From Candidatus Scalindua sp. (GTDB lineage Bacteria > Planctomycetota > Brocadiia > Brocadiales > Scalinduaceae), in contig JASMMK010000019.1 of NCBI GenBank assembly GCA_030748215.1, positions 62,001-126,000 on the forward strand: a stretch of 64,000 nucleotides of DNA, in the 5' to 3' direction. Of this stretch, positions 1 to 64,000 are shown one piece after another. Numbering within the stretch: the stretch's first letter is position 1; the number at the start of each line of letters is the position of its first letter. The position numbers and the translations under genes are program-made. Below the pieces are notes generated by a model, which ran no database searches, was not told the origin of the DNA, and saw only the letters and a list, made by a program, of their open reading frames with translations.

Positions 1-117
1 GTCAATATATGAACTTCCATAGAAAGTCATTTAAAGTTTAAACTGTAAATAATGTGTATTTATTGATAATATATTCAATTAATTTTATTAATTATATCTA
101 ATATAAAGGCAGATCTA

Positions 118-1839
118 TTGGGGCAATTGGATAACAAGCTAGAAAATGGCGATAAGGCAGATAAACAGCCATCAGTCGATTTTATCAGGGCAATCGTTGC
201 TGAAGACAACCGTACAAAAAAGTGGAACGGTGAAGTGATCACAAGATTTCCTCCTGAACCGAACGGCTTTCTGCATATCGGGCATGCCAAGTCATTCTGC
301 CTGAATTTTGGAATTGCTGCTGAAAATGAGGGTGGGCGCTGTCACTTGAGATTTGACGACACCAATCCTGTTATGGAAGAAGCCAGATACGTAGAGTCAA
401 TACAGGAAGACGTACGCTGGATGGGTTGGGATTGGAATGAACATCTTTACTACGCTTCTGACTATTTCGATCAAATGTATGATTATGCTGTCCAGTTAAT
501 CAATAAGGGTCTTGCTTATGTCTGTGATCTGAATGCTGAAGAGACGAGAGAATATCGTGGAACCCTTACTGAGCCTGGCAAAGACAGCCCCCACTGTAAC
601 CGAAGTATTGATGAAAATCTGGATCTCTTCAAGCGTATGAAAGAAGGCGAATTCGAAGAAGGCTCTTGTGTGCTTCGAGCAAAAATAGATATGTCATCTC
701 CAAATTTAAACCTTCGTGATCCTGTTATGTATAGGATTTTACATGCAGAACATCATCGTACCGGTAATACGTGGCACACTTATCCCACATACGATTGGGC
801 TCATGGCCTGGAGGATTCTATTGAGGGTGTTACTCACTCTATCTGTACACTGGAGTTTGAGAATCACAGACCACTATATGACTGGTATCTTGATAAACTG
901 GAAATTCACCACCCACAACAGATTGAGTTTGCACGGTTAGAGCTTACATATACAGTCATGAGCAAACGTAAGCTCTTGCAGCTGGTGGAGGATAATTGCG
1001 TTAACGGATGGGACGATCCACGTTTGCCAACTATCAGTGGAATGCGCAGGCGTGGCTATAGCCCGGAATCAATTCGTGAATTCTGCAGACGCATTGGAAT
1101 AAACAAGATTAACAGCACCATTGACATTGCGCTGCTGGAACATTGTGTCCGGGAGAACCTGAATAAAACATCAAATCGTGTCATGGCTGTGTTAAAGCCA
1201 CTAAAAGTAGTTATAGATAACTTCCCGGAAGGAGAGGAAGAGTGGATGGATGCAGTAAACAATCCTGAAGATCCGGAAGCGGGTACCAGGAAAGTCCCTT
1301 TCTCTAAAGTATTTTACATTGAACAGGATGATTTTATGGAAGACCCTCCTAAAAAGTTTTTTCGTCTGGCACCTGGTAGAGAAGTCAGATTACGTTATGC
1401 CTATTTTGTTACCTGTACGGATGTGGTCAAAGATGATAAAGGACAGATCGTAGAATTGCGCTGCAGTTATGATCCTGCTACACGCGGAGGCAACTCACCT
1501 GACGGTCGCAAAGTCAAGTCCACTATTCACTGGGTGTCTGCATCCCATGCATTGCATGCAGAAGTCAGGCTATACGAACATCTCTTTACTAAGGAACACC
1601 CGGAAGCCTCGGCAGAAGGAGAAGACTTCAAGTCTAATCTGAATCCTGAATCACTCACTACACTTTCAGACTGTATTATTGAACCAAGCCTAAAAGATGC
1701 TAGTGCACTTGATAGATTTCAGTTCGAGAGGCTTGGCTACTTCTGTTTAGATGAGGAAACAACAAAAGATAAAATAGTCTTTAACAGAACTGTAACACTT
1801 CGCGACACTTGGGCAAAGATACAAAAGAAGGGCAAATAG
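118..1839 (+). CDS. glnS: Glutaminyl-tRNA synthetase
   Basis: Class I aminoacyl-tRNA synthetase that charges tRNA-Gln with glutamine in the cytoplasm. The PPEPNG-x2-HIGH signature is at residues 45-56 and the KMSKS-type loop MSKRK at 281-285, both diagnostic of GlnRS. A C-terminal anticodon-binding beta-barrel region follows, and the 573 residues are full length for the family. The start is a TTG with a weak AAAGG-like site upstream. No in-frame ATG lies between it and the conserved N-terminal [10 protein letters not shown] segment, so the TTG is the best choice. It stands alone on the + strand. Confidence 0.97.
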
Positions 1840-1903
1840 TTCAAATCAGGCAATTAAATATTTAAGTTATTCGATATTTATGCGATAATAAAGTGTTAGG
1901 AGT

Positions 1904-1932
1904 TTGACAATATCATCACACTATTTTATTGA
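1904..1932 (+). promoter_or_regulatory. Candidate sigma-70 promoter for the CheX-like gene
   Basis: A perfect TTGACA -35 box (1904-1909) is followed after 17 bp by TATTGA (1927-1932), a 4/6 match to the -10 consensus. It lies just upstream of the CheX-like gene. The weak -10 keeps confidence low. Confidence 0.35.
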
Positions 1933-1957
1933 TCGTCTAATTTGAAAGGACAAAATA

Positions 1958-2596
1958 ATGGACATTAAGGAGTTAGAAGGAGGAATAACAACAGCCTTAA
2001 ATGAAGCCACAAATGAAGTTTTTTCAACTATGTTGATGATGGAAATCAAAACTCAAGACTCCTTTGTAAAAGATGAGAAGAATGTCAGCACTGATCTGAT
2101 TTCTTCCCTTCACTTCTTCGGTGATCAATATATGGGAAAGATTGCAGTTTTTTCATCTGCGGCAGTGGCGTGCAATATTGCCAACTCAATGTTAGGCACA
2201 GAGACTACCGAAGTTAATGATGAAATCAAGGACGGTATGGGTGAACTTGTCAACATGATTGCAGGAGTTGCAAAAGTAAAACTTACAGACACACTTGGTG
2301 ACATGCATCTTCTAACACCATGGGTAATCGCCGGAAGACATTTATCTATTGCCTCTTCAGATGGTGGAAATACAAGCGGTAGTGATGGTGGTGTAGACTT
2401 CGCACTTGATTCTCAGGCATCTTTTTCCTGGGTCATGACTAAGGTTGAGTACGATAATGGTGTATTTCTTGTTGGAGTACAGCCAAATGCTGTCCCGGAA
2501 GAGAGTAAAGCCGAATCTATTACAAATAAACAGATTGAATCATTAAAAGAAGAGGTAAGCAAACTTAAAGCTGAAATTGAGGAATTGAAGTCGTAG
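1958..2596 (+). CDS. CheX-like chemotaxis phosphatase family protein
   Basis: A 212-residue protein of the CheC/CheX/FliY family, whose members remove phosphate from CheY-like receivers. The ExxN catalytic signature is visible in GMGELVNMIAG near residues 92-102. The last 35 residues or so form a Glu/Lys-rich coiled coil (QIESLKEEVSKLKAEIEELK), which is an extension to the family core. An AAAGGA ribosome site precedes the ATG. No other chemotaxis genes are next to it, so its receiver partner is unknown. It could act on stand-alone receivers such as the one at 39.2-39.6 kb, but that is inference. Confidence 0.8.
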   Translation: MDIKELEGGITTALNEATNEVFSTMLMMEIKTQDSFVKDEKNVSTDLISSLHFFGDQYMGKIAVFSSAAVACNIANSMLGTETTEVNDEIKDGMGELVNMIAGVAKVKLTDTLGDMHLLTPWVIAGRHLSIASSDGGNTSGSDGGVDFALDSQASFSWVMTKVEYDNGVFLVGVQPNAVPEESKAESITNKQIESLKEEVSKLKAEIEELKS

Positions 2597-2636
2597 ACCA
2601 TATAGCCTTTGTGCAGATGCCAATCTTTACTTCATA

Positions 2637-3116
2637 TTACTTTTTTTGATAGATACCACTCTTCCCACCTGATTTCTTTAACAGGAATATATCACTTATT
2701 TGCATTGATTTGTCTGCAGATTTACACATATCGTAAATGGTCAAAGCGCACACTGAGACAGCTGTGAGTGCTTCCATCTCCACACCCGTCTTGGCAGTTA
2801 TCTTAACTTCCGCTATGATTTCAATAGAATCCTTACTATTATCAGAGTAATCGATCTTAACAGAATTAATATTTAGAGGATGGCACATCGGGATCAACTC
2901 GCTTGTCTTTTTAGCAGCCATTATGCCGGCTACGCGAGCAACTTCAAGCACATCTCCCTTTGCAACCTGCTTATCCATAATCAGGCTGAAAGTTTGACTG
3001 TTCATGGTTACCGAGGCATGAGCAGATGCAATACGTTCAGTAACATCCTTATTACTAACGTCTACCATTCGGGAAGCACCATTTTCGTCAATGTGTGTTA
3101 GTGTTGGTTCATTCAT
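2637..3116 (-). CDS. moaC: Cyclic pyranopterin monophosphate synthase
   Basis: Second step of molybdenum cofactor synthesis, converting the MoaA product to cyclic pyranopterin monophosphate. The MCHPLNI segment and the [20 protein letters not shown] segment are hallmark MoaC sequences, and 159 residues is the normal length. It follows moaA by about 30 bp on the same strand and the two are almost certainly cotranscribed. The pathway supplies the Mo-bisPGD cofactor used by NxrA, encoded about 4 kb away on the same strand. Confidence 0.96.
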
Positions 3117-3149
3117 TATTATAATATTGAAATAGAGTTTGAACCCTGA

Positions 3150-4127
3150 TTATCCGCCAATCTGATTCATTACAGCCTTGTTCTCTCCTGAGTGCACGAT
3201 AGGCTTCATAGTTGTCACCTTTATAAATGATTCCGTCAGCTTATGTGCTAATTCCTCTTCACTGAGACCGGAAGAGCGCAATATATTTTTTACGTCAACC
3301 TCTCCTCCACTCAACAGACACGAACGCAATTTACCATCTGATGTAAGCCTTAAGCGATTACAAGTACTGCAGAAAGGTTTGGAAACAGCTGAGATGAATC
3401 CTATAGAGCCCAAAGACCCCTTCATTTTGTAAATCGTAGCAGGACCTCCCCCTACTCTCTCATTGACGGGAACCAGTTCCCCAATCTCCTGTATTTTTTC
3501 CATTATCTCAGAGGATGGTATATATCTATCAGCATCTACCATATTTTTCCAACCGGAGGCCATCAGCTCTATAAACCTCAACTCGATGTCCCTCTCAAGG
3601 ATGTATCGAACAAAGTCCAGTATTTCATCATCATTTTGGCCTCGCATTATTACAGTATTCATCTTTGTGCCTGTAAAACCAACCTTCAAGACCTCTTCCA
3701 CTCCATCAAAGACGTCCTGTATATTACCACCTCTTGTTATTTCAGAAAACCGATCTGCTCGCATGGTATCAAGACTGATATTCAACCTTGATAGCCCGCT
3801 CTTCTTCAATGCATCCGCGTACTCCTTCAGGTTAATTCCGTTTGTCGTCAATGCAATATCATTAATGCCTTCAATATCGGAAATATGTTTAATAAAAGAA
3901 GTAATATCTCTTCTGACAAGAGGCTCTCCTCCGGTAAGTCTTATCTTGTTTAAGCCAAGGCTTACACCGTGCCTAATAATTTTGAGGATCTCTTCAAAAC
4001 TGAGAATCTCATCTCTTTCACTTAACTCTGAACCACCGGCTGGCATACAATATACGCACCTTAAGTTACACAAGTCAGTAACAGAAACTCTCAGATAATT
4101 TATTTTTCTGGAATGTTTATCTATCAT
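3150..4127 (-). CDS. moaA: GTP 3',8-cyclase (radical SAM)
   Basis: First step of molybdenum cofactor synthesis, a radical SAM rearrangement of GTP. The N-terminal CNLRCVYC motif binds the SAM cluster. The C-terminal FCSTCNRLRLTSDGKLRSCL segment holds the three cysteines of the substrate-binding cluster. The protein ends in the conserved Gly-Gly tail (NQIGG) needed for activity. Its 325 residues match the family. It is cotranscribed with moaC and follows the Mrp ATPase gene. Confidence 0.97.
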   Translation of the reverse strand: MIDKHSRKINYLRVSVTDLCNLRCVYCMPAGGSELSERDEILSFEEILKIIRHGVSLGLNKIRLTGGEPLVRRDITSFIKHISDIEGINDIALTTNGINLKEYADALKKSGLSRLNISLDTMRADRFSEITRGGNIQDVFDGVEEVLKVGFTGTKMNTVIMRGQNDDEILDFVRYILERDIELRFIELMASGWKNMVDADRYIPSSEIMEKIQEIGELVPVNERVGGGPATIYKMKGSLGSIGFISAVSKPFCSTCNRLRLTSDGKLRSCLLSGGEVDVKNILRSSGLSEEELAHKLTESFIKVTTMKPIVHSGENKAVMNQIGG

Positions 4128-4243
4128 TTTATACTCTACAAATTCTTTAATCTATTGCACAGTCTGAAGCATAAAAATGACGGCTTCATTATTTGCTATA
4201 CTAATATTATAATCAATTAATTCCGGATGTACATCACTACAAG

Positions 4244-5110
4244 TCAGAATGCAGCTATTTTTTTTGCAATATCAATAAATGCGGCAGAATTCTTAGACCC
4301 TTCACCGCTAGCAGCAAAAGCTTTCCCATCGTCACAACTGGAAGTTATCGCAGGATCAAGAGGTATCCTTCCAAGAAATGGAACATTCATCTTCTCAGCG
4401 ATCTTCGCCCCTCCGCCCGATTTGAACACATCTATCTCACCGCTACAATGAGGGCAAGTCAACGTACTCATATTTTCAACTATCCCGATAACGGGCACAT
4501 CGCTGTCCTTTGCAAATAGTATTGCCTTTTGTGCATCCAGCAGGGATACATCCTGTGGCGTTGTAACTATAACTGTCCCATCTACTTTGCCCATCAACTC
4601 TATCATACTGATCGCCTCATGACCTGTACCGGGCGGTAGATCTGACAATAAGAAGTCAAGCTTTCCCCAGTTTATGCTGCCTACCAGTTCTCTAAGATAA
4701 TCCCATTTTGCAGTATCCCTCCACGCAACCGGCTGATCCGGATTCTCTACGAGGAAGGCCATTGAAACAACTTTGAGACAATCATTAACAGACAACGGGT
4801 TAATGCCATTCTCATCGTCCTTAAGCCGTCCTCCCTCCACACCAAGCATCTTAGGGATATTAGGACCGTGTATGTCCACATCTGCAAGCCCTACCTTATG
4901 ACCCATTTCTGCTAATGCAACGCCCAGGTTAGCTGTTACCGTACTCTTGCCAACACCACCCTTATTAGACATGACCATGATCTTTTTCTTTATCTTGGCC
5001 ATCCTGTTACTTAAGGCCCACTCATTGTGCTTTAGCCCTTTTTCAGGTTTTTTACAGGTTTCAAAATCCCTACAAAATTCACATGTAGACTGTTTCTTAC
5101 ATTCGTTCAT
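4244..5110 (-). CDS. Mrp/NBP35-type Fe-S scaffold P-loop ATPase
   Basis: A 288-residue P-loop ATPase of the Mrp/NBP35 group that carries and hands over Fe-S clusters. The deviant Walker A NKGGVGKSTVTANL lies near residues 49-62. A CPHC pair near residue 215 is the usual bridging cluster site. The N-terminus has a further C-x5-C-x2-C-x5-C pattern (C4, C10, C13, C19), as in NBP35-type members. It sits between a polyferredoxin and moaA, so a role in loading clusters into nearby Fe-S enzymes is likely, though its exact client is inference. Confidence 0.9.
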   Translation of the reverse strand: MNECKKQSTCEFCRDFETCKKPEKGLKHNEWALSNRMAKIKKKIMVMSNKGGVGKSTVTANLGVALAEMGHKVGLADVDIHGPNIPKMLGVEGGRLKDDENGINPLSVNDCLKVVSMAFLVENPDQPVAWRDTAKWDYLRELVGSINWGKLDFLLSDLPPGTGHEAISMIELMGKVDGTVIVTTPQDVSLLDAQKAILFAKDSDVPVIGIVENMSTLTCPHCSGEIDVFKSGGGAKIAEKMNVPFLGRIPLDPAITSSCDDGKAFAASGEGSKNSAAFIDIAKKIAAF

Positions 5111-5134
5111 ATATATACCCTTATTATTAAATTC

Positions 5135-5749
5135 TTATTGCACAGGAGAAACTCTAATAGCGATAGGCTGATTAACAGTATTACATACATTTTCGCAAAT
5201 ACCACAGCCAACACATTTCTCCTTATTAACAACAGGCTTGTTATCTTCAAGATAGATTGCGTCTGGCACAGGACAATTTCTCACACACTGCTCACAGAAT
5301 TGCGCACCATATGCCATGCAGTTGTCCTCATTTATAACCGCCTCCCCCATTACAACCTCTTCCACCGCCTTTATCTCTACCAACGCACCATCTTTACATA
5401 CCTTTATACAGGCATAATCTTCACACAAATAGCATGGTGTCTCCTCAGGTACAATGATAGGCGTTCCGTCTGCAATATCAAAATCTTTGTTCAACTTCCT
5501 TATACTTTCATGTGGGCAAACCTTTATACACTCATCACATTTAGTACACTTGGCTATGAATTCCTCTTCACGTAGTGCACCGGGTGGCCTTATGTACCTT
5601 CTTACTTTAGGATTAGAACTGCTATTAGGACTATTCTTTGTAATAGTCTCCACTTTGTTCTTTACAATCTCACTGACTGCATTTCCAAAATAGGAAAATG
5701 TATCCTTAAAGAAAGCCCTTCTTCCTTGATCTATTATTTCGTCACTCAT
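5135..5749 (-). CDS. NapG/MauM-type polyferredoxin
   Basis: A 204-residue ferredoxin-like protein with several 4Fe-4S loops: CTKCDECIKVCP, CYLCEDYACIKVC, CEQCVRNCP and CVGCGICENVC. This arrangement resembles NapG/MauM electron-transfer proteins. It lacks a clear Tat or Sec signal, although an Arg-Arg pair (GRRAFFKDTF) near residue 10 recalls a degenerate twin-arginine leader. Its start codon abuts the stop of the radical SAM gene, which suggests translational coupling and a functional link with it. Confidence 0.85.
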   Translation of the reverse strand: MSDEIIDQGRRAFFKDTFSYFGNAVSEIVKNKVETITKNSPNSSSNPKVRRYIRPPGALREEEFIAKCTKCDECIKVCPHESIRKLNKDFDIADGTPIIVPEETPCYLCEDYACIKVCKDGALVEIKAVEEVVMGEAVINEDNCMAYGAQFCEQCVRNCPVPDAIYLEDNKPVVNKEKCVGCGICENVCNTVNQPIAIRVSPVQ

Positions 5750-7540
5750 TTATGTAATCTCGCTTTGACTAACGCTTAGGGAAGATTCAGCAGTTTCATC
5801 TGAACTTTGATCTAAATATAATAAACCATCTGACATTGAAAAGTTGTAAGGAAATATTGGAAGTCTATTGTCAATTTCTGACCTTACATGCTCGTAAACT
5901 TCTCCGGACTCTTCAGGCGTCATCCCCCTGTCTGTCTCGTAAAAATAACCCAGACTCAGGTCGTCCTGTTTAGGATGCCCTATTTTGGTCAACCCATATT
6001 TGCCTGGATCACGCAATATAGGAGCATGTTTTTCAAGTTCAAAAAGACAAGCAAGACAAGATGCACCTTTTGACTTCAAGAATTTCTCATTGGATATTAC
6101 AAAATCAAGTGTTTCAAGCGCTTCTTCTCTGGTCTCTGACGGAAAACCTACTATTACATACATATGAATTGCAACACCTGTTTCATCACAATAATTAATA
6201 ATGTTCTTCGTTATTTCTGTTTCAATCCCTTTATCCATTAATGAAAGAACTCTTTTGTTAGAAGACTCAAGACCAAATACCATCTTAAGGCACCCTGCTT
6301 CACGTGCTTTTGCTAATATATCTTTTGTAAGCCCCTTGTCAAATCTTACTCCTGCCATCCATTTAATATCGTTACCCTTCTCTATTAATTTCGAGCTCAA
6401 GCTATCCAACTGCTTAACAGGCATACACTCATCACTGAAAAACATGTACTCAGCGCCATACTTTTCTTTTAATTTATCAATATCTTCAAGCACCAGATCC
6501 AGGTTCCTTAATCTGAATTTCAGATTATCAACGTGCAGGTTACAGAAAGTACACTTTCTCCAATAGCAACCCCTGGAACCCTGCAAGGGCAAAACCCTCT
6601 TTGGAGATAGATACCGATCCAGAGGAAAACCATCATAATCTGGAGTAGGCAGTGAATTTATATCTTCAATGTGAAACGGCTCATTAACGCAAATTCTGTC
6701 GCCTTCTTTATATACTAAATTAGGTACCTTATCTAAACCTCTCTTATCTTCAATATGTTCAATAAGCCCCAAAAGCGCATGTTCGCCCTCAAATACGATA
6801 AAACTATCTACAAGATCAAAAACCAGGTGATTTTGCTGAAGATTATCAATCAACTTTGTGAATACACTACCACCCATTGTTATATGAAGGTCGCTATTCT
6901 TTTTCTTTAACAGCCTGGCCAGGGTAAACGCAGGCATTACCTGTGAAGTTGCTGTTACAGATATTCCAACGAGATCAGGATCTTCTTTCATTATTGAATC
7001 AACAATGTGATCATTAAAAAGGTCATGATACGGGTTCTCATGTTCACAACTAACAGCCCTTAATACATCTTCTGACGAATAGACACTGTATCTCATGGAA
7101 TTATCGGCAATTGATATCTCAGATGGATAGTACAGCATTCCAAATGCCTGCAGCCACCTGTCAATTACCTTCCAACTCTCTACGTAATCTTCAATTTTGT
7201 AAAAACTCCGAGATTTCAATGTAGACTTTGCCCATTCCACATTCTGTACCATGTTCTCTCTTTCAATTACTTCTCTAGCCCAATTAAGTCTTGAATATAC
7301 CTCTTCAGGGTTCTCTTCATGACTGACAGACCCAGTTACCCCATTCAGTCTCTCATCTATTGTAGCAAGGGTTTTATTAACTTTTTCAGAAGAGAGCAAT
7401 ATATCCATTGTTTCAATATTCAAATCACGTATTGAAACATTCTCTACTCCCTTACTCTTTAAAAAGCCCTGCAGTGAAGGAAGACTTAAGAACGGCTGAG
7501 ATGGCATCCAGGAAGGTGGAAAGACCAATGAAACTTGCAA
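5750..7540 (-). CDS. B12-binding-type radical SAM protein
   Basis: A 596-residue radical SAM enzyme with an N-terminal cobalamin-binding-like Rossmann region (about residues 180-260, with VGISVTATSQ and TMGGSVFT). The SAM cluster motif is GCYWRKCTFC, with C325, C330 and C333. The spacing C-x4-C-x2-C is that of the GCYWGKC subgroup rather than the classic C-x3-C-x2-C. The substrate is unknown. It is the first gene of the run leading to ferredoxin, Mrp and moaAC, so the ferredoxin may be its electron donor (inference). Confidence 0.85.
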   Translation of the reverse strand: MQVSLVFPPSWMPSQPFLSLPSLQGFLKSKGVENVSIRDLNIETMDILLSSEKVNKTLATIDERLNGVTGSVSHEENPEEVYSRLNWAREVIERENMVQNVEWAKSTLKSRSFYKIEDYVESWKVIDRWLQAFGMLYYPSEISIADNSMRYSVYSSEDVLRAVSCEHENPYHDLFNDHIVDSIMKEDPDLVGISVTATSQVMPAFTLARLLKKKNSDLHITMGGSVFTKLIDNLQQNHLVFDLVDSFIVFEGEHALLGLIEHIEDKRGLDKVPNLVYKEGDRICVNEPFHIEDINSLPTPDYDGFPLDRYLSPKRVLPLQGSRGCYWRKCTFCNLHVDNLKFRLRNLDLVLEDIDKLKEKYGAEYMFFSDECMPVKQLDSLSSKLIEKGNDIKWMAGVRFDKGLTKDILAKAREAGCLKMVFGLESSNKRVLSLMDKGIETEITKNIINYCDETGVAIHMYVIVGFPSETREEALETLDFVISNEKFLKSKGASCLACLFELEKHAPILRDPGKYGLTKIGHPKQDDLSLGYFYETDRGMTPEESGEVYEHVRSEIDNRLPIFPYNFSMSDGLLYLDQSSDETAESSLSVSQSEIT

Positions 7541-7683
7541 ATTTACTCCTCAAAAAATAATTCCTGTACTGGATATCCTGCGAATGCAAATTGCTTTAAC
7601 GAGAGCATCAGCACATAAAACCCACTATTAATATAAAATCTAATAATCCATTATAAATGCTATTTTCTCTACTTCAAATTAAA

Positions 7684-7711
7684 AAAGCCCCTGACATAAG
7701 TCAGGGGCTTT
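7684..7711 (-). terminator. Rho-independent terminator of the nxr operon
   Basis: A perfect 12-bp stem (7684-7695 with 7700-7711, core GCCCCTGAC) with an ATAA loop. Read on the minus strand it is followed by a run of T, as expected for an intrinsic terminator. It lies about 45 bp after the nxrA stop codon. The rest of 7541-7755 holds no gene I can see. Confidence 0.93.
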
Positions 7712-7755
7712 CTAGAACGACATCGAACCTTAGTAGCAAAACAACTCAATTGAAT

Positions 7756-10700
7756 TTATTCAACTGTCGTAGTACCACCACCAAGATAAAGTTTCATAAA
7801 TTTACTCTCATTTGCAGGAGTGAAACCTGTTCTTGCCGGTTCCCATACTCCTTTTGCACCTAAACCACCATCTTCAGCTTTAGTAATCCTGACCAATGTT
7901 TCTTTAGGAACAGTATTAACAACATGGTTGTCAGCCTCACCACCATGCATGAATCCCATGAAAACTTTCTTCTTATGGAAGAGGGTATCTGTCTGGTGCA
8001 TCGGCATTAACCACGATCTGGTTATCGACTGCTGAGAACCATATCTGAAGTTCGCAAGATAACCATCTGAAGACATTGCCATACCATCTTTCCTTGTTTC
8101 ATGTGCCTTAACACTCTTTTCTGTAGCAACAAATGTTGAATGTTTCATCATTGTCGTATGATAAGGATATGCAGGATTGTACTTTGCCCTTACCATAAGT
8201 CTCGCGACCTTATAAAATGGGTCATTCGGCTTCCAACCCCTGTATGGTCTGTCAACAGGATTTGAATCAACGTAAATATAATCACCATCATTGATAGCAA
8301 GATCTTTAGCCGCAGCCGGATTTATGTGCAACTGATGTTCTCCTACACCCGGACTTCGTTTGTCCATTCTATATGGATCACCAAAGTTATTATTCCAGAT
8401 AAGGTTCCAGTCCACAGTACTCCATTGCGAATGAACCCTGTGTCTTGTTTTAGGTGTTACGCAATAGAATCTGTAACCTTTTTCCCACAGAGGATTTTTC
8501 GTTTTCTTAACTTCGCTCCATGGCATCTTTATATTCCTTACATGACGTTCATCCGCACCCATGTGATTCTTCGGAATACCATAATCTTCCGGCCTGATAT
8601 AAGGGTTTGTACTGACGATTACGTTAGGAAGATAAGGAGTTGCCTCAACAGCTTCCCTGTGACATATAAAGTTTTCACCGTATTCAATCGCTTCCGGTAT
8701 GTCACAATACGAATGAAGCCTTCCATCGTCTGTATGGAATGGACGATCATATACCACCTGTTCATACATTGGAGTCCTTGGATAAGTACCAAAATTTAAA
8801 AGAGCACCACCCGGAACACCGCCATATTTACCGGCGATCATATCGTTAACGTTATATCCCCTGGTAGGAACACTACCATCAAAGAGCCTCTGCATATAGA
8901 CTTCAGGTCTCTCTTCCAGAGCAAATTTCCAGTAATCCGCAAACCTTCTATCACCAAGTAGCTCACCCATTCTTTTGGAAACCAGTGCCGGTACCATAAC
9001 GTCATCCTTAGTATCATGGAGTGGTCTTATTCCACCTTTCCATACCTGAAGGAATGGGTTAGAGCATGAGCAAGTAACTTCGTAGTGCTCAAATTCCATC
9101 CATGAATTTACCGGGAATCCAACGTCGGCATATTGTATGGATGATGTCATCATAATGTCGCTGGATATAATAAGGTCAATCCTCGGATTAACATTCTTAA
9201 ACATCTCATATACCCATTTAGCATTATTTATCAGGTTCACGTTGTTAAACCACAACACCTTGGTAGGAGTGTTGTAGTGTGTTTCACCGGTAAAACTCTT
9301 TCTACCAAACTTAGGAGTATTAACAATTAGTGGTGTATCGCCATGATTCCAGTATGCTACCTCTTCGTCCATAGCATAACTGTGAGCATGTATATCCTTA
9401 CCATCCGCATAAGGATCAAGATTCATCTCAAATGGATCTTCAGCAATAATTCCTTTAAATCCAGGACCTGACCATTTTGAACCCTGGAAGTTACCGGCCT
9501 TGTAATTACCAGCCCACGTATGTGATCCTGAACCATGATATCCAATATTACCCGTCAACATTAATGGCAAGTACGTCGCTCTGTTATGTAGTGTCGCATG
9601 GAAGTAATGATTGATACCTTCACCATAATGTATAGCAGCAGGTTTTATAGTTGCACAGTCCTTAGCCAATCTTTCAATAAGATGGGCAGGTGATCCTGTA
9701 ATATCTGCTGTAGTCTTAACATCAAAATCCCTGAGATGAATCTTGTAGAGATCGAACAGCGTCATAACCTCAACATCTTTACCATCTACAGTCTTAACCG
9801 TGAATGTTCCTTCCAGCGATGGATCTATTCCCTTGGCAACCATCTTCTTTCCAACATCTTCTCTTGTTATTGCCTTAAAATCCTTTGCCTTTGCATCATA
9901 CACAACAAAATCACCTAACTGCTTCCTCTGTTCCTTCTTCAAGCCCTGAACGGTGTGACTATAATCCAACTCAGGCTGCTTGTAGTCTTTGATAATTTCA
10001 TGAGGTTGCAATCTCTTTAATGTATCCGTTCTGACAAGAAGCGGGAAGTCAGTGAACTTCTTAACAAAATCCACGTCATACCATTTGTTATCCATTATGA
10101 TCTTCGTCATAGTAAGGAATATGGTAGTATCTGAGATACCGGTTCTACAAGGAATCCAGTAATCAGCCTTTGTCGCAGAAGGGCTATACTCAGGTGTTAT
10201 AACTACCAGTTTTCCTCCACGCTCAATAACCTCTGTCAGCCAGTGTGCTTCAGGCATTTTGTTCTCAATAAGATTTTTTCCAACCTGTATAACCAGCTTT
10301 GAGTATCTGAGATCTGCAAAGTCAACGTCAGATGCCTGTAAACCATGAACAAAAGGATGTCCCGGCGCCTGGTCACCATGCCATGTGTAGTTTGAGAACC
10401 TTCTACCACCCTGAGCCTTATCGGCACCTACACCTCTTACATTAGCATCAAGCAATGCCAGCGTGTTGGAGAATCGGTACATACCCATATATTTTCCAAT
10501 AACTCCAAGCAGACCCATACCACCACGATTTTTAAAGCACCTTGTACCGGCACCATTCCAGTGTGTAAGAGTTTCAGGCGCATACTTATCTCTTTCAAGC
10601 AGCCTCTTCTTTCCCTCTTCACCACTATAAGCCTTGGCGATAGCGATCATTCCTTTGGCAACGTAATCAATTATATCATCCCAAGACATCTTTAACTGCT

Positions 10701-11205
10701 CATCAGTACCTCTGGATGTAAATTTATATTTCTCTCTGGCACTCCAATCTAATTCAGGAAAACCGTCATCTGCCCACTGTTTCCAACCTTTCCTTAGCAA
10801 TGGGAATCTTAGCCTATGCGGACCATAAACCCTTCTGAAAAAGGTAAATCCTTTCAAACACATTCTTGGGTTCCATGACTGTTGAGGTGTTCTTCCCTCT
10901 ATATCACCGTAATTCTGATGTTCATAGTCCTGTTCTACTCTTATTACAACTTCGTTCCGTACAAACGCTCTTACTCGACACTGATGAGTATCATTCGGCG
11001 AGCAACAGAAAGCAAATGAACGGTCATATTTATACTGATTCCTGTATACGTCCTCCCAGTTTCTATCAGGATATGAATCGAGTGGATTATCCACCTCTAC
11101 TGCCGGTTTCAATGACGTTAAGGCCAGCGCATTTCTCATAGGTATTGATACAGCCGCTGTTACCCCTCCCGCAACCTTCATAAACGTCCTTCGCGTAAGC
11201 TTCAT
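7756..11205 (-). CDS. nxrA: Nitrite oxidoreductase alpha subunit (Mo-bisPGD, Tat-exported)
   Basis: Catalytic subunit of nitrite oxidoreductase, oxidising nitrite to nitrate and releasing low-potential electrons. It begins with a twin-arginine signal (LTRRTFMK then a hydrophobic stretch ending near ALA). The N-terminal cluster motif is C-x3-D-x3-C-x39-C (C68, D72, C76, C116). An Asp replaces the usual second ligand, as in several type II DMSO-reductase enzymes. The likely Mo-ligand Asp is D278 in NYTWHGDQAPGHP, matching the NarG WYADLPPASP region. I start at the ATG at 11205, six bases after GGAGG. The ATG at 11211 directly abuts that ribosome site. Length 1149 residues. It is the last gene of the operon. 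Confidence 0.96.
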   Translation of the reverse strand: MKLTRRTFMKVAGGVTAAVSIPMRNALALTSLKPAVEVDNPLDSYPDRNWEDVYRNQYKYDRSFAFCCSPNDTHQCRVRAFVRNEVVIRVEQDYEHQNYGDIEGRTPQQSWNPRMCLKGFTFFRRVYGPHRLRFPLLRKGWKQWADDGFPELDWSAREKYKFTSRGTDEQLKMSWDDIIDYVAKGMIAIAKAYSGEEGKKRLLERDKYAPETLTHWNGAGTRCFKNRGGMGLLGVIGKYMGMYRFSNTLALLDANVRGVGADKAQGGRRFSNYTWHGDQAPGHPFVHGLQASDVDFADLRYSKLVIQVGKNLIENKMPEAHWLTEVIERGGKLVVITPEYSPSATKADYWIPCRTGISDTTIFLTMTKIIMDNKWYDVDFVKKFTDFPLLVRTDTLKRLQPHEIIKDYKQPELDYSHTVQGLKKEQRKQLGDFVVYDAKAKDFKAITREDVGKKMVAKGIDPSLEGTFTVKTVDGKDVEVMTLFDLYKIHLRDFDVKTTADITGSPAHLIERLAKDCATIKPAAIHYGEGINHYFHATLHNRATYLPLMLTGNIGYHGSGSHTWAGNYKAGNFQGSKWSGPGFKGIIAEDPFEMNLDPYADGKDIHAHSYAMDEEVAYWNHGDTPLIVNTPKFGRKSFTGETHYNTPTKVLWFNNVNLINNAKWVYEMFKNVNPRIDLIISSDIMMTSSIQYADVGFPVNSWMEFEHYEVTCSCSNPFLQVWKGGIRPLHDTKDDVMVPALVSKRMGELLGDRRFADYWKFALEERPEVYMQRLFDGSVPTRGYNVNDMIAGKYGGVPGGALLNFGTYPRTPMYEQVVYDRPFHTDDGRLHSYCDIPEAIEYGENFICHREAVEATPYLPNVIVSTNPYIRPEDYGIPKNHMGADERHVRNIKMPWSEVKKTKNPLWEKGYRFYCVTPKTRHRVHSQWSTVDWNLIWNNNFGDPYRMDKRSPGVGEHQLHINPAAAKDLAINDGDYIYVDSNPVDRPYRGWKPNDPFYKVARLMVRAKYNPAYPYHTTMMKHSTFVATEKSVKAHETRKDGMAMSSDGYLANFRYGSQQSITRSWLMPMHQTDTLFHKKKVFMGFMHGGEADNHVVNTVPKETLVRITKAEDGGLGAKGVWEPARTGFTPANESKFMKLYLGGGTTTVE

Positions 11206-11257
11206 ATACATCCTCCTATATCTCTTATATAAAAAATACTTTTAATCGCACTTAAAA

Positions 11258-12241
11258 CTACCACTTTCCTGCTTGAATCTTATAATATTCCGCACATCTT
11301 TCGCACACACCATCCAATGGTTTCCAATCGGGAAACTCTTCATTTATTATTTTGGCAATGTCCTCATCGTTTGCCACTTCCTCTATCCAATCAAATGACG
11401 GAAATCCACAAAGCGGACACGTAGTTCCGGGAACAGGACCAAGGGCCTTTGATTCTTCTACCAGTTCTTCAACAGTACGGCTCCCTGCAGCTAATGCAAG
11501 GACCTTATTTGTGTCTTTAGACAATTCAACCAGCCTGGGATGCGTAATAGTTTCATCTGCATTCCACATTTTATCAAATATCAGTTCCCTTGTCTCTTCT
11601 GGGATTTTACTGAAGAAAGAATCAAATTCTTTTCTTCTCTCTTCTTTTGATGCTGTAGTCTCCAGTCCTTTGTTAGTTAAACGTCCATCAATAGAAATAT
11701 CCCAGAAAAGCCTATATCTGTCTGTGATTATTCGTTCTTCCATTGGAGAGGTCGCAAACTCCTCATGTACATTATATTCAAACGCACTATTGATCATGTC
11801 AGAAACGTGCATAAGTTCATGCCTGATAACTCTGCTTATTTCATGACTACCTTCAATGAAAAGTTCAGGGTACAATCTTACAATGACCTTAGTACCCTCA
11901 TCTACAAGATTAGACCCTTCGTTCTTCCTTGTCGTAGCCCTCCTGACATGCACCTCCTTAATCTCTGCCTCAATATCAGGATACTCATCAAAGGCATCTC
12001 TCAGGAAGGTACCATAACCTAATCGATTAAAAAACTCCTCATCAAGTTCCCTGAACCTTCTTGGTCTCCTCTCCTCCTCCATCTCATAGATTGAGTCTCT
12101 TCTCTCATGATACTCATTGTATAAGGCAGAGTCTCCGGATGTTTCCTGACGTACCAAACCCTTACATACTATATCATCAACCAACTGATGATCGTACTTA
12201 ATTTCAAGAGTTTCAGCTTGTTCTGCTTGTAGTTCAGTCAT
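11258..12241 (-). CDS. nxr accessory protein: HELMH metallopeptidase-like domain plus Cys zinc-ribbon-like tail
   Basis: A 327-residue protein with a zincin-type HExxH motif (HELMH, residues 141-145) in a helix (SRVIRHELMHVSD). It ends in a CPLC-x34-CxxC module (C275, C278, C313, C316). No signal peptide is seen, so it is predicted cytoplasmic. I choose the ATG at 12241: it follows GAGGAG and overlaps the end of the TorD-like gene, whereas the longer open frame extends into that gene. The same Cys module with identical spacing occurs in the exported protein at 13109-13702. Its place between the chaperone gene and nxrA suggests a role in NXR assembly or maturation. Whether it is an active protease is unknown. 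Confidence 0.8.
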   Translation of the reverse strand: MTELQAEQAETLEIKYDHQLVDDIVCKGLVRQETSGDSALYNEYHERRDSIYEMEEERRPRRFRELDEEFFNRLGYGTFLRDAFDEYPDIEAEIKEVHVRRATTRKNEGSNLVDEGTKVIVRLYPELFIEGSHEISRVIRHELMHVSDMINSAFEYNVHEEFATSPMEERIITDRYRLFWDISIDGRLTNKGLETTASKEERRKEFDSFFSKIPEETRELIFDKMWNADETITHPRLVELSKDTNKVLALAAGSRTVEELVEESKALGPVPGTTCPLCGFPSFDWIEEVANDEDIAKIINEEFPDWKPLDGVCERCAEYYKIQAGKW

Positions 12242-13007
12242 ACTTCTCCTCGTCCATACAAGAGTCACATGCACTGGCGCTTTTACCCTCAAGCCGCTGT
12301 AGATAATCTGGTTCGTTACCCATATACTCATCTATCTCTTCAGCGTCAACAGACAACTTGACCATTTCGAGGTGAATAAAAAGACTTGCCAGAGTTGCTG
12401 CCTGACGATAGAAGTCTTCAGGCGTTTTCTTAATAACAGACGTTGTAAACGCTTTAATCCACCTGCCAATATGAGCATACAAAAACTTTTTCTTGCCGGA
12501 AAGACAGGATTCCTGTTGTTCTTTGCTGTGATTTTCTATTGAGTATGCCAGTTTGTAAGTCAGGAAATGCAGGAATTCCAATTCAACAGCTACATGGTCC
12601 CATCTTGTTGTAGTCATATCTTCTTCCATCTGAATGCCATATGCCTTATACATACCAGATATATCGGCAAGATCCTGAGTCTGCTGCCATATTTGCGAAC
12701 CGCTATAATACATCTCGTAAGGAGGACAATCCATAGCTACAGTTGCGGCTCCGAAAGTAGCACGATATCCCCACTCTAAATTCTCAGCGTCATTACCATC
12801 CAACGCTTTCTGCAACAGTTCAAATGGCTCCAACATCTCATTATTACCGCTAGTCAATATGCAACTTTTAACCTCTGCCACATACTCTTCATTATTTAGC
12901 ATCTCCAAAGCCTTTTTATTCGGCTCAAGAAGGCATGTAGAAAGGAACTGATAGATTTGACTTGCAGCTAGTAAATCTTCAACACTTTCATTAATTTCAA
13001 TTGCCAT
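12234..13007 (-). CDS. TorD/NarJ-family chaperone for NxrA
   Basis: A 257-residue all-helical protein of the TorD/DmsD/NarJ redox-enzyme maturation family, which holds Mo-enzyme apoproteins for cofactor insertion and checks them before Tat export. Family features are the acidic-aromatic loop (AMDCPPYEMYYSGSQIW) and the DHVAVELEFLHFLTYKL helix. The C-terminus has a CDSC pair close to the stop. GAGG precedes the ATG. The stop codon overlaps the start of the HELMH gene, indicating coupling. NxrA is the obvious client, as the only Tat-signal Mo-enzyme encoded nearby. Confidence 0.9.
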   Translation of the reverse strand: MAIEINESVEDLLAASQIYQFLSTCLLEPNKKALEMLNNEEYVAEVKSCILTSGNNEMLEPFELLQKALDGNDAENLEWGYRATFGAATVAMDCPPYEMYYSGSQIWQQTQDLADISGMYKAYGIQMEEDMTTTRWDHVAVELEFLHFLTYKLAYSIENHSKEQQESCLSGKKKFLYAHIGRWIKAFTTSVIKKTPEDFYRQAATLASLFIHLEMVKLSVDAEEIDEYMGNEPDYLQRLEGKSASACDSCMDEEKYD

Positions 13008-13108
13008 AACCGTCCTCTATCTCCTCATCATTCCCGCACGTTAGCAGGGAATGAGTAAATAAAATCATTATCAAGCAACCCAGAGATTGCAATTACAGAT
13101 TAAATCAA

Positions 13109-13702
13109 TTACTTTACGTTTTTAAAGTAGTTAAGAATATTTGGTGACTTCATATATCCGATAACATATTCATCTGTAGTAGACAAAACCGGCTTACCAT
13201 CAAAAAGTTTTCCAGACCTGACCTCATAACACTCAAAACAGTTACGGCAAACACCGTCTTCTTTGCTCCAACCAGGATAGTCATTTTTCATGAATGACAC
13301 TGTATCACTGTCTAAATCACTATCACTTAGCCAGAAATAGGTAGCGTCCCCACACAAAGGACACGGACTATGAGCTTTTGACCCTGCATCTTTTGCAGGT
13401 AACAGGTGGTGGTGTCCGGAAGTGTCTTTGACGTCTGTAATTCTCTTCTGCCAGCTATGATCTCCCTCTATCCAGTAAATATCAGTATGGCTCGGCTTAT
13501 CACCTTTCGGCTCTGCTGAGTCGTGGAACAGATGCCACTCAATATTACCATTATGCCTCTGATGGTATGTTGGATCGTCTGTCGACTTAAATGCCTCAAA
13601 GCTTTCAGTCCACTCCTCAGCACCTACGTGTTTAATCCCAGTAAAACCAATACCCATAAAGGCAAATATACTTAAAATGCACAGTAATCTCGGATATTTC
13701 AT
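13109..13702 (-). CDS. Exported nxr-cluster protein with CPLC-x34-CxxC module
   Basis: A 197-residue protein with a Sec signal peptide (hydrophobic residues 5-22, cleavage near VGA-EE). The mature part contains a His-rich stretch (TSGHHHLLP) and then CPLCG (C114, C117) and CRNCFEC (C152, C155, plus C158). The segment between, with DYPGW and DGVC, closely matches the tail of the HELMH protein. A strong GGGAGG site precedes the start. It lies between nxrB and the chaperone gene, so it is probably a metal- or redox-active helper of NXR on the outer face of the membrane. I recognise no named family. Confidence 0.8.
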   Translation of the reverse strand: MKYPRLLCILSIFAFMGIGFTGIKHVGAEEWTESFEAFKSTDDPTYHQRHNGNIEWHLFHDSAEPKGDKPSHTDIYWIEGDHSWQKRITDVKDTSGHHHLLPAKDAGSKAHSPCPLCGDATYFWLSDSDLDSDTVSFMKNDYPGWSKEDGVCRNCFECYEVRSGKLFDGKPVLSTTDEYVIGYMKSPNILNYFKNVK

Positions 13703-13753
13703 ATTATATATTTCCTCCCTTTATCAACATTCAAGTTAATAGTGTAATTAGGT

Positions 13754-15022
13754 TTAGTACGTGACCATTCGCTTTTCGTCGCTTTCCCATGTTGGCTCTT
13801 CAACTTTAATCCTGGCCAATTCGGTACCATCTGAAGCATAGCCAATAGCAGTGTCGTTATACACCTCGACCTTTTTCCCCATTACCTCAGATTCATAAAT
13901 CTTCGGTCCATCTTCCACTTCGAATCTGGCTATCATGGTTTGAGTTGACCTGAAAAGCGCCAAAACAGCCATCAGAGTTCTGGATGGCGCAGCGTATTTA
14001 TCAAGCGCCTCGTCTACTCCCGGGCCAAACATCTGCCTTAAATAAGCTCTAGGAGCCCATCTTGGCGGTATGTAATATATATTAGGCTCTGTACCAAACT
14101 GCGGGTAAAGAGGTAATGCTACTTTATGTATGTGAACCAGCCAGTCCATCGGATTCTTAGGATCAGGTTTTTTATAATCACCTGATAAAAGACCGTTCAA
14201 TCTGATCTTACCCACACAGGCGGCCATACAACGAGCCTCCATCCTCCTGCCCTTTGTAATAGGATCCTTACCCTCTACCCTCGGATAACAAGCGATACAT
14301 TTTTCAGACATTCTTGTTTCACCACGATACATAGGCTTCTTGTAAGGACACTGCTCAACACACTTTCTATACCCTCTGCAACGTTTCTGATCTATCAAGA
14401 CGATACCGTCTTCTTTACGTTTATATATGGCTTTTCTCGGACAAGCAGCCAGACATGCCGGATAAGTACAGTGGTTACAAACTCTCTGGAGATAGAAGAA
14501 CCATCTCTTATGTTCAGGAAGTTCTGAAGACTCTTTGTCCTTACTTGATCCTAATTCATAATTTGTCTTTTCACTTGCAGCAGTATCTTCGTATATGTTT
14601 GGGAACCTCCACTCTTTGTCATCTGGTATATAACCAACTGCTACCTGATTAAGCCCTTTATTTTGAGCCAATTCAAAGATAGTATCACCGTTATAAAGTC
14701 CGTAAGGAGCCGTAGTTTCATTCTTATCTTCCGCACCTGTAAACCACTCCATAGGGTTATTACCGTTATCCCACAACATCTGTAATATTTTCTGGTCCCA
14801 ATGCTGAGGATATCCACCATAAGGTTTCGTCTCGACATTATTCCACCACATATACTCCTGTCCTTTACTGTATGTCCATGTACTTTTATGTGCCATTGTA
14901 CAGGTCTGACAAGCAATACACCTGTTTATATTAAAGACTGCAGTAAATTGATGTTCCGGCCTTGACTCGAAGTATGGATACTCCATTGTTCTCCCAAGGT
15001 GCCAGTTGTGAACAAGCGTCAT
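13754..15022 (-). CDS. nxrB: Nitrite oxidoreductase beta subunit (four Fe-S clusters)
   Basis: Electron-transfer subunit that passes electrons from NxrA to NxrC. Four cysteine groups are seen: CIACQTCTMAH (from C35), CNHCTYPACLAACP, CRGYRKCVEQCP (the 3Fe-4S-type motif, aromatic in place of a Cys) and CIAC...CMAAC. In the first group the position of the fourth Cys of NarH is a His (H45). No signal peptide is present, in keeping with Tat co-export on the NxrA signal. AAGGAGG precedes the ATG. Its 422 residues fit the anammox/DMSO-reductase type II beta subunits. Confidence 0.95.
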   Translation of the reverse strand: MTLVHNWHLGRTMEYPYFESRPEHQFTAVFNINRCIACQTCTMAHKSTWTYSKGQEYMWWNNVETKPYGGYPQHWDQKILQMLWDNGNNPMEWFTGAEDKNETTAPYGLYNGDTIFELAQNKGLNQVAVGYIPDDKEWRFPNIYEDTAASEKTNYELGSSKDKESSELPEHKRWFFYLQRVCNHCTYPACLAACPRKAIYKRKEDGIVLIDQKRCRGYRKCVEQCPYKKPMYRGETRMSEKCIACYPRVEGKDPITKGRRMEARCMAACVGKIRLNGLLSGDYKKPDPKNPMDWLVHIHKVALPLYPQFGTEPNIYYIPPRWAPRAYLRQMFGPGVDEALDKYAAPSRTLMAVLALFRSTQTMIARFEVEDGPKIYESEVMGKKVEVYNDTAIGYASDGTELARIKVEEPTWESDEKRMVTY

Positions 15023-15078
15023 AATATTCCTCCTTAATATCTATTTAATTTGTCTGTAGTATCACTAAAATATCCATA

Positions 15079-16020
15079 TTATCTTGAGGACTCTAATGTT
15101 ATAGGTCTCCATCTAATACTGACCGATTTTAGGCCATTTCTATCACCATCTTCTCCATTCCAGACTGCCATATTGAAGAATGTTGATTTGCCCGGTGTAA
15201 ACTGAACATCATTTTCGTCCTCTGTTTTCAACGGTCTGTAAACGATAACATCCCACTGCCCATCACTCCAGGCACCTGCACCATTAACATCCTGATGTGT
15301 TTGCGCAGTAAGCGTACCAAACCCCACAGCATTCAGATCTTCTACAGAGCGACCCCTAGGAAGCGAAAGCAAAGATCCGGCAGATATACCACCAGCCAAA
15401 AGGTCAACGCTATCGTGTACTGTTTTATTAAAAATGCAAGGATGAGGATCAGAATCAAAGTCATGAAACATGTCAGGATACTGATCTTCCATGTGTTCAT
15501 AGCCACCGTCTGCTTGTAGATCACGTTCCCAGTCGGCTTTCCAATGCCAGATATTTACGGTTTTACCCCTATCACCCATTCTAGGGCTAAAAGGAGTTTC
15601 CGGAGATATTTTTACAATACCAAGAGGAAACATCAGGCCAACCGCGTCTCTAAACTGTTCATGCTTAATAGCTCTATCATTCTTAGTTGCATCACTCCAA
15701 CGTATTCCAAGAAAAATATCTTTTCCATTATGTACACCTCTGATCTCGACTTCTGGCACAGAGCCACCACCATTTGGAAAAGACCTGTCCTGTATCTGCA
15801 AATTAACCGTGTATGATGACGCATTAGCAAGAGCATCAGCAGCTCCTTCTAAATCGGTATCTGCAAATTTGACGGTCAGCCCTTCTTCAGTGGGTATGTT
15901 CTCTTCCACTGTTGCTTCCTGCTCAAGGCTTTGTGAGAAACCCTCACCACTATATATAAAGAACATCGCGACAAAAGCGCTTCCCAGGAAAATAGACTTT
16001 CGTATAAGGCCTCTCAACAT
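15079..16020 (-). CDS. nxrC: Nitrite oxidoreductase gamma subunit (exported heme-binding-type)
   Basis: Third NXR subunit, related to the heme b gamma subunits of ethylbenzene dehydrogenase and chlorate reductase. It receives electrons from NxrB. A Sec signal peptide is clear (LIRKSIFLGSAFVAMFFIYSG). The body has the family pattern EIRGVHNGKDIFLGIRWSDAT followed by a C-terminal FNMAVWNGEDGDR segment. Heme ligands cannot be assigned by eye. I start at the ATG at 16020, eight bases after GGAGG. The GTG five codons upstream lies in that ribosome site. It is the first gene of the operon, with a leader of about 400 nt from the predicted promoter. Confidence 0.92.
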   Translation of the reverse strand: MLRGLIRKSIFLGSAFVAMFFIYSGEGFSQSLEQEATVEENIPTEEGLTVKFADTDLEGAADALANASSYTVNLQIQDRSFPNGGGSVPEVEIRGVHNGKDIFLGIRWSDATKNDRAIKHEQFRDAVGLMFPLGIVKISPETPFSPRMGDRGKTVNIWHWKADWERDLQADGGYEHMEDQYPDMFHDFDSDPHPCIFNKTVHDSVDLLAGGISAGSLLSLPRGRSVEDLNAVGFGTLTAQTHQDVNGAGAWSDGQWDVIVYRPLKTEDENDVQFTPGKSTFFNMAVWNGEDGDRNGLKSVSIRWRPITLESSR

Positions 16021-16434
16021 GACTATAACCTCCACTAAAATTGTAAAATGAATTTCAAAGATGTGCTTGAGTAAAAACCAAGTAGATCATTATAGGTTAA
16101 ATCAAAAAAAACTCAAATTAAAAATGATAAAAACCTGAAATTAACACAAAACACAATGGTAAACTAACGACTTTATGAAAGTACAAGATTCTCTAGACAA
16201 TTGTATTTGCAAGGTGTTTGCAAATATTAATAAAAGATGGCTAGTTCCGTGATATTTCTCAGGAAACGGATATGCAAGCTATGATGCGTGTTGGAATGAT
16301 CTTTCGAGATATTTATTCGTGTCCTATACCACTCAACACAAAACACTTAAAAGTTCACACCTGCCATTTCTTCCCCCTCCGGAAGAAAGTTATGCAGCCA
16401 TCTATTTTGCAATGAACATATGAAGATAATCGTA

Positions 16435-16450
16435 CGCAATACATGTGCCA
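16435..16450 (-). promoter_or_regulatory. Sigma-54 (-24/-12) promoter of the nxr operon
   Basis: On the minus strand the sequence is TGGCACATGTATTGCG. The GG and GC pairs are exactly 10 bp apart, and TGGCAC and TTGC both match the consensus. It is the only such match in the 16036-16679 gap. The predicted start site is near 16424, giving a leader of about 400 nt before nxrC in which I see no gene. A sigma-54 activator gene lies immediately upstream. Confidence 0.75.
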
Positions 16451-16570
16451 CAGAAAATCATTCAAAAAAAACACAAACATATGTCACATAACACGTACGA
16501 TTGCATATATATATGACAATAAACAGAAAGTGCCATCTCCTAAACGTAACCTTTCAGCTATCCACACTTT

Positions 16571-16583
16571 TGACATTATGTCA
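16571..16583. promoter_or_regulatory. Palindromic operator 1 upstream of the nxr promoter
   Basis: TGACATTATGTCA is a perfect inverted repeat around one central base. It lies about 120-135 bp upstream of the -24 box, the usual distance for an enhancer site of an NtrC-type activator. Its centre is 40 bp from that of the second copy. Confidence 0.6.
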
Positions 16584-16610
16584 TATTTCATTTATACAGA
16601 ATAAAACCGG

Positions 16611-16623
16611 AGACATAATGTCA
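16611..16623. promoter_or_regulatory. Palindromic operator 2 upstream of the nxr promoter
   Basis: AGACATAATGTCA contains the perfect dyad GACAT-A-ATGTC, the same motif as operator 1 in the opposite orientation. The centre-to-centre distance is 40 bp, close to four helical turns, as for paired enhancer sites. A weaker ACATATGT site is at about 16478-16485. Confidence 0.6.
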
Positions 16624-16679
16624 AATACAGCAAACACATAACCACTGACAGATAAAAGACTTAGTAGCTATTAAAAAAA

Positions 16680-18188
16680 TCAACTGTTTATGTTATCATT
16701 AGCCTCTTCTTCCTCTTCCCTCCTCCTCGCCTCTTCCTTCCTCATCTCCTCTCTTCTCATCTCCTTTTCCCTCCTCCTCTCCTCTTCATTTAATACTTCC
16801 TTACTCAACTCTTCCCGCTTTTCCTTCTCTTCCAGAGAATTCATTTTTCTATATATGGTCCTGGGAGTAATACCAAGTAGCCTTGCAGTAACTTCCTTAT
16901 CTCCTTTCGACCTCTTCAACGTTTCAATAATTATTTTTTTCTCAATCTCACGTAATGGCATACCAAATGGTATAGCAAATTTTCTATCCTCAACCTTTCC
17001 TCCTAAAATATTATCAGGAAGATCCTTCTGCGTAATAACCCTGCCTTGAGTCAAAACGACGGCCCTCTCAACCACATTTTTTATTTCACGCACATTGCCA
17101 GGCCATTGATAACTGATCATAGCATCTTGTGCCTCCTCAGAGATTCCATCGATTTCCTTATTATTTTGTTTCTGATAAATTTTAAGAAAATGATTTATCA
17201 ACAGAGGAATATCTTCTGCTCTCTCTCTTAGTGGAGGAATGTCTATGGTAATCACATTCAACCTGTAAAACAGATCTTCTCTGAATTTTTTCTGTTTTAT
17301 TGCATCTGCAAGATTTACGTTAGTTGCAGAAATTATTCGTACGTTACTCTTTATAACACGTGTTCCCCCCAAACGTTCAAATTCACCCTCCTGTAATACC
17401 CGAAGTAGTTTCACCTGAATGGATGGAGTTATTTCTCCTATTTCATCAAGAAACAATGTTCCATTATGAGCCAACTCAAAACGCCCTTCTTTCTGGCTAA
17501 CGGCTCCCGTAAAAGCCCCCTTTTCATAACCAAAGAGTTCAGATTCGAGAAGCGTGTCCGGCAAAGCAGCACAACTCACTTTTAAAAATGGCTTATCCAT
17601 CCTCGCTCCTATATTATGGATAAGTGATGCTATTGCCTCTTTCCCTGTACCACTCTCTCCTTGAATTAATACTGACGCCTGGCTTGGCGCAACTTGCTCC
17701 GCTAATTTTATAACGTCACACATTACATCACTTTGCCCGATAATGTCTGTATGTTTATCGTGTTCAGAATGCGCAAGTTGCTCATGTAAATATTTGTTCT
17801 CTACAACGAGAGCCTGTTTCTCAACCGCCTTTTTGATCATGTTGGTAATCACAATCTTCTTGAAAGGTTTAGTAATAAAGTCATAGGCACCGTCCTTCAT
17901 TGCACCAACAGCCTTCTCGATTGTTCCGTGAGCGGTAATTAATACGACCTCCACTTCCGGTTTTATTAACTTTGAAGCCTTAAGCAGTCGAAGACCATCC
18001 ATTTTATGCATTTTCAAATCTGAAAGCATTACATTGATCTTTTTTTCACGTAAAATATCCAGTGCGCTTTCACCACTTTCTGCTAAAAAGACTTCATATC
18101 CTTCTCTAGAAAGCATCCTTGATAGTGCAATCCTTATACTTTCCTGATCATCAACAATCAAAACTGTTTGTTTTGTTAAATTATTCAA
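16680..18188 (-). CDS. NtrC-family sigma-54-dependent response regulator
   Basis: A receiver domain (phospho-acceptor D57, conserved K107), then an AAA+ activator domain with Walker A GESGTGKE (177-184) and the sigma-54 contact motif GAFTGA (224-229). A Fis-type helix-turn-helix follows near 432-448. The 502-residue chain ends in an unusual tail of about 50 residues, almost all Glu, Arg and Lys (451-502). The TTG start overlaps the 3' end of the kinase gene and follows AAAGGA, indicating translational coupling. It is the obvious candidate activator of the sigma-54 promoter before nxrC. Confidence 0.93.
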   Translation of the reverse strand: MNNLTKQTVLIVDDQESIRIALSRMLSREGYEVFLAESGESALDILREKKINVMLSDLKMHKMDGLRLLKASKLIKPEVEVVLITAHGTIEKAVGAMKDGAYDFITKPFKKIVITNMIKKAVEKQALVVENKYLHEQLAHSEHDKHTDIIGQSDVMCDVIKLAEQVAPSQASVLIQGESGTGKEAIASLIHNIGARMDKPFLKVSCAALPDTLLESELFGYEKGAFTGAVSQKEGRFELAHNGTLFLDEIGEITPSIQVKLLRVLQEGEFERLGGTRVIKSNVRIISATNVNLADAIKQKKFREDLFYRLNVITIDIPPLRERAEDIPLLINHFLKIYQKQNNKEIDGISEEAQDAMISYQWPGNVREIKNVVERAVVLTQGRVITQKDLPDNILGGKVEDRKFAIPFGMPLREIEKKIIIETLKRSKGDKEVTARLLGITPRTIYRKMNSLEEKEKREELSKEVLNEEERRREKEMRREEMRKEEARRREEEEEANDNINS

Positions 18189-19860
18189 TTATATCCTTTC
18201 CACAAGTTTCAACGGGAAAACTAACAACCATAGTCGTACCCTTGTCAATTGTACTCTTACAAATAATCTCACCATGATGCCCTTCTACCGTCTTCATCGT
18301 CAAGGCAAGGCCCAAACCGGTACCGTTAACTTTTGCGCTATAAAACGGATCAAAAACCCGTTGTACATCCTCTTTACTGATACCTGATCCGGTATCAGTA
18401 ATAGAAACTTCAATACAATCATCCTTAAGCCTTGTAGATATGCTCAATTTACCACCTTCAGACATAGCTTCAAAAGAGTTCTTCAGTATATTGAGAAATG
18501 CCTGTTTTATCTGATTTACATCGAGCAATATTAGTGGCAGATCAGGAGCATAATTTTCTTTCAGAGTAATACCTCTCTTCAATCTCTCCTTATTAAAGAA
18601 TTTTGAAAGCTCAATTAAAATATTATTGACAGAAACCGGTTTTGTATCCAACCTGGGAAATCTGGCAAACCGCAGATACTCATCACTCATTTCAGTTAAA
18701 GTATCTACCTCACTCAGAATAGATTGAATTAGATTCTCCGCTTCACTCTTTTCCTCGCCATTCTCCTTGCTGATTTCATCATACAATAACTCTGTATTCA
18801 AACTAATTGAACTTAATGGATTTCTTATTTCATGTGCAACCTTTGCAGACATTTCTCCTATAGTTGCTAGACGCTCCGAATGCAACAACTGCTGTTCCAG
18901 TTTTTTCCTTTCTGTAATATCATGACTTGTAATAACAGTACCCCAATATTTACCAGTTGGATCAAATACTGCTGAATATGTGTTGTAAAGAAAGCCACCT
19001 TCTGTCTTTACTTCCTGATGTTGTGATGTTTCTATCCCTTTCTTGAAACGTTCAGTTATCTTTGATGCTACCCCTCCAACATAAGGAATCTGATCGTCTT
19101 TTACTGATTTATTTATTATTTCTTCACTTTTTACTTTCCATGTTTTTTCGATTTCCCTGTTGCACATTGTTACCTTATCACTGGGGTCTATAAAAATAAC
19201 ACCCTCTGCCATATTTTCTAATGTTGATCTTACCTCAAACAACACATCACCTCTGCTTTTTCTCAATCTGTCCATTAACGAAGTAACAAAATACACCGAA
19301 ATAAAGATTGTGCTGGCGAGAGCGAAGAAAACACACAGTATGTAAACTTCAGAATGCCAAAGATCGTCACTGTATCTAAAAGCAGAAAATATTTGTAAAG
19401 GCTGATGAGGTATTACAGAATAATACTCCAGAACTAAAAGCAATGCAAATAAACTTGTAGCAAACAACGCCTGCATATAACTATATTTTTTTTCTAAAAA
19501 TATTCCACCAATTATGGCATGAAATAGAAAGTAAATAATAAAGGGGTTTTCAATACCTCCCGCAAAGTATATCAGGCATACAAGAAAAAAATGATCTGTC
19601 ATGATCTGTATTCCGGCATGCAGCTGTACAGATCGAAATGTTTTTTTGTGGAGAGTATCTGTAATGGAGTAATAACACACATTGATAAATCCAATAATCA
19701 TACCAATGCCGTATAGTGGAATAACCTGCTTCACAACCATAAAAACACTACTGAAAACATATGTAGTAATAAACAGACCTGATATAGCAACCCAACGCAG
19801 AAGAATCAACCAGCGTATACGTTCTACTAATTCTGTTTTCTTTAAATTATCCGTAAACAC
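18181..19860 (-). CDS. Membrane sensor histidine kinase
   Basis: About 559 residues: roughly six membrane segments in the first 200 residues with only short loops, a PAS domain (about 205-320, LENMAEGVIFIDPSDKVTMCN), a HisKA H-box (VAHEIRNPLSS) and a HATPase domain ending with DTGSGIS and GTGLGLAL. Without a large periplasmic domain the signal is likely sensed in the membrane or by the PAS domain. The start is a GTG preceded by a distant GGAG. It overlaps the activator gene by 8 nt, so the two form a two-component pair. The 377 bases upstream to 20237 hold nothing I can identify. Confidence 0.93.
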   Translation of the reverse strand: MFTDNLKKTELVERIRWLILLRWVAISGLFITTYVFSSVFMVVKQVIPLYGIGMIIGFINVCYYSITDTLHKKTFRSVQLHAGIQIMTDHFFLVCLIYFAGGIENPFIIYFLFHAIIGGIFLEKKYSYMQALFATSLFALLLVLEYYSVIPHQPLQIFSAFRYSDDLWHSEVYILCVFFALASTIFISVYFVTSLMDRLRKSRGDVLFEVRSTLENMAEGVIFIDPSDKVTMCNREIEKTWKVKSEEIINKSVKDDQIPYVGGVASKITERFKKGIETSQHQEVKTEGGFLYNTYSAVFDPTGKYWGTVITSHDITERKKLEQQLLHSERLATIGEMSAKVAHEIRNPLSSISLNTELLYDEISKENGEEKSEAENLIQSILSEVDTLTEMSDEYLRFARFPRLDTKPVSVNNILIELSKFFNKERLKRGITLKENYAPDLPLILLDVNQIKQAFLNILKNSFEAMSEGGKLSISTRLKDDCIEVSITDTGSGISKEDVQRVFDPFYSAKVNGTGLGLALTMKTVEGHHGEIICKSTIDKGTTMVVSFPVETCGKDIIE

Positions 19861-20237
19861 CTATATACCAGCTCCTGTTTTCTGTCTGTTATTATCTACG
19901 TTGCGTGTGATATTCAAATTAGAATATGCAAAACAAAACCAAACAAAAGAGTTGTTTTAATTGATGATTATATAGAGATTTACGCAAATTCAAAATAACC
20001 GGCAGAATACTTATTCTAAATATTAAATATCCCATTTCCCATCCTTGCAATTCTAGAAACAGAGAATCTTCCGGATCATTTACTACTCAAATAAACAGAT
20101 ATGATAAAAACATCCTGCTATCTTGCTATAGCGATATCTTTTCGTCACTGTAAAGTCAATAAAAAAATGAAAATTGCTACATGAAAAAAAGAGCACATTA
20201 AAAAAGCTTATAAAATTATTTTTTATGCAACTGGCTA

Positions 20238-20265
20238 TTGACAACAAATTCACCATTTGTATAAT
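20238..20265 (+). promoter_or_regulatory. Consensus sigma-70 promoter for the lipoyl-holB pair
   Basis: TTGACA (20238-20243) and TATAAT (20260-20265) are both perfect, with a 16-bp spacer. The predicted start site is near 20272, about 70 nt before the ATG of the lipoyl-domain gene. It is the best sigma-70 match I saw in the window. Confidence 0.7.
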
Positions 20266-20339
20266 CAATTTTGTTCTTATATACAACGTTAACAACCCAT
20301 CGTTTTAAGTACATTTTTAAAAATAACTATTAAATAAAA

Positions 20340-20588
20340 ATGCAAAAAGAATTTGAATTGCCCGATATTGGAATTGATACTGACGATGAAATTACTGTTT
20401 CTTTCTGGCACATGGAAGACGACGAAGAGTTTGTGAAAGATGAAGACCTTCTGGAAGTTTCTACGAATAAAGTAAATTTGAAAATTGCTGCACCAAGCAC
20501 AGGTAAGTTAATTGAAATATTGGCCCAGGAAGGCGATGTGGTAACAGTTGGTGATGTTATCGCTTTAATAGAAATAATAAATGAGTAA
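20340..20588 (+). CDS. Stand-alone lipoyl/biotinyl-type carrier domain
   Basis: An 82-residue protein consisting only of a lipoyl-type beta-barrel. The carrier lysine is in VSTNKVNLKIAAPSTG, matching the E(T/S)DKA turn of E2 lipoyl domains. The second half, GKLIEILAQEGDVVTVGDVIALIE, is the mirror-image strand pair. No E2 catalytic domain is attached, so a partner enzyme elsewhere is implied. No clear ribosome site is visible. holB follows closely. Confidence 0.8.
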   Translation: MQKEFELPDIGIDTDDEITVSFWHMEDDEEFVKDEDLLEVSTNKVNLKIAAPSTGKLIEILAQEGDVVTVGDVIALIEIINE

Positions 20589-20664
20589 ACGCAGACACAT
20601 CTGATTGAAACTGTGTTCATACAGATTTCAATTCAGAAAACGGCTCTTTTTAATACCCCTCATT

Positions 20665-21714
20665 ATGCCATTTACCGATATTCTTGCACAAGATCATATT
20701 ATTGATCACTTCAATAAGGCAATAAAAAACGATCATCTCTCCCACGCATATATCTTTACCGGACAGGACGGAATAGGAAAGACTTTATTCGCGAAAGAGT
20801 TTGCAAAAGCACTTAATTGCAAAAATGATGAAAACGATTCATGTAATTCATGCCCGAACTGCAATCGTATAGAAGCGCGCAACCACCCTGATGTCTTCTG
20901 GACGGAGAGGGAGGAAAAGGCAAAATTTATCAAGATTGAAAACATCAGAAATTTACAGAATTCTGTAAGACTGAGCCCACTCGAATCTGGCTACAAAATA
21001 TTCATCATCAAAGAAGCAGACAGGATGAATGAGGAGGCTTCAAACTGCCTGCTGAAGACACTTGAAGAGCCCTCACCAAACACCATAATTATCCTCATCG
21101 CCAACACAATGACTCCGATTAAGGATACTATCAGATCGAGATGTCAGATTATCAGATTTCAACCAATCCCAAGCCGCATAATAGAGAGCCAATTAACAGG
21201 TGAATCTGATGCTGAACCGAATAAGATTGGATGGATATCAAGGTTTTGTAACGGCAGCCTGGCAAACGCGCTACACCTACTGGATGACAATCATTACGAA
21301 ATGAACAATAACATCGTCACCCGTATGACTGAACCCAAAATGGATAATCTTGTTCTTGCCGAAGAGTTGATCGATTCCTATTTAAGCACTGGAGATTCTT
21401 TAGAAGAGAAAAGACAGATCCTTAAGAGCATTTTACATTGCATCTTACAATTATACCGGGATCTTTTAATGGTTAAGGTTATGAACGGACATGATGTTCA
21501 ACAAGAGAAGATGTCTCTTTACAATGCAGGTCGTGAGGAGAGTCTGCAGAAACACGCCAATTACTTGACCCGGGAACAGATAACGTACGTAATTGATGAA
21601 ATTTTAGAGTCTATCAAGTACGTTGATTTGAACCTGAATATCAATTTACTGGTAGAAAATATAATTACGAGAATTACTGTTGTGAACTCTAAGGCGAGAG
21701 AATACGAAACGTAA
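20665..21714 (+). CDS. holB: DNA polymerase III delta' subunit
   Basis: Clamp-loader subunit of the replicative polymerase. It has Walker A-like GQDGIGKT, a zinc-binding cysteine group (CNSCPNCNR), the DExx-type EADRMNEEASNCLLKTLEEP segment and an SRC motif (IRSRCQII). I choose the ATG at 20665 (MPFTDILAQDHI), where family similarity begins. The longer open frame starts at a TTG and adds a non-conserved lead. Length 349 residues, slightly long but normal. It lies downstream of the lipoyl gene and probably shares its promoter. Confidence 0.9.
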   Translation: MPFTDILAQDHIIDHFNKAIKNDHLSHAYIFTGQDGIGKTLFAKEFAKALNCKNDENDSCNSCPNCNRIEARNHPDVFWTEREEKAKFIKIENIRNLQNSVRLSPLESGYKIFIIKEADRMNEEASNCLLKTLEEPSPNTIIILIANTMTPIKDTIRSRCQIIRFQPIPSRIIESQLTGESDAEPNKIGWISRFCNGSLANALHLLDDNHYEMNNNIVTRMTEPKMDNLVLAEELIDSYLSTGDSLEEKRQILKSILHCILQLYRDLLMVKVMNGHDVQQEKMSLYNAGREESLQKHANYLTREQITYVIDEILESIKYVDLNLNINLLVENIITRITVVNSKAREYET

Positions 21715-21769
21715 AAGGCTGGCTCTACTACAATAAGAGTTGTGGCACAAGTCTTGTACATAAACCGTT

Positions 21770-21801
21770 TAGAGGGAAAGGTATTTCCCCCTTTCCCTCT
21801 A
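21770..21801. terminator. Hairpin between convergent genes
   Basis: A perfect 12-bp stem, TAGAGGGAAAGG (21770-21781) with its complement at 21790-21801, and an 8-nt loop. It sits between the convergent ends of holB and the multicopper oxidase gene and may terminate either. Flanking T runs are weak. Confidence 0.55.
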
Positions 21802-21850
21802 CAGTCAAAACCCTCTAATTTGCTGCTAATCTAAAAAAACCTTTGAATCC

Positions 21851-23080
21851 TCAATTGCCGTCCAGCATCTGTTCGGTCTTAGGTCTAACATCAAAGATTG
21901 TCAATCCTCCATGTGGATAAATTCCTCCACTAACCATTCCCCTTAGGTTATGGTCATGCGCAATAGTTATACCAGGACCACGATTACATGACAAGCATGT
22001 AGACTGCGATGAGAAATTCGGGATATTGTAAAGAATGTCATATCTCTCACCAGACCCTATCAATATGGTATCTTTTTGATACGGTGCAGGATGCCTTCGC
22101 CCATCAGTACCAATGATCAGTCCGTGATAACCGTGTGGGTGCCATGCAAATATGTGATCATATCCAATTGCCATCAACCGCACCAAAACAGTCTCACCAT
22201 CATATGCAACAAGCCTGGTCTTAGGATCATTAATCGTAGACAGTGGGTTATCCAGTTTGTCCATAAAGATCCTTCCATTCAGGGTAAAGTAGTTTGACTT
22301 CCAGCTCAAACAATCATTTATAGTTCCCATGTCTCTCAGCATCTCCATGTATTCACTATCTACCTCAGAGAAAAACAGGGTATACTCCCTGTCATACTTA
22401 TAGCCATAAATTTCGTTCTTCTCTTTTTCGATAACAATAGGAAAGAACAGTCCGGCCATGATATGATTGGTTGAATCAACGTGACAATGACCCATATAAG
22501 AGCCCTCTACATCATCAGGTATAGATAAGAAATATCTGAATTTCTCCTTTGGAAAAACAGATGGGTATGGAATATTTGGTATACCATCAACTGCCGGAAT
22601 TAAATCAAGCCCATGCCAGTGAATTGTGTGTGCTACATGTGAAATACCTGAATGCTCTTCAGCATCATACCAACCGGCATTATGCAGAACTACGATATAG
22701 TTTCTTCCGGAATGAAAACGCATCTCATCACCAGGGACCTGAATTGGTAATAACTTGGCATCCCTCTCTTCAACTGTAGAAATCTCGCCCACGTCTGCCC
22801 AATCCGGTGCATGAGTAAAGCCCCACTGATAGATATATTCACCATCAGCCATCTCTATATATCCATCTGTTACATAGATGTGAAACTCTTTCTCTATTTC
22901 ACCTCTCTCATGTAATTTATGAAAGTCTTCAGCGACCTTCTCGTCACCAACAATCAACTTCTCCTCAGCGCCTGCTGTAGTCGCGAGACAGACAATGGCT
23001 GCAAACAGAACTGGCAACACCAGGCACTTTCTCGGTGCACGTGAAACAACCTTGATAAAGCTCGAAAATGAATAAAACAT
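21851..23080 (-). CDS. Exported two-domain multicopper oxidase-like protein
   Basis: A 409-residue cupredoxin protein with a membrane-anchor or signal segment at residues 19-38. Copper motifs: HTIHWHG (H151, H154, H156), GHCH-x5-H (198-206), WHPHGYH (H314, H316, H319) and HDHNLRGM (375-382). The last motif has Asp where a blue-copper Cys would be expected, while the domain-1 motif keeps its Cys. A type 1 site in domain 1 only is therefore suggested. A CLSC pair at 362-365 is extra. GGAG precedes the ATG. Substrate unknown; a NirK-type nitrite reductase is possible but not supported by the motifs. Confidence 0.75.
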   Translation of the reverse strand: MFYSFSSFIKVVSRAPRKCLVLPVLFAAIVCLATTAGAEEKLIVGDEKVAEDFHKLHERGEIEKEFHIYVTDGYIEMADGEYIYQWGFTHAPDWADVGEISTVEERDAKLLPIQVPGDEMRFHSGRNYIVVLHNAGWYDAEEHSGISHVAHTIHWHGLDLIPAVDGIPNIPYPSVFPKEKFRYFLSIPDDVEGSYMGHCHVDSTNHIMAGLFFPIVIEKEKNEIYGYKYDREYTLFFSEVDSEYMEMLRDMGTINDCLSWKSNYFTLNGRIFMDKLDNPLSTINDPKTRLVAYDGETVLVRLMAIGYDHIFAWHPHGYHGLIIGTDGRRHPAPYQKDTILIGSGERYDILYNIPNFSSQSTCLSCNRGPGITIAHDHNLRGMVSGGIYPHGGLTIFDVRPKTEQMLDGN

Positions 23081-23529
23081 TAAGCTTCTCCTTTAAATAA
23101 AAAAAATAAGTAATAATAAGAGATACTTCCGCTTTGTACAGCAACATTCGTACCATTAATCTAGTTTGGTAACACTAAACACAGCGAGAAAATATAAGCT
23201 GTTATGAACCAATGCTTTACTGCTATATCCTAAGAAGTATGGCTGATATCTGACGACATGACCTAAAGCAGTTTTACGTAATTTTTGCAGATACCTTAAA
23301 ATCTACAAGGTAATTTAGCGAATATTTTGCGTATACTCTATGAAGGCTAATTATATGCTTTTCAAAACAAATTTCAAACTAAAAGAGAATCTTTTATTTC
23401 CAATTGATTTACTTTAGACTGGCATGGCTATGTGGATAACAACTGATGCGATAAAGGGCTTATAAGAATTACAGACCTGTTTGATTTGAAGCACCGCTCT
23501 TGCCTCTAGCGTATGGGAATCAGTTATTA
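23081..23529. other. Non-coding gap
   Basis: About 450 bases upstream of the multicopper oxidase gene. Apart from the ribosome site of that gene I see no gene, clear promoter, repeat or RNA here. Confidence 0.5.
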
Positions 23530-23742
23530 TCACTCGGTTCTATTAATGGGCTGATTCGAGGCTTTTAGCAGATATATGTTTTCCGCTCCATCGATAACCC
23601 TCACCACAACATTGACCTTAATGCCGGTACTCCACTTAGGCCCTCCTCCGGCGATCTTTTCCAGGTGATTGCGGAAAGAATGCCTGACCACATATTTTCT
23701 GCACCATTTCAGATATTTTAAAGAAAATGGGGTTTTAAATTT
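23530..23742 (-). pseudogene. Open frame continuing past the TGA of the triple-repeat gene
   Basis: Directly after the TGA of the upstream gene the same frame stays open for 70 codons to a second TGA at 23530-23532. The translation looks protein-like (for example KYLKWCRKYVVRHSFRN and STGIKVNVVVRVIDGAENI). The first possible start is a GTG at 23691, giving 53 residues, but without a clear ribosome site. It may be a remnant of another gene or a C-terminal part lost through a nonsense change. I recognise no family. Confidence 0.35.
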
Positions 23743-24801
23743 TCACTCTTTCTCTTCTGAATTCGTGTCTACTACGACACTCTTCTCTGTAGTCTCTGCA
23801 ACATGAACCTCGAACTCCGTCTTAGCGCTACCTTTTCCGATAGTAAGAACAGCTTGATAGCGTCCGGGAGGAAGAGTAAATATACCGCTGGGGTTGTAGT
23901 AACTTACGCCAATATGTTGCTCTGCCGGGATGCCATCAGTGCCGACAGGGTAAACATACCATGACGCGGTACCGTAAGCCTCTGCTCCTTCTTCAGGAAC
24001 TGCAGTTAATTTAGCGAAACCAACGCCAATCACAACGCTCTTTTCTGTAGTCTCTGCTACCTTAACCTCGAACTCCGTCTTAGCACTACATTTTCCAATT
24101 GTAAGAACAGCTTGATAGCGTCCGGGGGGAAGAGTAAATATATCGCTTGGATTATAGGAACTGGCTTCAATATATTTCTCTGCCGGTTTACCATCAGCGC
24201 CTACAGGATAAACATACCACCAGGCACCGGTATCGTAGGGAGCTGCTCCCTCCTCAGGAATAGCAGTTAATTTAGCGTATCCAACTCCAACTACGACTAC
24301 CTTTTCTGTTGTTTCACCCACCTTCACATCAAACTCTACCTGGCCACTACCTTTTCCCACGCTTATAGTAGCGAGGTAACGTCCTGGAGGAAGAACGAAT
24401 TGTTTGCTGGGGTTATTATCGCTGAAGTCAATATATTTCTCTGCCGGCTTACCATAAGCACCAACAACATAAACATGACACCAGACCCCGGTATCATAAG
24501 GAGCTGCTCCTTCTTTCGGAACTACTGTTAACTGGGCGTATCCGGCTCCAACTACTACTACCTTTTCTTCCGGAGAAACTGTTTTATCAGGAATATCTGA
24601 TTCCAACGGTTTAGACAGGTCAATTTTCCTGATCTGCCCCCCGACGACTCTGATACCCTTATGCCAGACTTCTGATTCCAAATCTATTCTAACATCATAG
24701 ATACCGGCAGGCAGATCTACTATTTCATTCAATTGTTTGACAACAATTTCTTTATCTCCGTCAGCATAAACGGTAAACGCAGCACTTAGAAGCTTGTTCA
24801 T
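23743..24801 (-). CDS. Protein with three tandem 87-residue repeats
   Basis: A 352-residue protein. After an 80-residue lead it has three copies of a beta-rich unit (81-167, 168-254, 255-340), each running from VVxGxGYAKLT through YPVGADGKPAEKYI to LPPGRYQAVLTIGK and ending in TTEK. The units resemble PEGA or carboxypeptidase-regulatory-like folds seen in surface and VWA proteins. No VWA domain and no convincing signal peptide are present, so it could be a fragment of a larger surface protein. AAGGAGG precedes the ATG. Function unknown. Confidence 0.7.
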   Translation of the reverse strand: MNKLLSAAFTVYADGDKEIVVKQLNEIVDLPAGIYDVRIDLESEVWHKGIRVVGGQIRKIDLSKPLESDIPDKTVSPEEKVVVVGAGYAQLTVVPKEGAAPYDTGVWCHVYVVGAYGKPAEKYIDFSDNNPSKQFVLPPGRYLATISVGKGSGQVEFDVKVGETTEKVVVVGVGYAKLTAIPEEGAAPYDTGAWWYVYPVGADGKPAEKYIEASSYNPSDIFTLPPGRYQAVLTIGKCSAKTEFEVKVAETTEKSVVIGVGFAKLTAVPEEGAEAYGTASWYVYPVGTDGIPAEQHIGVSYYNPSGIFTLPPGRYQAVLTIGKGSAKTEFEVHVAETTEKSVVVDTNSEEKE

Positions 24802-24857
24802 AACGCCTCCTTAGAATTTTTTCATTTTAAAATACCGAAGTAACAGGAACAGGGTCT

Positions 24858-25430
24858 TTATCTGAACCATGGTTTGCCTACCGGTAATACATCCCGTCCA
24901 AAGACCTCGGCAAAAATGATATGGGCCATCATGTACCAGGCAGTAGCAGCACATACCATCAGTTCATAACCAGCTACTTTGATCATTTCGTCAAAACCGA
25001 AATGTGCCAGATCCAGCAGTACGAATCCGATAAACAAAAGAGTAAACAGTATTGCCATGGCTCCATTAATCTTCATGGCAGGAAACCACATGATAAATGT
25101 ATAAACGGTCCAAACGACCAGGAACCACCCAACGTCTGTAGTACTGGAATGATAAATATTAAAATAATTCAGCATGAAGATTATTCCCAGGGCTATCCAA
25201 AACGCCCCATAGGATACGAAGGCGCTGTAACCAAAGTTATTGCCACACTTGAATTCATGGAAACCGGCAATCATCTGTGCCAGCCCCCCGAATGCAAACG
25301 CCAACACCACAACAGGCCCCACACCACCCGACATTATGAACCTGAAGAATCATAGTGGTGAGACCGAAACCTGCCAACCCGACAACCCGACAACCGCCGG
25401 ATTTCCCCCTTTTACAACTCCCTCTGACAT
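24858..25430 (-). pseudogene. Acetate uptake transporter (SatP/YaaH family), frameshifted
   Basis: The open frame from 25334 encodes a 158-residue membrane protein of the GPR1/FUN34/YaaH family but lacks the family N-terminus. That N-terminus is found just upstream in a shifted frame: from the ATG at 25430 it reads NPAVVGL, and the continuation LAGFGLTTMILQVHNVG lies in another frame. An exact 8-bp tandem duplication (CCGACAAC twice, 25379-25394) causes the first shift. One extra G in the run at 25327-25329 would restore frame before GGVGPVVVLAFAFGG. As written the gene is broken; assembly error is possible. Confidence 0.75.
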
Positions 25431-25698
25431 AATAGATTTTCCTGAATTAAAGACTTAAAAGACGTTGTCATAACAACTCGCAACAATCATACCATTCTGT
25501 CACTTATTGTATTCAGTATCGCTTCAACGGGCTATTTCATAGTAAGGCTTACTGCAATGTCTTACAATGACATGACTTACATACTTTGCTCACATCAGGC
25601 TATTACATTTCTAATAAAAAAAAAATTTAACATTTACTATGAATGCTGTCCATTTATTCACCAGTTTGCTAATATAAAAAAATATTCAATACTAACAT

Positions 25699-26681
25699 TT
25701 ATAGCCTTCCTGAATTTAATCGTGCCACCACATCACGTGTAATACGCTCACTGTAGTCGTTAATCTTCCAGTGGTCCGGACTCCAGCCTTTCAAGAAACG
25801 ATGAAATCGGCCCAGGCAACCGGGAATAATGAACGCCAATTCTCCTCAATGTCTGCAGGATCAATGGTTGACTTACGCTTCACCAGCGCCTCTTTAAGAC
25901 GAGCAAAATACCAATCCAACAACTCATCTTCATAGCGTTCGCAATCATCTTCATAGAGACAACTGCTGATAAAATAGGCAACATCCTTCATGCCGCAGCC
26001 GCCACCAACGTATTGAAAATCCACCGCGGCAACCTGTTGTCCGTCCGGGGAGAAGCAGAAGTTAGCCAGTTTGGCATCACCATGCACAAAGGTTTGATAA
26101 GGGCTTTTGCGAAGTATCTGATCTATCCGGGTTGCGGCCTGTTTGAGTTCCACATGCGCCATCACATCTAGTTCATCAGGACGAGTATCAAGATGCCAGT
26201 AAGTATCCACCGGCCAGAGCCCTGTGGGCTCTCTGCCCATAAAAATGGCATGCAGGTTCGCCAGCCATTTCAGGCAGACCCGCATCTCTCTTATGGAAGC
26301 CGAACTTTTGCGAACATGAAAGCCACTGGCATCCAGATCCTCAAACACCATAAGAAACTCATCCTCAGATGATTCAAGGAGAAGACAATGGGGAACAAAG
26401 CAACTCTCATCACATAGCTTAGCCCAGTCACGGTACCAAGCAGTTTCAACCTGGTAGGATCTGATCTTACGTTGATGAGAACGGTCGGTGTTCCAACCAC
26501 GGGGATGTGAGCCCTGGTCCGGCAGATTGACATGCTTGATCACAACGCTGCCTCTATCACCATCCTTCAGACCATAGCGCATGATCTTGCCGTAACCACT
26601 CCAAAGTGTCTGGATATCTTCAATCTTGAATATATCAGTCCCAAGCGTTCTACGTGTAATGTCTAGAAAATTTTCGTTCAT
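25699..26681 (-). pseudogene. APH-family phosphotransferase with 3' frameshift
   Basis: The open frame encodes 296 residues of an aminoglycoside/choline-kinase-like fold, with catalytic [11 protein letters not shown] and metal-binding [12 protein letters not shown]. It stops at 25791 after AWADFIVS. In the next frame the natural end follows at once: from [20 protein letters not shown] to a stop at 25699. One missing T in the run at 25804-25806 explains this. The loss affects only the last 30 residues or so, so residual function is possible. Substrate unknown. The 268 bases between this end and the transporter start (25431-25698) hold nothing recognisable. Confidence 0.75.
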
Positions 26682-26729
26682 ACCTGAGTGGTATAATAGT
26701 GAGAGGAATAAGTCGGGGTGGCTTTCATA

Positions 26730-27092
26730 CTATTTTTCATCTTCTGTGTTCTCTCCTCTTTCCTTCTGGAAGTCAGAAGACGCTTCAATAACGCCAATTA
26801 TTAACTCTTTATCGGTTTGATTGGTAAACACAACAACATCATCATTTCCGATCTTCTGATCCTTAAATGGAATATCACCATCCAGGAAATATCTATCTCT
26901 GTAGTGGAGGCAGTTGATACTATTTCTAGTTTCATCATCCATGGTTAATTGAGATATGGAGTCCATAAAGTTTGTTCTGCATATATCATTAGCCTTCTGA
27001 TGTCTCCAGACACTCAAATTTATCGGGCCACCTAACGTGTTTTGTACCAGAAAGTACATTTTTAAGTTTAGTTGTTCATGTCCGGCTTGCAA
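26730..27092 (-). CDS. Small hypothetical protein
   Basis: A 120-residue soluble protein that I do not recognise. It has a beta-rich middle (DDVVVFTNQTDKELIIGVIEAS) and an acidic, charged tail (FQKERGENTEDEK). The start is a TTG preceded by AAAGGAG at good spacing, which supports translation. It lies alone between ileS and the phosphotransferase gene. Confidence 0.5.
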   Translation of the reverse strand: MQAGHEQLNLKMYFLVQNTLGGPINLSVWRHQKANDICRTNFMDSISQLTMDDETRNSINCLHYRDRYFLDGDIPFKDQKIGNDDVVVFTNQTDKELIIGVIEASSDFQKERGENTEDEK

Positions 27093-27202
27093 ATGTTTCT
27101 CCTTTAGGATATTGATAAATTTATAACAGCGCCATCGCTGGCGGGAATGGAGCGCATCGGAATTGGATTAGACTGGCAGAGTGATACACTTCATATTTTA
27201 CA

Positions 27203-30016
27203 TCAAATTTGAGCCTCAACTTCTTCAATAACTTCTGCACAGCGGTTACAGAGTGTTGGGTATTTTTCTATCTTGCCTACCTCTTTGCGGTAGTTCCAGC
27301 ACCTGTCGCATTTGTCACTGTCTGCAACACTGGCTTTAATAGATAGCTTTTCAAATATCTCTCCGTTATTAGCGGAGTCAAGAGGTTCGCTGCTTATGGT
27401 TACATCCGAAACGATAAATATCATCGCTAAATCATTCTCGTACTCTTTCAGCAAACCGAGCAGTTTAGCATCTTCTGTATAGAGATCAACCGTAGCCTCA
27501 AGGGAACTACCGATCTGTTTTGCCGCCCTCATTGCTTCGAGCTCCCTTGCCACATCTGTCTTGACCTTGATAATTTTTTCCCACTTATCGTTAAGTGCAG
27601 TATCTGTGTATTGCTCGTTAGTAACCGGCCATTCGGACAGATGAACGCTGCTGTCGTCCTGATTAATCTCCGTCCACACCTCTTCAGAGGTGTATACCAG
27701 GACAGGAGCAAGAAGCCTTACCAAAACAGAATTTATCCTGTGTAGAACAGTCTGTGTCGCACGTCTCTCAACAGAGCTTTTTGAGAATGTATATAACCGG
27801 TCCTTCATAATATCAAAATAGAACGAACTCATCTCTACCACGCAAAAGTTGAGTATATTGTGATAGGCACGATGAAACTGGAAAGCTCCATAAGCGGAGG
27901 TAACAGATGCAATAAGCTCATCTGTCTTGTGCAGTGCCCAACGGTCAATCTCCGGCATCTGTGAATACTCTACCGAATCCTTCTCAGGATCAAAACCGGA
28001 CAGGTTGCCCAGAATATATCTGAAGGTATTTCTGATACGTCTGTAAGAATCGGACATTTTTAAGATAATTTCAGACGATGCGTGCATCTCGTTCCTATAC
28101 TCCATTGAAGAGGTCCAGAGCCTTACGATATCACCACCCAACTCCTTGAGGGCATCTCCAACAGACACGAAGTTCCCGAGTGATTTAGACATCTTCTTGC
28201 CGTGTTCATCTACCACAAAGCCATGTGTCAGCACCGTCTTGAAAGGAGCTGTATCCCACGCGGCAACAGAGAGAAGCAGCGAGAGTTGAAACCAGCCACG
28301 ATGCTGATCGCTTCCCTCAAGATATATATCTGCCGGGAAATTTAACTCATCACGATTGTTCACTACAGAGTGATGGCTGGAGCCGGACTCAAACCATACA
28401 TCAAATATATCGTTCTCTTTTTCAAAGTTGGCAGAATCACATTTCGGACACTTTGTGCCTTCCGGCAGGAACTCATTAGTCTCTTTATAGAACCAGCTAT
28501 CAGCACCATGTTTTAGAAACATGTCACGAACGTGATTCACAACCTTCACATCCAATAGTGATTCGTTACAACCGGTACAGTAAAATGCCGGTATAGGCAC
28601 ACCCCAGGAACGTTGACGGGAGATACACCAGTCCGGACGGTCCTTTATCATATTCGAGAGTCGAACTTCACCCCATGACGGGATCCAATCTGATTCCTTA
28701 ATCTCATCCAAAGCATTTGCCCTGAGATCCTTATGATCGATGCCTACAAACCACTGTTCCGTTGCTCTGAAAATTACAGGTTTCCTGCATCTCCAGCAAT
28801 GAGGATAATAGTGATTTATTTTCTCCATATGCAACATAAGTCCCAACTCATCGAGTCTTTCAGCAATTGTTTTATTCGCATCATATATATTCAGTCCGTT
28901 AAAATCTCCGGCCTCTTCAGTAAAAATGCCGGTTGCGTCAACAGGGCTCACGATAGGCAACTTATATTTCAATCCTGTCTGGTAGTCGTCCTGACCATGA
29001 CCCGGGGCTGTATGGACACAGCCGGTACCGTCAGTAAGAGTAACATAGTTTGCCAGGACCACTGACCCCTCCCGCTTCATAATAGTGTGTTGATATTTCA
29101 ATCCTTCCAGGGAGCTGCCTTTGATAGAACCCAGACGTTCGTAGTCCTCTATCTCCTGTAGTTTCAAGACTGATTCTACAAGGTCCTCGGCAACTATTGA
29201 GACCTGTTTTTTTTGTGTCTTAGGATTTATGTATCTTACAGCCGTGTATTGAAATTCCGGATGCACCGCGATTGCAAGATTCGCAGGCAGTGTCCATGGA
29301 GTAGTTGTCCATATCAGCATATGGACATCTTCGTCCTGGAGTTCCGGAAAGATATCTTTTGGGGAATTTATTAATTTGAAATTAACGAAGATTGATGGAC
29401 TGGTTTTGTCCTGATGTTCCAACTCAGCCTCGGCAAGAGCAGTCTCACATTGCATACACCAGTGTATAGGCTTCAGACTTCTGTAAACGTACCCTTTTTC
29501 TACCAGCTTCCCGAATACCTCAATTATTCCCGCTTCATATTGCGGAGTAAATGTAAGGTATGCAGATTCCCAGTCACCTGATACTCCCAGTGCCTTAAAC
29601 TGCTTCTTCTGCACTTTCACAAATTTCTCAGCATATTTCTTGCACTTCTTGCGGATCTCAAGCTTCTTCATGCCTTTCGCTTCTGAACCGAGTTCCTGCA
29701 GGACCCTGTGTTCAATTGGCAGGCCATGGCAATCCCATCCGGGTATGTAAGGGGCATCGTAGCCCTTCATTGTATAGAACCGAATGATTATATCTTTCAG
29801 TATCTTGTTTAGTCCCGTTCCTATGTGAAGGTCACCGGTAGGATATGGAGGCCCATCATGTAGAATGAATTTTTCCGCGCCTTCTCTAGCCTTTCGAATT
29901 TGAGCGTATAGATCTTTTTTATCCCAATTTTTTAGAAATTCAGGCTCTCTCTGAACCAGGTTTCCCTTCATGGAGAATTTTGTTTTTGGTAAATTTATTG
30001 TATCTTTATAACTCAT
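27203..30016 (-). CDS. ileS: Isoleucyl-tRNA synthetase
   Basis: Class I synthetase that charges tRNA-Ile and edits misactivated valine. The HIGH-type motif is DGPPYPTGDLHIG (residues 54-66) and KMSKSLGN is in the C-terminal half of the catalytic core. The editing domain contains TDGTGCVHTAPGHGQDDY. A C-terminal zinc ribbon (CDRCWNYRK...CNRC) is complete. At 937 residues it is the normal bacterial type. The gene for a DUF167 protein ends 3 bp upstream, indicating one transcript. Confidence 0.98.
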   Translation of the reverse strand: MSYKDTINLPKTKFSMKGNLVQREPEFLKNWDKKDLYAQIRKAREGAEKFILHDGPPYPTGDLHIGTGLNKILKDIIIRFYTMKGYDAPYIPGWDCHGLPIEHRVLQELGSEAKGMKKLEIRKKCKKYAEKFVKVQKKQFKALGVSGDWESAYLTFTPQYEAGIIEVFGKLVEKGYVYRSLKPIHWCMQCETALAEAELEHQDKTSPSIFVNFKLINSPKDIFPELQDEDVHMLIWTTTPWTLPANLAIAVHPEFQYTAVRYINPKTQKKQVSIVAEDLVESVLKLQEIEDYERLGSIKGSSLEGLKYQHTIMKREGSVVLANYVTLTDGTGCVHTAPGHGQDDYQTGLKYKLPIVSPVDATGIFTEEAGDFNGLNIYDANKTIAERLDELGLMLHMEKINHYYPHCWRCRKPVIFRATEQWFVGIDHKDLRANALDEIKESDWIPSWGEVRLSNMIKDRPDWCISRQRSWGVPIPAFYCTGCNESLLDVKVVNHVRDMFLKHGADSWFYKETNEFLPEGTKCPKCDSANFEKENDIFDVWFESGSSHHSVVNNRDELNFPADIYLEGSDQHRGWFQLSLLLSVAAWDTAPFKTVLTHGFVVDEHGKKMSKSLGNFVSVGDALKELGGDIVRLWTSSMEYRNEMHASSEIILKMSDSYRRIRNTFRYILGNLSGFDPEKDSVEYSQMPEIDRWALHKTDELIASVTSAYGAFQFHRAYHNILNFCVVEMSSFYFDIMKDRLYTFSKSSVERRATQTVLHRINSVLVRLLAPVLVYTSEEVWTEINQDDSSVHLSEWPVTNEQYTDTALNDKWEKIIKVKTDVARELEAMRAAKQIGSSLEATVDLYTEDAKLLGLLKEYENDLAMIFIVSDVTISSEPLDSANNGEIFEKLSIKASVADSDKCDRCWNYRKEVGKIEKYPTLCNRCAEVIEEVEAQI

Positions 30017-30019
30017 GTT

Positions 30020-30301
30020 CTAAATAACCCTGTTAAAATCTTCCGCACTGATATTTCTAATTAACACTTTTTTGTCTCTGGACGTTTCACCGGAAAGTAT
30101 CTCAATGTCAGAGCTTTTTACGTCTAGTGACTTAGAAAGTACTTTGATTACCGCCTTATTAGCTTTGCCCTTTTCCGGTGCGACAGTAACAGCAATTTTC
30201 AGCTGGTCTGCATGCTCCCCCACCACTCCGTCTCTGCTTGCATTTGGCTGCACCTTAACAGGTACAACTATTCCGTCCTCAACTTCTCTTATATTAATCA
30301 T
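30020..30301 (-). CDS. DUF167/YggU-family protein
   Basis: A 93-residue protein with the family core VKVQPNASRDGVVG and PEKGKANKAVIKVLSKSL. The biochemical role of this widespread family is not settled. It lies between acyP and ileS with very short gaps, so it is part of the same transcript. Confidence 0.88.
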   Translation of the reverse strand: MINIREVEDGIVVPVKVQPNASRDGVVGEHADQLKIAVTVAPEKGKANKAVIKVLSKSLDVKSSDIEILSGETSRDKKVLIRNISAEDFNRVI

Positions 30302-30321
30302 GTCGGGAATGACATTGAATA

Positions 30322-30600
30322 CTAATATTTCATTGTAAACGAATCGTAATCACCCTTTGCCTGCTCCCAGATTGTCTCTACATTTCTGACCACTGCTCCC
30401 GGCGGGCCTTTTTTGCACCACTCTACAATCTGTTCAATCTTATCTACCTCACCCTCAAAAACAGCTTCAACACGCCCGTCAGAACAGTTCTTTACCCAGC
30501 CGGTCAGGCCCAGCTTAGTAGATTCTTCTATCGTACTGGCCCTGAAAAAGACACCTTGAACTATTCCCTCGATAACGATATGTAATCGTGCGATTTCCAT
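30322..30600 (-). CDS. acyP: Acylphosphatase
   Basis: A 92-residue acylphosphatase that hydrolyses acyl phosphates. It shows the phosphate-binding loop GIVQGVFFRAST with the catalytic Arg, and the conserved Asn in GLTGWVKNCSDGRVEAVFEG. Length is typical. It is the first gene of the acyP-DUF167-ileS run. Confidence 0.95.
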   Translation of the reverse strand: MEIARLHIVIEGIVQGVFFRASTIEESTKLGLTGWVKNCSDGRVEAVFEGEVDKIEQIVEWCKKGPPGAVVRNVETIWEQAKGDYDSFTMKY

Positions 30601-30765
30601 TCTAATCTAAGCTCAATTTTCTCGAATTAGTGAAATTCCAGTCAAAAAAATTACCGGAATATGCGCAGCAAAAATTAGAATATAGTTATTTTCCAGAAAT
30701 TGTAAATATTATTATTCCACAATTTAAAATAATCTGTGCTGATGAAGTGATTCAGGAGATATGAT

Positions 30766-30816
30766 TTAATCAGGCCCTTCAGCGCATTCATATCGGCGTC
30801 TGAAGAGCCTGATTAA
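30766..30816. terminator. Long interrupted hairpin downstream of ccsA
   Basis: A 10-bp perfect stem (TTAATCAGGC, 30766-30775, with 30807-30816) continues after a single mismatch into a 6-bp stem (CTTCAG with CTGAAG), with a 17-nt loop. It lies just after the ccsA stop codon on the minus strand and before acyP. Terminator or RNA-stability element is likely. Confidence 0.6.
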
Positions 30817-30839
30817 GTTATTCTGTAGTTGCTTAAGCC

Positions 30840-31715
30840 TTATTCTGCGTAAATGTGATCACTATCTACAGAACTCGGAAGCTTATGCAGACCCATAAAT
30901 GTAAACAGAACTATAGGGAAAGCGATTAGAAGTATTATTGAAAGCAGAATAGGTCTGAACGATTTTTTGATATTTGTCTTAGGCAGCATCAACGGCAAAT
31001 GCATGTAAGTAAGATATACAAGCCAGCTGATTAAGGACCATATCTCTTTAGGGTCCCATCCCCAGTATGTGCCCCATGCTCCTTTTGCCCAGATAGAACC
31101 TGTAATCAATCCAATGGTAAGGAATGGGAATCCAATGGAAACAGCAATATAGGCGAGCTTGTCAAAACTATAGTCCTTCTTCTTCTGGACAACTGTCCCG
31201 GCAGCTGCCGCTTCTTTAGGTTTGTCAGAAACAAAAGCTTTACGTACCAGGTGAACGATCGCAGCAGAGAACGACATACTCAGCGCTGAATAAGAGAGGA
31301 AATAACATATTACATGTGTGACCAGCCATTTACTTTGCAGAGCCGGAGGCAGTTCCTTAATTGTATTATCAATACCAAGCGCAGAACATATCATCCACGC
31401 AGCCAGAACACCCTGCAATGCACCTATGATCCCCAGACGGGATTCATGCACTTTAACGATAAAGATGGTAACAAGTTCAAAGATCAGATAAACAAGTGCA
31501 ATACTCCACCCAAAGAATACAAACGATTCATATTTATCAGACATTGGAGCATGATTCGCCTCTGCCCACCTGTTCAGTACTACAATTGTATTTAATATAA
31601 AACCACCTGCAAACAAGCCAAAAGCGACCCACCGCATGGTTTTCGCTCTCCATATTTCCCTGACTATGTAAGCAACAATAGCTGCAGTATATACATATAA
31701 TGTTAAATCCAGCAT
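30840..31715 (-). CDS. ccsA: Cytochrome c biogenesis protein CcsA/ResC
   Basis: Integral membrane heme-handling protein of cytochrome c maturation system II. Eight or so membrane segments and the tryptophan-rich heme motif GAWGTYWGWDPKEIW identify it. Conserved His residues (VTHVICYF and LPLMLPK region) fit heme ligation. Its 291 residues match CcsA proper, without ResB fused. The partner resB is immediately upstream on the same strand. Such machinery is expected in anammox bacteria, which make many c-type cytochromes. Confidence 0.93.
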   Translation of the reverse strand: MLDLTLYVYTAAIVAYIVREIWRAKTMRWVAFGLFAGGFILNTIVVLNRWAEANHAPMSDKYESFVFFGWSIALVYLIFELVTIFIVKVHESRLGIIGALQGVLAAWMICSALGIDNTIKELPPALQSKWLVTHVICYFLSYSALSMSFSAAIVHLVRKAFVSDKPKEAAAAGTVVQKKKDYSFDKLAYIAVSIGFPFLTIGLITGSIWAKGAWGTYWGWDPKEIWSLISWLVYLTYMHLPLMLPKTNIKKSFRPILLSIILLIAFPIVLFTFMGLHKLPSSVDSDHIYAE

Positions 31716-31800
31716 AATACACCTCTCTTCTCTATTTTGTTAAACGAAAAACATCTATCATTGATCACTCCAAATCAGCAATTTAGAGACAATGAATTAT

Positions 31801-33681
31801 TTACTCATCAATATGTTCAGCCAACATCTCTTCTTCGGAATAAATCTCTTTTATCTTTTTACCTTTCTGGAATTTTCGTCTCAAGAAAGGTTTTACATAA
31901 AAGATAAAGACAATACCCAGACATAAAAGAATAAATCCGCTATACACTACCAGCAAGCCCGGATTTTTTGTTACTTGAAGTCCAGTATATCTCTCTCCTT
32001 CAGGATCGTAACTGGACTGGTAAAAAACAAAGCCCTTATACTTCAGAGGGCTGTTGACCTCAATAGTTTTTGTCATCATAGTTTTGCCGTTTTCCACAAC
32101 CCTCAGTATGCTCTTATAATCCTTAACCTCCATACCTGACTTTTCATATAAGACGGCAAAGTTGTTATCAGGATACCAATGTGGAGGTGTATGTGCAAAT
32201 ACCCACTCTGCATACTTTCCTCTTGGCCCTTCCATCTCTATCAATGCTGCAGGATTTCCATGATGTTCACCAGGTCCGTGGTTATGGCCCTCATGCCCAC
32301 CTGTCCTCTTGACAACTGTCTTTTTCAAGCTATGTGATGGAAAGTATTTTTGGATACGTATTTTCAGTCCCGAATCAGAGATATCATAACCCTGGCCAAG
32401 TACCCAATCATTTGTACTGATTACTTTTCCACCCTTTATGTAGGTAATCGTCTGCTTTCCACTTCTGCTCTGGACAATTCTTACTCTATTCTTAGCGTCT
32501 GAAAAATCTTCCGGAACGGTACACAAAAGCTTAACGTCCTTATAGATTGTTTTATGAGCTTTATCCTGGTAATCAGGATACTTAGAAAATGACCAACGAG
32601 AATCTACTCCCTGAGGGCCGCTAATCTCAACCATTACGGCAGGATTATTTGGCTCCTGCTCACTTAATGCCACTAACCTCTTTGAGTAATCCAGCGCGAA
32701 GTCCTTTACTTCAACCGTATAGTCAGTACCTTTAATCGAAATTTTCTGCCCTTTTTCAACCGGTACATTTTTAACTATATCTGTTCCCTCTATTCTTATT
32801 TCGAGCGTTGGTTTGGTACTGCTCTTAGCTGCTGCATTTGTCAGTCTCTCATGAGCCTCATCAGTGTCAGCCCAAACGTAATCTATCTTTAAATCACGCT
32901 GGGTATCGTTATACCAGTTACGGTCTTTTGCAAGAAGCCAACCTTCTGCGGTAACTTTGTCTTTGGCTGAAAGCTGAATATATAGAGCCGGGTTCTTAGG
33001 CTCATCAGATACATTAATAGGTTCATGTTGAACTTCCGCATCTTCAATAAGCTCTTTAACAGTAGCTGCATAATTAGTACCCGGAATGCTAATCTTCTTA
33101 CCTACAGCTAAAGATACCGCTTTCTGTTTATCTTTGTCTTTAACGTAAGTAATAAGCTTATATTTTGGAGGGTGCTTCTCTATAATAAAATCATCACAGA
33201 ACACCTGGAATCCGAGTGGCACCTTCTTATAGTCAGCTCTTGTCAGATAATAGTCTACAGAACTGCCTTCATAAACATTAACACCACCCTTTACACCGGT
33301 TAGAAGATCTACCACACAGCCGATCAGGATCAAGATTATACTGATATGTGTAACCAGGAAGCCGATCATCAGTACCTTATTGCGCCACCTCTTAACGGTA
33401 CAGCATCCTAAATTTACACAAAGCAATATCAGAAGGAACGAAAACCAGTAGGAGTGAAATATATCTGTAAACTGAATTGCAGCGTAGAATTTTGCGAGGC
33501 CAGGTCCATATCGGCTCACATACTCTTCAGGTGATTTGATTTGAAGAATGACCGTTCCTAAAATACATGCAACAGCCATTATTATTATGATAATAACTGC
33601 AAGTCTGACAGAGCACAAAATCTCCCAGGCCTTGCTATCACTATTTGATTTTTTTTGTTGCGGTTCTGCGGGGTTTGCCAT
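31801..33681 (-). CDS. resB: Cytochrome c biogenesis protein ResB/Ccs1
   Basis: Partner of CcsA in system II cytochrome c maturation. Three membrane segments near the N-terminus (about 25-120), a very large extracytoplasmic domain, and a fourth segment near residue 590 (GLLVVYSGFILLCLGIVFIFYV). The VARYGPGLAKFYA-like start and GFVFYQSSYDP near the end are family hallmarks. At 626 residues it is longer than common ResB proteins. Extra beta-rich segments and a His-rich stretch (GGHEGHNHGPGEHHG, about 470-485) may bind metal. Confidence 0.9.
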   Translation of the reverse strand: MANPAEPQQKKSNSDSKAWEILCSVRLAVIIIIIMAVACILGTVILQIKSPEEYVSRYGPGLAKFYAAIQFTDIFHSYWFSFLLILLCVNLGCCTVKRWRNKVLMIGFLVTHISIILILIGCVVDLLTGVKGGVNVYEGSSVDYYLTRADYKKVPLGFQVFCDDFIIEKHPPKYKLITYVKDKDKQKAVSLAVGKKISIPGTNYAATVKELIEDAEVQHEPINVSDEPKNPALYIQLSAKDKVTAEGWLLAKDRNWYNDTQRDLKIDYVWADTDEAHERLTNAAAKSSTKPTLEIRIEGTDIVKNVPVEKGQKISIKGTDYTVEVKDFALDYSKRLVALSEQEPNNPAVMVEISGPQGVDSRWSFSKYPDYQDKAHKTIYKDVKLLCTVPEDFSDAKNRVRIVQSRSGKQTITYIKGGKVISTNDWVLGQGYDISDSGLKIRIQKYFPSHSLKKTVVKRTGGHEGHNHGPGEHHGNPAALIEMEGPRGKYAEWVFAHTPPHWYPDNNFAVLYEKSGMEVKDYKSILRVVENGKTMMTKTIEVNSPLKYKGFVFYQSSYDPEGERYTGLQVTKNPGLLVVYSGFILLCLGIVFIFYVKPFLRRKFQKGKKIKEIYSEEEMLAEHIDE

Positions 33682-33800
33682 ACTGCCCTACTACCTTACT
33701 TTTTATTCAACAACATCTTCCTCTACTTATAGCAAGGCTTTTAAGCTTTGTAAGAAGTGTTTCAGATTTATAAAAATTAATTTCTATTATTTTAGTTGTT

Positions 33801-34478
33801 TTAACTGGATTCCGGAGACAAGATAAGAAACTCAACTCTCCTGTTTTGCATCTTACCAGCTTTGTTTTTGTTAGATGCTATCGGCCTGTTTGGGCCATAA
33901 CCAGCTATGTGTATTCTATTTTCCTTTATATGTCCTTTATTTACAAGATAATGCAGAACACTTAACGCCCTACCGGCAGATAAATGATGGTTTGATTCCC
34001 ATATGTATTTTGATTTTACTATAGGATCATTATCTGTATGCCCATCAATTCTTACTATGGTTGAAGGGCGTGCCGTAAGGTGTTTGGCAATCTTCTCAAG
34101 AGCAACTTCACCTTTAGTCTTTAACTTAGCCAGACCCGAACCAAACAGAATCGTCTCGGGAAGCTGGATCATAGGTCCTTCTGCTGTATCTCTAACTACA
34201 GCACCATCACCGATAGAACGAGCGAGTATCTCTAAATCTTCACGAAGTCTCTTCTTCTCTTCTTCATCTGACTGCGCACGATTTTCATAAACACTGTTTA
34301 CTTTATTAGCAGCGTCTAACTCAGCTCTTAACTTATCAAGCTCAGACATCTGGTCGCGAACAGTAATTGCCTGGCGCTTATTGGCTCTTCTCAGTTCTTC
34401 CAATTCGGCACAACCCTGCACCATAAGGACTGATAAAGCCAAAATTACGAGCCCAAAACGTCCCACAATTTTCTTCAT
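33801..34478 (-). CDS. OmpA/MotB-domain lipoprotein
   Basis: A cell-envelope protein with a lipoprotein signal (VLMVQGC at the lipobox), a coiled-coil middle and a C-terminal OmpA-like peptidoglycan-binding domain (IRIDGHTDNDPI ... SAGRALSVLHYLV ... GYGPNRP ... NRRVEFLIL). I start at the ATG at 34478, which gives a proper signal peptide and follows GTGGAG. The longer frame from 34529 adds 17 unlikely residues. It could be a Pal-like or motility-type anchor. No motA is adjacent. Confidence 0.85.
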   Translation of the reverse strand: MKKIVGRFGLVILALSVLMVQGCAELEELRRANKRQAITVRDQMSELDKLRAELDAANKVNSVYENRAQSDEEEKKRLREDLEILARSIGDGAVVRDTAEGPMIQLPETILFGSGLAKLKTKGEVALEKIAKHLTARPSTIVRIDGHTDNDPIVKSKYIWESNHHLSAGRALSVLHYLVNKGHIKENRIHIAGYGPNRPIASNKNKAGKMQNRRVEFLILSPESS

Positions 34479-34588
34479 ATTCTGCGTTGCTCCACTAATT
34501 TCCAGCATGGATTTAGTAAAGGCAGACAAAATTTAAACTAAGACTGTAACACATGATAAAAGCCTTTGCAAGCAATTTTTGACCATTG

Positions 34589-34975
34589 TCAGCTCTTATA
34601 TGTTTTTTCAGGATCGAAGATTTTTTCTTCATTTATTTCGATACTATTCGTCTTATTATTGTACTTTCTGTAATAGCATGACATATAACCTGCGTGACAC
34701 GCCGCTACATTCTGTTTAACCTTGATAACTAACGATTTGCCCTCGCAATCAAAGAAGACCTCCTCTACCAACTGTGTATGGCCGGAAGTTTCCCCTTTAA
34801 TCATTAATCTGTTTTGTGATCGCCTGAATACATGTACTTTACCCGTTTCAACAGTCTTTTCCAAAGCATCCTTATTCATAAAACATAATGTTAAAACCCT
34901 GTTATCAGCTACGTTTACTATTACGGCCGGTATCAGGCCTTTATCATCAAATTTAACGTTGTCTATTAATTGCAT
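34589..34975 (-). CDS. hisI: Phosphoribosyl-AMP cyclohydrolase
   Basis: Third step of histidine synthesis, opening the adenine ring of PR-AMP. The signature KGETSGHTQ and the metal-binding cysteines in FDCEGKSLVIKV and CHAGYMSCYYR are present. At 128 residues it is the single-domain form, not fused to HisE. It follows thiE by 12 bp. Confidence 0.95.
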   Translation of the reverse strand: MQLIDNVKFDDKGLIPAVIVNVADNRVLTLCFMNKDALEKTVETGKVHVFRRSQNRLMIKGETSGHTQLVEEVFFDCEGKSLVIKVKQNVAACHAGYMSCYYRKYNNKTNSIEINEEKIFDPEKTYKS

Positions 34976-34987
34976 CTTTACTCCCGA

Positions 34988-35653
34988 TTAAAGTTTAATT
35001 TCAGATTCTGATCCGATCTTCCTCATCTCTCCGCAAATCCTTGTTACGGTCTGTCCAGGACTATCGGAAAGAAGAATTGCTGACATTACAGCAATACCAT
35101 CGGCGCCATTTTTAAGTACTTTATTTACATTGTTTTCGTTAATACCGCCCAAAGCTATAACAGGAATGTCAATATGCCCCTTTATCTTTCCTATTTCACC
35201 AACCCCCAACGGCTTTATGGAATAATCTTTATTTGCGGTATCAAAGATTGGACTAATGGAAATGTAATCGGCTCCGCTGTTTTCCGCTCTCTCCGCCTCC
35301 TCAAGGCTATGAGCCGAAAATCCAATTATCTTATCATGTCCGATCATCCTCCGAACCGTATCTATTTCCAGGGACTGCCAGCCAAGATGAACACCATCTG
35401 CATCAACTGCTGTTGCAATATCAACCCTGTCATTAATTATCAAGTTTGCGCCTTTTCTCGATGTTATTTCGCGAACCTCTTTCGCCAGACGATACAGATC
35501 ACAGGTGCTTAGATCTTTTTCCCTCAATTGAACAGTCCCAACACCACCGTCAATCGCCTGTTCTATTATGTCAGTAAGTTTATTACCACAAACCTTCCTG
35601 TCAGTTATCAGAACAAAATCCAATCCCCTGATTGAATCACCCATAGTTCTCAT
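34988..35653 (-). CDS. thiE: Thiamine phosphate synthase
   Basis: Joins the pyrimidine and thiazole halves of thiamine phosphate. TIM-barrel features are QLREKDLS (pyrophosphate-binding lysine), DRVDIATAVDADGVHLGWQSL, GFSAHS, GADYISISPIF and ALGGINENN. Length 221 residues. It overlaps purB by 4 nt (ATGA type) and precedes hisI. Confidence 0.95.
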   Translation of the reverse strand: MRTMGDSIRGLDFVLITDRKVCGNKLTDIIEQAIDGGVGTVQLREKDLSTCDLYRLAKEVREITSRKGANLIINDRVDIATAVDADGVHLGWQSLEIDTVRRMIGHDKIIGFSAHSLEEAERAENSGADYISISPIFDTANKDYSIKPLGVGEIGKIKGHIDIPVIALGGINENNVNKVLKNGADGIAVMSAILLSDSPGQTVTRICGEMRKIGSESEIKL

Positions 35654-37116
35654 ACCTTAAATTCTGTACTTACTCCAAGTAGTTTTTTAAATCTTCTCAG
35701 CAAGGGCCTTGCAACCTCTGAGATATACTCGGTCACCTGTTTAGGTGCTCTGCCAATAAAGTTCTTCGGCTTTAGAATATCATCTAACCTGTCTTTGATT
35801 ATCGAAAAGTCCTCATCCTTTTTGACTCGCTCAATAAAATCATTATCAGCACCCTCTTCTTTGACAAGTGTAATGGTCTCCATAGAATATTTACGTATTT
35901 TCTCATGGAGGTTCTGTCTGTTACCACCCGCTTTAACCGCTTCCATCAATATGCTTTCTGAGGCTAAAAACGGCAACTCTTCATTGACGTGCTTCTCTAT
36001 CACCTTAGGATAGACACTTAGATCCCTGACAACCCCGAGAACGATGTTAAGCATTGCATCCGTTGCAACAAACATTTCCGGCAGTACCAGTCGCCTGTTT
36101 GCAGAATCGTCCAGCGTTCTCTCAAACCACTGTACACTGCTCGTAATATCAGTATTCAAACCGTTACAGATTATATAACGGGCTAGAGCCGCCACCCTTT
36201 CACTACGCATTGGATTTCGTTTATACGGCATGGCAGAAGAGCCTATCTGCTTCTTCCCAAACGGTTCTTCGATCTCTTTCAGATTATGCAGAAGCCTGAG
36301 ATCATTTGAGAACTTATGCGCCGATTGAGCAATACCGGACAAGACATCTGAAATCTGGCTGTCTAGCTTTCGAGTGTAGACCTGACCGGCAACTGGAAGG
36401 ATCTTATCGAATCCCATTTTTTTGGATACCTGTTGATCAAGCAGCTTCACCTTTTTTTCATCTCTGTTGAAAAGGGCCATGAAACTGTTTTGCGTGCCTA
36501 TCGTACCTTTGGCACCTCTGAATCTTAAATTCTCAATCCTGCTCTCCAGGTCTTCTATATCAATAACAAAGTCCTGCATCCAGAGACACGCCCTTTTTCC
36601 GACGGTAGTAAGCTGGGCCGGTTGATAGTGAGTATATCCTAACGTAATCAAGCCTTTATACTCTCTGGCAAACACAGCCAATGCATCTACGATATTAACC
36701 AGTTTCTTTAACAGGATATTCATTCCACTTTTCATGAGAATCAAATCCGCATTATCCTGTACAAATGCACTCGTTGCTCCCAGATGAATTATCGGACTTG
36801 CGGCAGGACACTGATCACCAAAGGCGTGAACATGTGCCATTACATCATGCTTCACCCTGAGTTCGTGCTTCCTGGCTGCATCAAAATTTATGTTGTCCTG
36901 GAATTTTTTCATTTCATCAATCTGCTTCATAGAAATTGCTTTAACTCCAAGAGTTTTTTCTGTTTCCGCCAATGCGATCCAAAGCCTTCTCCAGGTACTA
37001 TATTTCAATTGGTCTGAAAAATTGTAGCTCATCTCTTCACTCGCATATCTCTCAGCAAGCGGACTTTGGTACTTGTCGTATTTTTTACTCATCGTTTTTT
37101 TGGTTTTTTTCTTCAT
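35650..37116 (-). CDS. purB: Adenylosuccinate lyase
   Basis: Fumarase-superfamily lyase acting twice in purine synthesis. The signature loop GSSAMPYKRNPMRSE is intact, and GATSAFVQDNAD and TLGYTHYQPAQ hold the catalytic His regions. At 488 residues it is the longer eukaryote-like type. The first residues are a Lys-rich lead (KKKTKKTMSKKYDKY), so translation might instead begin at the second Met, which precedes SKKYDKYQSPLAERY. First gene of the purB-thiE-hisI run. Confidence 0.95.
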   Translation of the reverse strand: MKKKTKKTMSKKYDKYQSPLAERYASEEMSYNFSDQLKYSTWRRLWIALAETEKTLGVKAISMKQIDEMKKFQDNINFDAARKHELRVKHDVMAHVHAFGDQCPAASPIIHLGATSAFVQDNADLILMKSGMNILLKKLVNIVDALAVFAREYKGLITLGYTHYQPAQLTTVGKRACLWMQDFVIDIEDLESRIENLRFRGAKGTIGTQNSFMALFNRDEKKVKLLDQQVSKKMGFDKILPVAGQVYTRKLDSQISDVLSGIAQSAHKFSNDLRLLHNLKEIEEPFGKKQIGSSAMPYKRNPMRSERVAALARYIICNGLNTDITSSVQWFERTLDDSANRRLVLPEMFVATDAMLNIVLGVVRDLSVYPKVIEKHVNEELPFLASESILMEAVKAGGNRQNLHEKIRKYSMETITLVKEEGADNDFIERVKKDEDFSIIKDRLDDILKPKNFIGRAPKQVTEYISEVARPLLRRFKKLLGVSTEFKV

Positions 37117-37179
37117 CCTATACCCGATCCCGGTTAAAGTGATATTGACTTGTCAGACACTATTTAAATTGAAAAGAAA

Positions 37180-37213
37180 AAAGATGCCATCTTTATACAA
37201 AGATGGCATCTTT
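37180..37213. terminator. Bidirectional hairpin terminator after groEL
   Basis: A perfect 15-bp stem (AAAGATGCCATCTTT, 37180-37194, with 37199-37213) and a 4-nt loop. A-rich sequence precedes it and T residues end the arm, so it can end groEL transcription on the minus strand. It also separates groEL from purB. Confidence 0.85.
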
Positions 37214-37269
37214 ATAATATGAAACCTCTTACTGTTTTTCAACATCTACTTATTTGATTAATTACTTTT

Positions 37270-38859
37270 TTATTCCTTCTCAAGAGCATCACTGACAATT
37301 GCATTGGTTGTCAACAGTAACCCTGCAATACTTGCCGCATTTTGAAGTGCAGTTTTAACTACCTTTGCCGGATCGATAACGCCTGCCTTAACCAGATCAG
37401 TATACTTCTCTCTGGCAACATCAAATCCTTCATTCCCTTCCATCTCTTTTACCTTCTGAACGACTAAAACTCCGTTCAGACCTGCATTATCAGCAATTTG
37501 TCTAAGTGGAGCTTCAAGTGTTTTACGGATGATGTTTACTCCAATCTTTTCATCTTCATCAAGTTCCGCATCTACCTTCTTCAAAGCTTTCTCTGACCTT
37601 AAAAGCGCAACGCCTCCTCCGGGCAAAATCCCTTCCTGAGCAGCAGCCTTGGTAGCATGCATTGCATCCTCTAATCGAGCCTTCTTCTCCTTCATCTCTG
37701 CTTCAGTAGCAGCCCCAACACTTATCTTTGCTATTCCGCCGGCAAGTTTCGCAAGCCTTGCCTGCAATTTCTCTACATCATAATCTGAAGTAGAGTTTTC
37801 AATTTCATTTCTTATCTGCTGTACTCTGCCTTGAATCTCCTTTTTCGATCCACTGCCTTCAATAATCATCGTACAATCCTTATCGATAATCACCTTCTTC
37901 GCTCCACCCAGATCTGACAGCTTAAGAGTGTCCAATCCTACTCCAAGATCTTCAAATATTGCATCAGCACCGGTTACTGCAGCGATATCACCAAGCATTG
38001 CCTTACGCTTATCTCCGAATTCAGGCGCTTTCACCACTGCACATTTCAATGTTCCGCGCATCTTATTAACCACGAGAGTTGTAAGCGCTTCACCTTCCAG
38101 ATCCTCAGCAATAACCAATAACGGCTTACCGGATTGTGAAATTTTCTCCAATAAGGGTAAAAGATCCTTTAATGCTGAAATCTTTTTCTCATAAACAAGG
38201 ATGTACGGATCTTCGAAAACAACCTGCATCTTCTCTGTATCTGTAATAAAATATGGAGACAGGTAGCCCTTGTCAAATTGCATTCCCTCAACAAGCTCCA
38301 CCGTAGTTTCCAAACCCTGTCCCTCTTCAACTGCTATGACGCCATCACTGCCGGCTCGCTCCATGGCATTTGATATCTGTTTCCCAATCTCAGAGTCATT
38401 ATTAGCCGCAATAGTACCTACCTGCTCGATCTCCTTCTTTCCGGAAACCCCGATGCTCATTTTAACGAGTTCTGTGGTTATCGCCTCCACGGCTTTCTCA
38501 ATACCTTTTTTAATTCCAACCGGATTCGCCCCGGCGACAAGACTTTTCAGCCCTTCAGTATATATTGATTCTGACAATACCGTTGCAGTTGTTGTTCCGT
38601 CACCGGCAATGTCATTCGTCTTAGACGCGACTTCTTTTACCAGCTGCGCACCTATGTTCTCATACGCATCTTCAAACTCCAACTCATTTGCAACAGTAAC
38701 ACCATCTTTTGTTATCGTCGGAGAACCAAAACTTTTTTCAATGATCACATTTCTGCCCTTTGGACCCATGGTTACTTTGACAGCATTTGCCAACTTATTT
38801 ATTCCATCTTTTATAGCCATACCCGCTTCGTGGCCACACAGTACTTTTTTACCAGCCAT
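37270..38859 (-). CDS. groL: Chaperonin GroEL (Hsp60)
   Basis: ATP-driven protein-folding chaperonin. ATP-site motifs [19 protein letters not shown] and [10 protein letters not shown] are intact, as is the apical region GYLSPYF. It ends in IVSDALEKE without the Gly-Gly-Met repeat tail of many GroELs. It follows groES by 13 bp. Confidence 0.98.
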
Positions 38860-38872
38860 TCTGTTCTCCTAA

Positions 38873-39160
38873 CTATTCAATTATTGCAAGAATATCATCT
38901 TCAGCCATTAACAGGTACTCTTCACCATCAATATCAATCTCAGTTCCCGCGTAAGATGTAAATACAACTCTGTCCCCTTTTTTAACCTGAAACTTTGCCC
39001 TTGTGCCACTGTCCAGCAACTTTCCATCACCAAGAGCAATTATCTTTCCCTCTTTTGGTTTTTCTTTAGCTGCATCAGGTAATACGATACCTCCGGCAGA
39101 TTTTTCTGCTGCATCAAATCTTTTAACTAAAATTTTTTCTCCTAATGGTTTTGTCTTCAT
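38873..39160 (-). CDS. groS: Co-chaperonin GroES (Hsp10)
   Basis: A 95-residue GroEL cap. Conserved parts are KPLGEKILVKR, the mobile loop KSAGGIVLPDAAKEKP and the C-terminal EDDILAIIE. I see no CIRCE-type repeat in the 41 bases upstream, so HrcA control is not supported here. Confidence 0.97.
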   Translation of the reverse strand: MKTKPLGEKILVKRFDAAEKSAGGIVLPDAAKEKPKEGKIIALGDGKLLDSGTRAKFQVKKGDRVVFTSYAGTEIDIDGEEYLLMAEDDILAIIE

Positions 39161-39201
39161 TGCTTACTGTCCCCTTTCTAAGGATTGATTAACTTAACAA
39201 T

Positions 39202-39606
39202 TTATTTCCAATAGTACTTTTCGAGTGATTGTTCTACCGCGTACTTAATTATCTCTTTTTTTATCGGCTTCGCTATTAAAGTGTATGCATCTGCCTCAAT
39301 AGCCTCAAATTTTAAATCTTTAGAGGTATCCGCAGATACAAAAATACAGGGAATCTGGATATTCTTCTCTTCCTTGATAAATTCAAACGTTTCAAAACCA
39401 CTAAAGTCCGGCATGTGCACATCCATAATCAACACATGCAACAATTCATGCTTTGCGATTTCAACGGCCTCCCTGCCACAACTAGCCAGGTATGTTGTAT
39501 AACCTTCTGGTTCGAATATATCGTTCAGGCTGGAACGACAATTATCATCATCGTCGGTTATTAAGATCTTGTAATCAGCCTTATCACGTTTTAACAGTGT
39601 CATCAT
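39202..39606 (-). CDS. Stand-alone receiver-domain response regulator
   Basis: A 134-residue single-receiver protein. Acidic pocket DDDD near residue 18, phospho-acceptor Asp in LIMDVHMPDFSG and Lys in IAKPIKK. No output domain. The start is one of two adjacent ATGs without a good ribosome site. A sigma-54 promoter match lies 40 bp upstream and paired palindromes lie farther up. It points toward groES but is separated from it by 41 bp; read-through is possible. Confidence 0.85.
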   Translation of the reverse strand: MMTLLKRDKADYKILITDDDDNCRSSLNDIFEPEGYTTYLASCGREAVEIAKHELLHVLIMDVHMPDFSGFETFEFIKEEKNIQIPCIFVSADTSKDLKFEAIEADAYTLIAKPIKKEIIKYAVEQSLEKYYWK

Positions 39607-39646
39607 GATATAGTTTTAATCTAAAATAATGTACTCGTAGTTAACA

Positions 39647-39661
39647 GCAAACAAAATGCCA
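39647..39661 (-). promoter_or_regulatory. Sigma-54 promoter of the receiver gene
   Basis: On the minus strand TGGCATTTTGTTTGC, with GG and GC exactly 10 bp apart and TTGC at -12. The predicted start site is about 30 nt before the ATG of the receiver gene. Confidence 0.65.
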
Positions 39662-39757
39662 ATAATATCTATATGATTAGAACAGATAATAAATACGTAA
39701 GTTATTGTAAAATAGCTGCTTGCAATCATGCAACAAGCAATATCAAAATATCTATGC

Positions 39758-39810
39758 TGCCACAATGGCACACGAGGCAATTTTAAAAAAAATTTGCTGC
39801 CAATTTGGCA
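39758..39810. promoter_or_regulatory. Paired TGCCA-N3-TGGCA palindromes
   Basis: TGCCACAATGGCA (39758-39770) and TGCCAATTTGGCA (39798-39810) are perfect 5+5 dyads, both preceded by GC. Their centres are 40 bp apart. They lie about 100-150 bp upstream of the sigma-54 promoter of the receiver gene, which suits enhancer sites for a sigma-54 activator different from the one proposed for nxr. Confidence 0.5.
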
Positions 39811-39815
39811 TTTAT

Positions 39816-40517
39816 TTACTTACCTGCTGAATACATTTCACCACGCAGGTGAGGCAGTGTGAAGTTAAACTCACCCGCAAGCGTTATGGCGGCAGCGGCA
39901 GCAGCAAATTCTTTTGATGTCCCTATTTCCCATAAACTTGAGAACTTCTCTGGCTGTTGGACAAATCGGACCTTCTCTGTTTGAAGTGGTGCCTACCTCA
40001 AGATTAGGCAGTTCTACTCCGAATATTACCTCTTCTCCCCTGATTTCAACGTATACGTTTTCTGTGCAGGAAACATTATACGGACGCGGATTGACTTTAG
40101 TACCACGGTAGAGTGCAGGGATAATTTCCCCTCCCATTCCTGAGTAAACAAAACCGCCCTGTTCCTGCATAACACCCTGACGGTCAATCTCCATATACGA
40201 CATCAATTTATCAATACCTGTCTTGCTCATTTTCTCGTAAGCCGGTATGGGTATTTTAACCTGTGCAGAGACATAACGTCCGCGACGGTTTCGTGGTAAC
40301 GGCTTCAGGTCTCCATCAAAACCCATAGCGATGAGGCTCTGTATAAATCGAACTCCCTTAGCATTGAACTCAGCATCAGGACTGCCCCTGGCAAATCCAA
40401 CGGCAGCTGAAGTAACACCATGTCCCCTGGCATATTCAAATCTGGTACAAAAACAGATGTAGATAAAAAACTGCCCGTGATGTTGTCTTCTTACAAATTC
40501 AACCTCGTAAATTTCTC
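39816..40517 (-). pseudogene. HMG-CoA reductase-like gene, truncated and frameshifted
   Basis: The frame open from about 40517 reads FEYARGHGVTSAAVGFARG, then RRGRYVSAQVKIP and VELPNLEVGTT. This order resembles the GRG..V and P-x-LEVGT blocks of HMG-CoA reductases. It then stops at 39871. In the next frame the natural end follows (IGTSKEFAAAAAAITLAGE up to a stop at 39816), so one extra base in the A-run at 39925-39927 breaks the gene. The N-terminal half of a normal reductase (about 400 residues) is missing. Catalytic residues are not clearly conserved, so the family call is tentative. Confidence 0.45.
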
Positions 40518-40535
40518 AAGGTTGACGGGCTCGTA

Positions 40536-40775
40536 ATGGTTAATTCGTATGAGGACGAAGTGATTGCGGAACAAGATGAAGCCCATACAGAGAATGAGAA
40601 GATTATAACGATTAATATTACTGTTAATGAAAGTGATGGGCCAAAACAGCCCCACCCAGCCCCTTTTCACTTTGTAAGAATGACTGACGGTGAAGAGCCA
40701 TGGACCCATGTACATGCCACAGATCGTAGCGGAACAAGCGTCAATTATCCCATCACTAAGATATCTTTTGCATAA
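40536..40775 (+). CDS. Small acidic hypothetical protein
   Basis: A 79-residue acidic protein I do not recognise (NSYEDEVIAEQDEAHTENEK, later HPAPFHFVRMTDGEEPW). Its composition looks like a real protein, while the opposite strand translates to a hydrophobic shadow. The frame is open for 20 codons upstream of the ATG without a ribosome site, so the start is uncertain. It lies head to head with the broken reductase-like gene. Confidence 0.4.
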   Translation: MVNSYEDEVIAEQDEAHTENEKIITINITVNESDGPKQPHPAPFHFVRMTDGEEPWTHVHATDRSGTSVNYPITKISFA

Positions 40776-40867
40776 GCACAAAAAAGAAGTTGAAGGACAA
40801 TACTTTCAGCCGTACTGCACGCAGAACAAGAAATATTTTTTTATAAATTAACTGGAGAGATAATATC

Positions 40868-41059
40868 ATGAGTGATTCTAAGGAAGTACTGGTAGTTACA
40901 TCTGAACTTAAAAAATATATTCGTTCAACAGCATATATGAGCACTTCTGCCAACGTTGCACCAGCCTTGTCTGATACCATTCGTAATTTGTGTGATCAGG
41001 CTATTGAGAATGCAAAGGCAGACAAACGCAAGACCGTTATGGATAGAGACTTTTTTTAA
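40868..41059 (+). CDS. Bacterial histone-fold protein
   Basis: A 63-residue protein fitting a single histone fold: SELKKYIRSTAYMSTS, then a long central helix (VAPALSDTIRNLCDQAIENAKADK), then the RKTVMDRDF end. The last block matches the RxTV/LxxxD segment of archaeal and bacterial histones. Small stand-alone histones are known in Bdellovibrio and related bacteria. GGAGAG precedes the ATG at good spacing, and a strong terminator follows, so it is a one-gene transcript. It probably binds DNA as a dimer. Confidence 0.7.
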   Translation: MSDSKEVLVVTSELKKYIRSTAYMSTSANVAPALSDTIRNLCDQAIENAKADKRKTVMDRDFF

Positions 41060-41077
41060 GGTCTAGTGTCTAAATAC

Positions 41078-41113
41078 AAATGGGAAACCTGATTTCAATC
41101 AGGTTTCCCATTT
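41078..41113. terminator. Bidirectional terminator after the histone-fold gene
   Basis: A perfect 16-bp stem (AAATGGGAAACCTGAT, 41078-41093, with 41098-41113) and a TTCA loop, with A and T runs at the arms. It lies between the convergent histone-fold and rubrerythrin genes and can serve both. Confidence 0.9.
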
Positions 41114-41163
41114 AAAATGAATCAATTCATGGGTCTATAGAATAGACTCCATATTAGTTACAT

Positions 41164-41583
41164 TTAGAAATATCTTTTCAGCAACCCTTCAAGAGCCTTT
41201 GCATGACGAGCTTCATCTTGTGAAGACTCATCAAAGAAATTTCCCGCTTCTTCCACACCGGCCTCCTTAGCCTTGACAGATGCATTTTTCTTACCTTTGT
41301 TAGCACCTTGTTCGCCTGATAGCATTTTCTCCAGATTTTCTTTTGTAGATGTACTTATTTTGCCGTTCAGCTCCGCAAAGCGCGCTGCATGCCATGCTTC
41401 ATCCATTGCAAGTGATTTCAGAACTTCCGCTACCTCCGAAAATCCTTCCCTTTGCGCCTGTCGAGACATTGCCAGATACAAACCTACCTCAGCAGTCTCA
41501 CCCTGAAAATTCGCATTTACCGCGTCCTCTACTACACTTCCTTTAGCACTACCAATAGTATTTTCATTAACTAAATCTGCCAT
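41164..41583 (-). CDS. Rubrerythrin-family di-iron protein without rubredoxin domain
   Basis: A 139-residue four-helix protein with two iron-binding helix pairs: [19 protein letters not shown] with [12 protein letters not shown], and [26 protein letters not shown]. No rubredoxin cysteines are present, and a Lys-rich linker joins the halves. Members detoxify peroxide in anaerobes. It is transcribed alone. Confidence 0.88.
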
Positions 41584-41734
41584 CTTTAAATTGTCTCCTA
41601 AAGTAAAGGTCTAAAATTATAGCATCGGTCATCAGTATCAAAAGACCAACCTTCAATCAATAATCATTACAGATTGAGAGAAATTATCATATTTTATTCC
41701 GTAAGTCAATAAGCGAATAATCTATTTCAAATAC

Positions 41735-42256
41735 CTAAGGATATACAGCATCGCCTCTCTCCTCTTCAGGCCTGCAATCCCATGTGGACCATGGCGTCCA
41801 ATACACGCACTTCCTTCCATCATTAAGCCAGAACACATTCCCTTTTCGCTTGCGAACACAACCCTGTTTGCCAAAAGTCCTCGAATGCACCTCCTCTATA
41901 TCAGCCTCCAGAAGAAAGTCTATCTGATGCCACTCAAATGGTGTTTTGTCCACAATCTCCCATAGCTCAATATCTGCCATAGTAAGATCTTTTGCCTCGT
42001 ATTTACTCTTTTCAACCGAGATGTTGTACTTAATGTTGTTTTCTACTTCAATCACTTCCACTTCCGGCATGCCGGACTCAACATCTTTCGCTGTATCCTT
42101 TTTATTTAGATTATTTGGGTTATTTGGACCTTTGTCCTGGTAGAGATTGAATACATCTGTATGTTGCGCATGAACGCTTTTCATTATTAAGCCATCAACA
42201 CTCGCAAGAAAAACAGAGACAGCCAGAACTATTGTGACTTTTATTATACCTTTCAT
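41735..42256 (-). CDS. Secreted hypothetical protein
   Basis: A 173-residue exported protein with a clear signal peptide (MKGIIKVTIVLAVSVFLASV). The body has an Asn/Pro-rich spacer, an acidic beta region (EVEVIEVENNIKYNISVEK) and a C-terminal domain with GCVRKRKGNVFW, KCVYWTPW and WDCRP, giving three cysteines. I start at the ATG at 42256, which follows AAAGGAG. The longer frame begins with a TTG next to that site. No family recognised. Confidence 0.65.
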   Translation of the reverse strand: MKGIIKVTIVLAVSVFLASVDGLIMKSVHAQHTDVFNLYQDKGPNNPNNLNKKDTAKDVESGMPEVEVIEVENNIKYNISVEKSKYEAKDLTMADIELWEIVDKTPFEWHQIDFLLEADIEEVHSRTFGKQGCVRKRKGNVFWLNDGRKCVYWTPWSTWDCRPEEERGDAVYP

Positions 42257-42397
42257 TAACAACTCCTTTCATTCAGTTTGAGTATACTGCTGTTTATTTC
42301 AGATCAGAGAGACCTATCATATGCAAATAGCAGAGATTTTACCACAGTAAATCGTAAATTCCTCACACGATGCGTAAAAGATATTATTATTCAGTAT

Positions 42398-43189
42398 CTA
42401 GCCCTTCCCCATCAGATCAAAGACTTCATCTATTGATGAACATTTTACCGGATATTCTATCTCGTCTCTCTTGATTATTACGATATCAATTTCTGCCTCA
42501 CTTGCAGACTGAATCTTTTCAGGGACACCCCCTGTCTTGCCACTATCTTTTGTAACCACAACATCAATTTTATATTGGTTGTATATCGCCGTATTAAGCT
42601 CTATTGTAAAAGGTCCCTGGAGGGCAAGAACATTTGACGGTTTGATCCCCATGTTTACACACTGTTCAATATGTGCCGGCATAGGCAGGATCCTGACAAA
42701 TATCTCTTTTTCATCTTTTAGCTTTACAAACTTTTCAGCGGCTGAAAAACCGGTTGTCAACAAAATCCTCTTTCTGTCAGATTTACTGCACCAACTTACC
42801 GCTTCATCCATGTCCTCAACAAGGTGTACGTACCCCAGTTTGTCTGTATCGGATTTACCAATATCACCACCTTCAGTAACCGAAGTAGATCTCTGAAACC
42901 TGATGTACTTAATACTGCTCTCTTCACTTGCCTTTATTGCGTTAAGAGATGCCTGGGTTGCGTATGGATGAGTCGCATCTATCAGGGTATCAATGTTTTT
43001 GTTTCGTATAAGTTCAGACAGTTCATTTGTGTCAAGCCTTCCCTGGATACATAAATGGCCCAAACCTTTTTTTTTATATATTTCTCGCCCATATTCAGTA
43101 GCGACTGTCGTAACAACATCTTCTCCTTTATCATTCAGTCTTTCAACTATCTCTCTGCCTTCTTCAGTACCTGACATTACCAATATCAA
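42398..43189 (-). CDS. cobK: Precorrin-6A/cobalt-precorrin-6A reductase
   Basis: Cobalamin synthesis reductase (CobK/CbiJ). It starts with the nucleotide-binding MILVMSGTEEGREI and has DTLIDATHPYATQASLNA and the VVTKDSGKTGG segment typical of the family. Length 263 residues. Its start overlaps the end of cobJ by 4 nt. Confidence 0.92.
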   Translation of the reverse strand: MILVMSGTEEGREIVERLNDKGEDVVTTVATEYGREIYKKKGLGHLCIQGRLDTNELSELIRNKNIDTLIDATHPYATQASLNAIKASEESSIKYIRFQRSTSVTEGGDIGKSDTDKLGYVHLVEDMDEAVSWCSKSDRKRILLTTGFSAAEKFVKLKDEKEIFVRILPMPAHIEQCVNMGIKPSNVLALQGPFTIELNTAIYNQYKIDVVVTKDSGKTGGVPEKIQSASEAEIDIVIIKRDEIEYPVKCSSIDEVFDLMGKG

Positions 43190-43902
43190 ACTTTGTAACC
43201 TCTCTTTGTCACCATATAATTATCATAAACAAATGTTGTTGAATTCCCGACTATCAATATTGTCGTCATATCTATCGGATGTCCCAGCACTTCACCAAGA
43301 TTAGTGATTGTTACATTTTGTTTTTTACGCATGGCACTTTTTACAATGCCGACAGGTGTATCAGGCGGCTTTCTGCTTAACAGTATCTCAATCGTCTTCT
43401 CAATCTGCCATTTCCTCTCTGAGCTTTTAGGATTATAAAGTACAACTACAAAATCTCCTTCTGCCGCAAGAGTTACCCTTTTCTCAATAACCTCCCAGGG
43501 AGTAAGAAGATCACTCAGGCTTATGGTAACGTGATCATGCATTAATGGAGCGCCCAAAAGTGCTGCCGCCGCATTCTCTGATGGAATACCCGGTACGATT
43601 TCAACAGGAATTTTCTGATCGGCATTTTTTGCAACCTCTAATACCAGGCCGGCCATTCCAAACACACCCGGATCTCCGCTGCTTATTACAGAAACAACTT
43701 TTCCCGCTTCTGCTTTTTCAATAGCCAGGAAAGCGCGATCAATCTCCGCACGCATTCCCGAGTTAATCACCTCTTTGCCTTCAACCAGTTCTTTTATCAG
43801 ATTAATATATGTCCTATAGCCAATAACGCAGTCAGAACCTTTTATTACTTCAACAGCCCTGATGCTCATATTTTCCATGTTACCGGGACCAATCCCTACC
43901 AC
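43186..43902 (-). CDS. cobJ: Precorrin-3B C17-methyltransferase
   Basis: SAM-dependent ring-contraction methyltransferase (CobJ/CbiH). The tetrapyrrole methylase motifs VGIGPGNMENMSIRA, ISSGDPGVFGMAGLV and VVLYNPKSSERKWQ are present. I use the GTG at 43902, preceded by AGGAAA. The frame is open upstream into cbiG but offers no better start. It overlaps cbiG by 7 nt and cobK by 4 nt. Confidence 0.92.
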   Translation of the reverse strand: MVGIGPGNMENMSIRAVEVIKGSDCVIGYRTYINLIKELVEGKEVINSGMRAEIDRAFLAIEKAEAGKVVSVISSGDPGVFGMAGLVLEVAKNADQKIPVEIVPGIPSENAAAALLGAPLMHDHVTISLSDLLTPWEVIEKRVTLAAEGDFVVVLYNPKSSERKWQIEKTIEILLSRKPPDTPVGIVKSAMRKKQNVTITNLGEVLGHPIDMTTILIVGNSTTFVYDNYMVTKRGYKV

Positions 43903-44681
43903 GAAAAGTTTTCCTGCGCTATTGCTACCGTTATTCCCGGATATTTCTGCCTCTTCAGTATTAATTTTGTCTTCCTCCCAGAGATAAGGGCTGCCGGTTC
44001 AGCAACACCCCCCACTCCAATCTTCTCTATTACAAAATCTGATTTAGAATAATCTTTCGCGCAACTATCGATCTCCGGCCTCGATACTACACGCAACGGA
44101 ATTCCAAGCTCCTCCAGTGCACGTATCAGGCCGGTTTCATCAGCTTTCAAGTCTACAGTACCTGCCAGTCGCACCCTGTCAATAGACACCTCAGCGCTTG
44201 CGAGAGCACTATTAATTGCCTCCTTAACCTCATCACTCCCTATGCCACGTTTACAACCTATACCAATTATAAGATCCTTCTGTGCCTCTGTCCCTGTTGT
44301 AATAACGGCATCTGTGTGAAGGATCTTCGCAACGTTATGTGCTAAATTATTTGCACCACCCTCATGCCCGGAAAGGAGGCTGATAACAAATCGACCCATA
44401 TCGTCAACCACTACCACTGCCGGGTCAGTATATTTATCCGTAATATGCGGGGCAATTGTACGCACTACGATACCTGATGCCATGATGAAGATAAACCCAT
44501 CATAACGAGAAAACAGTTCACCAACCTGATCACCAAATTTCTTTGAATAGTAAGTTGCTTTCAGCGCTTTCAGCTCAAATTTCTGAGGTAAAAAAACCGT
44601 TACTTCGTCGTCAAGTTTCTCCTTAATGCGTTTAGCTACATTAATTCCATCATCAGTTATAGCGATTAATGCAAGGTTCAT
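43896..44681 (-). CDS. cbiG: Cobalt-precorrin-5A hydrolase
   Basis: CbiG opens the lactone ring of cobalt-precorrin-5A in the oxygen-independent route. The family blocks DGFIFIMASGIVVRTIAPH, VISLLSGHEGGAN and IGIGCKRGIG are intact. Its 261 residues form the unfused type. First of the cbiG-cobJ-cobK run. I see no cobalamin riboswitch in the bases upstream. Confidence 0.92.
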   Translation of the reverse strand: MNLALIAITDDGINVAKRIKEKLDDEVTVFLPQKFELKALKATYYSKKFGDQVGELFSRYDGFIFIMASGIVVRTIAPHITDKYTDPAVVVVDDMGRFVISLLSGHEGGANNLAHNVAKILHTDAVITTGTEAQKDLIIGIGCKRGIGSDEVKEAINSALASAEVSIDRVRLAGTVDLKADETGLIRALEELGIPLRVVSRPEIDSCAKDYSKSDFVIEKIGVGGVAEPAALISGRKTKLILKRQKYPGITVAIAQENFSW

Positions 44682-44970
44682 ATTTGTAAATACCCCAATT
44701 CACATATCTCTTGACGCGTGTATAGATGTCCACAGAATACATTATATTACGGTTATAATTAAGGGTGTCAACTAAAAGTCATTATTACAAACCATTAAAT
44801 ATATTGATCACATTCTAAGGTAATAATTGACTTATTTTGGGGATTTATTGTTGTAAAACTGGGTCATATTTCCCAAAATGAGAATAACAATATTTTCCCC
44901 CTTTTAAACTATATCACATAAGCCTCATCGTATTAACATGTTACATATATAACCCCACAAACTACTGTAT

Positions 44971-44986
44971 TGGCACCTTAATTGCT
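44971..44986 (+). promoter_or_regulatory. Sigma-54 promoter of the PilZ gene
   Basis: TGGCACCTTAATTGCT matches the -24/-12 consensus fully, with GG and GC 10 bp apart. The predicted start is about 60 nt before the ATG at 45057. Upstream (44840-44885) the arms ATTTTGGG and CCCAAAAT form an inverted repeat that might be an activator site. The rest of 44682-44970 shows no gene. Confidence 0.7.
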
Positions 44987-45056
44987 TACTTTATATACGT
45001 AAAAAAACAATAAAATAAAACTTAGATCAACATAACACTAATTAAAGGAAGAAAAA

Positions 45057-45476
45057 ATGATGAATCGAAACCCAAATCAAATAAATGATCGAATGCACAA
45101 TGATGTAGATAGAAGAAAACATAAAAGAGTTGAGAAACCGATTATCATAAGATTTCGAATCAGACCCGAGAACAAGCAGGAAATGGCTTCTTCAGAGTGG
45201 GACATGGTGGGTGTAAATGATCTGGGTGTAGGAGGTCTGTTTTTTAACTCCAGCAACAATATACAGTGCGGCACTGTTCTGGAACTAAAGATAGGATTTT
45301 CCACATCTTCATCACCTGTTATGTGTACCGGAATGGTAACCCGCATAAAAAAACAACAAGACACATCTATTTTTGGTATTGCTGCAGCCTTTATGAATAT
45401 TGCAGAGAGTGAAAAAGAGCTAATCAACAGATTTGTCAATCAAACCATACCCTCACATCTAGCGCTAACGTGTTAA
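45057..45476 (+). CDS. PilZ-domain c-di-GMP receptor-like protein
   Basis: A 139-residue single PilZ domain. The RxxxR switch is in DRRKHKRVEKPIIIRF (residues 18-33), and the second motif is in VNDLGVGGLFFNSS. The usual D/NxSxxG has Gly for Ser here, so c-di-GMP affinity is uncertain. AAAGGAAG precedes the start. It is a single-gene unit behind a sigma-54 promoter. Confidence 0.8.
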   Translation: MMNRNPNQINDRMHNDVDRRKHKRVEKPIIIRFRIRPENKQEMASSEWDMVGVNDLGVGGLFFNSSNNIQCGTVLELKIGFSTSSSPVMCTGMVTRIKKQQDTSIFGIAAAFMNIAESEKELINRFVNQTIPSHLALTC

Positions 45477-45530
45477 GTCGCTATCACGACAAAAAACAAT
45501 CCTTCGGTTCCCTGCCTGAATGATCTCGTC

Positions 45531-45614
45531 GGGCAGGCGCTCAGGATGGAGTCACATCGAGTACCATAAGACGTCACATTGAGCATCATGAGGCGTCACG
45601 CTGAGCGCCTGCCC
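45531..45614. repeat. Intergenic repeat: 14-bp inverted arms around a 22-bp tandem unit
   Basis: GGGCAGGCGCTCAG (45531-45544) and its exact complement (45601-45614) flank three starts of a 22-bp unit beginning GTCACATCGAG, GTCACATTGAG and GTCACGCTGAG (45551, 45573, 45595). Such GTCAC...GAG units are common dispersed intergenic elements. It is GC-richer than its surroundings and could fold as a large hairpin at the end of the PilZ transcript. Confidence 0.7.
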
Positions 45615-45652
45615 GGCCGGATCTAACAAAAACTAGAGTGACATCAGTATCG

Positions 45653-46339
45653 TTAACTACCTTCAAAGTGAAAGTTAGTAGAAAAACCACTTCTTCCATC
45701 ATAATTCCACTTATGACTACCCTCATGAAATCTATGTGTAGAGGCTTTCCCCATGTTAAGAGTTGTGTCAAACTCATCTACCCAAACCGGGAAATTCTTA
45801 TTAACAATCTGTGTCGGCTTATCGGGATCTCCCTTGCCTCTTAACAATTCAACATTCAATGTCAGGTTATCAGCAACCACTGCCCTCTTACGCCACTCAG
45901 TAGACTCTATATGAATCGGTAAATATTTTACCGTGATTCTCTCAGACGGAACATTTGCAAAACCAAAAACATGATTTTGGAAGATATCTAACAACGCCTT
46001 GTTTCTAACACTCGATGATCCGTTTCCACTAACATAGAATACAATCCAGTTCTCATTCGGCCCGGCAGTTAAATCTGTAATCCCGATTACTGTCTGGCCG
46101 TCTAACGCAAACTGCCCATAACTCCCGGACTTAATATTGAACACACCTGCTATTTTGCATGTTCTATTGTGACTGGGCTCACTCCCAAACAGACATGGGC
46201 ACCCGGGGTTGCACGTACAACCTTCGAAGTACTCACCTTTGATAGACCAGTTTGGGCTTGCAGAAACAGTATCACATAAACTAAAACAGAACAGAGAGAG
46301 AAAAATACCCAACCATAAATATCTATTTTTAGAAAGCAT
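45653..46339 (-). CDS. Exported DUF1326 protein
   Basis: A 228-residue protein with a signal peptide (LWLGIFLSLFCFSLCDTVSA). The family signature GEYFEGCTCNPGCPCLFG holds four cysteines that suggest metal or redox function. A conserved end, RFHEGSHKWNYDGRSGFSTNFHFEG, is typical of DUF1326. Function is not established. It is transcribed divergently from pntAA. Confidence 0.8.
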   Translation of the reverse strand: MLSKNRYLWLGIFLSLFCFSLCDTVSASPNWSIKGEYFEGCTCNPGCPCLFGSEPSHNRTCKIAGVFNIKSGSYGQFALDGQTVIGITDLTAGPNENWIVFYVSGNGSSSVRNKALLDIFQNHVFGFANVPSERITVKYLPIHIESTEWRKRAVVADNLTLNVELLRGKGDPDKPTQIVNKNFPVWVDEFDTTLNMGKASTHRFHEGSHKWNYDGRSGFSTNFHFEGS

Positions 46340-46444
46340 CTGCTTCCTCCCACAGTAGAAAACAAAATATTAAAATTTTCTAAAATATACAGGTAATCAG
46401 AAAAAAATCAACCCAAAGATGCAAAAATCAAAACAAATAACTTC

Positions 46445-46474
46445 TTGACTTGTTTACAGCAATACCAATATGAT
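46445..46474 (+). promoter_or_regulatory. Candidate sigma-70 promoter of the pnt operon
   Basis: TTGACT (46445-46450) and TATGAT (46469-46474), each one mismatch from consensus, with an 18-bp spacer, about 40 nt upstream of the pntAA start. Confidence 0.45.
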
Positions 46475-46512
46475 AAATGTCAAATTCTACTAAAACATAT
46501 ATTCCATAGATT

Positions 46513-47655
46513 ATGAAAATAGGGATTCCTAAAGAGGTTTATAAGGGCGAAAAGCGTGTGGCTATTGTACCAAAAACAGTCATACAACTTTTAAATGATG
46601 GCCACGAAGTATCGATTGAATCCGGCGCAGGGGCAAATGCGTTTTCCCCTGACACGGAATACGAACGAGTCGGTACTGTTATCGTTAAAGATGCGCAACT
46701 TCTCTACTCAGAAGCTGATGTTATCATGAAGATTCAACCCCCTCGAATAGAGGAAATCAAGATGATGAAAGAGAGTTCAACTTACATTGGATTTCTCTCT
46801 TCAGTCTTAGATTCTGAATTTCTGGATCTTATGAATAAAAAAAACATTACCAGCTTTGCTATGGAATTTATCCCACGTATATCACGCTCACAAAGCATGG
46901 ACGCTCTCAGCTCAATGGCCAGTATAGCAGGGTATCGCGCCGTATTGATAGCTGCACAGTATCTTGGCAAATTCTTCCCTCTCATGATGACAGCTGCCGG
47001 AACTATACCACCGGCAAAACTGCTGGTAGTGGGTGCAGGCGTCGCCGGGTTACAGGCGATTGCAACTGCGCGCAGACTGGGTGCAAAAGTGGAGGCATTT
47101 GACACAAGGCCGGCAGTAAGAGAACAGGTAGAGAGTCTTGGAGCACAGTTCATAGATATGGAACTTGTTGCAGATGCCGAAACGGCTGCTGGTTACGCAA
47201 AAGAGATGACGGAAGATTTCATGAAAAAAGAGCGTGAAATAATTGGAGAGAGAGCGGTGCAAAACCATGCCGTGATAACTACTGCCCATCTATTTGGAAA
47301 GAGAGCTCCCATCCTGATAACAGAAGAGATGATTAAGAAGATGCAGAAAGGTTCAGTCATAATAGATCTGGCTGCCGAGCAGGGAGGAAACTGCGAGATT
47401 ACAGAACCCGGGAAAAACATCTGCAAACATGGTGTTACCATATGCGGAGTATTAAACCTTCCATCAACACTTCCAATCGATGCCAGTGCCATGTATTCCA
47501 GAAACATCGCAGAATTCTTCAATCATTTGTACATGGCTGATGATAAAAATCTCGATTTTGAGGACAAAATAACAAAGAGCTCATGTGTTACATACAATGG
47601 AAAGATTGTAAACGATTACGTTAGTAAGGCAATAAGGAAAGGAACCGAAACATGA
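46513..47655 (+). CDS. pntAA: NAD(P) transhydrogenase alpha-1 subunit
   Basis: NAD(H)-binding domain I of proton-translocating transhydrogenase, related to alanine dehydrogenase. The Rossmann loop VVGAGVAGLQAIATARRLGAKVEAFDTRP is intact, followed by the RQD-loop-like region AGYAKEMTEDF. Length 380 residues. The alpha chain is split here, with the membrane part encoded by the next gene, overlapping by 4 nt. Confidence 0.95.
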   Translation: MKIGIPKEVYKGEKRVAIVPKTVIQLLNDGHEVSIESGAGANAFSPDTEYERVGTVIVKDAQLLYSEADVIMKIQPPRIEEIKMMKESSTYIGFLSSVLDSEFLDLMNKKNITSFAMEFIPRISRSQSMDALSSMASIAGYRAVLIAAQYLGKFFPLMMTAAGTIPPAKLLVVGAGVAGLQAIATARRLGAKVEAFDTRPAVREQVESLGAQFIDMELVADAETAAGYAKEMTEDFMKKEREIIGERAVQNHAVITTAHLFGKRAPILITEEMIKKMQKGSVIIDLAAEQGGNCEITEPGKNICKHGVTICGVLNLPSTLPIDASAMYSRNIAEFFNHLYMADDKNLDFEDKITKSSCVTYNGKIVNDYVSKAIRKGTET

Positions 47656-47954
47656 TAGAACCGCTTTTAGTGTCAGTATATATACTTGTCCTTGCTATCT
47701 TTGTCGGGTTTGAGACGATTACAAAGGTCCCACCCCTGCTGCATACTCCACTCATGTCCGGCACCAATGCAATCTCAGGAATAACGCTTGTAGGCGCTCT
47801 GATAAGCGCCGGTGCAGGCCACTCGACTCTCAGCACAGTACTGGGACTGTTAGCCGTAATAATAGCCACAATAAACGTTGTCGGGGGGTTCATGGTCACA
47901 GACAGAATGCTGGAAATGTTTAAGAAAGGAAAGAGGAAAAACCAAAACAGATGA
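47652..47954 (+). CDS. pntAB: NAD(P) transhydrogenase alpha-2 subunit
   Basis: A 100-residue membrane subunit with three membrane segments, corresponding to the C-terminal membrane part of PntA. Typical features are FVGFETITKVPPLLHTPLMSGTNAISG and the final GGFMVTDRMLEMF. It overlaps both neighbours by 4 nt. Confidence 0.95.
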   Translation: MIEPLLVSVYILVLAIFVGFETITKVPPLLHTPLMSGTNAISGITLVGALISAGAGHSTLSTVLGLLAVIIATINVVGGFMVTDRMLEMFKKGKRKNQNR

Positions 47955-49318
47955 ATATTATCATTACGCTTGCATATCTCCTCTCTGCCATATTATTCAT
48001 TCTCGGCTTAAAAAACCTTAGTTCACCTAAGACTGCCCGGCGGGGTAACCAGCTTGCTATGACTGCAATGTTAATAGCCATCGTAGTAACATTAACAAAG
48101 AATGAGATACTGGATTTCACTTTAATAATTGTTGGCCTCATCATCGGCAGTACAATTGGAGCCATAATAGCCAGGAAAGTACAAATGACATCCGTGCCTC
48201 AAATGGTAGCACTATTTAACGGACTTGGTGGTTGTGCATCCGCACTTGTAGCATTAGCAGAATACAATCGACTGGCCGGAGAGCTAAGGATTGACGTCAT
48301 CATCTCCATGGTTATAAGCCTGTTCATTGGTGCTGTCACTTTTACCGGCAGTCTGGTCGCTTTTGGCAAGCTACAGGGAGTTATCAGGTCGGCACCTTTA
48401 GTATTCAAGGCTCAACGCTTTCTCAACATATTACTTTTTACTCTGTTTCTGATTATGGGCATTATTGTCACAATCAATCCAGCTAACAGCACTTGTTTAC
48501 TTGCCATCCTTGCAATAGCCTTAATACTTGGAATCCTGTTCGTCATACCAATTGGCGGAGCAGATATGCCTGTTGTAATATCAACGCTAAACTCCTGTTC
48601 AGGCCTGGCTGCTGCCGCCACAGGTTTTGTCTTATCCAATAATATTCTCATAATATGTGGCGCATTAGTTGGCGCATCAGGATTTATACTTACCCGGATT
48701 ATGTGTAGGGCTATGAATCGTTCTATTGCTAATATAATTTTCGGATCAGTCGGGACTGCATCAGCAAATAGCAATAGTAATGATAAACGCAAGGTTAACA
48801 ATTATACCGAAGAAGATGCATCAATAATGCTTGAGGCTGCTCAAAAAGTTATTATCGTACCAGGGTATGGACTCGCGGTAGCTCAGGCACAATTTGCCCT
48901 GCAGGAACTTGTAACACTGCTCATAAACAGTGGCGTTGACGTGTGCTATGCAATCCACCCTGTTGCGGGACGTATGCCCGGTCATATGAACGTCTTGCTT
49001 GCAGAGGCAAATGTATCGTATGATCTGCTTTTCGATCTGGGAGATATTAATGATGATTTTCAAAATGCCGATGTGACTTTAGTTGTCGGCGCAAATGATG
49101 TTATTAATCCGGCGGCAAGATCTGACAGTGAGAGCCCTCTCTATGGCATGCCTATTCTTAACGCAGACCAGGCGAAGAGTGTGATTATATGCAAGAGAAG
49201 TTTAAGTCCCGGCTTCAGCGGCGTGGACAATGAGCTCTTTTATGAGAAGAAAACATTGATGATTTTCGGTGATGCTAAAGAGAGTCTCAATAAAATGATC
49301 AAGCTGCTTAAGACGTAA
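47951..49318 (+). CDS. pntB: NAD(P) transhydrogenase beta subunit
   Basis: Membrane and NADP(H)-binding subunit, 455 residues. About eight to nine membrane segments, including the GGADMPVVISTLNSCSGLAAAATGF block, then domain III with VPGYGLAVAQAQ, HPVAGRMPGHMNVLLAEA, VGANDVINPAA and KRSLSPGFSGVDN. The complex couples proton entry to NADPH formation, which autotrophic growth needs. A weak hairpin overlaps the stop codon. Confidence 0.96.
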   Translation: MNIIITLAYLLSAILFILGLKNLSSPKTARRGNQLAMTAMLIAIVVTLTKNEILDFTLIIVGLIIGSTIGAIIARKVQMTSVPQMVALFNGLGGCASALVALAEYNRLAGELRIDVIISMVISLFIGAVTFTGSLVAFGKLQGVIRSAPLVFKAQRFLNILLFTLFLIMGIIVTINPANSTCLLAILAIALILGILFVIPIGGADMPVVISTLNSCSGLAAAATGFVLSNNILIICGALVGASGFILTRIMCRAMNRSIANIIFGSVGTASANSNSNDKRKVNNYTEEDASIMLEAAQKVIIVPGYGLAVAQAQFALQELVTLLINSGVDVCYAIHPVAGRMPGHMNVLLAEANVSYDLLFDLGDINDDFQNADVTLVVGANDVINPAARSDSESPLYGMPILNADQAKSVIICKRSLSPGFSGVDNELFYEKKTLMIFGDAKESLNKMIKLLKT

Positions 49319-49367
49319 TTTTGCACAACAATTACGTTCAGCTCAATCATGGCCAGCACTACATTGT

Positions 49368-49382
49368 TGGCATTTTATTTGC
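49368..49382 (+). promoter_or_regulatory. Sigma-54 promoter of the J-domain gene
   Basis: TGGCATTTTATTTGC has GG and GC 10 bp apart and the TTGC -12 element. The predicted start is about 30 nt before the ATG at 49427. Any enhancer sites would fall in the short gap after pntB or inside its 3' end. Confidence 0.65.
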
Positions 49383-49426
49383 GACTTTAACGCTTTATAT
49401 TCTAAATAATCATAAAAAGCACAAAT

Positions 49427-50361
49427 ATGACGTATACCATATCAAAAACCGTACTTGCTGACGATTGCTGTCTATTATTCGACTCTGATATCGTCAATTA
49501 CGTCGATTTTTTAGACAAGCTCTCGCCTAGAAAACTTCGATCCGCTTACAGGAAAAAGGCATTTACAACACATCCTGACAGAGCACACGTACTTGGTAAG
49601 AACAGAGAAAACTGGATAAGTGTTTTAAAGAGATGAGTACGGCATACGAAAGACTGGACTCCATCATACAGAGTGAGAAGAAATATATTATAAAAGATGA
49701 AGTCCCGAAAAAAAGAAAAACGAAAAGTGCTAGTCGACGCACTCCGGCAAAGAAAGCAAAACCCAAAAAACAGAGGAAATCAACAACACGAGCCAATTTA
49801 ACAAAACAAAACAAATCAACAAAGCGAACAAAGACGACAAAGCAAAAAAGTTCTGCAGGTTCTTCTTTGAAGAGTAACATCAAAAAAGCCTGTAGTACGC
49901 AGATGACACGGGGAACTAAAACGGCTATTTCAGACCGCTATTTCACTGGTAACGTTCCAAAGCGTGAACTTCTAATCGATCAATTTCTCTATTGCTCTGG
50001 CCTTATCTCCTGGAACGCCCTTACCCAGGCAATAGTCTGGCAAAGGAGACAGCGCCCAATCATTGGCAAAATCGCACAGGATTGGGGTATCCTGTCATCA
50101 GAAGAGATTCAGAGAATTCTGAAAGAACGAAGTTATAAGGATCAATTCGGTGAATACGCCCATCGCAACGGATATATAACAAAGTTTCAGCATTTAGCTA
50201 TTGTCGGAAAGCAGAAAAAGATGCAACCTCCTATAGGACGGTACTTCGTACAACAAGGGCTCCTTAGAAATTATGATATAAAAAAGATGACTGAAAACCT
50301 CAAAATACACAACGTAAAAACCACAAAGATTACCAGGCGCTTCTCTCTTAGTAAATTATAA
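49427..50361 (+). pseudogene. J-domain protein split by a frameshift
   Basis: The first open frame (69 codons) contains the J-domain helix and HPD motif (LRSAYRKKAFTTHPDRA, HPD at 49-51) and stops at 49636. The second (from 49633) begins with the missing last helix, KEMSTAYERLDSII. One extra T in the run at 49623-49626 would join them as ISVFKEMSTAYERLD, giving about 311 residues. A very basic linker (rich in KKxK and TKQNKSTK) then leads to a C-terminal region with paired-helix units (RPIIGKIAQDWGILSSEEIQ; QPPIGRYFVQQGLLRNYDIK). It is either a decayed gene or a base-call error. Confidence 0.7.
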
Positions 50362-50452
50362 CCTCAATCCTTCCATCATAAGTTCCTGTTCATTCGACTT
50401 GCTATTTAACGAGTCTCTTCCACATCAACCTTAACATTCATGAAATTCGTGT

Positions 50453-50827
50453 CTAGAGCTCGTCTTGTATACCCTTTTCACTGGCATCACCCATATGCCT
50501 GTCACCAGAATGAATATGGACCGACTCATCCAGTGTTGATACATAAATGCGACCATCAGCACCATGTTCTGTCACACCAACATTTCTGATAGTTTCTATA
50601 ATTTTATCAACGTTACCATCCGGAACAACAAATTCCAGTTCTTCTCTTTTGACGGCATCTACTCTCTGTTCGTAAACTTTTCCACGATATATCTGTTTTA
50701 CTACTTTTTTGCTTTCTCCAAACCCGGAACATGGTTTAGCTGTTATTCCATGATACCCTATCCCTGTTAGAATATCCTTCAGTTCATACGTTTTCTCAGG
50801 TCTCATAATCACTTTGATAAGCTTCAT
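50453..50827 (-). CDS. P-II family nitrogen regulator
   Basis: A 124-residue P-II signalling protein: MKLIKVIMRPEKTYELKDIL start, GIGYHGITAKPCSGFG, T-loop around YRGKVYEQRVDAVKREELEFVVP, and a C-terminal GADGRIYVSTLDESVHIHSGD. The T-loop keeps YRG but differs from the GlnB YRGAEYMVDFLPK, so uridylylation is uncertain. The stretched C-terminus is longer than in GlnB. GGAGG precedes the ATG. No amtB or glnA is adjacent. Confidence 0.88.
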   Translation of the reverse strand: MKLIKVIMRPEKTYELKDILTGIGYHGITAKPCSGFGESKKVVKQIYRGKVYEQRVDAVKREELEFVVPDGNVDKIIETIRNVGVTEHGADGRIYVSTLDESVHIHSGDRHMGDASEKGIQDEL

Positions 50828-50860
50828 TTTCCCCTCCTTTTAAAAAAATAATGCTTCACA

Positions 50861-51001
50861 TTATGATTCTTCTTTACTCCGTTGCTCCACTTGATTCAAA
50901 ACAATATTAATCTGCTCGTCTGTCATCCAGCCTTTCTCAAAGAATATTCTACCTATCAGTCTGTGCGGCCTCTCTGAAACATTATCATCTGCCTGCCGTT
51001 C
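50861..51001 (-). pseudogene. Possible C-terminal gene remnant
   Basis: A frame of 46 codons open between two stops, without a start codon for its full length. Its translation (RPHRLIGRIFFEKGWMTDEQI, then NIVLNQVEQRSKEES) resembles the paired-helix unit RPIIGKIAQDWGILSSEEIQ of the J-domain protein encoded nearby. It looks like the tail of a lost or rearranged relative. Confidence 0.4.
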
Positions 51002-51150
51002 TTAAAAACAGTCCTGGTGATATTTTTGATCTGGCTGTGAAGAAGAAAATAAAAGCGCTCTATGTTATGAGAAAATCCATGTCAATATTGTTTTCCACGT
51101 CTTACATACCTTTAAGGAAGCGTTTAAGCTATTCAAACGGTTTACGCGAT

Positions 51151-51879
51151 TTAAGCGATTTTGAAATGTCTTTTGAAGAAGAACGGTACTTCAGCCTGGA
51201 AGGTTACATCTTTACCGGCGCGGGGGTGTTTGAACGTCAGGAATTGTGAATGGAGAGCAAGGCGGCCTTTCGGTCCGTCTTTTTTACCATATTTGGTATC
51301 ACCAACAAGAGGATGGCCTCTCTCTGATAGATGGACTCGTATCTGATTTTTTCTGCTCGTTAACAGTTCAATCTCAATAAGGCTGTAAACTCTTGTCTCT
51401 CCTACAACCTTATATCTGGTTTTTGCCAGATCTCCTTTTTTATGATCCTTTACTGAATGGACTTCATGCTTCTCATTTTCAGTTAAATAGGAGGAGATCG
51501 TTCCGCTTTTTTCCTTTAATGTCCCGTGTACCACCGCGATATATCTATTCTTGACATCTTTCCATTGCATCTTAAGAGTTTCGCTGGCATCAAAACTTTT
51601 GGCAAACACCAGAACGCCGGAAGTGTCCCGGTCTAATCGATGCACGGGAAAAAGCAGCTTCTTTGATTTAAGACTTCCCTTGCGTATATAGATAGTTAAA
51701 ATGCGATGAGCGGTTTTTACTCTTTCATAATTTGCTTCAACGGTCAATAACCCACAGCTCTTATTGGCAACAATAATATCCTGATCCTCGTAGATTATAG
51801 TCAGGCCTTTGGGCCTGTGTCTAAACGGTACCGGCTTAATTTTTTTCATGGTAAGAGGAGGAAAACTGAACAAATTCAC
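51151..51879 (-). CDS. RluA-family pseudouridine synthase
   Basis: Modifies uridines in rRNA or tRNA. The catalytic motif FPVHRLDRDTSGVLVFAKS is intact, with LTSRKNQIRVHLSERGHPLVGDTKYG near the end. At 242 residues it lacks an S4 domain, like TruC/RluA types. The GTG at 51879 after GGGGAA is a workable start; the ATG ten codons later is an alternative. The RNA target cannot be told by eye. Confidence 0.9.
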   Translation of the reverse strand: MNLFSFPPLTMKKIKPVPFRHRPKGLTIIYEDQDIIVANKSCGLLTVEANYERVKTAHRILTIYIRKGSLKSKKLLFPVHRLDRDTSGVLVFAKSFDASETLKMQWKDVKNRYIAVVHGTLKEKSGTISSYLTENEKHEVHSVKDHKKGDLAKTRYKVVGETRVYSLIEIELLTSRKNQIRVHLSERGHPLVGDTKYGKKDGPKGRLALHSQFLTFKHPRAGKDVTFQAEVPFFFKRHFKIA

Positions 51880-51943
51880 TAATTTCCCCGGACAAAAAAT
51901 GCCGAGGAGATAGCACTAATGAAAATAACCGTTCAAACGGTTA

Positions 51944-53590
51944 TTAGATTGGTATGATGTTTCCCTTATTACACATGCTCTCATACATCTCTTCACGCTG
52001 TTTTTGAACGGCAGGGTTTTCCAGATATTCATCAAAGGTCATCTTTTTGTCTATAACACCATAAGGAGTTATCTCAATTATTCTATTTGCTATTGTCTGC
52101 AAAAACTGGTGGTCGTGAGAGACAAACATAACAACTCCCTTAAATTCGATCAACCCGTTGTTTAATGATGTTATAGCTTCGAGGTCCAGATGATTAGTGG
52201 GTTCATCTAAAAGCAGTACATTGGCACCACTTAACATCATCCTTGACTGCATAATTCGAACTTTTTCACCACCGGATAGTATACTGGCCTTTTTTAATGA
52301 CTCTTCACCGGTAAAAAGCATTCTACCCAGAAAGCCTCTTATAAAATGGTTGTCCTTCTCTTTGGAATATTGACGAAGCCAGTCAATCAAAGTGACATCG
52401 TCATTAAAGAATTCTGAATTATCTTTTGGCAGAAATGACCGAATTGCTGTTGAACCCCAGGTGTAATCACCACTATCTGCTTTATCCTCACCCATCAGTA
52501 TTTCAAAGAGTGCGGTCTTTGCCAGATCATGCGCACCCACAAACGCGATTTTGTCATCATTGTTAATTGTCAGTGTTAGATCATTAATGGCGACTTCCCC
52601 ATCTACTCTCTTTGAAAGATTATTTATTGTGAGTACATTGTTTCCTATTGGCTTTTCAGGTGTAAAACGGATAAAAGGCAACTTTCTTGATGAAGGCTTA
52701 ATCTCCTCAATAACCATCTTCTCAAGCGTCTTCTTTCTGGAAGTTGCCTGCTTTGATTTGGATGCATTTGCACTGAACCGGGCGACAAATGCCTCAAGCT
52801 CTTTTCGTTTAGCCTCTGTTTTTTTATTTGCGTCTCTTGTCTGCTGGAGAGCAAGTTGGCTGGATTCAAGCCAGAAATCGTAATTTCCGGTATAGACGGT
52901 GACTTTCCCGTAATCTATATCTGCCATATGAGTACACACATTATTAAGGAAATGCCTGTCATGTGAAACTACAATTACTGTATTCTTGAATTTTGTCAGA
53001 AACTCTTCAAGCCAGTTAATGGATTGAATATCCAGATGGTTTGTAGGTTCGTCAAGCAGCATTATATCCGGATTACCGAAAAGAGCCTGCGCCAGCAGGA
53101 CTTTGACCTTTTCATTACCGGTGAGTTCAGTCATTTTCTTTTCATGCAGTTCGTCTGCTATGCCGAGCCCACTTAAAAGAGTAGAAACCTCACTTTCAGC
53201 CTCCCATCCATTAAGCTCTGCAAACTCATCTTCAAGGTCTGAAACCCTCATTCCATCTTCATTGCTGAAATCGCTCTTTGCATAGATGGCATCTTTTTCC
53301 TCCATAATTTTAAAAAGTTTTTTATGCCCCATTAATACAGTTTCCCTCACTTGAAACTCGTCAAACTCATACTGGTTCTGTTTTAAAACGGCAATTCTTT
53401 GGCCAGACGAAACACATATGTTCCCGGAAGATGGTTCAATTTCCCCTGACAAAACCTTAAGGAGCGTTGATTTGCCTGAACCATTGGCGCCAATGACGCC
53501 ATAGCAGTTACCCGGACTGAACTTTGTAGTGACCTCTTCAAATAGTATTCGTTTTCCAAATCGTAAACTTATATCATGTGTCTTTAGCAT
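51944..53590 (-). CDS. ABC-F family ribosome-associated ATPase
   Basis: A 548-residue soluble protein with two ABC domains and no membrane part. Domain 1 has GANGSGKSTLLK and LLDEPTNHLD; its signature is the divergent LTGNEKVK. Domain 2 has a degenerate Walker A (GAHDLAKTAL) but an intact LSGGEKVRIMQSRMML and LLDEPTNHLD. This pattern and the Arg/Lys-rich linker fit YbiT-type ABC-F proteins acting on ribosomes. Confidence 0.92.
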   Translation of the reverse strand: MLKTHDISLRFGKRILFEEVTTKFSPGNCYGVIGANGSGKSTLLKVLSGEIEPSSGNICVSSGQRIAVLKQNQYEFDEFQVRETVLMGHKKLFKIMEEKDAIYAKSDFSNEDGMRVSDLEDEFAELNGWEAESEVSTLLSGLGIADELHEKKMTELTGNEKVKVLLAQALFGNPDIMLLDEPTNHLDIQSINWLEEFLTKFKNTVIVVSHDRHFLNNVCTHMADIDYGKVTVYTGNYDFWLESSQLALQQTRDANKKTEAKRKELEAFVARFSANASKSKQATSRKKTLEKMVIEEIKPSSRKLPFIRFTPEKPIGNNVLTINNLSKRVDGEVAINDLTLTINNDDKIAFVGAHDLAKTALFEILMGEDKADSGDYTWGSTAIRSFLPKDNSEFFNDDVTLIDWLRQYSKEKDNHFIRGFLGRMLFTGEESLKKASILSGGEKVRIMQSRMMLSGANVLLLDEPTNHLDLEAITSLNNGLIEFKGVVMFVSHDHQFLQTIANRIIEITPYGVIDKKMTFDEYLENPAVQKQREEMYESMCNKGNIIPI

Positions 53591-53901
53591 AACATTCTCT
53601 TTTCGTTAAATATGTATTTGTTCAAATATCAAAAACTGTATTAATAGCGACAGAAGCTTTAGTATATGATGATTCCGCGGAGTGCAACGTGGTCAAAGTG
53701 ATCTGTAACAGCTGTCTATTGGCTAGTCATTATAAAGGAGAATGGATCTTTTGCAAGGTAAAAGACTTTTCACCGCAAAGACACATGAGAAACTATTGAT
53801 AACTAACTAATGTCAAATGACTAGTAGCAATGGACTGATTATATTGTTAAAATCCACCCTTTATAGGTATTAAATCCACAAGCGACCAGGAATAACTATT
53901 T
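53591..53901. other. Non-coding gap between divergent genes
   Basis: About 310 bases between the ABC-F gene and the DUF2779 gene. I see no gene or strong promoter. A short frame of 22 codons after AAAGGAG at 53740 looks like chance. Confidence 0.5.
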
Positions 53902-55395
53902 ATGACCAAAAATAAATTACTGTCAAAATCAAAGTATTTAAACGGACTTCAGTGTCCTAAATATCTTTGGGTTAAGTTTAACGAACCTGACAGGGTTCCC
54001 AGGTTTGATGCATCTATGCTGTACAGGTTTAATCAAGGGCATTTAGTAGGTGAGTTTGCAAAGAAACTGTTTCCTGATGGCATCGACATACCTGCTGATG
54101 ATTTTACGATCAATCTTAAACAGACTGAAGAACTTCTTAAGGAACGGAAACCACTTTTTGAAGCCGGCATCATGGTTGATAATACGTTTTCCAGGATTGA
54201 CATCTTGAAACCTGTTGGAGATGATGAGTGGAATATTATTGAAGTCAAGAGTTCAACTAAAATCAGGAATATAAATTTTCACGATGTTTCTTTCCAGAAA
54301 TATTGTTGTGAGAAATATGGTCTCAAGATCAGAAATTGTTTTCTTATGACTGTTAATAACGAATATGTAAGGCAATCTGATATTGACCCTACGAGTTTGT
54401 TAACCACGTCAAAGATCAGGATACAAGGAGATAGAGCAACTAGCGAAATACAGCTAAGAGTAGATAGTATGTTCAGCACTATTGATTCTGAGAAGTGCCC
54501 TGCCGTCACTATAGGTAAACAGTGCAATAGCCCTTACGAATGCCCCTTAAAAGAAGAGTGCTGGAGTTTTCTACCTGATAACAATATTCTTGATATGTAT
54601 GGTAGCAAAAGCAGTGCATTCAAACTCTTTGGGAAAGGTATCTACTCCTTCAAGGATATCCCGGATGATTTTCAACTCAGTGGCAAGCAGGAGATTCAGA
54701 AAGGATGTGATATCTCCGAAAAACCACATATTGAAAAAAAACCTATCATGGAGTTCCTGAATAACCTGGAATATCCTTTACACTATCTGGACTTTGAAAC
54801 TTTCAGCGGCGCCATACCACTATTTGATGGCACAAAACCATATCAGCAGATTCCATTTCAGTTTTCACTGCATGTTGTTGATGAGGAAAACACAACGCCC
54901 AGGCACTACTCCTTCCTTGCAGATGCTGAAGGTGACCCACGGGCTGAGTTTATAGTATCACTGAAGAGAGTAATGGGCAATAGTGGCAGTATAGTCGTAT
55001 ATAATCAGAGTTTTGAGAAAGGCGTATTAAAAGCACTTGCAGAAATGTTTCCTGAATACCGTGATTGGGTTGAGAACCTGGATGACAGGATAATAGACCT
55101 GCTGGCGCCTTTCAGGTCTTTTCATTATTATGATGCCAGGCAAAAAGGGAGCGCATCTATTAAAAATGTTCTGCCTGTTCTAACCGGTACGAGTTATGAT
55201 CATCTAGAGATATCAGATGGTATGAATGCAAGCCTTGCCTTCTTAGGTGTTATCTCAAATAGTGCCTCAGCAGAAGAAATAATTAAAATCAGGAATGATT
55301 TAGAAAAATACTGCGCATTAGATACAGAAGGAATGATATGGATTATAGATAAACTGAAGAAATTGACAGTAGCTGACTCTGATGACGAAGACTAG
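53902..55395 (+). CDS. DUF2779 protein: Cas4/RecB-like nuclease fused to a DEDD exonuclease-like domain
   Basis: A 497-residue protein. The N-terminal half has the PD-(D/E)xK core (D100 in SRIDIL, E114 and K116 in IIEVKSS). One Cys near the start (LQCPKYLW, C18) and three later (C208, C214, C220) match the layout of the 4Fe-4S cluster in Cas4 and AddB. The C-terminal half looks like a DEDD exonuclease, with YLDFETF (D297, E299), VVYNQSFEKGVL and YCALDTEGM. No CRISPR array or cas genes are nearby. It likely processes DNA ends in repair or defence (inference). Confidence 0.75.
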   Translation: MTKNKLLSKSKYLNGLQCPKYLWVKFNEPDRVPRFDASMLYRFNQGHLVGEFAKKLFPDGIDIPADDFTINLKQTEELLKERKPLFEAGIMVDNTFSRIDILKPVGDDEWNIIEVKSSTKIRNINFHDVSFQKYCCEKYGLKIRNCFLMTVNNEYVRQSDIDPTSLLTTSKIRIQGDRATSEIQLRVDSMFSTIDSEKCPAVTIGKQCNSPYECPLKEECWSFLPDNNILDMYGSKSSAFKLFGKGIYSFKDIPDDFQLSGKQEIQKGCDISEKPHIEKKPIMEFLNNLEYPLHYLDFETFSGAIPLFDGTKPYQQIPFQFSLHVVDEENTTPRHYSFLADAEGDPRAEFIVSLKRVMGNSGSIVVYNQSFEKGVLKALAEMFPEYRDWVENLDDRIIDLLAPFRSFHYYDARQKGSASIKNVLPVLTGTSYDHLEISDGMNASLAFLGVISNSASAEEIIKIRNDLEKYCALDTEGMIWIIDKLKKLTVADSDDED

Positions 55396-55447
55396 AAGCG
55401 AGAGACAAGAATAATGATTGGCGGAATGAAATGTATTCTTTGATAAT

Positions 55448-55849
55448 TTACTTAAGGCCGTTCTTAATGAAACAATCGATATATTTCAGGTCGGTTGACT
55501 GAATATGGTTGACTAACCAGCTCTTTAAATCTTCAAGTATTTCATATGCTATTTCGTACTCTCCGTTAACCACTTTGTCTAGATAAGAGATAATCTTCAT
55601 TGCAAAATCGTGGTGTTCATTTTTGTGGTCTTGATACTCAGGATATTCGAACTCCAACATATAAGTCTCTTCAGTCTTAAAATGTGTGAGTACGTAATTA
55701 GTCATTTCTCTTAATACTTGCTTTATTCCATCCGGAGTCTCATTGTTTTTCTTTAAATGAATAAGTTTATTAAGTGTATCTATGTATCTTTTATGGTCAT
55801 TATCAATTCTTGATATACCCACACAATATTTTTTATCCCATTCAATCAT
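55448..55849 (-). CDS. Bacteriohemerythrin
   Basis: A 133-residue di-iron oxygen-binding protein. All ligand motifs are seen: IDNDHKRY, HFKTEETYMLEF, HKNEHHDFAMK and WLVNHIQSTDLKY. Probably binds or senses oxygen, useful to an anaerobe. It is transcribed alone and converges with the DUF2779 gene. The following bases to 56046 hold no other gene. Confidence 0.93.
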   Translation of the reverse strand: MIEWDKKYCVGISRIDNDHKRYIDTLNKLIHLKKNNETPDGIKQVLREMTNYVLTHFKTEETYMLEFEYPEYQDHKNEHHDFAMKIISYLDKVVNGEYEIAYEILEDLKSWLVNHIQSTDLKYIDCFIKNGLK

Positions 55850-56046
55850 TTCAATTATTTGCCTATAAAAAATAAAGACAGCAGCATAGATACTCTAAAC
55901 AAGTAAAAAATGATTTGTAGCTTTTCCCTCCTTACAGACATTATAGAAGAGTAAGGTTGCTTTGCAACACAAAAGATTAGACACAAATTCCACTAATTAA
56001 CACTAAATAATCTTAGTTATAATACAGAGAAAAACAAGTAGACGGT

Positions 56047-57498
56047 TTAATACAAAACTGCAGACTGTTGAGCAAATGCAATTATCTTTGACGGGAATAT
56101 GCCAAAGTAGACTGTACCACAGATCGTAAATATTATGGCGACAATGATTAGCGGTGATAAGGAAAGTGGTGAGAATTCACGTATCGGTTTTTTCATGTAT
56201 ATAACAACCGTAACTCTTAAATAGTAGTAAACAGAAATTACACTGTTAATCATACCGATAACAGCCAGTACGATAAATCCGGATTTGATAGCAGCACTGA
56301 AAATATAGAATTTCCCAATAAAGCCTATCAATGGTGGAATACCAGCCAGTGAAAACATGAAAATGCACATTGCTATTGCCAACAGAGGATGTTTATAGCC
56401 GAGGCCGCTGAAGTCTTCAATATTGGCATTCTCCTCTCCCTTTTTGCCAAGTACGATGATTATGGCAAATGCACCCAGGTTCATAAATGTATACGCCAAC
56501 ATATAGAAGAGTAGACTTGCTATCCCGAATTCACCTCCAACTATAATTGCAACAAGTGCGTATCCCGCATGCGCGATACTTGAATATGCCAACATCCTCT
56601 TTATGTTTGTCTGTGAAATGGCTACGAGATTTCCAACTGTCATTGTAATGACGGCCAGAACCCACAAAATGATTGACCACTTCGGTTCAAGATCTGGCAG
56701 AGCCACAAGGAAAACTCTCAGGAAAACGGCAAAGCCGGCTGCCTTTGGCCCTGTTGACATAAAGGCAGTAACCGGAGTAGGAGAGCCTTCGTAAACGTCA
56801 GGAGACCATTTGTGGAAAGGTACACAGGCAATCTTAAATCCAAATCCAATAATAAGCAACGAGGCACCAACAACAATCATTGGATTTAACTGCCCAGAAT
56901 TTTCAGTAATAAAAGTTGCAATCTCCTTTAAATTGGTTGTACCGGTTGCTCCATACAGCATAGCGATACCATAAAGCATAAAACCCGTTACAAATGCACC
57001 AAGTAAGAAGTATTTCAGAGACGCCTCATTTGAACGTAACTTATCTCTCGTAAAGCCAGCCAACACATAAAGAGAAATGGACATCATCTCAATTCCGAGG
57101 AAAATTGTGAGCAAGTCCGCACCACCCGCCATCAGCATCATGCCCACTGTGGCAAACAGTATCAGTGTGTAGTATTCACCATAGTTCACACCTTCCTGCT
57201 TTATATAATTATCTGACATGAGTATTACGAGAGCCGTACTGAGCAAGAAAATCAGATTGAAGAAGACTGAATAGTTATCTACGACAAACATGTTACTGAA
57301 AGAGTACACGTTCTGTCCTATTTGAGTATAGACAACAAAGCCCGTAGCAATAACTACGAGAAAACTTATATATCCCAGCCTATCCTTGAAAGTCCTCCTG
57401 AAGAACACGTCAATAAGTAGAATGAATATCGCCGCAATGGAGATACTCATGATAGGTGATATACTCTTTAAATCAAATGGTGGAATAACTATTTCCAT
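56047..57498 (-). CDS. nuoN: NADH-quinone oxidoreductase subunit N
   Basis: Antiporter-like membrane subunit of complex I, 483 residues and about 14 membrane segments. Conserved lysine and glutamate positions are in [16 protein letters not shown] and [33 protein letters not shown]. Last gene of the nuo run; its start overlaps the end of nuoM by 10 nt. Confidence 0.95.
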
Positions 57499-59120
57499 AG
57501 TTTAATCAGTCTCTTTACAGGGTTTTGTGAAGATTCACTAATCCTTACTTCACTTGTCTTATAATCTTCTCTCTTACTTTCACTGGCTAAAAGTACATCT
57601 TCATTTTTACCAAGCCTACTCAATGTCGTTTTATATTTTTCATCCACCTGCGTTAAGAGGTGGTTTACAGATGCATCCATCCGGGACAACAAAGGTTTAG
57701 GGTATATACCAATCCAGAAGATAAGTATCGTTATAGGCAATAACAACGCCAATTCACGTCTGTTAATATCCTTTAGTTTCGAATTTTCCGGGTTTGTAAT
57801 CTTATTAAACATAACTCTCTGAAACATCCAGAGCATGTAGCACGCTGAAAGAATAACTCCGGTCGTCGCAATGACAGCAATTAACACGTTTGACTTAAAT
57901 GTTCCCAGCAATACCAGGAATTCACCCACAAAACCATTCAAGCCTGGCAACCCGATTGAAGACAGCGTCATAACCATAAAGAAGATAGCAAGGATCGGCA
58001 TTTTCTTGGTCACGCCTCCATAATCAGCAATCAGCCTTGTATGTCTTCTTTCATATAACATCCCAACAATCAGGAATAACGCACCGGTACTTAAGCCGTG
58101 ATTTATCATCTGAAGGATTCCTCCCTCCATTCCCTGAATATTAAATACGAAGATACCTAGTATTACAAAACCAAGATGACTGACACTTGAGTACGCAACC
58201 AGTTTCTTGAGATCCTCCTGTACCATTGCAACAAGAGCTCCGTAAATAATACCCGCAACAGCCAGCCATGTAATCAGAGGCACAAATTGATGACTGGCGT
58301 AAGGAAACAGCGGCAGACTGAAACGCACAAATCCGTAGGTTCCCATTTTCAACAACACACCTGCCAGTATAACACTGCCGGCCGTTGGAGCCTCCACATG
58401 AGCATCAGGCAACCATGTATGAAACGGAAACATTGGTACCTTTATTGCAAAAGCAAAAAAGAAAGCAAGGAAGAGCCAGAATTGCGCTCCAAGTGGAATG
58501 TCGAGATTGTAAATCTTCAACAGGTCAAATGTGTATTCGCCCGTTTCGTTGTAATGCATAAAATAGAGAAACAGTATGGCAACCAGCATCAATACACTCC
58601 CTGCCATCGTATACACAAAGAACTTTATTGTGGCATATATCCTTCTTGGGCCTCCCCAGACACCAATTATCAGATACATCGGAATCAGCATGAGTTCCCA
58701 GAACATGTAGAAGAGGAATAAGTCAAGAGAGATAAACACTCCCAGCATACCCGTCTGCAAGACGAGCATCGCAATCATGTACTCTTTGATCCTGTCCTTT
58801 ATGTTCCACGATGCCAGTATGCAGATGAGTGAAAGGAAACTTGTCAGCAGGAAAAGAAAGAGGCTTATACCATCAATACCTACATGATAACTTATTCCAA
58901 ACTCCTTTATCCATGGAACACTTTGAACAAATTGAAATTCAGACGTATCTGATTTAAACAAGATGAACAGAGGTAGCGAGATTATGAAATCTATAATGGC
59001 GACAGCAAGGGCAATACGCTTAATCTTCTCCTGTTCTTCACCCTTTATGAAGAGAAGAAATATCGCTCCGAATAGAGGCAAAAACGTAACTATAGTAAGT
59101 ATAGGACAATCACAATTCAT
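57489..59120 (-). CDS. nuoM: NADH-quinone oxidoreductase subunit M
   Basis: Proton-pumping membrane subunit, 543 residues. [21 protein letters not shown] and [24 protein letters not shown] identify NuoM. The last 50 residues or so form a charged soluble tail ([20 protein letters not shown]), an extension beyond the usual end. It overlaps nuoN. Confidence 0.95.
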
Positions 59121-59248
59121 TTATTTAAATCAGTTCCTTTCAGTTGCCAATTTATGAATCTAGAAATGTCGGATATGAAAACCGACCTACGCATAAAACA
59201 TATTGCTTGTGTGTGGCGAGTTTCTACACGCCAAAATCTAATATATGT

Positions 59249-61192
59249 TTACAAAAATAATATGGAACAGATAATTATAATAATTCCACCCAGCATTATA
59301 GAAAATGCATAGTTGCGCACTAAGCCTGTCTGGAAGAGTCTCAGCACTTCACTCTTGAGTACGGTGAGCCTTCCAACTGCGTTTACAAAGCCATCTATAA
59401 TTTTCACATCTACGACCTTCCATAAGATATTTGAAGCTCTGAGGGTCGGTTTAACAAAAGTTGCATCATATATTTCATCAACAAAATATTTGTTTAATAT
59501 AATATTATAAATTCCTTTAAACCTCTTAGCAATAACACCGGGCAGTTCAGGCCTTGAAATATACATCACATAAGCCACTACAATTCCGACGATAGCTATA
59601 CCAGTCGATATCCCCATCATAGAAAACATCAGGTTGGAAGAGACATGGTGCGATTCTCCTCCATGAGCCAATCCATGATGTCCGGCTCCTATAACCGGAG
59701 CAAGAAATTCATTTATTACACTTAATGTTGGGAAACCCAGGAAACCACCTAGTACAGAAAGAACGGCAAGCACTATTAATGGGAATAAGATGCTATTTGG
59801 TGATTCATGAACATGCTCTTCAACACGCTTGGTCATTTTTGATTTTCCGTGAAATGTCATGAATAGCAGTCTGAACATATAGAAGGCTGTCAAAAGAGCA
59901 GCTATAGCTCCAAGACCCCAGAAGAACAGGCTCCCCTTGGTATATGCCTCCAGTAAGATTTCATCCTTACTGAAGAATCCGGCAAACGGTGGTATGCCTG
60001 CAATTGCAAGTGTACCTATAAAAAATGTTATGTACGTTATCGGCATATATTTTTTTAGAGCGCCCATCTTCCTCATATCCTGCTCACCTCCCAGGCCATG
60101 AATCACGCTTCCTGAACCCAGGAATAACAGTGCCTTGAAAAAAGCATGAGTAACCAGATGGAAGACACCGGTAATAAAACCTCCCAAACCACAGGCAAGG
60201 AACATATAACCTATCTGACTTACCGTGGAATACGCAAGGACCCTCTTAATATCGTTCTGCACAAGGCCGATACTTGCCGCGAACAGTGCGGTGGCACCGC
60301 CTATTACTGCTACTACTGTCATTGTAAACGGAGACAAAGTATAAAGTACGTTACACCTTACAACCATATATACACCTGCCGTGACCATAGTTGCCGCATG
60401 TATCAACGCACTGACCGGAGTAGGGCCTTCCATCGCATCAGGAAGCCATGTATAGAGTGGAATTTGTGCTGATTTACCAACAGCACCTACGAACAGTAAG
60501 AGTGTTATTGTTGCGGCAACGATACTACCTATTTGCAGATGTTCCGGAGCGGCGTGAAATACTTCAGTAAAGTCTATTGTACCGAAGGTGACAAATATCA
60601 AAAGGATCGCCAGGATAAAACCGAAGTCCCCTACGCGGTTTACAATAAAGGCCTTCATTCCAGCGGCTGATGCAGATTTCTTCTCAAACCAGAAACCGAT
60701 TAAAAGATATGAGCAGAGACCAACGCCTTCCCACCCTATAAACATGAGAAGGAAATTATTAGCCAGAACAAGGATTAGCATTGAAAAGGTGAATAGATTC
60801 AGATAGGTAAAGTATCTATAGAAACTCTTATCCTCATGCATATAGCCAATGGAATACACATGGATAAGAAATCCTACGCCGGTAACTACCAGTATCATCA
60901 CAACCGAAAGCGGATCTACCTGCAGACCGGCAATCGCCCTGAACGCACCTGAACCGATCCAGGTAAAATACTCTTTTTCAAACACCCTGTGCTCAGGTGA
61001 AAGTTTCAGCAGATCAAGGAGTACAAATAGAGCGACGATAAATGATAGACCTATCGCAGCACATCCTACATAGCCTACTATAGATTTGCTAAGCCTCTTT
61101 CCCAGGAACCCATTTATTATGGTCCCTGCAAGCGGGAATAAGATCACAAACCCGATTAAGTCTAAAAAAGTAATTCCAAATTGATTTAACAT
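59249..61192 (-). CDS. nuoL: NADH-quinone oxidoreductase subunit L
   Basis: Largest antiporter-like subunit, 647 residues. FIGWEGVGLCSYLLIGFWFE and PLYTWLPDAMEGPTPVSALIHAATMV are diagnostic, and the long C-terminal lateral helix is present. A His-rich patch (GAGHHGLAHGGESHH) lies in a loop near residue 505. It follows nuoK by 17 bp; a 128-bp gap to nuoM shows nothing. Confidence 0.96.
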   Translation of the reverse strand: MLNQFGITFLDLIGFVILFPLAGTIINGFLGKRLSKSIVGYVGCAAIGLSFIVALFVLLDLLKLSPEHRVFEKEYFTWIGSGAFRAIAGLQVDPLSVVMILVVTGVGFLIHVYSIGYMHEDKSFYRYFTYLNLFTFSMLILVLANNFLLMFIGWEGVGLCSYLLIGFWFEKKSASAAGMKAFIVNRVGDFGFILAILLIFVTFGTIDFTEVFHAAPEHLQIGSIVAATITLLLFVGAVGKSAQIPLYTWLPDAMEGPTPVSALIHAATMVTAGVYMVVRCNVLYTLSPFTMTVVAVIGGATALFAASIGLVQNDIKRVLAYSTVSQIGYMFLACGLGGFITGVFHLVTHAFFKALLFLGSGSVIHGLGGEQDMRKMGALKKYMPITYITFFIGTLAIAGIPPFAGFFSKDEILLEAYTKGSLFFWGLGAIAALLTAFYMFRLLFMTFHGKSKMTKRVEEHVHESPNSILFPLIVLAVLSVLGGFLGFPTLSVINEFLAPVIGAGHHGLAHGGESHHVSSNLMFSMMGISTGIAIVGIVVAYVMYISRPELPGVIAKRFKGIYNIILNKYFVDEIYDATFVKPTLRASNILWKVVDVKIIDGFVNAVGRLTVLKSEVLRLFQTGLVRNYAFSIMLGGIIIIICSILFL

Positions 61193-61209
61193 TATTCTAT
61201 TTTATCCTT

Positions 61210-61518
61210 TTACCACTTCATTATATTTATATCATCTACATTAATAGTCGCTTTGTTTCTAAACAGGGCTATTATTATTGCAAGTCCAACTACCGCCTCT
61301 GCCGCTGCAACCGTCATTATGAAGAAAACAAAGATCTGGCCGTCCATCGAATTCTGTTGACGAGAAAAAGTTACAAATGCAAGATTTACCGCATTCAACA
61401 TCAATTCAATACACATAAAAATAACCAGAGCGTTTCTGTTGATTAAAACGCCCACCGCCCCTATAGAGAATAGAATACCTGAAAGTACTAAATACCATGT
61501 CAACGGAACTTCCATCAC
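61210..61518 (-). CDS. nuoK: NADH-quinone oxidoreductase subunit K
   Basis: A 102-residue membrane subunit with three segments. The buried glutamates are in [15 protein letters not shown] and [14 protein letters not shown]. It overlaps nuoJ by 4 nt. Confidence 0.96.
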
Positions 61519-62048
61519 TTCTCTTCCTTAATAATTTGTTTTTTTGCTAAAATTATAGCCCCTACAATAGCGGCAAACAAAAGTATTGATGCAATTTCAA
61601 AAGGTAAAACGTATTTTGTAAATAACATTTTACCCACAAGCTGTGTGTTCCCGATCTGATCCATGACCTCCGGAGTATACTCACCTTGTGCGCCTTGATA
61701 AATTGTTCTCGTCATTACAACACCTATCATGACAACAAGGACCAAACCAAGAATTATGGCAGCAGGTTTCTGCATCGGCATTTTGGTCTTGCCGTCTTCC
61801 ATGTCATTTTTGTTTAGATTAAGCAGCATGATAACAAAAACGAAGATCACCATTATTGCGCCTGCATACACCATGACCTGTACCGCAGCAACAAACTGAG
61901 CATGCAACAGTACATACAAGACCGCGAGAGAAACCATTGTCTGAATAAGAAATACCGCACTGTAAATCGGGTTTTTTTGAAAAACCACGCCAATAGCACA
62001 GGCAATCGTTATCAAACTCATAATTATGAACAGTAAACTTTCTAGCAT
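61515..62048 (-). CDS. nuoJ: NADH-quinone oxidoreductase subunit J
   Basis: A 177-residue membrane subunit with five segments. The conserved [20 protein letters not shown] helix marks it. It lies 11 bp after nuoI and overlaps nuoK. Confidence 0.95.
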
Positions 62049-62059
62049 ATATTCAGGCC

Positions 62060-62482
62060 TTATTTAGATTTTTTCTTAAGTGGTACTAACAATTTTTCTT
62101 TATTATGAATACGATCATTCACGTTTTCTGTAGCCAGCTCATAGTCCTGCCTCAGGAATATAGCCTCCTCCGGACATACCTCCTCGCAGTACCCACAGAA
62201 AATGCACCGGAACATATCAATTTCATAAGTCTCCGCATACCGGTTACCATTCTTATCTTCGGCACCTACAAGATTAATACATTCAGACGGACAAACTGTA
62301 GAACAGAGCCCACAAGCGACACACTTCTCTTTGCCATCTTCATCCCTCTGTAACTCATGCAAACCCCTGAAACGCGGATAAGGCGTCCATTTCTCATCAG
62401 GGTATTGCATCGTAACCACTTTAGATGGATTGAGAAAATGCTTTAACGTAAGCGTTAAACCTTGTATTAATGGTTTTATCAT
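62060..62482 (-). CDS. nuoI: NADH-quinone oxidoreductase subunit I
   Basis: Peripheral-arm ferredoxin subunit with two 4Fe-4S sites: CVACGLCSTVCPSECI and CIFCGYCEEVCPEEAI. It passes electrons to the quinone site. Length 140 residues. In the usual order it follows nuoH. Confidence 0.95.
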   Translation of the reverse strand: MIKPLIQGLTLTLKHFLNPSKVVTMQYPDEKWTPYPRFRGLHELQRDEDGKEKCVACGLCSTVCPSECINLVGAEDKNGNRYAETYEIDMFRCIFCGYCEEVCPEEAIFLRQDYELATENVNDRIHNKEKLLVPLKKKSK

Positions 62483-62513
62483 ATTTTAAGTTTTCTTATC
62501 AAAGCCCAGTTTG

Positions 62514-62581
62514 AAGTGTCTAAAGTAAAAAAAACTTGTTTTTTGCCTCAACTTTAGCTCACTTTGAAACTTTAGGCACTT
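62514..62581. repeat. Inverted repeat in the nuoH-nuoI gap
   Basis: AAGTGTCTAAAGT (62514-62526) and ACTTTAGGCACTT (62569-62581) are complementary with one mismatch across a 42-nt loop. It may form an RNA structure that tunes expression of nuoI onward or stabilises the upstream message. Purpose unknown. Confidence 0.45.
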
Positions 62582-62597
62582 TTAACTTTTACTAAGT

Positions 62598-63587
62598 TTA
62601 TAAAATGGACATTACAAGCCCTGTTATCAAAACATTTACTATCGCCACAGGAAGCAAAACCTTCCATGCAAACTGCATAAGTTGATCGATCCTGAATCTC
62701 GGAAAAGTAGACCTAAGCCATACAAAGAAGAATATGCACAGAGCCATCTTTATTAAGAACCAGACAACAGGCGGCAGGAATGGACCTCTCCAGCCACCAA
62801 GAAAGAACGTAACACCAACTGCCGATACGGTAATAATATTTGCATACTCTGCCATGAAAAATAACGCAAACTTCATGCTGCTATATTCTGTATGGAATCC
62901 TGAAACAAGTTCAGTTTCTGCTTCCGGTAGATCAAACGGACATCTATTAGTTTCCGCTATAGCGCTAATCGCGTACACAACAAATGCTATAGGCTGCAGC
63001 ACAACAAACCACAGACCGGCTTGAGCATTAACAGTGTCTACAAGACTCAATGATTCGGTCATCATAATGACTCCGATCAAAGACAATCCCATTGACAGTT
63101 CATAACTAATCATCTGGGCGGAAGATCTCAGTCCACCCAGCAGTGAATACTTATTATTAGACGACCAACCACCTAATAAAATACCATATACACCAACGGA
63201 AGAGACGGCAAGGATAAATAGAATGCCAATGTTAACATCTGTTATCACCATATCGATACTCACGCCCATAATGGTTATTGTATCCCCAAATGGGATAACC
63301 GCAATTGATAACAGAGCAGGGATCATAGCGATCACAGGCGATAAGACAAACAAAATTTTGCTGGCATTTGCAGGAATTATGTCCTCTTTAGTTATTAACT
63401 TAAGTCCATCCGCAATAGGCTGAAGCAAACCATGCCATCCTACTCTCATAGGCCCAAGCCTGACCTGCATATGGGCCATAACTTTTCTTTCAACCCATAT
63501 AAGATAGGCTATCACCAGTAACAGCACACCGATGACTATCCCAATCTTAATCGCTGCAAGTATTGCAATAATAATAGCATTTGTCAT
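62598..63587 (-). CDS. nuoH: NADH-quinone oxidoreductase subunit H
   Basis: A 329-residue membrane subunit forming part of the quinone chamber. Family blocks: WVERKVMAHMQVRLGPMRVG, GLLQPIADGLKLITKE, SYELSMGLSLIGV and ETNRCPFDLPEAETELVSGFHTEYS. About eight membrane segments. Upstream is the nuoG-like gene. Confidence 0.97.
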   Translation of the reverse strand: MTNAIIIAILAAIKIGIVIGVLLLVIAYLIWVERKVMAHMQVRLGPMRVGWHGLLQPIADGLKLITKEDIIPANASKILFVLSPVIAMIPALLSIAVIPFGDTITIMGVSIDMVITDVNIGILFILAVSSVGVYGILLGGWSSNNKYSLLGGLRSSAQMISYELSMGLSLIGVIMMTESLSLVDTVNAQAGLWFVVLQPIAFVVYAISAIAETNRCPFDLPEAETELVSGFHTEYSSMKFALFFMAEYANIITVSAVGVTFFLGGWRGPFLPPVVWFLIKMALCIFFFVWLRSTFPRFRIDQLMQFAWKVLLPVAIVNVLITGLVMSIL

Positions 63588-63656
63588 TTATTTCGTTCCT
63601 TCAGCACAATGTGGGGAGATGCACACTCTGCACCTCAACTACAAAGCGACTCTTCT

Positions 63657-64000
63657 CTATTTGGTTTTAGATATCTTTACGTTTGTGTATCCATCACCAC
63701 GCAGGTTATTGACGGGCACCCACTCGTAATCCTCAGAGACAAAAACAGCTCCTTCAGGCACTCTTCCAGTAGTTTTTGCTTTAAGTTTTATATTGCCTTG
63801 AGCCGACTCAATTTTCACATTATCACCGTCCACAATCTTCGCCTTCTTTGCATCCTGCCTGTTAATTTCGACAAAGCATTCTGACGCAAGAGAAACCAGT
63901 GACTCCGAATTCCTGGAATATGTCCCCTGATGCCTCAGGCTTGAACCTGTTAATAATGTGAATGGATATTTTGTATTGCCCTTTTTTGCACTTGTTTTCT
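63657..64000 (-). CDS. nuoG: NuoG-like molybdopterin-oxidoreductase subunit, C-terminal part (cut by the window edge)
   Basis: The minus-strand frame is open from the window end to a TAG at 63657-63659. It encodes the last 110 residues or so, including YPFTLLTGSSLRHQGTYSRN, ECFVEINRQDAKKAKIVDGD and GAVFVSEDYEWVPVN. This is the molybdopterin-dinucleotide-binding fold found at the end of NuoG and related enzymes. The position before nuoH is the normal one for nuoG. The N-terminal part is outside the window. Confidence 0.8.
   Translation of the reverse strand, partial: KTSAKKGNTKYPFTLLTGSSLRHQGTYSRNSESLVSLASECFVEINRQDAKKAKIVDGDNVKIESAQGNIKLKAKTTGRVPEGAVFVSEDYEWVPVNNLRGDGYTNVKISKTK

Follow-up and report, generated by a model that had tools for sequence, protein, structure and literature searches.

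Gene content of the nxr locus

The locus lies on the reverse strand of the window, which is the whole stretch of 64,000 nucleotides of a Candidatus Scalindua genome that was analysed. It contains genes for the subunits of nitrite oxidoreductase (NXR), the nitrite-oxidising enzyme of anammox and many other bacteria, a NarJ/TorD-type chaperone, a 327-residue protein referred to here by its HExxH motif as the HELMH protein, and an exported protein of 197 residues.

7756..11211, reverse strand: NxrA, molybdopterin subunit with a Tat-type leader
11258..12241, reverse strand: HELMH protein, 327 aa, without a signal peptide (ATG at 12241)
11267..11431, reverse strand: C4 module of the HELMH protein, C-terminal, residues 271-325 (Cys pairs at 11408-11419 and 11294-11305)
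11738-11740, reverse strand: E168 of the HELMH protein, candidate third ligand
11807..11821, reverse strand: HELMH, the HExxH motif (H141-H145) of the zincin-like domain
12234..13007, reverse strand: NarJ/TorD-type chaperone (Nitrate_red_del, Pfam E 4e-18)
13109..13702, reverse strand: exported 197-aa protein, encoded between nxrB and the NarJ-like gene
13211..13375, reverse strand: C4 module of the exported protein, residues 110-164 (Cys pairs at 13352-13363 and 13238-13249)
13619..13702, reverse strand: Sec-type signal peptide, residues 1-28 of the 197-aa protein (from sequence and alignment)
13754..15022, reverse strand: NxrB, iron-sulfur subunit
15079..16023, reverse strand: NxrC, heme b subunit, putative start (EB_dh, Pfam E 1e-32)

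The end of the chaperone gene and the start of the HELMH gene overlap by 8 nt (12234-12241). Both module-bearing proteins fall within 11258-13702, where the sequence-only reading had placed them as neighbours, although the same interval also spans the NarJ/TorD-like gene (12234-13007). As that reading had claimed, one of them has no signal peptide and the other has one of the Sec type, and both are encoded inside the nxr operon. Between the genes for the exported protein and the chaperone, an inverted repeat (CATTCCC...GGGAATG) occurs at window positions 13020-13056, and the intergenic RNA of this segment folds better than shuffled sequences (z -2.2). The fold possibly reduces expression of the chaperone relative to the subunits.

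The HELMH gene lies between nxrA and the NarJ-like gene, and this order makes its product the orthologue of Kuenenia kustd1701, an ‘unknown protein’ listed between nxrA (kustd1700) and kustd1702 (PMC6423088). Kuenenia, Nitrospira, and Nitrospina share ‘one putative zinc finger’ protein in their NXR regions (Lucker et al., 2013, PMC3578206), and its gene is very likely the HELMH gene, judging by position and description. The available portions of these two sources assign the gene neither a domain or motif nor a function or wider distribution and do not mention the exported Scalindua protein, and no functional account of the HELMH protein was found in the literature searched. In Scalindua profunda, nxrA, nxrD, and nxrB are scal00863, scal00865, and scal00867, respectively (PMC3655542), so that scal00864 and scal00866 would be the HELMH and exported proteins if the gene order is the same.

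A four-cysteine module shared by two proteins of the operon

Translation places the cysteines at C275, C278, C313, and C316 in the HELMH protein and at C114, C117, C152, and C155 in the exported protein, which confirms the positions originally read from the DNA as well as the 34 residues between the Cys pairs in both proteins. The common module extends over about 55 residues, with the pattern CPLCG...W...(D/E)(F/Y)PxW..DGVCxxC. The two copies align by BLASTP (E 4e-13, 63 residues, 33% identity) and by profile-profile comparison (E 1.8e-17, 57 columns), and on these alignments their likeness is homology, not chance. A module profile run against the window’s genome retrieved the HELMH and 197-aa proteins with E of about 1e-27 and otherwise one stop-containing fragment (E 0.05). 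The four cysteines, whose loss in orthologues was to have counted against the original proposal, are invariant in 30/30 anammox HELMH proteins and 14/14 exported proteins. The spacing of 34 is nearly fixed within anammox, where one Brocadiaceae orthologue has 33, and ranges from about 29 to 45 across the wider HELMH family. A strict functional ruler of 34 residues was rejected in view of this variation.

As for the proposed duplication, a recent or local event is not indicated: the exported modules form their own clade on the module tree and are not joined to the HELMH copies. The tree is short and poorly resolved, and it gives no support to a recent tandem duplication inside the operon. The earlier statement that no described family has this pairing agrees with Pfam and NCBIfam, which hold no model for the HELMH protein or the module. 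PDB sequence searches with the HELMH family, the exported family, and the module alone likewise returned nothing significant.

The sequence-only reading had proposed structure prediction as a check for a zinc ribbon. In the AlphaFold2 (AF2) model of the HELMH protein (mean pLDDT 89), the module is a hairpin followed by a helix and resembles a treble clef, while the model of the exported protein, built from five sequences, is poor (pLDDT 39). With two CxxC pairs of invariant cysteines and a predicted secondary structure of a hairpin and then a helix carrying the second pair, the HELMH module most likely binds one metal ion through its four cysteines in a treble-clef-like arrangement, and the metal is putatively zinc.

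The same invariant cysteines and paired CxxC motifs could instead belong to a redox or iron centre of the rubredoxin type, or to a thiol/disulfide device, that serves the assembly of Fe-S clusters or heme on either side of the membrane, in line with the sequence-only reading. Iron binding through CxxC motifs has a precedent in FdhE (PMC10609526). We regard such a function as unlikely: the predicted hairpin and helix, with the second pair at the helix start, look more like a structural treble clef, and the exported half is absent from the examined NXR systems other than those of Scalinduaceae. Heme binding by the module is also improbable, as CxxCH is found in neither Cys pair (CPLCG; CERCA in one protein and CRNCF in the other), and a heme or c-type cytochrome site was rejected on this ground.

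Relatives of the module outside nxr loci

The sequence-only reading would have been contradicted by an unrelated zinc finger scattered through the genome. Such scattering is absent from the window’s genome, in which no further protein carries the module, but related modules do occur in a few unrelated proteins of other Planctomycetota, which bears out the objection in part. A Planctomycetota subtilase (Peptidase_S8; L108 6480-8138, reverse strand) has a related N-terminal C4 module, CPIC...NPDWSSQEGACPRC. A related CPLCG...W...DGxCxxCxEYY module is present in small and mid-sized Planctomycetota ORFs that match no family model (L110 6684-6956, L111 1225-1566, L112 7948-8229, L114 3168-3863, and L116 7791-8441). 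Matches in L128 (7483-8193) and L129 (8425-9141) are marginal (E 0.01-0.02); the one in L128, a DUF1003 membrane protein, falls at the N-terminus and may be a distant relative of the module. A 52-aa ORF in a Brocadiaceae genome (G032:C3) was considered as a free-standing module and proved to be a contig-edge HELMH fragment beside a second nxrA.

The module might accordingly be an ordinary mobile zinc finger, gained independently by the two proteins and having no special meaning for NXR. The subtilase, the small and mid-sized ORFs, the marginal DUF1003 matches, and the separation of exported and HELMH copies on the module tree are all consistent with such mobility. However, in the window’s genome only the HELMH and 197-aa proteins, both of the nxr operon, carry the module, and the strong matches across the phylum are for the most part HELMH proteins encoded next to nxr, which makes independent acquisition of a general-purpose finger very unlikely.

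Structure and conservation of the HELMH protein

The AF2 model of the HELMH protein consists of helices and a small sheet. The HExxH helix spans residues 132-150, a second helix (166-190) holds E168, and the second CxxC pair lies at the start of a helix. Fold matches of the model in the PDB are mostly zincins (M61, collagenase, astacin 1ast, and SPRTN 6mdw), with a best E of 0.31 and none at E ≤ 0.001. The window’s protein scores below the curated cut-offs of the M91 (E 0.13, 13 of 25 bits) and SprT-like (E 0.18, 12.1 of 25.6 bits) models, as does the best HELMH relative (E 0.0074 for M91 and 0.012 for SprT-like), and no Pfam or NCBIfam model covers the HELMH family. The predicted architecture is a zincin-like domain followed by a treble-clef-like C4 module.

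Residues H141, E142, H145, and E168 are invariant, like the four module cysteines, in the 30 anammox HELMH orthologues, and Y52, D148, and W180 are invariant in 46/46 sequences. Of 32 relatives outside anammox, 17 retain an intact HExxH and 11 retain it together with the E168 position, whereas the four Cys columns are kept in all 27 that align in that region. A few HELMH proteins are without the module. One of those 27 sequences, an HELMH-family protein of Omnitrophota (L167 15644-16633), has a ferredoxin-like tail in place of the C4 module, which appears to have been swapped for a twin-arginine-like stretch and this tail.

These patterns bear on whether the HELMH protein functions as an active peptidase in maturation, cutting an NXR subunit or a chaperone after cofactor insertion, with the C4 module recognizing the substrate. 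Hydrogenase endopeptidases act likewise, once the cofactors are in. The invariant HExxH and E168 of the anammox orthologues and the weak likeness to zincins by fold, and to the SprT-like and M91 models, would suit such an enzyme. On the other hand, the zincin similarity is below significance, and the HExxH and E168 combination is retained in only 11/32 non-anammox relatives, even though their genes still adjoin nxrA or narJ, so that we consider peptidase action a rather improbable account of the family. The decay of HExxH outside anammox also weakened the candidacy of the HELMH protein as an obligate peptidase. Since HExxH decays while the C4 module persists, the conserved role seems to be binding more than peptidase chemistry, and the alignment suggests that the job kept across the HELMH family is binding, not proteolysis. 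A cleavage step is still possible in anammox, given the intact HExxH in every anammox orthologue.

Linkage and co-occurrence with NXR

Full HELMH orthologues carrying the module occur in two families of the 59 nearest genomes, the window’s own and one other, which named loci match to Scalinduaceae (f1) and Brocadiaceae (f5), respectively. A scan of genome contigs with an NxrA alignment yielded 80 named loci, a set from which Nitrospirota are absent, and the HELMH family is encoded at 45 of them. All 45 HELMH genes are ≤120 bp from narJ or nxrA, and the overlap of 23 of these with the NarJ reading frame suggests translational coupling. The loci with HELMH belong to Planctomycetota, Omnitrophota, Methylomirabilota, Rokubacteria, Acidobacteriota, Poribacteria, Tectomicrobia, Neomarinimicrobiota, and a few Chloroflexota, among others. 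For 28 loci without an adjacent HELMH gene, a near-full-length copy occurs elsewhere in 5 of the genomes concerned. HELMH is missing from most of the Chloroflexota and Elusimicrobiota that have close NxrA relatives, and the protein is therefore not indispensable. On the NxrA tree, the presence of HELMH requires 10 changes compared to 24.3 in shuffles, i.e., it is strongly clustered.

The module profile also retrieved many HELMH proteins from other Planctomycetota, and most of the regions fetched contain an adjoining NxrA with 59-66% identity. Across 294 Planctomycetota genomes, sorted by hand into classes with NXR-type NxrA set at 53% identity or more, NXR-type NxrA is present in 43/45 HELMH carriers and HELMH in 43/52 NXR carriers, a generous HELMH count in that four f2 carriers have module-less, unlinked paralogues. 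None of the 16 Planctomycetota genomes having only an NxrA relative of ~41% identity encodes HELMH. The co-occurrence in this phylum has a Fisher p of 4e-40, or 2e-25 when Brocadiales are removed, and these p-values ignore relatedness. In the phylum of one further genome (G335), HELMH is present in 7/7 genomes with NxrA and in 0/11 others. HELMH is thus an NXR-dedicated gene, which occurs with NXR and adjoins the nxr genes.

Several loci depart from the common arrangement. Module-less HELMH paralogues are located away from nxr in Brocadiales (L119, L120, and L122-L126), and the sole trace of a paralogue in the window’s own genome is a fragment with several stops (G000:C44:34725-34928). A partial HELMH relic (L154 880-1374) directly precedes an NxrC-like gene and nxrA in a genome whose second nxrA is accompanied by a complete HELMH gene (G335:C128). 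A contig titled Desulfobacteraceae bacterium UBA2156 (DCWS01000034; L135 5914-13444) has the order nxrCB-narJ-HELMH-nxrA without the exported protein. Its NxrA is 80% identical to that of the window and groups with Scalindua. Horizontal transfer would explain this, as would a genome that is mislabelled or mixed, or one that comes from a Scalinduaceae relative.

The exported protein of Scalinduaceae

The exported protein is found only in Scalinduaceae, where 14 of the 17 genomes encode it in full, one has a fragment (G005), and two have none (G007 and G015). It is absent from all other NXR systems examined, which comprise the 80 NxrA loci and the 59 nearest genomes. Along with the four module cysteines, A28, H47, W31, W56, and W84 are invariant in the 14 orthologues, and the signal peptide is probably cleaved at VGA|EEW, after the invariant A28. 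Because of this restricted distribution, the exported protein is a Scalinduaceae addition, and the pairing of a cytoplasmic with an exported module is local, not a general NXR scheme. The ‘paired steps’ of NXR assembly envisaged from the sequence consequently find no support as a general scheme, while the link of the HELMH protein to NXR fits a role in assembly.

Possible role in NXR assembly and comparison with known systems

NXR is described by Lucker et al. as Tat-exported, with NxrB thought to travel along with NxrA (PMC3578206). We favor the HELMH protein as a second cytoplasmic factor for accessory, assembly, or export-control functions, dedicated to exported NXR (periplasmic or anammoxosomal), and consider this somewhat probable. 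Its linkage to NXR is so tight that a part in NXR assembly would be the obvious interpretation. The HELMH protein would work beside the NarJ/TorD-type chaperone and most likely binds immature NxrA or NxrAB before export, where it may aid cofactor or Fe-S assembly or hold the complex from Tat export until it is complete. In Scalinduaceae, the Sec-exported protein with the homologous module probably meets NXR in the anammoxosome lumen and may dock through this module, whose reuse suggests that the same partner is met there.

The closest functional analogy may be FdhE, a cytoplasmic CxxC iron protein that is systematically linked to periplasmic formate dehydrogenases and has been proposed as a pre-export proofreader (PMC10609526). 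Both FdhE and the HELMH protein are cytoplasmic CxxC proteins (with a putative metal in HELMH), are encoded with an exported molybdenum enzyme, and represent a second accessory factor. FdhE differs in having four CX2C motifs and in binding iron as in rubredoxin (PMC10609526), whereas the HELMH protein combines two CxxC pairs with an N-terminal domain that is zincin-like. No homology to FdhE was found in Pfam and NCBIfam scans or in a PDB sequence search with the HELMH alignment, despite an available FdhE structure (2fiy; PMC10609526). The proposal is accordingly limited to a HELMH protein that may work like FdhE, to which it is unrelated.

Like the HELMH protein, the NarJ/TorD/DmsD chaperones each serve a single molybdoenzyme, in whose operon they are encoded. 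However, the sequences are unrelated, and as a NarJ-type protein (12234-13007) is already present in the nxr operon, HELMH is an additional factor. The SprT-like/SPRTN zincins share a zincin-like core, an HExxH helix, and a C-terminal Cys module with the HELMH protein, but its match to the Pfam SprT-like model is below cut-off and its fold match is weak.

Implications for NXR maturation

The zincin-like and C4 architecture, the wide and specific linkage to NXR, the decay of the HExxH motif, and the exported relative in Scalinduaceae are new. Virtually all nitrate formed biologically is attributed to NXR (PMC8387239). In the literature reviewed, it is assembled with a TorD-like chaperone, and the HELMH protein is a second companion in many phyla. 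It tracks the NXR-type enzyme rather than the relatives of ~41% identity, which points to a missing maturation step, and it may serve as a marker gene for genuine exported-NXR operons. We suggest that a requirement for HELMH may be among the causes of the difficulty in producing NXR in foreign hosts. More tentatively, and with considerable doubt, exported NXR may need this second dedicated factor, not shared with other molybdoenzymes, in which a zincin-like fold has been kept while the peptidase site decayed in many lineages; in Scalinduaceae, the exported copy of the docking module would provide the same recognition after transport, e.g., in building or protecting anammoxosomal NXR assemblies. 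The exported copy is a concrete lead on what sets the NXR of marine Scalindua apart.

Follow-up and report, generated by a model that had tools for sequence, protein, structure and literature searches.

A candidate sigma-54 nitrite regulon associated with a two-component system beside the nxr operon in Scalindua-type anammox bacteria

Anammox bacteria are responsible for much marine nitrogen loss. In a 64-kb stretch of DNA from one of them (hereafter the window), genes for a histidine kinase and an NtrC-type activator lie immediately upstream of the nxr operon. A first-pass annotation of the window proposed that the operon is under sigma-54 control by this adjacent system, rather than being constitutive. 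The source genome, that of a Scalindua-type anammox bacterium, spans 2.4 Mb in 66 contigs, and its closest named relatives on the basis of nxrC are Candidatus Scalindua assemblies. The comparison set comprised 17 genomes of the Scalindua-type family and 45 other genomes of the order (44 outside genomes for the composite pattern described below), and genome-wide site counts were obtained by pattern searches of the contigs.

The nxr operon and its two predicted promoters

The operon consists of six co-directional genes, which in order encode NxrC and NxrB, a protein of 197 aa, a NarJ-like chaperone, a protein of 357 aa and NxrA; the features of the region are as follows.

16450..16436, minus strand: TGGCACATGTATTGC, predicted -24/-12 (sigma-54) promoter between the regulator gene and nxrC
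15079-16020, minus strand: nxrC, haem b subunit of the type II DMSO reductase family (called GTG start at 16035, revised)
13754-15022, minus strand: nxrB, Fe-S subunit, about 70% identical to Brocadia/Jettenia relatives
13109-13702, minus strand: exported 197-aa protein with a CPLCG...C..C zinc-ribbon-like end, no Pfam match
12234-13007, minus strand: NarJ/TorD-like chaperone, by domain match
11258-12241, minus strand: accessory protein, called at 357 aa, no Pfam match
7756-11211, minus strand: nxrA, molybdopterin catalytic subunit, 66-69% identical to Brocadia/Jettenia loci
about 7711-7681, minus strand: AAAGCCCCTGACTTATGTCAGGGGCTTTTTT, intrinsic terminator with a 14-bp hairpin and U-tract, 3' of nxrA

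The annotated arrangement of six co-directional genes closed by one strong terminator is borne out by the gene order and by the hairpin, which was found by folding and was not listed by a simple terminator scan. The order of nxrA, nxrB, nxrC and the chaperone gene resembles that of other anammox genera (Brocadia/Jettenia loci). Because the SD sequence GGAGG falls inside the called GTG start, the start of nxrC was moved to ATG 16020, which is the probable one, and the 357-aa gene probably starts at MTEL near 12241, which would abolish a 98-bp overlap. The uncharacterised 197-aa and 357-aa proteins have related C-terminal CPLCG...DGVCxxC sequences, with a signal peptide in one only. Beyond nxrA, a gene at 5750-7540 (minus strand) encodes a B12-binding radical-SAM protein, RiPP-type C-methyltransferase-like, which is nxr-linked in most family loci reaching that far; modification of an NXR subunit or its cofactor is a possible role for it. 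The gene is followed, down to 2637, by Fe-S, Mrp-like, MoaA and MoaC genes.

The -24/-12 element that had been reported upstream of nxrC is present as an exact TGGCAC-N5-TTGC with GG-N10-GC spacing, and a transcript start near 16424 is predicted from it. One exact match by itself is little above chance, as the pattern occurs five times in the 2.4-Mb genome against three times for its reversed control. Its fate in relatives with the same gene order, where loss of the site would by the first-pass annotation have refuted the proposal, was examined in 12 assembled nxrC upstream regions, namely those of the window, of nine named genomes chosen for a retained regulator-nxrC order and a sequenced gap (loci L015-L020 and L022-L024), and of genomes G005 and G001. 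The result favours the proposal: the site is kept in all 12, exactly in 11 of them (G005 included) and as the one-T variant TGGCATATTAATTGC in G001. It lies 212 to 864 bp 5' of nxrC in the nine named genomes and 193 to 864 bp across the whole set. Sequence constancy at a shifting distance from nxrC is the pattern that a promoter should give, and that general conservation of the spacer should not. The single rpoN gene of the genome lies elsewhere (one Sigma54_DBD match, in a 486-aa frame). Within the leader of about 400 nt that would follow the predicted sigma-54 start (16150-16410, minus strand), the short stretches CTTCCGGAGGGG...AAG and ATCATTCCAAC are kept in close relatives; an Rfam search of the nxr leader gave no family above threshold.

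Another promoter candidate lies closer to the operon.

16116..16089, minus strand: predicted sigma-70-type promoter, TTGAGT-N16-TATAAT, about 60 bp before nxrC

Eight of the 12 genomes share this sequence and its spacer at a near-constant position (-57 to -60, or -87), and the element is absent from the nxrC regions of G001, G006, G014 and G015. Its fixed distance from nxrC and its rank among the best promoter-like matches of the region would suit an operon expressed mainly, and constitutively, from this proximal promoter, to which the sigma-54 promoter adds little. We consider this unlikely, though the most serious of the alternatives, because chance alone yields promoter-like matches about as often as they are seen in the region (25 in shuffles against 22 found), and the four genomes missing the proximal promoter have the sigma-54 site, which is the more widely conserved of the two. 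Basal sigma-70-type expression combined with inducible sigma-54 expression of nxr is more likely. The conserved proximal promoter makes "sigma-54 rather than constitutive" too strong a statement. A transcript start far from 16424 with a good -10 box was to count against the earlier proposal, and half of that combination, the good -10 box, is found here.

Paired dyads and the adjacent regulator

Upstream of the -24/-12 site lie the elements on which the assignment of an activator depends.

16572-16582, strand not applicable: GACATTATGTC, UAS1, promoter-proximal dyad, candidate activator site
16612-16622, strand not applicable: GACATAATGTC, UAS2, promoter-distal dyad, candidate activator site, centred 40 bp from UAS1
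16680-18188, minus strand: NtrC-type response regulator, proposed activator, with Response_reg (REC), Sigma54_activat AAA+ containing GAFTGA, AAA lid and Fis-type HTH
18181-19860, minus strand: sensor histidine kinase with a PilS-like six-helix membrane domain containing GGIENPF, and PAS, HisKA and HATPase domains

No GACANNNTGTC match other than these two dyads occurs in the window, and the pair stands 121 bp upstream of the -24 element. Pairs of such dyads (consensus TGACAtnaTGTCA over the sites), with centres 40-42 bp or four helical turns apart, were found 63 times in 16 of the 17 family genomes, including five in the source genome, and in none of the 45 other genomes of the order. The gap was near 30 in every case in a search that allowed any gap from 15 to 45. 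The reversed control of the pair gave one site (both strands) across the 17 family genomes and none in the wider-order search. Downstream of all 63 pairs, at 100-134 bp and on exactly one strand, lies a GG-N10-GC site (called with up to two mismatches), against a background of 0.73% per strand at random positions in the same DNA. Once aligned, the 63 promoters read TGG(C/T)A(C/T)N5TTGC, in which the A and TTGC are invariant, more than the search demanded. The composite pattern of one dyad plus a -24/-12 element gave 69 matches in the family, none when reversed and two in the 44 outside genomes (G018 and G030), which were put down to chance. Because a large share of the 63 sites are orthologs, the independent cases amount to about ten target groups; the association of the candidate activator sites with the predicted promoters is decisive nonetheless.

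The domains of the regulator and the kinase agree with the earlier description of an NtrC-type activator with an intact GAFTGA motif coupled to a histidine kinase. The kinase gene lies directly upstream of the regulator gene, the two overlap, and they are kept together in relatives. Orthologs of the regulator with at least 77% identity are confined to the family, in 15 of the 17 genomes, with G015 contributing a C-terminal fragment that lies at the end of a contig, while the best matches outside the family reach at most 48% identity, except for one 61% protein in another family. The scores of the regulator fall below the NCBIfam cut-offs for the AtoC, ZraR and NtrC equivalogs (482 of 714, 410 of 760 and 420 of 559 bits, respectively). 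The recognition helix GITPRTIYRK is nearly invariant across the orthologs and different in paralogs.

Adjacency and co-distribution strongly support this regulator as the one that would act on the dyads. The link is drawn from synteny and shared distribution in a genome that encodes several other NtrC-type activators, with at least nine sigma-54 activator domains, and the regulon could be real while another of these proteins activates it, the neighbouring system controlling something else and its place beside nxr being incidental. The location of the kinase-regulator pair away from nxr in G001 and G002, which belong to one genus, also fits such an arrangement. In G001 the dyads and promoter still precede nxrC despite the separate kinase-regulator locus; G002 keeps the regulator and has no strict dyad pair and no close nxrC. 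We regard a different activator as improbable, since the regulator and the dyads have the same family-limited distribution, the regulator lies directly 5' of the nxr dyads in 11 genomes, and in G016 a dyad and an exact -24/-12 site come immediately after it. Sigma-54 control by the adjacent system, as first proposed, is thus strongly supported by the conserved site, the dyads, their single-strand association and spacing, and the co-distribution of the regulator.

The near-equal numbers of exact and reversed matches in the genome would be compatible with a functionless chance match to the -24/-12 consensus, a reading that is refuted by the conservation of the site at varying distance in 12 genomes and by the one-strand dyad association in 63 of 63 cases, and to which we give practically no weight. 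Cross-species conservation and the paired dyads confirm that the predicted promoter at nxrC is beyond chance.

Candidate targets and a model of the regulon

The candidate targets in the source genome, named by Pfam or read from sequence, are as follows.

Window: nxr operon, preceded by a dyad pair and -24/-12 site
C54:56296: nirS (Cytochrom_D1), then radical-SAM genes
C54:64287: Rieske protein and cytochrome b
C41:31760: 139-aa coiled-coil protein and small lipoprotein
C13:409, at a contig edge: site that has counterparts in relatives upstream of genes for a formate/nitrite transporter and an HPP protein
C17:40605: weaker single-dyad site preceding a TPR protein

Further targets in relatives include SLAC1, YceI, a 950-aa multihaem cytochrome c and a second Rieske/cytochrome b set. 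The common thread of these predicted targets is nitrite uptake, reduction and oxidation, together with the quinone-cytochrome electron path. The first-pass annotation had predicted that nitrite oxidation is switched on by a specific signal through sigma-54. The predicted switch is not confined to nxr, as the same UAS pair and promoter also precede nirS, the transporters and the Rieske/cytochrome b genes. In G016 a regulator-promoter-yceI arrangement is found at a contig edge, and in G015 a YceI-family gene lies between the sigma-54 promoter and nxrC (loci L024 / L155 and L202).

Two other sites in the window stand without dyads. The second exact TGGCAC-N5-TTGC, at 44971-44985 (plus strand), lies 72 bp 5' of a PilZ-domain gene (45057-45476) and is perhaps the target of another activator. 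TGGCATTTTGTTTGC, at 39647-39661 (minus strand), lies 41 bp 5' of a stand-alone receiver-domain gene (39202-39606) and is a plausible additional sigma-54 site.

The sites, with their spacing, strand, conservation and targets, and the co-distribution of the regulator are established by sequence comparison, and the model built on them, which we hold to be very probable, is that the Scalindua family has its own dedicated two-component system, encoded beside nxr, which drives a nitrite regulon through the dyads and sigma-54. The phosphorylated regulator would bind the two dyads about 110-120 bp upstream of the -24/-12 promoter and open the sigma-54 RNA polymerase there, so that transcription would start at that promoter. 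The regulon would comprise nxr, nirS with the radical-SAM genes, the formate/nitrite transporter with HPP, and Rieske/cytochrome b, with YceI, cytochrome c and SLAC1 added in some species, and the proximal sigma-70-type promoter would supply basal nxr transcription in most species.

The signal and comparison with known systems

The membrane domain of the kinase matches the PilS-like PF25323 at threshold, and GGxxNPF occurs in all 13 full-length family orthologs checked. This motif is tied to quinone binding in RegB (PMC8191878). Kinases of the RegB/PrrB type share with the window kinase the six-helix membrane domain and GGxxNPF, but the latter has a PAS domain and an NtrC-type partner and no cysteine near the H-box. 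As the redox-box cysteine described for RegB (PMC8191878) has no counterpart between the H-box and about residue 460, and as the partner is an NtrC-type sigma-54 activator and not of the RegA type, the window kinase was ruled out as a RegB. Quinone or redox sensing by this kinase is a lead only.

Functional evidence on the signal comes from Kuenenia stuttgartiensis. When nitrite was replaced by NO, transcripts of nxrA, nxrB and nxrC fell 9.3, 4.9 and 8.2 fold, that of nirS 52 fold and that of the main nitrite transporter 36 fold, decreases that were reported at the transcript level and not at the protein level (PMC6423088). The joint fall of nxr, nirS and transporter makes a nitrite stimulon plausible, and since such genes are also the candidate targets here, the supply of nitrite suggests itself as the most natural signal. 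We give an even chance to the system responding to nitrite supply or to quinone-pool redox state. As the ortholog-level regulator is confined, among the order genomes, to the Scalindua family, the comparison with Kuenenia is one of function only. The nxr, nirS and nitrite transporter clusters change together there as they would here, but no regulator is named in the portions of that study drawn on (PMC6423088), and the order genomes outside the family have neither the dyad pairs nor a regulator ortholog.

That all anammox bacteria share this type of sigma-54 control was ruled out, because the regulator, dyads and exact site are all missing from loci of the Brocadia, Jettenia and Kuenenia types. 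The nitrite response of Kuenenia and Brocadia must therefore use another regulator, and marine-type and Brocadia/Kuenenia-type anammox bacteria would have to regulate their nitrite branches with different regulators. Brocadia-type loci L034, L038, L039, L042, L045 and L049 carry a GGAACG-N4-TTTGC-like sequence about 97-117 bp before nxrC, and this may represent a separate promoter conserved in the Brocadia group.

On balance we lean towards a broader reading, in which the family-specific sigma-54 system would be a nitrite master switch that reads quinone redox or nitrite and jointly sets uptake, NirS, NXR and Rieske/cytochrome b. If true, core anammox metabolism would thereby gain its first defined regulon. 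Neither nxr nor nirS is mentioned in a CRP/FNR study carried out on an anammox bioreactor (PMC8510549), and the literature covered, which was open-access with subscription papers largely outside it, contained no sigma-54 regulon for anammox nitrite genes and no regulator of the core nitrite enzymes. The finding supplies a regulator, a probable binding motif, promoters and a testable target list, and suggests a way of balancing the nitrite-reducing branch against the nitrite-oxidising one.

The closest precedent at an nxr locus is Nitrospira moscoviensis, in which control of nxrAB by nearby sigma-54-dependent regulators has been proposed (PMC6606698). Both systems have sigma-54-class regulators encoded beside the nxr genes, but the Nitrospira loci have no nxrC with nxrAB and hold several regulators, including NifA-like ones, and the parts of that report used here describe no promoter, UAS or wider regulon. 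With the NtrC, ZraR and AtoC systems, the window system shares the REC-AAA+(GAFTGA)-Fis architecture, an overlapping kinase gene, upstream dyads, -24/-12 promoters and several operons per regulon; it differs in targeting anammox nitrite enzymes and in having its own dyad, TGACAN3TGTCA, in a fixed 40-42 bp pair. The mechanism thus appears to be of a known kind, while the regulon, the motif and the link to anammox nitrite metabolism appear to be new.
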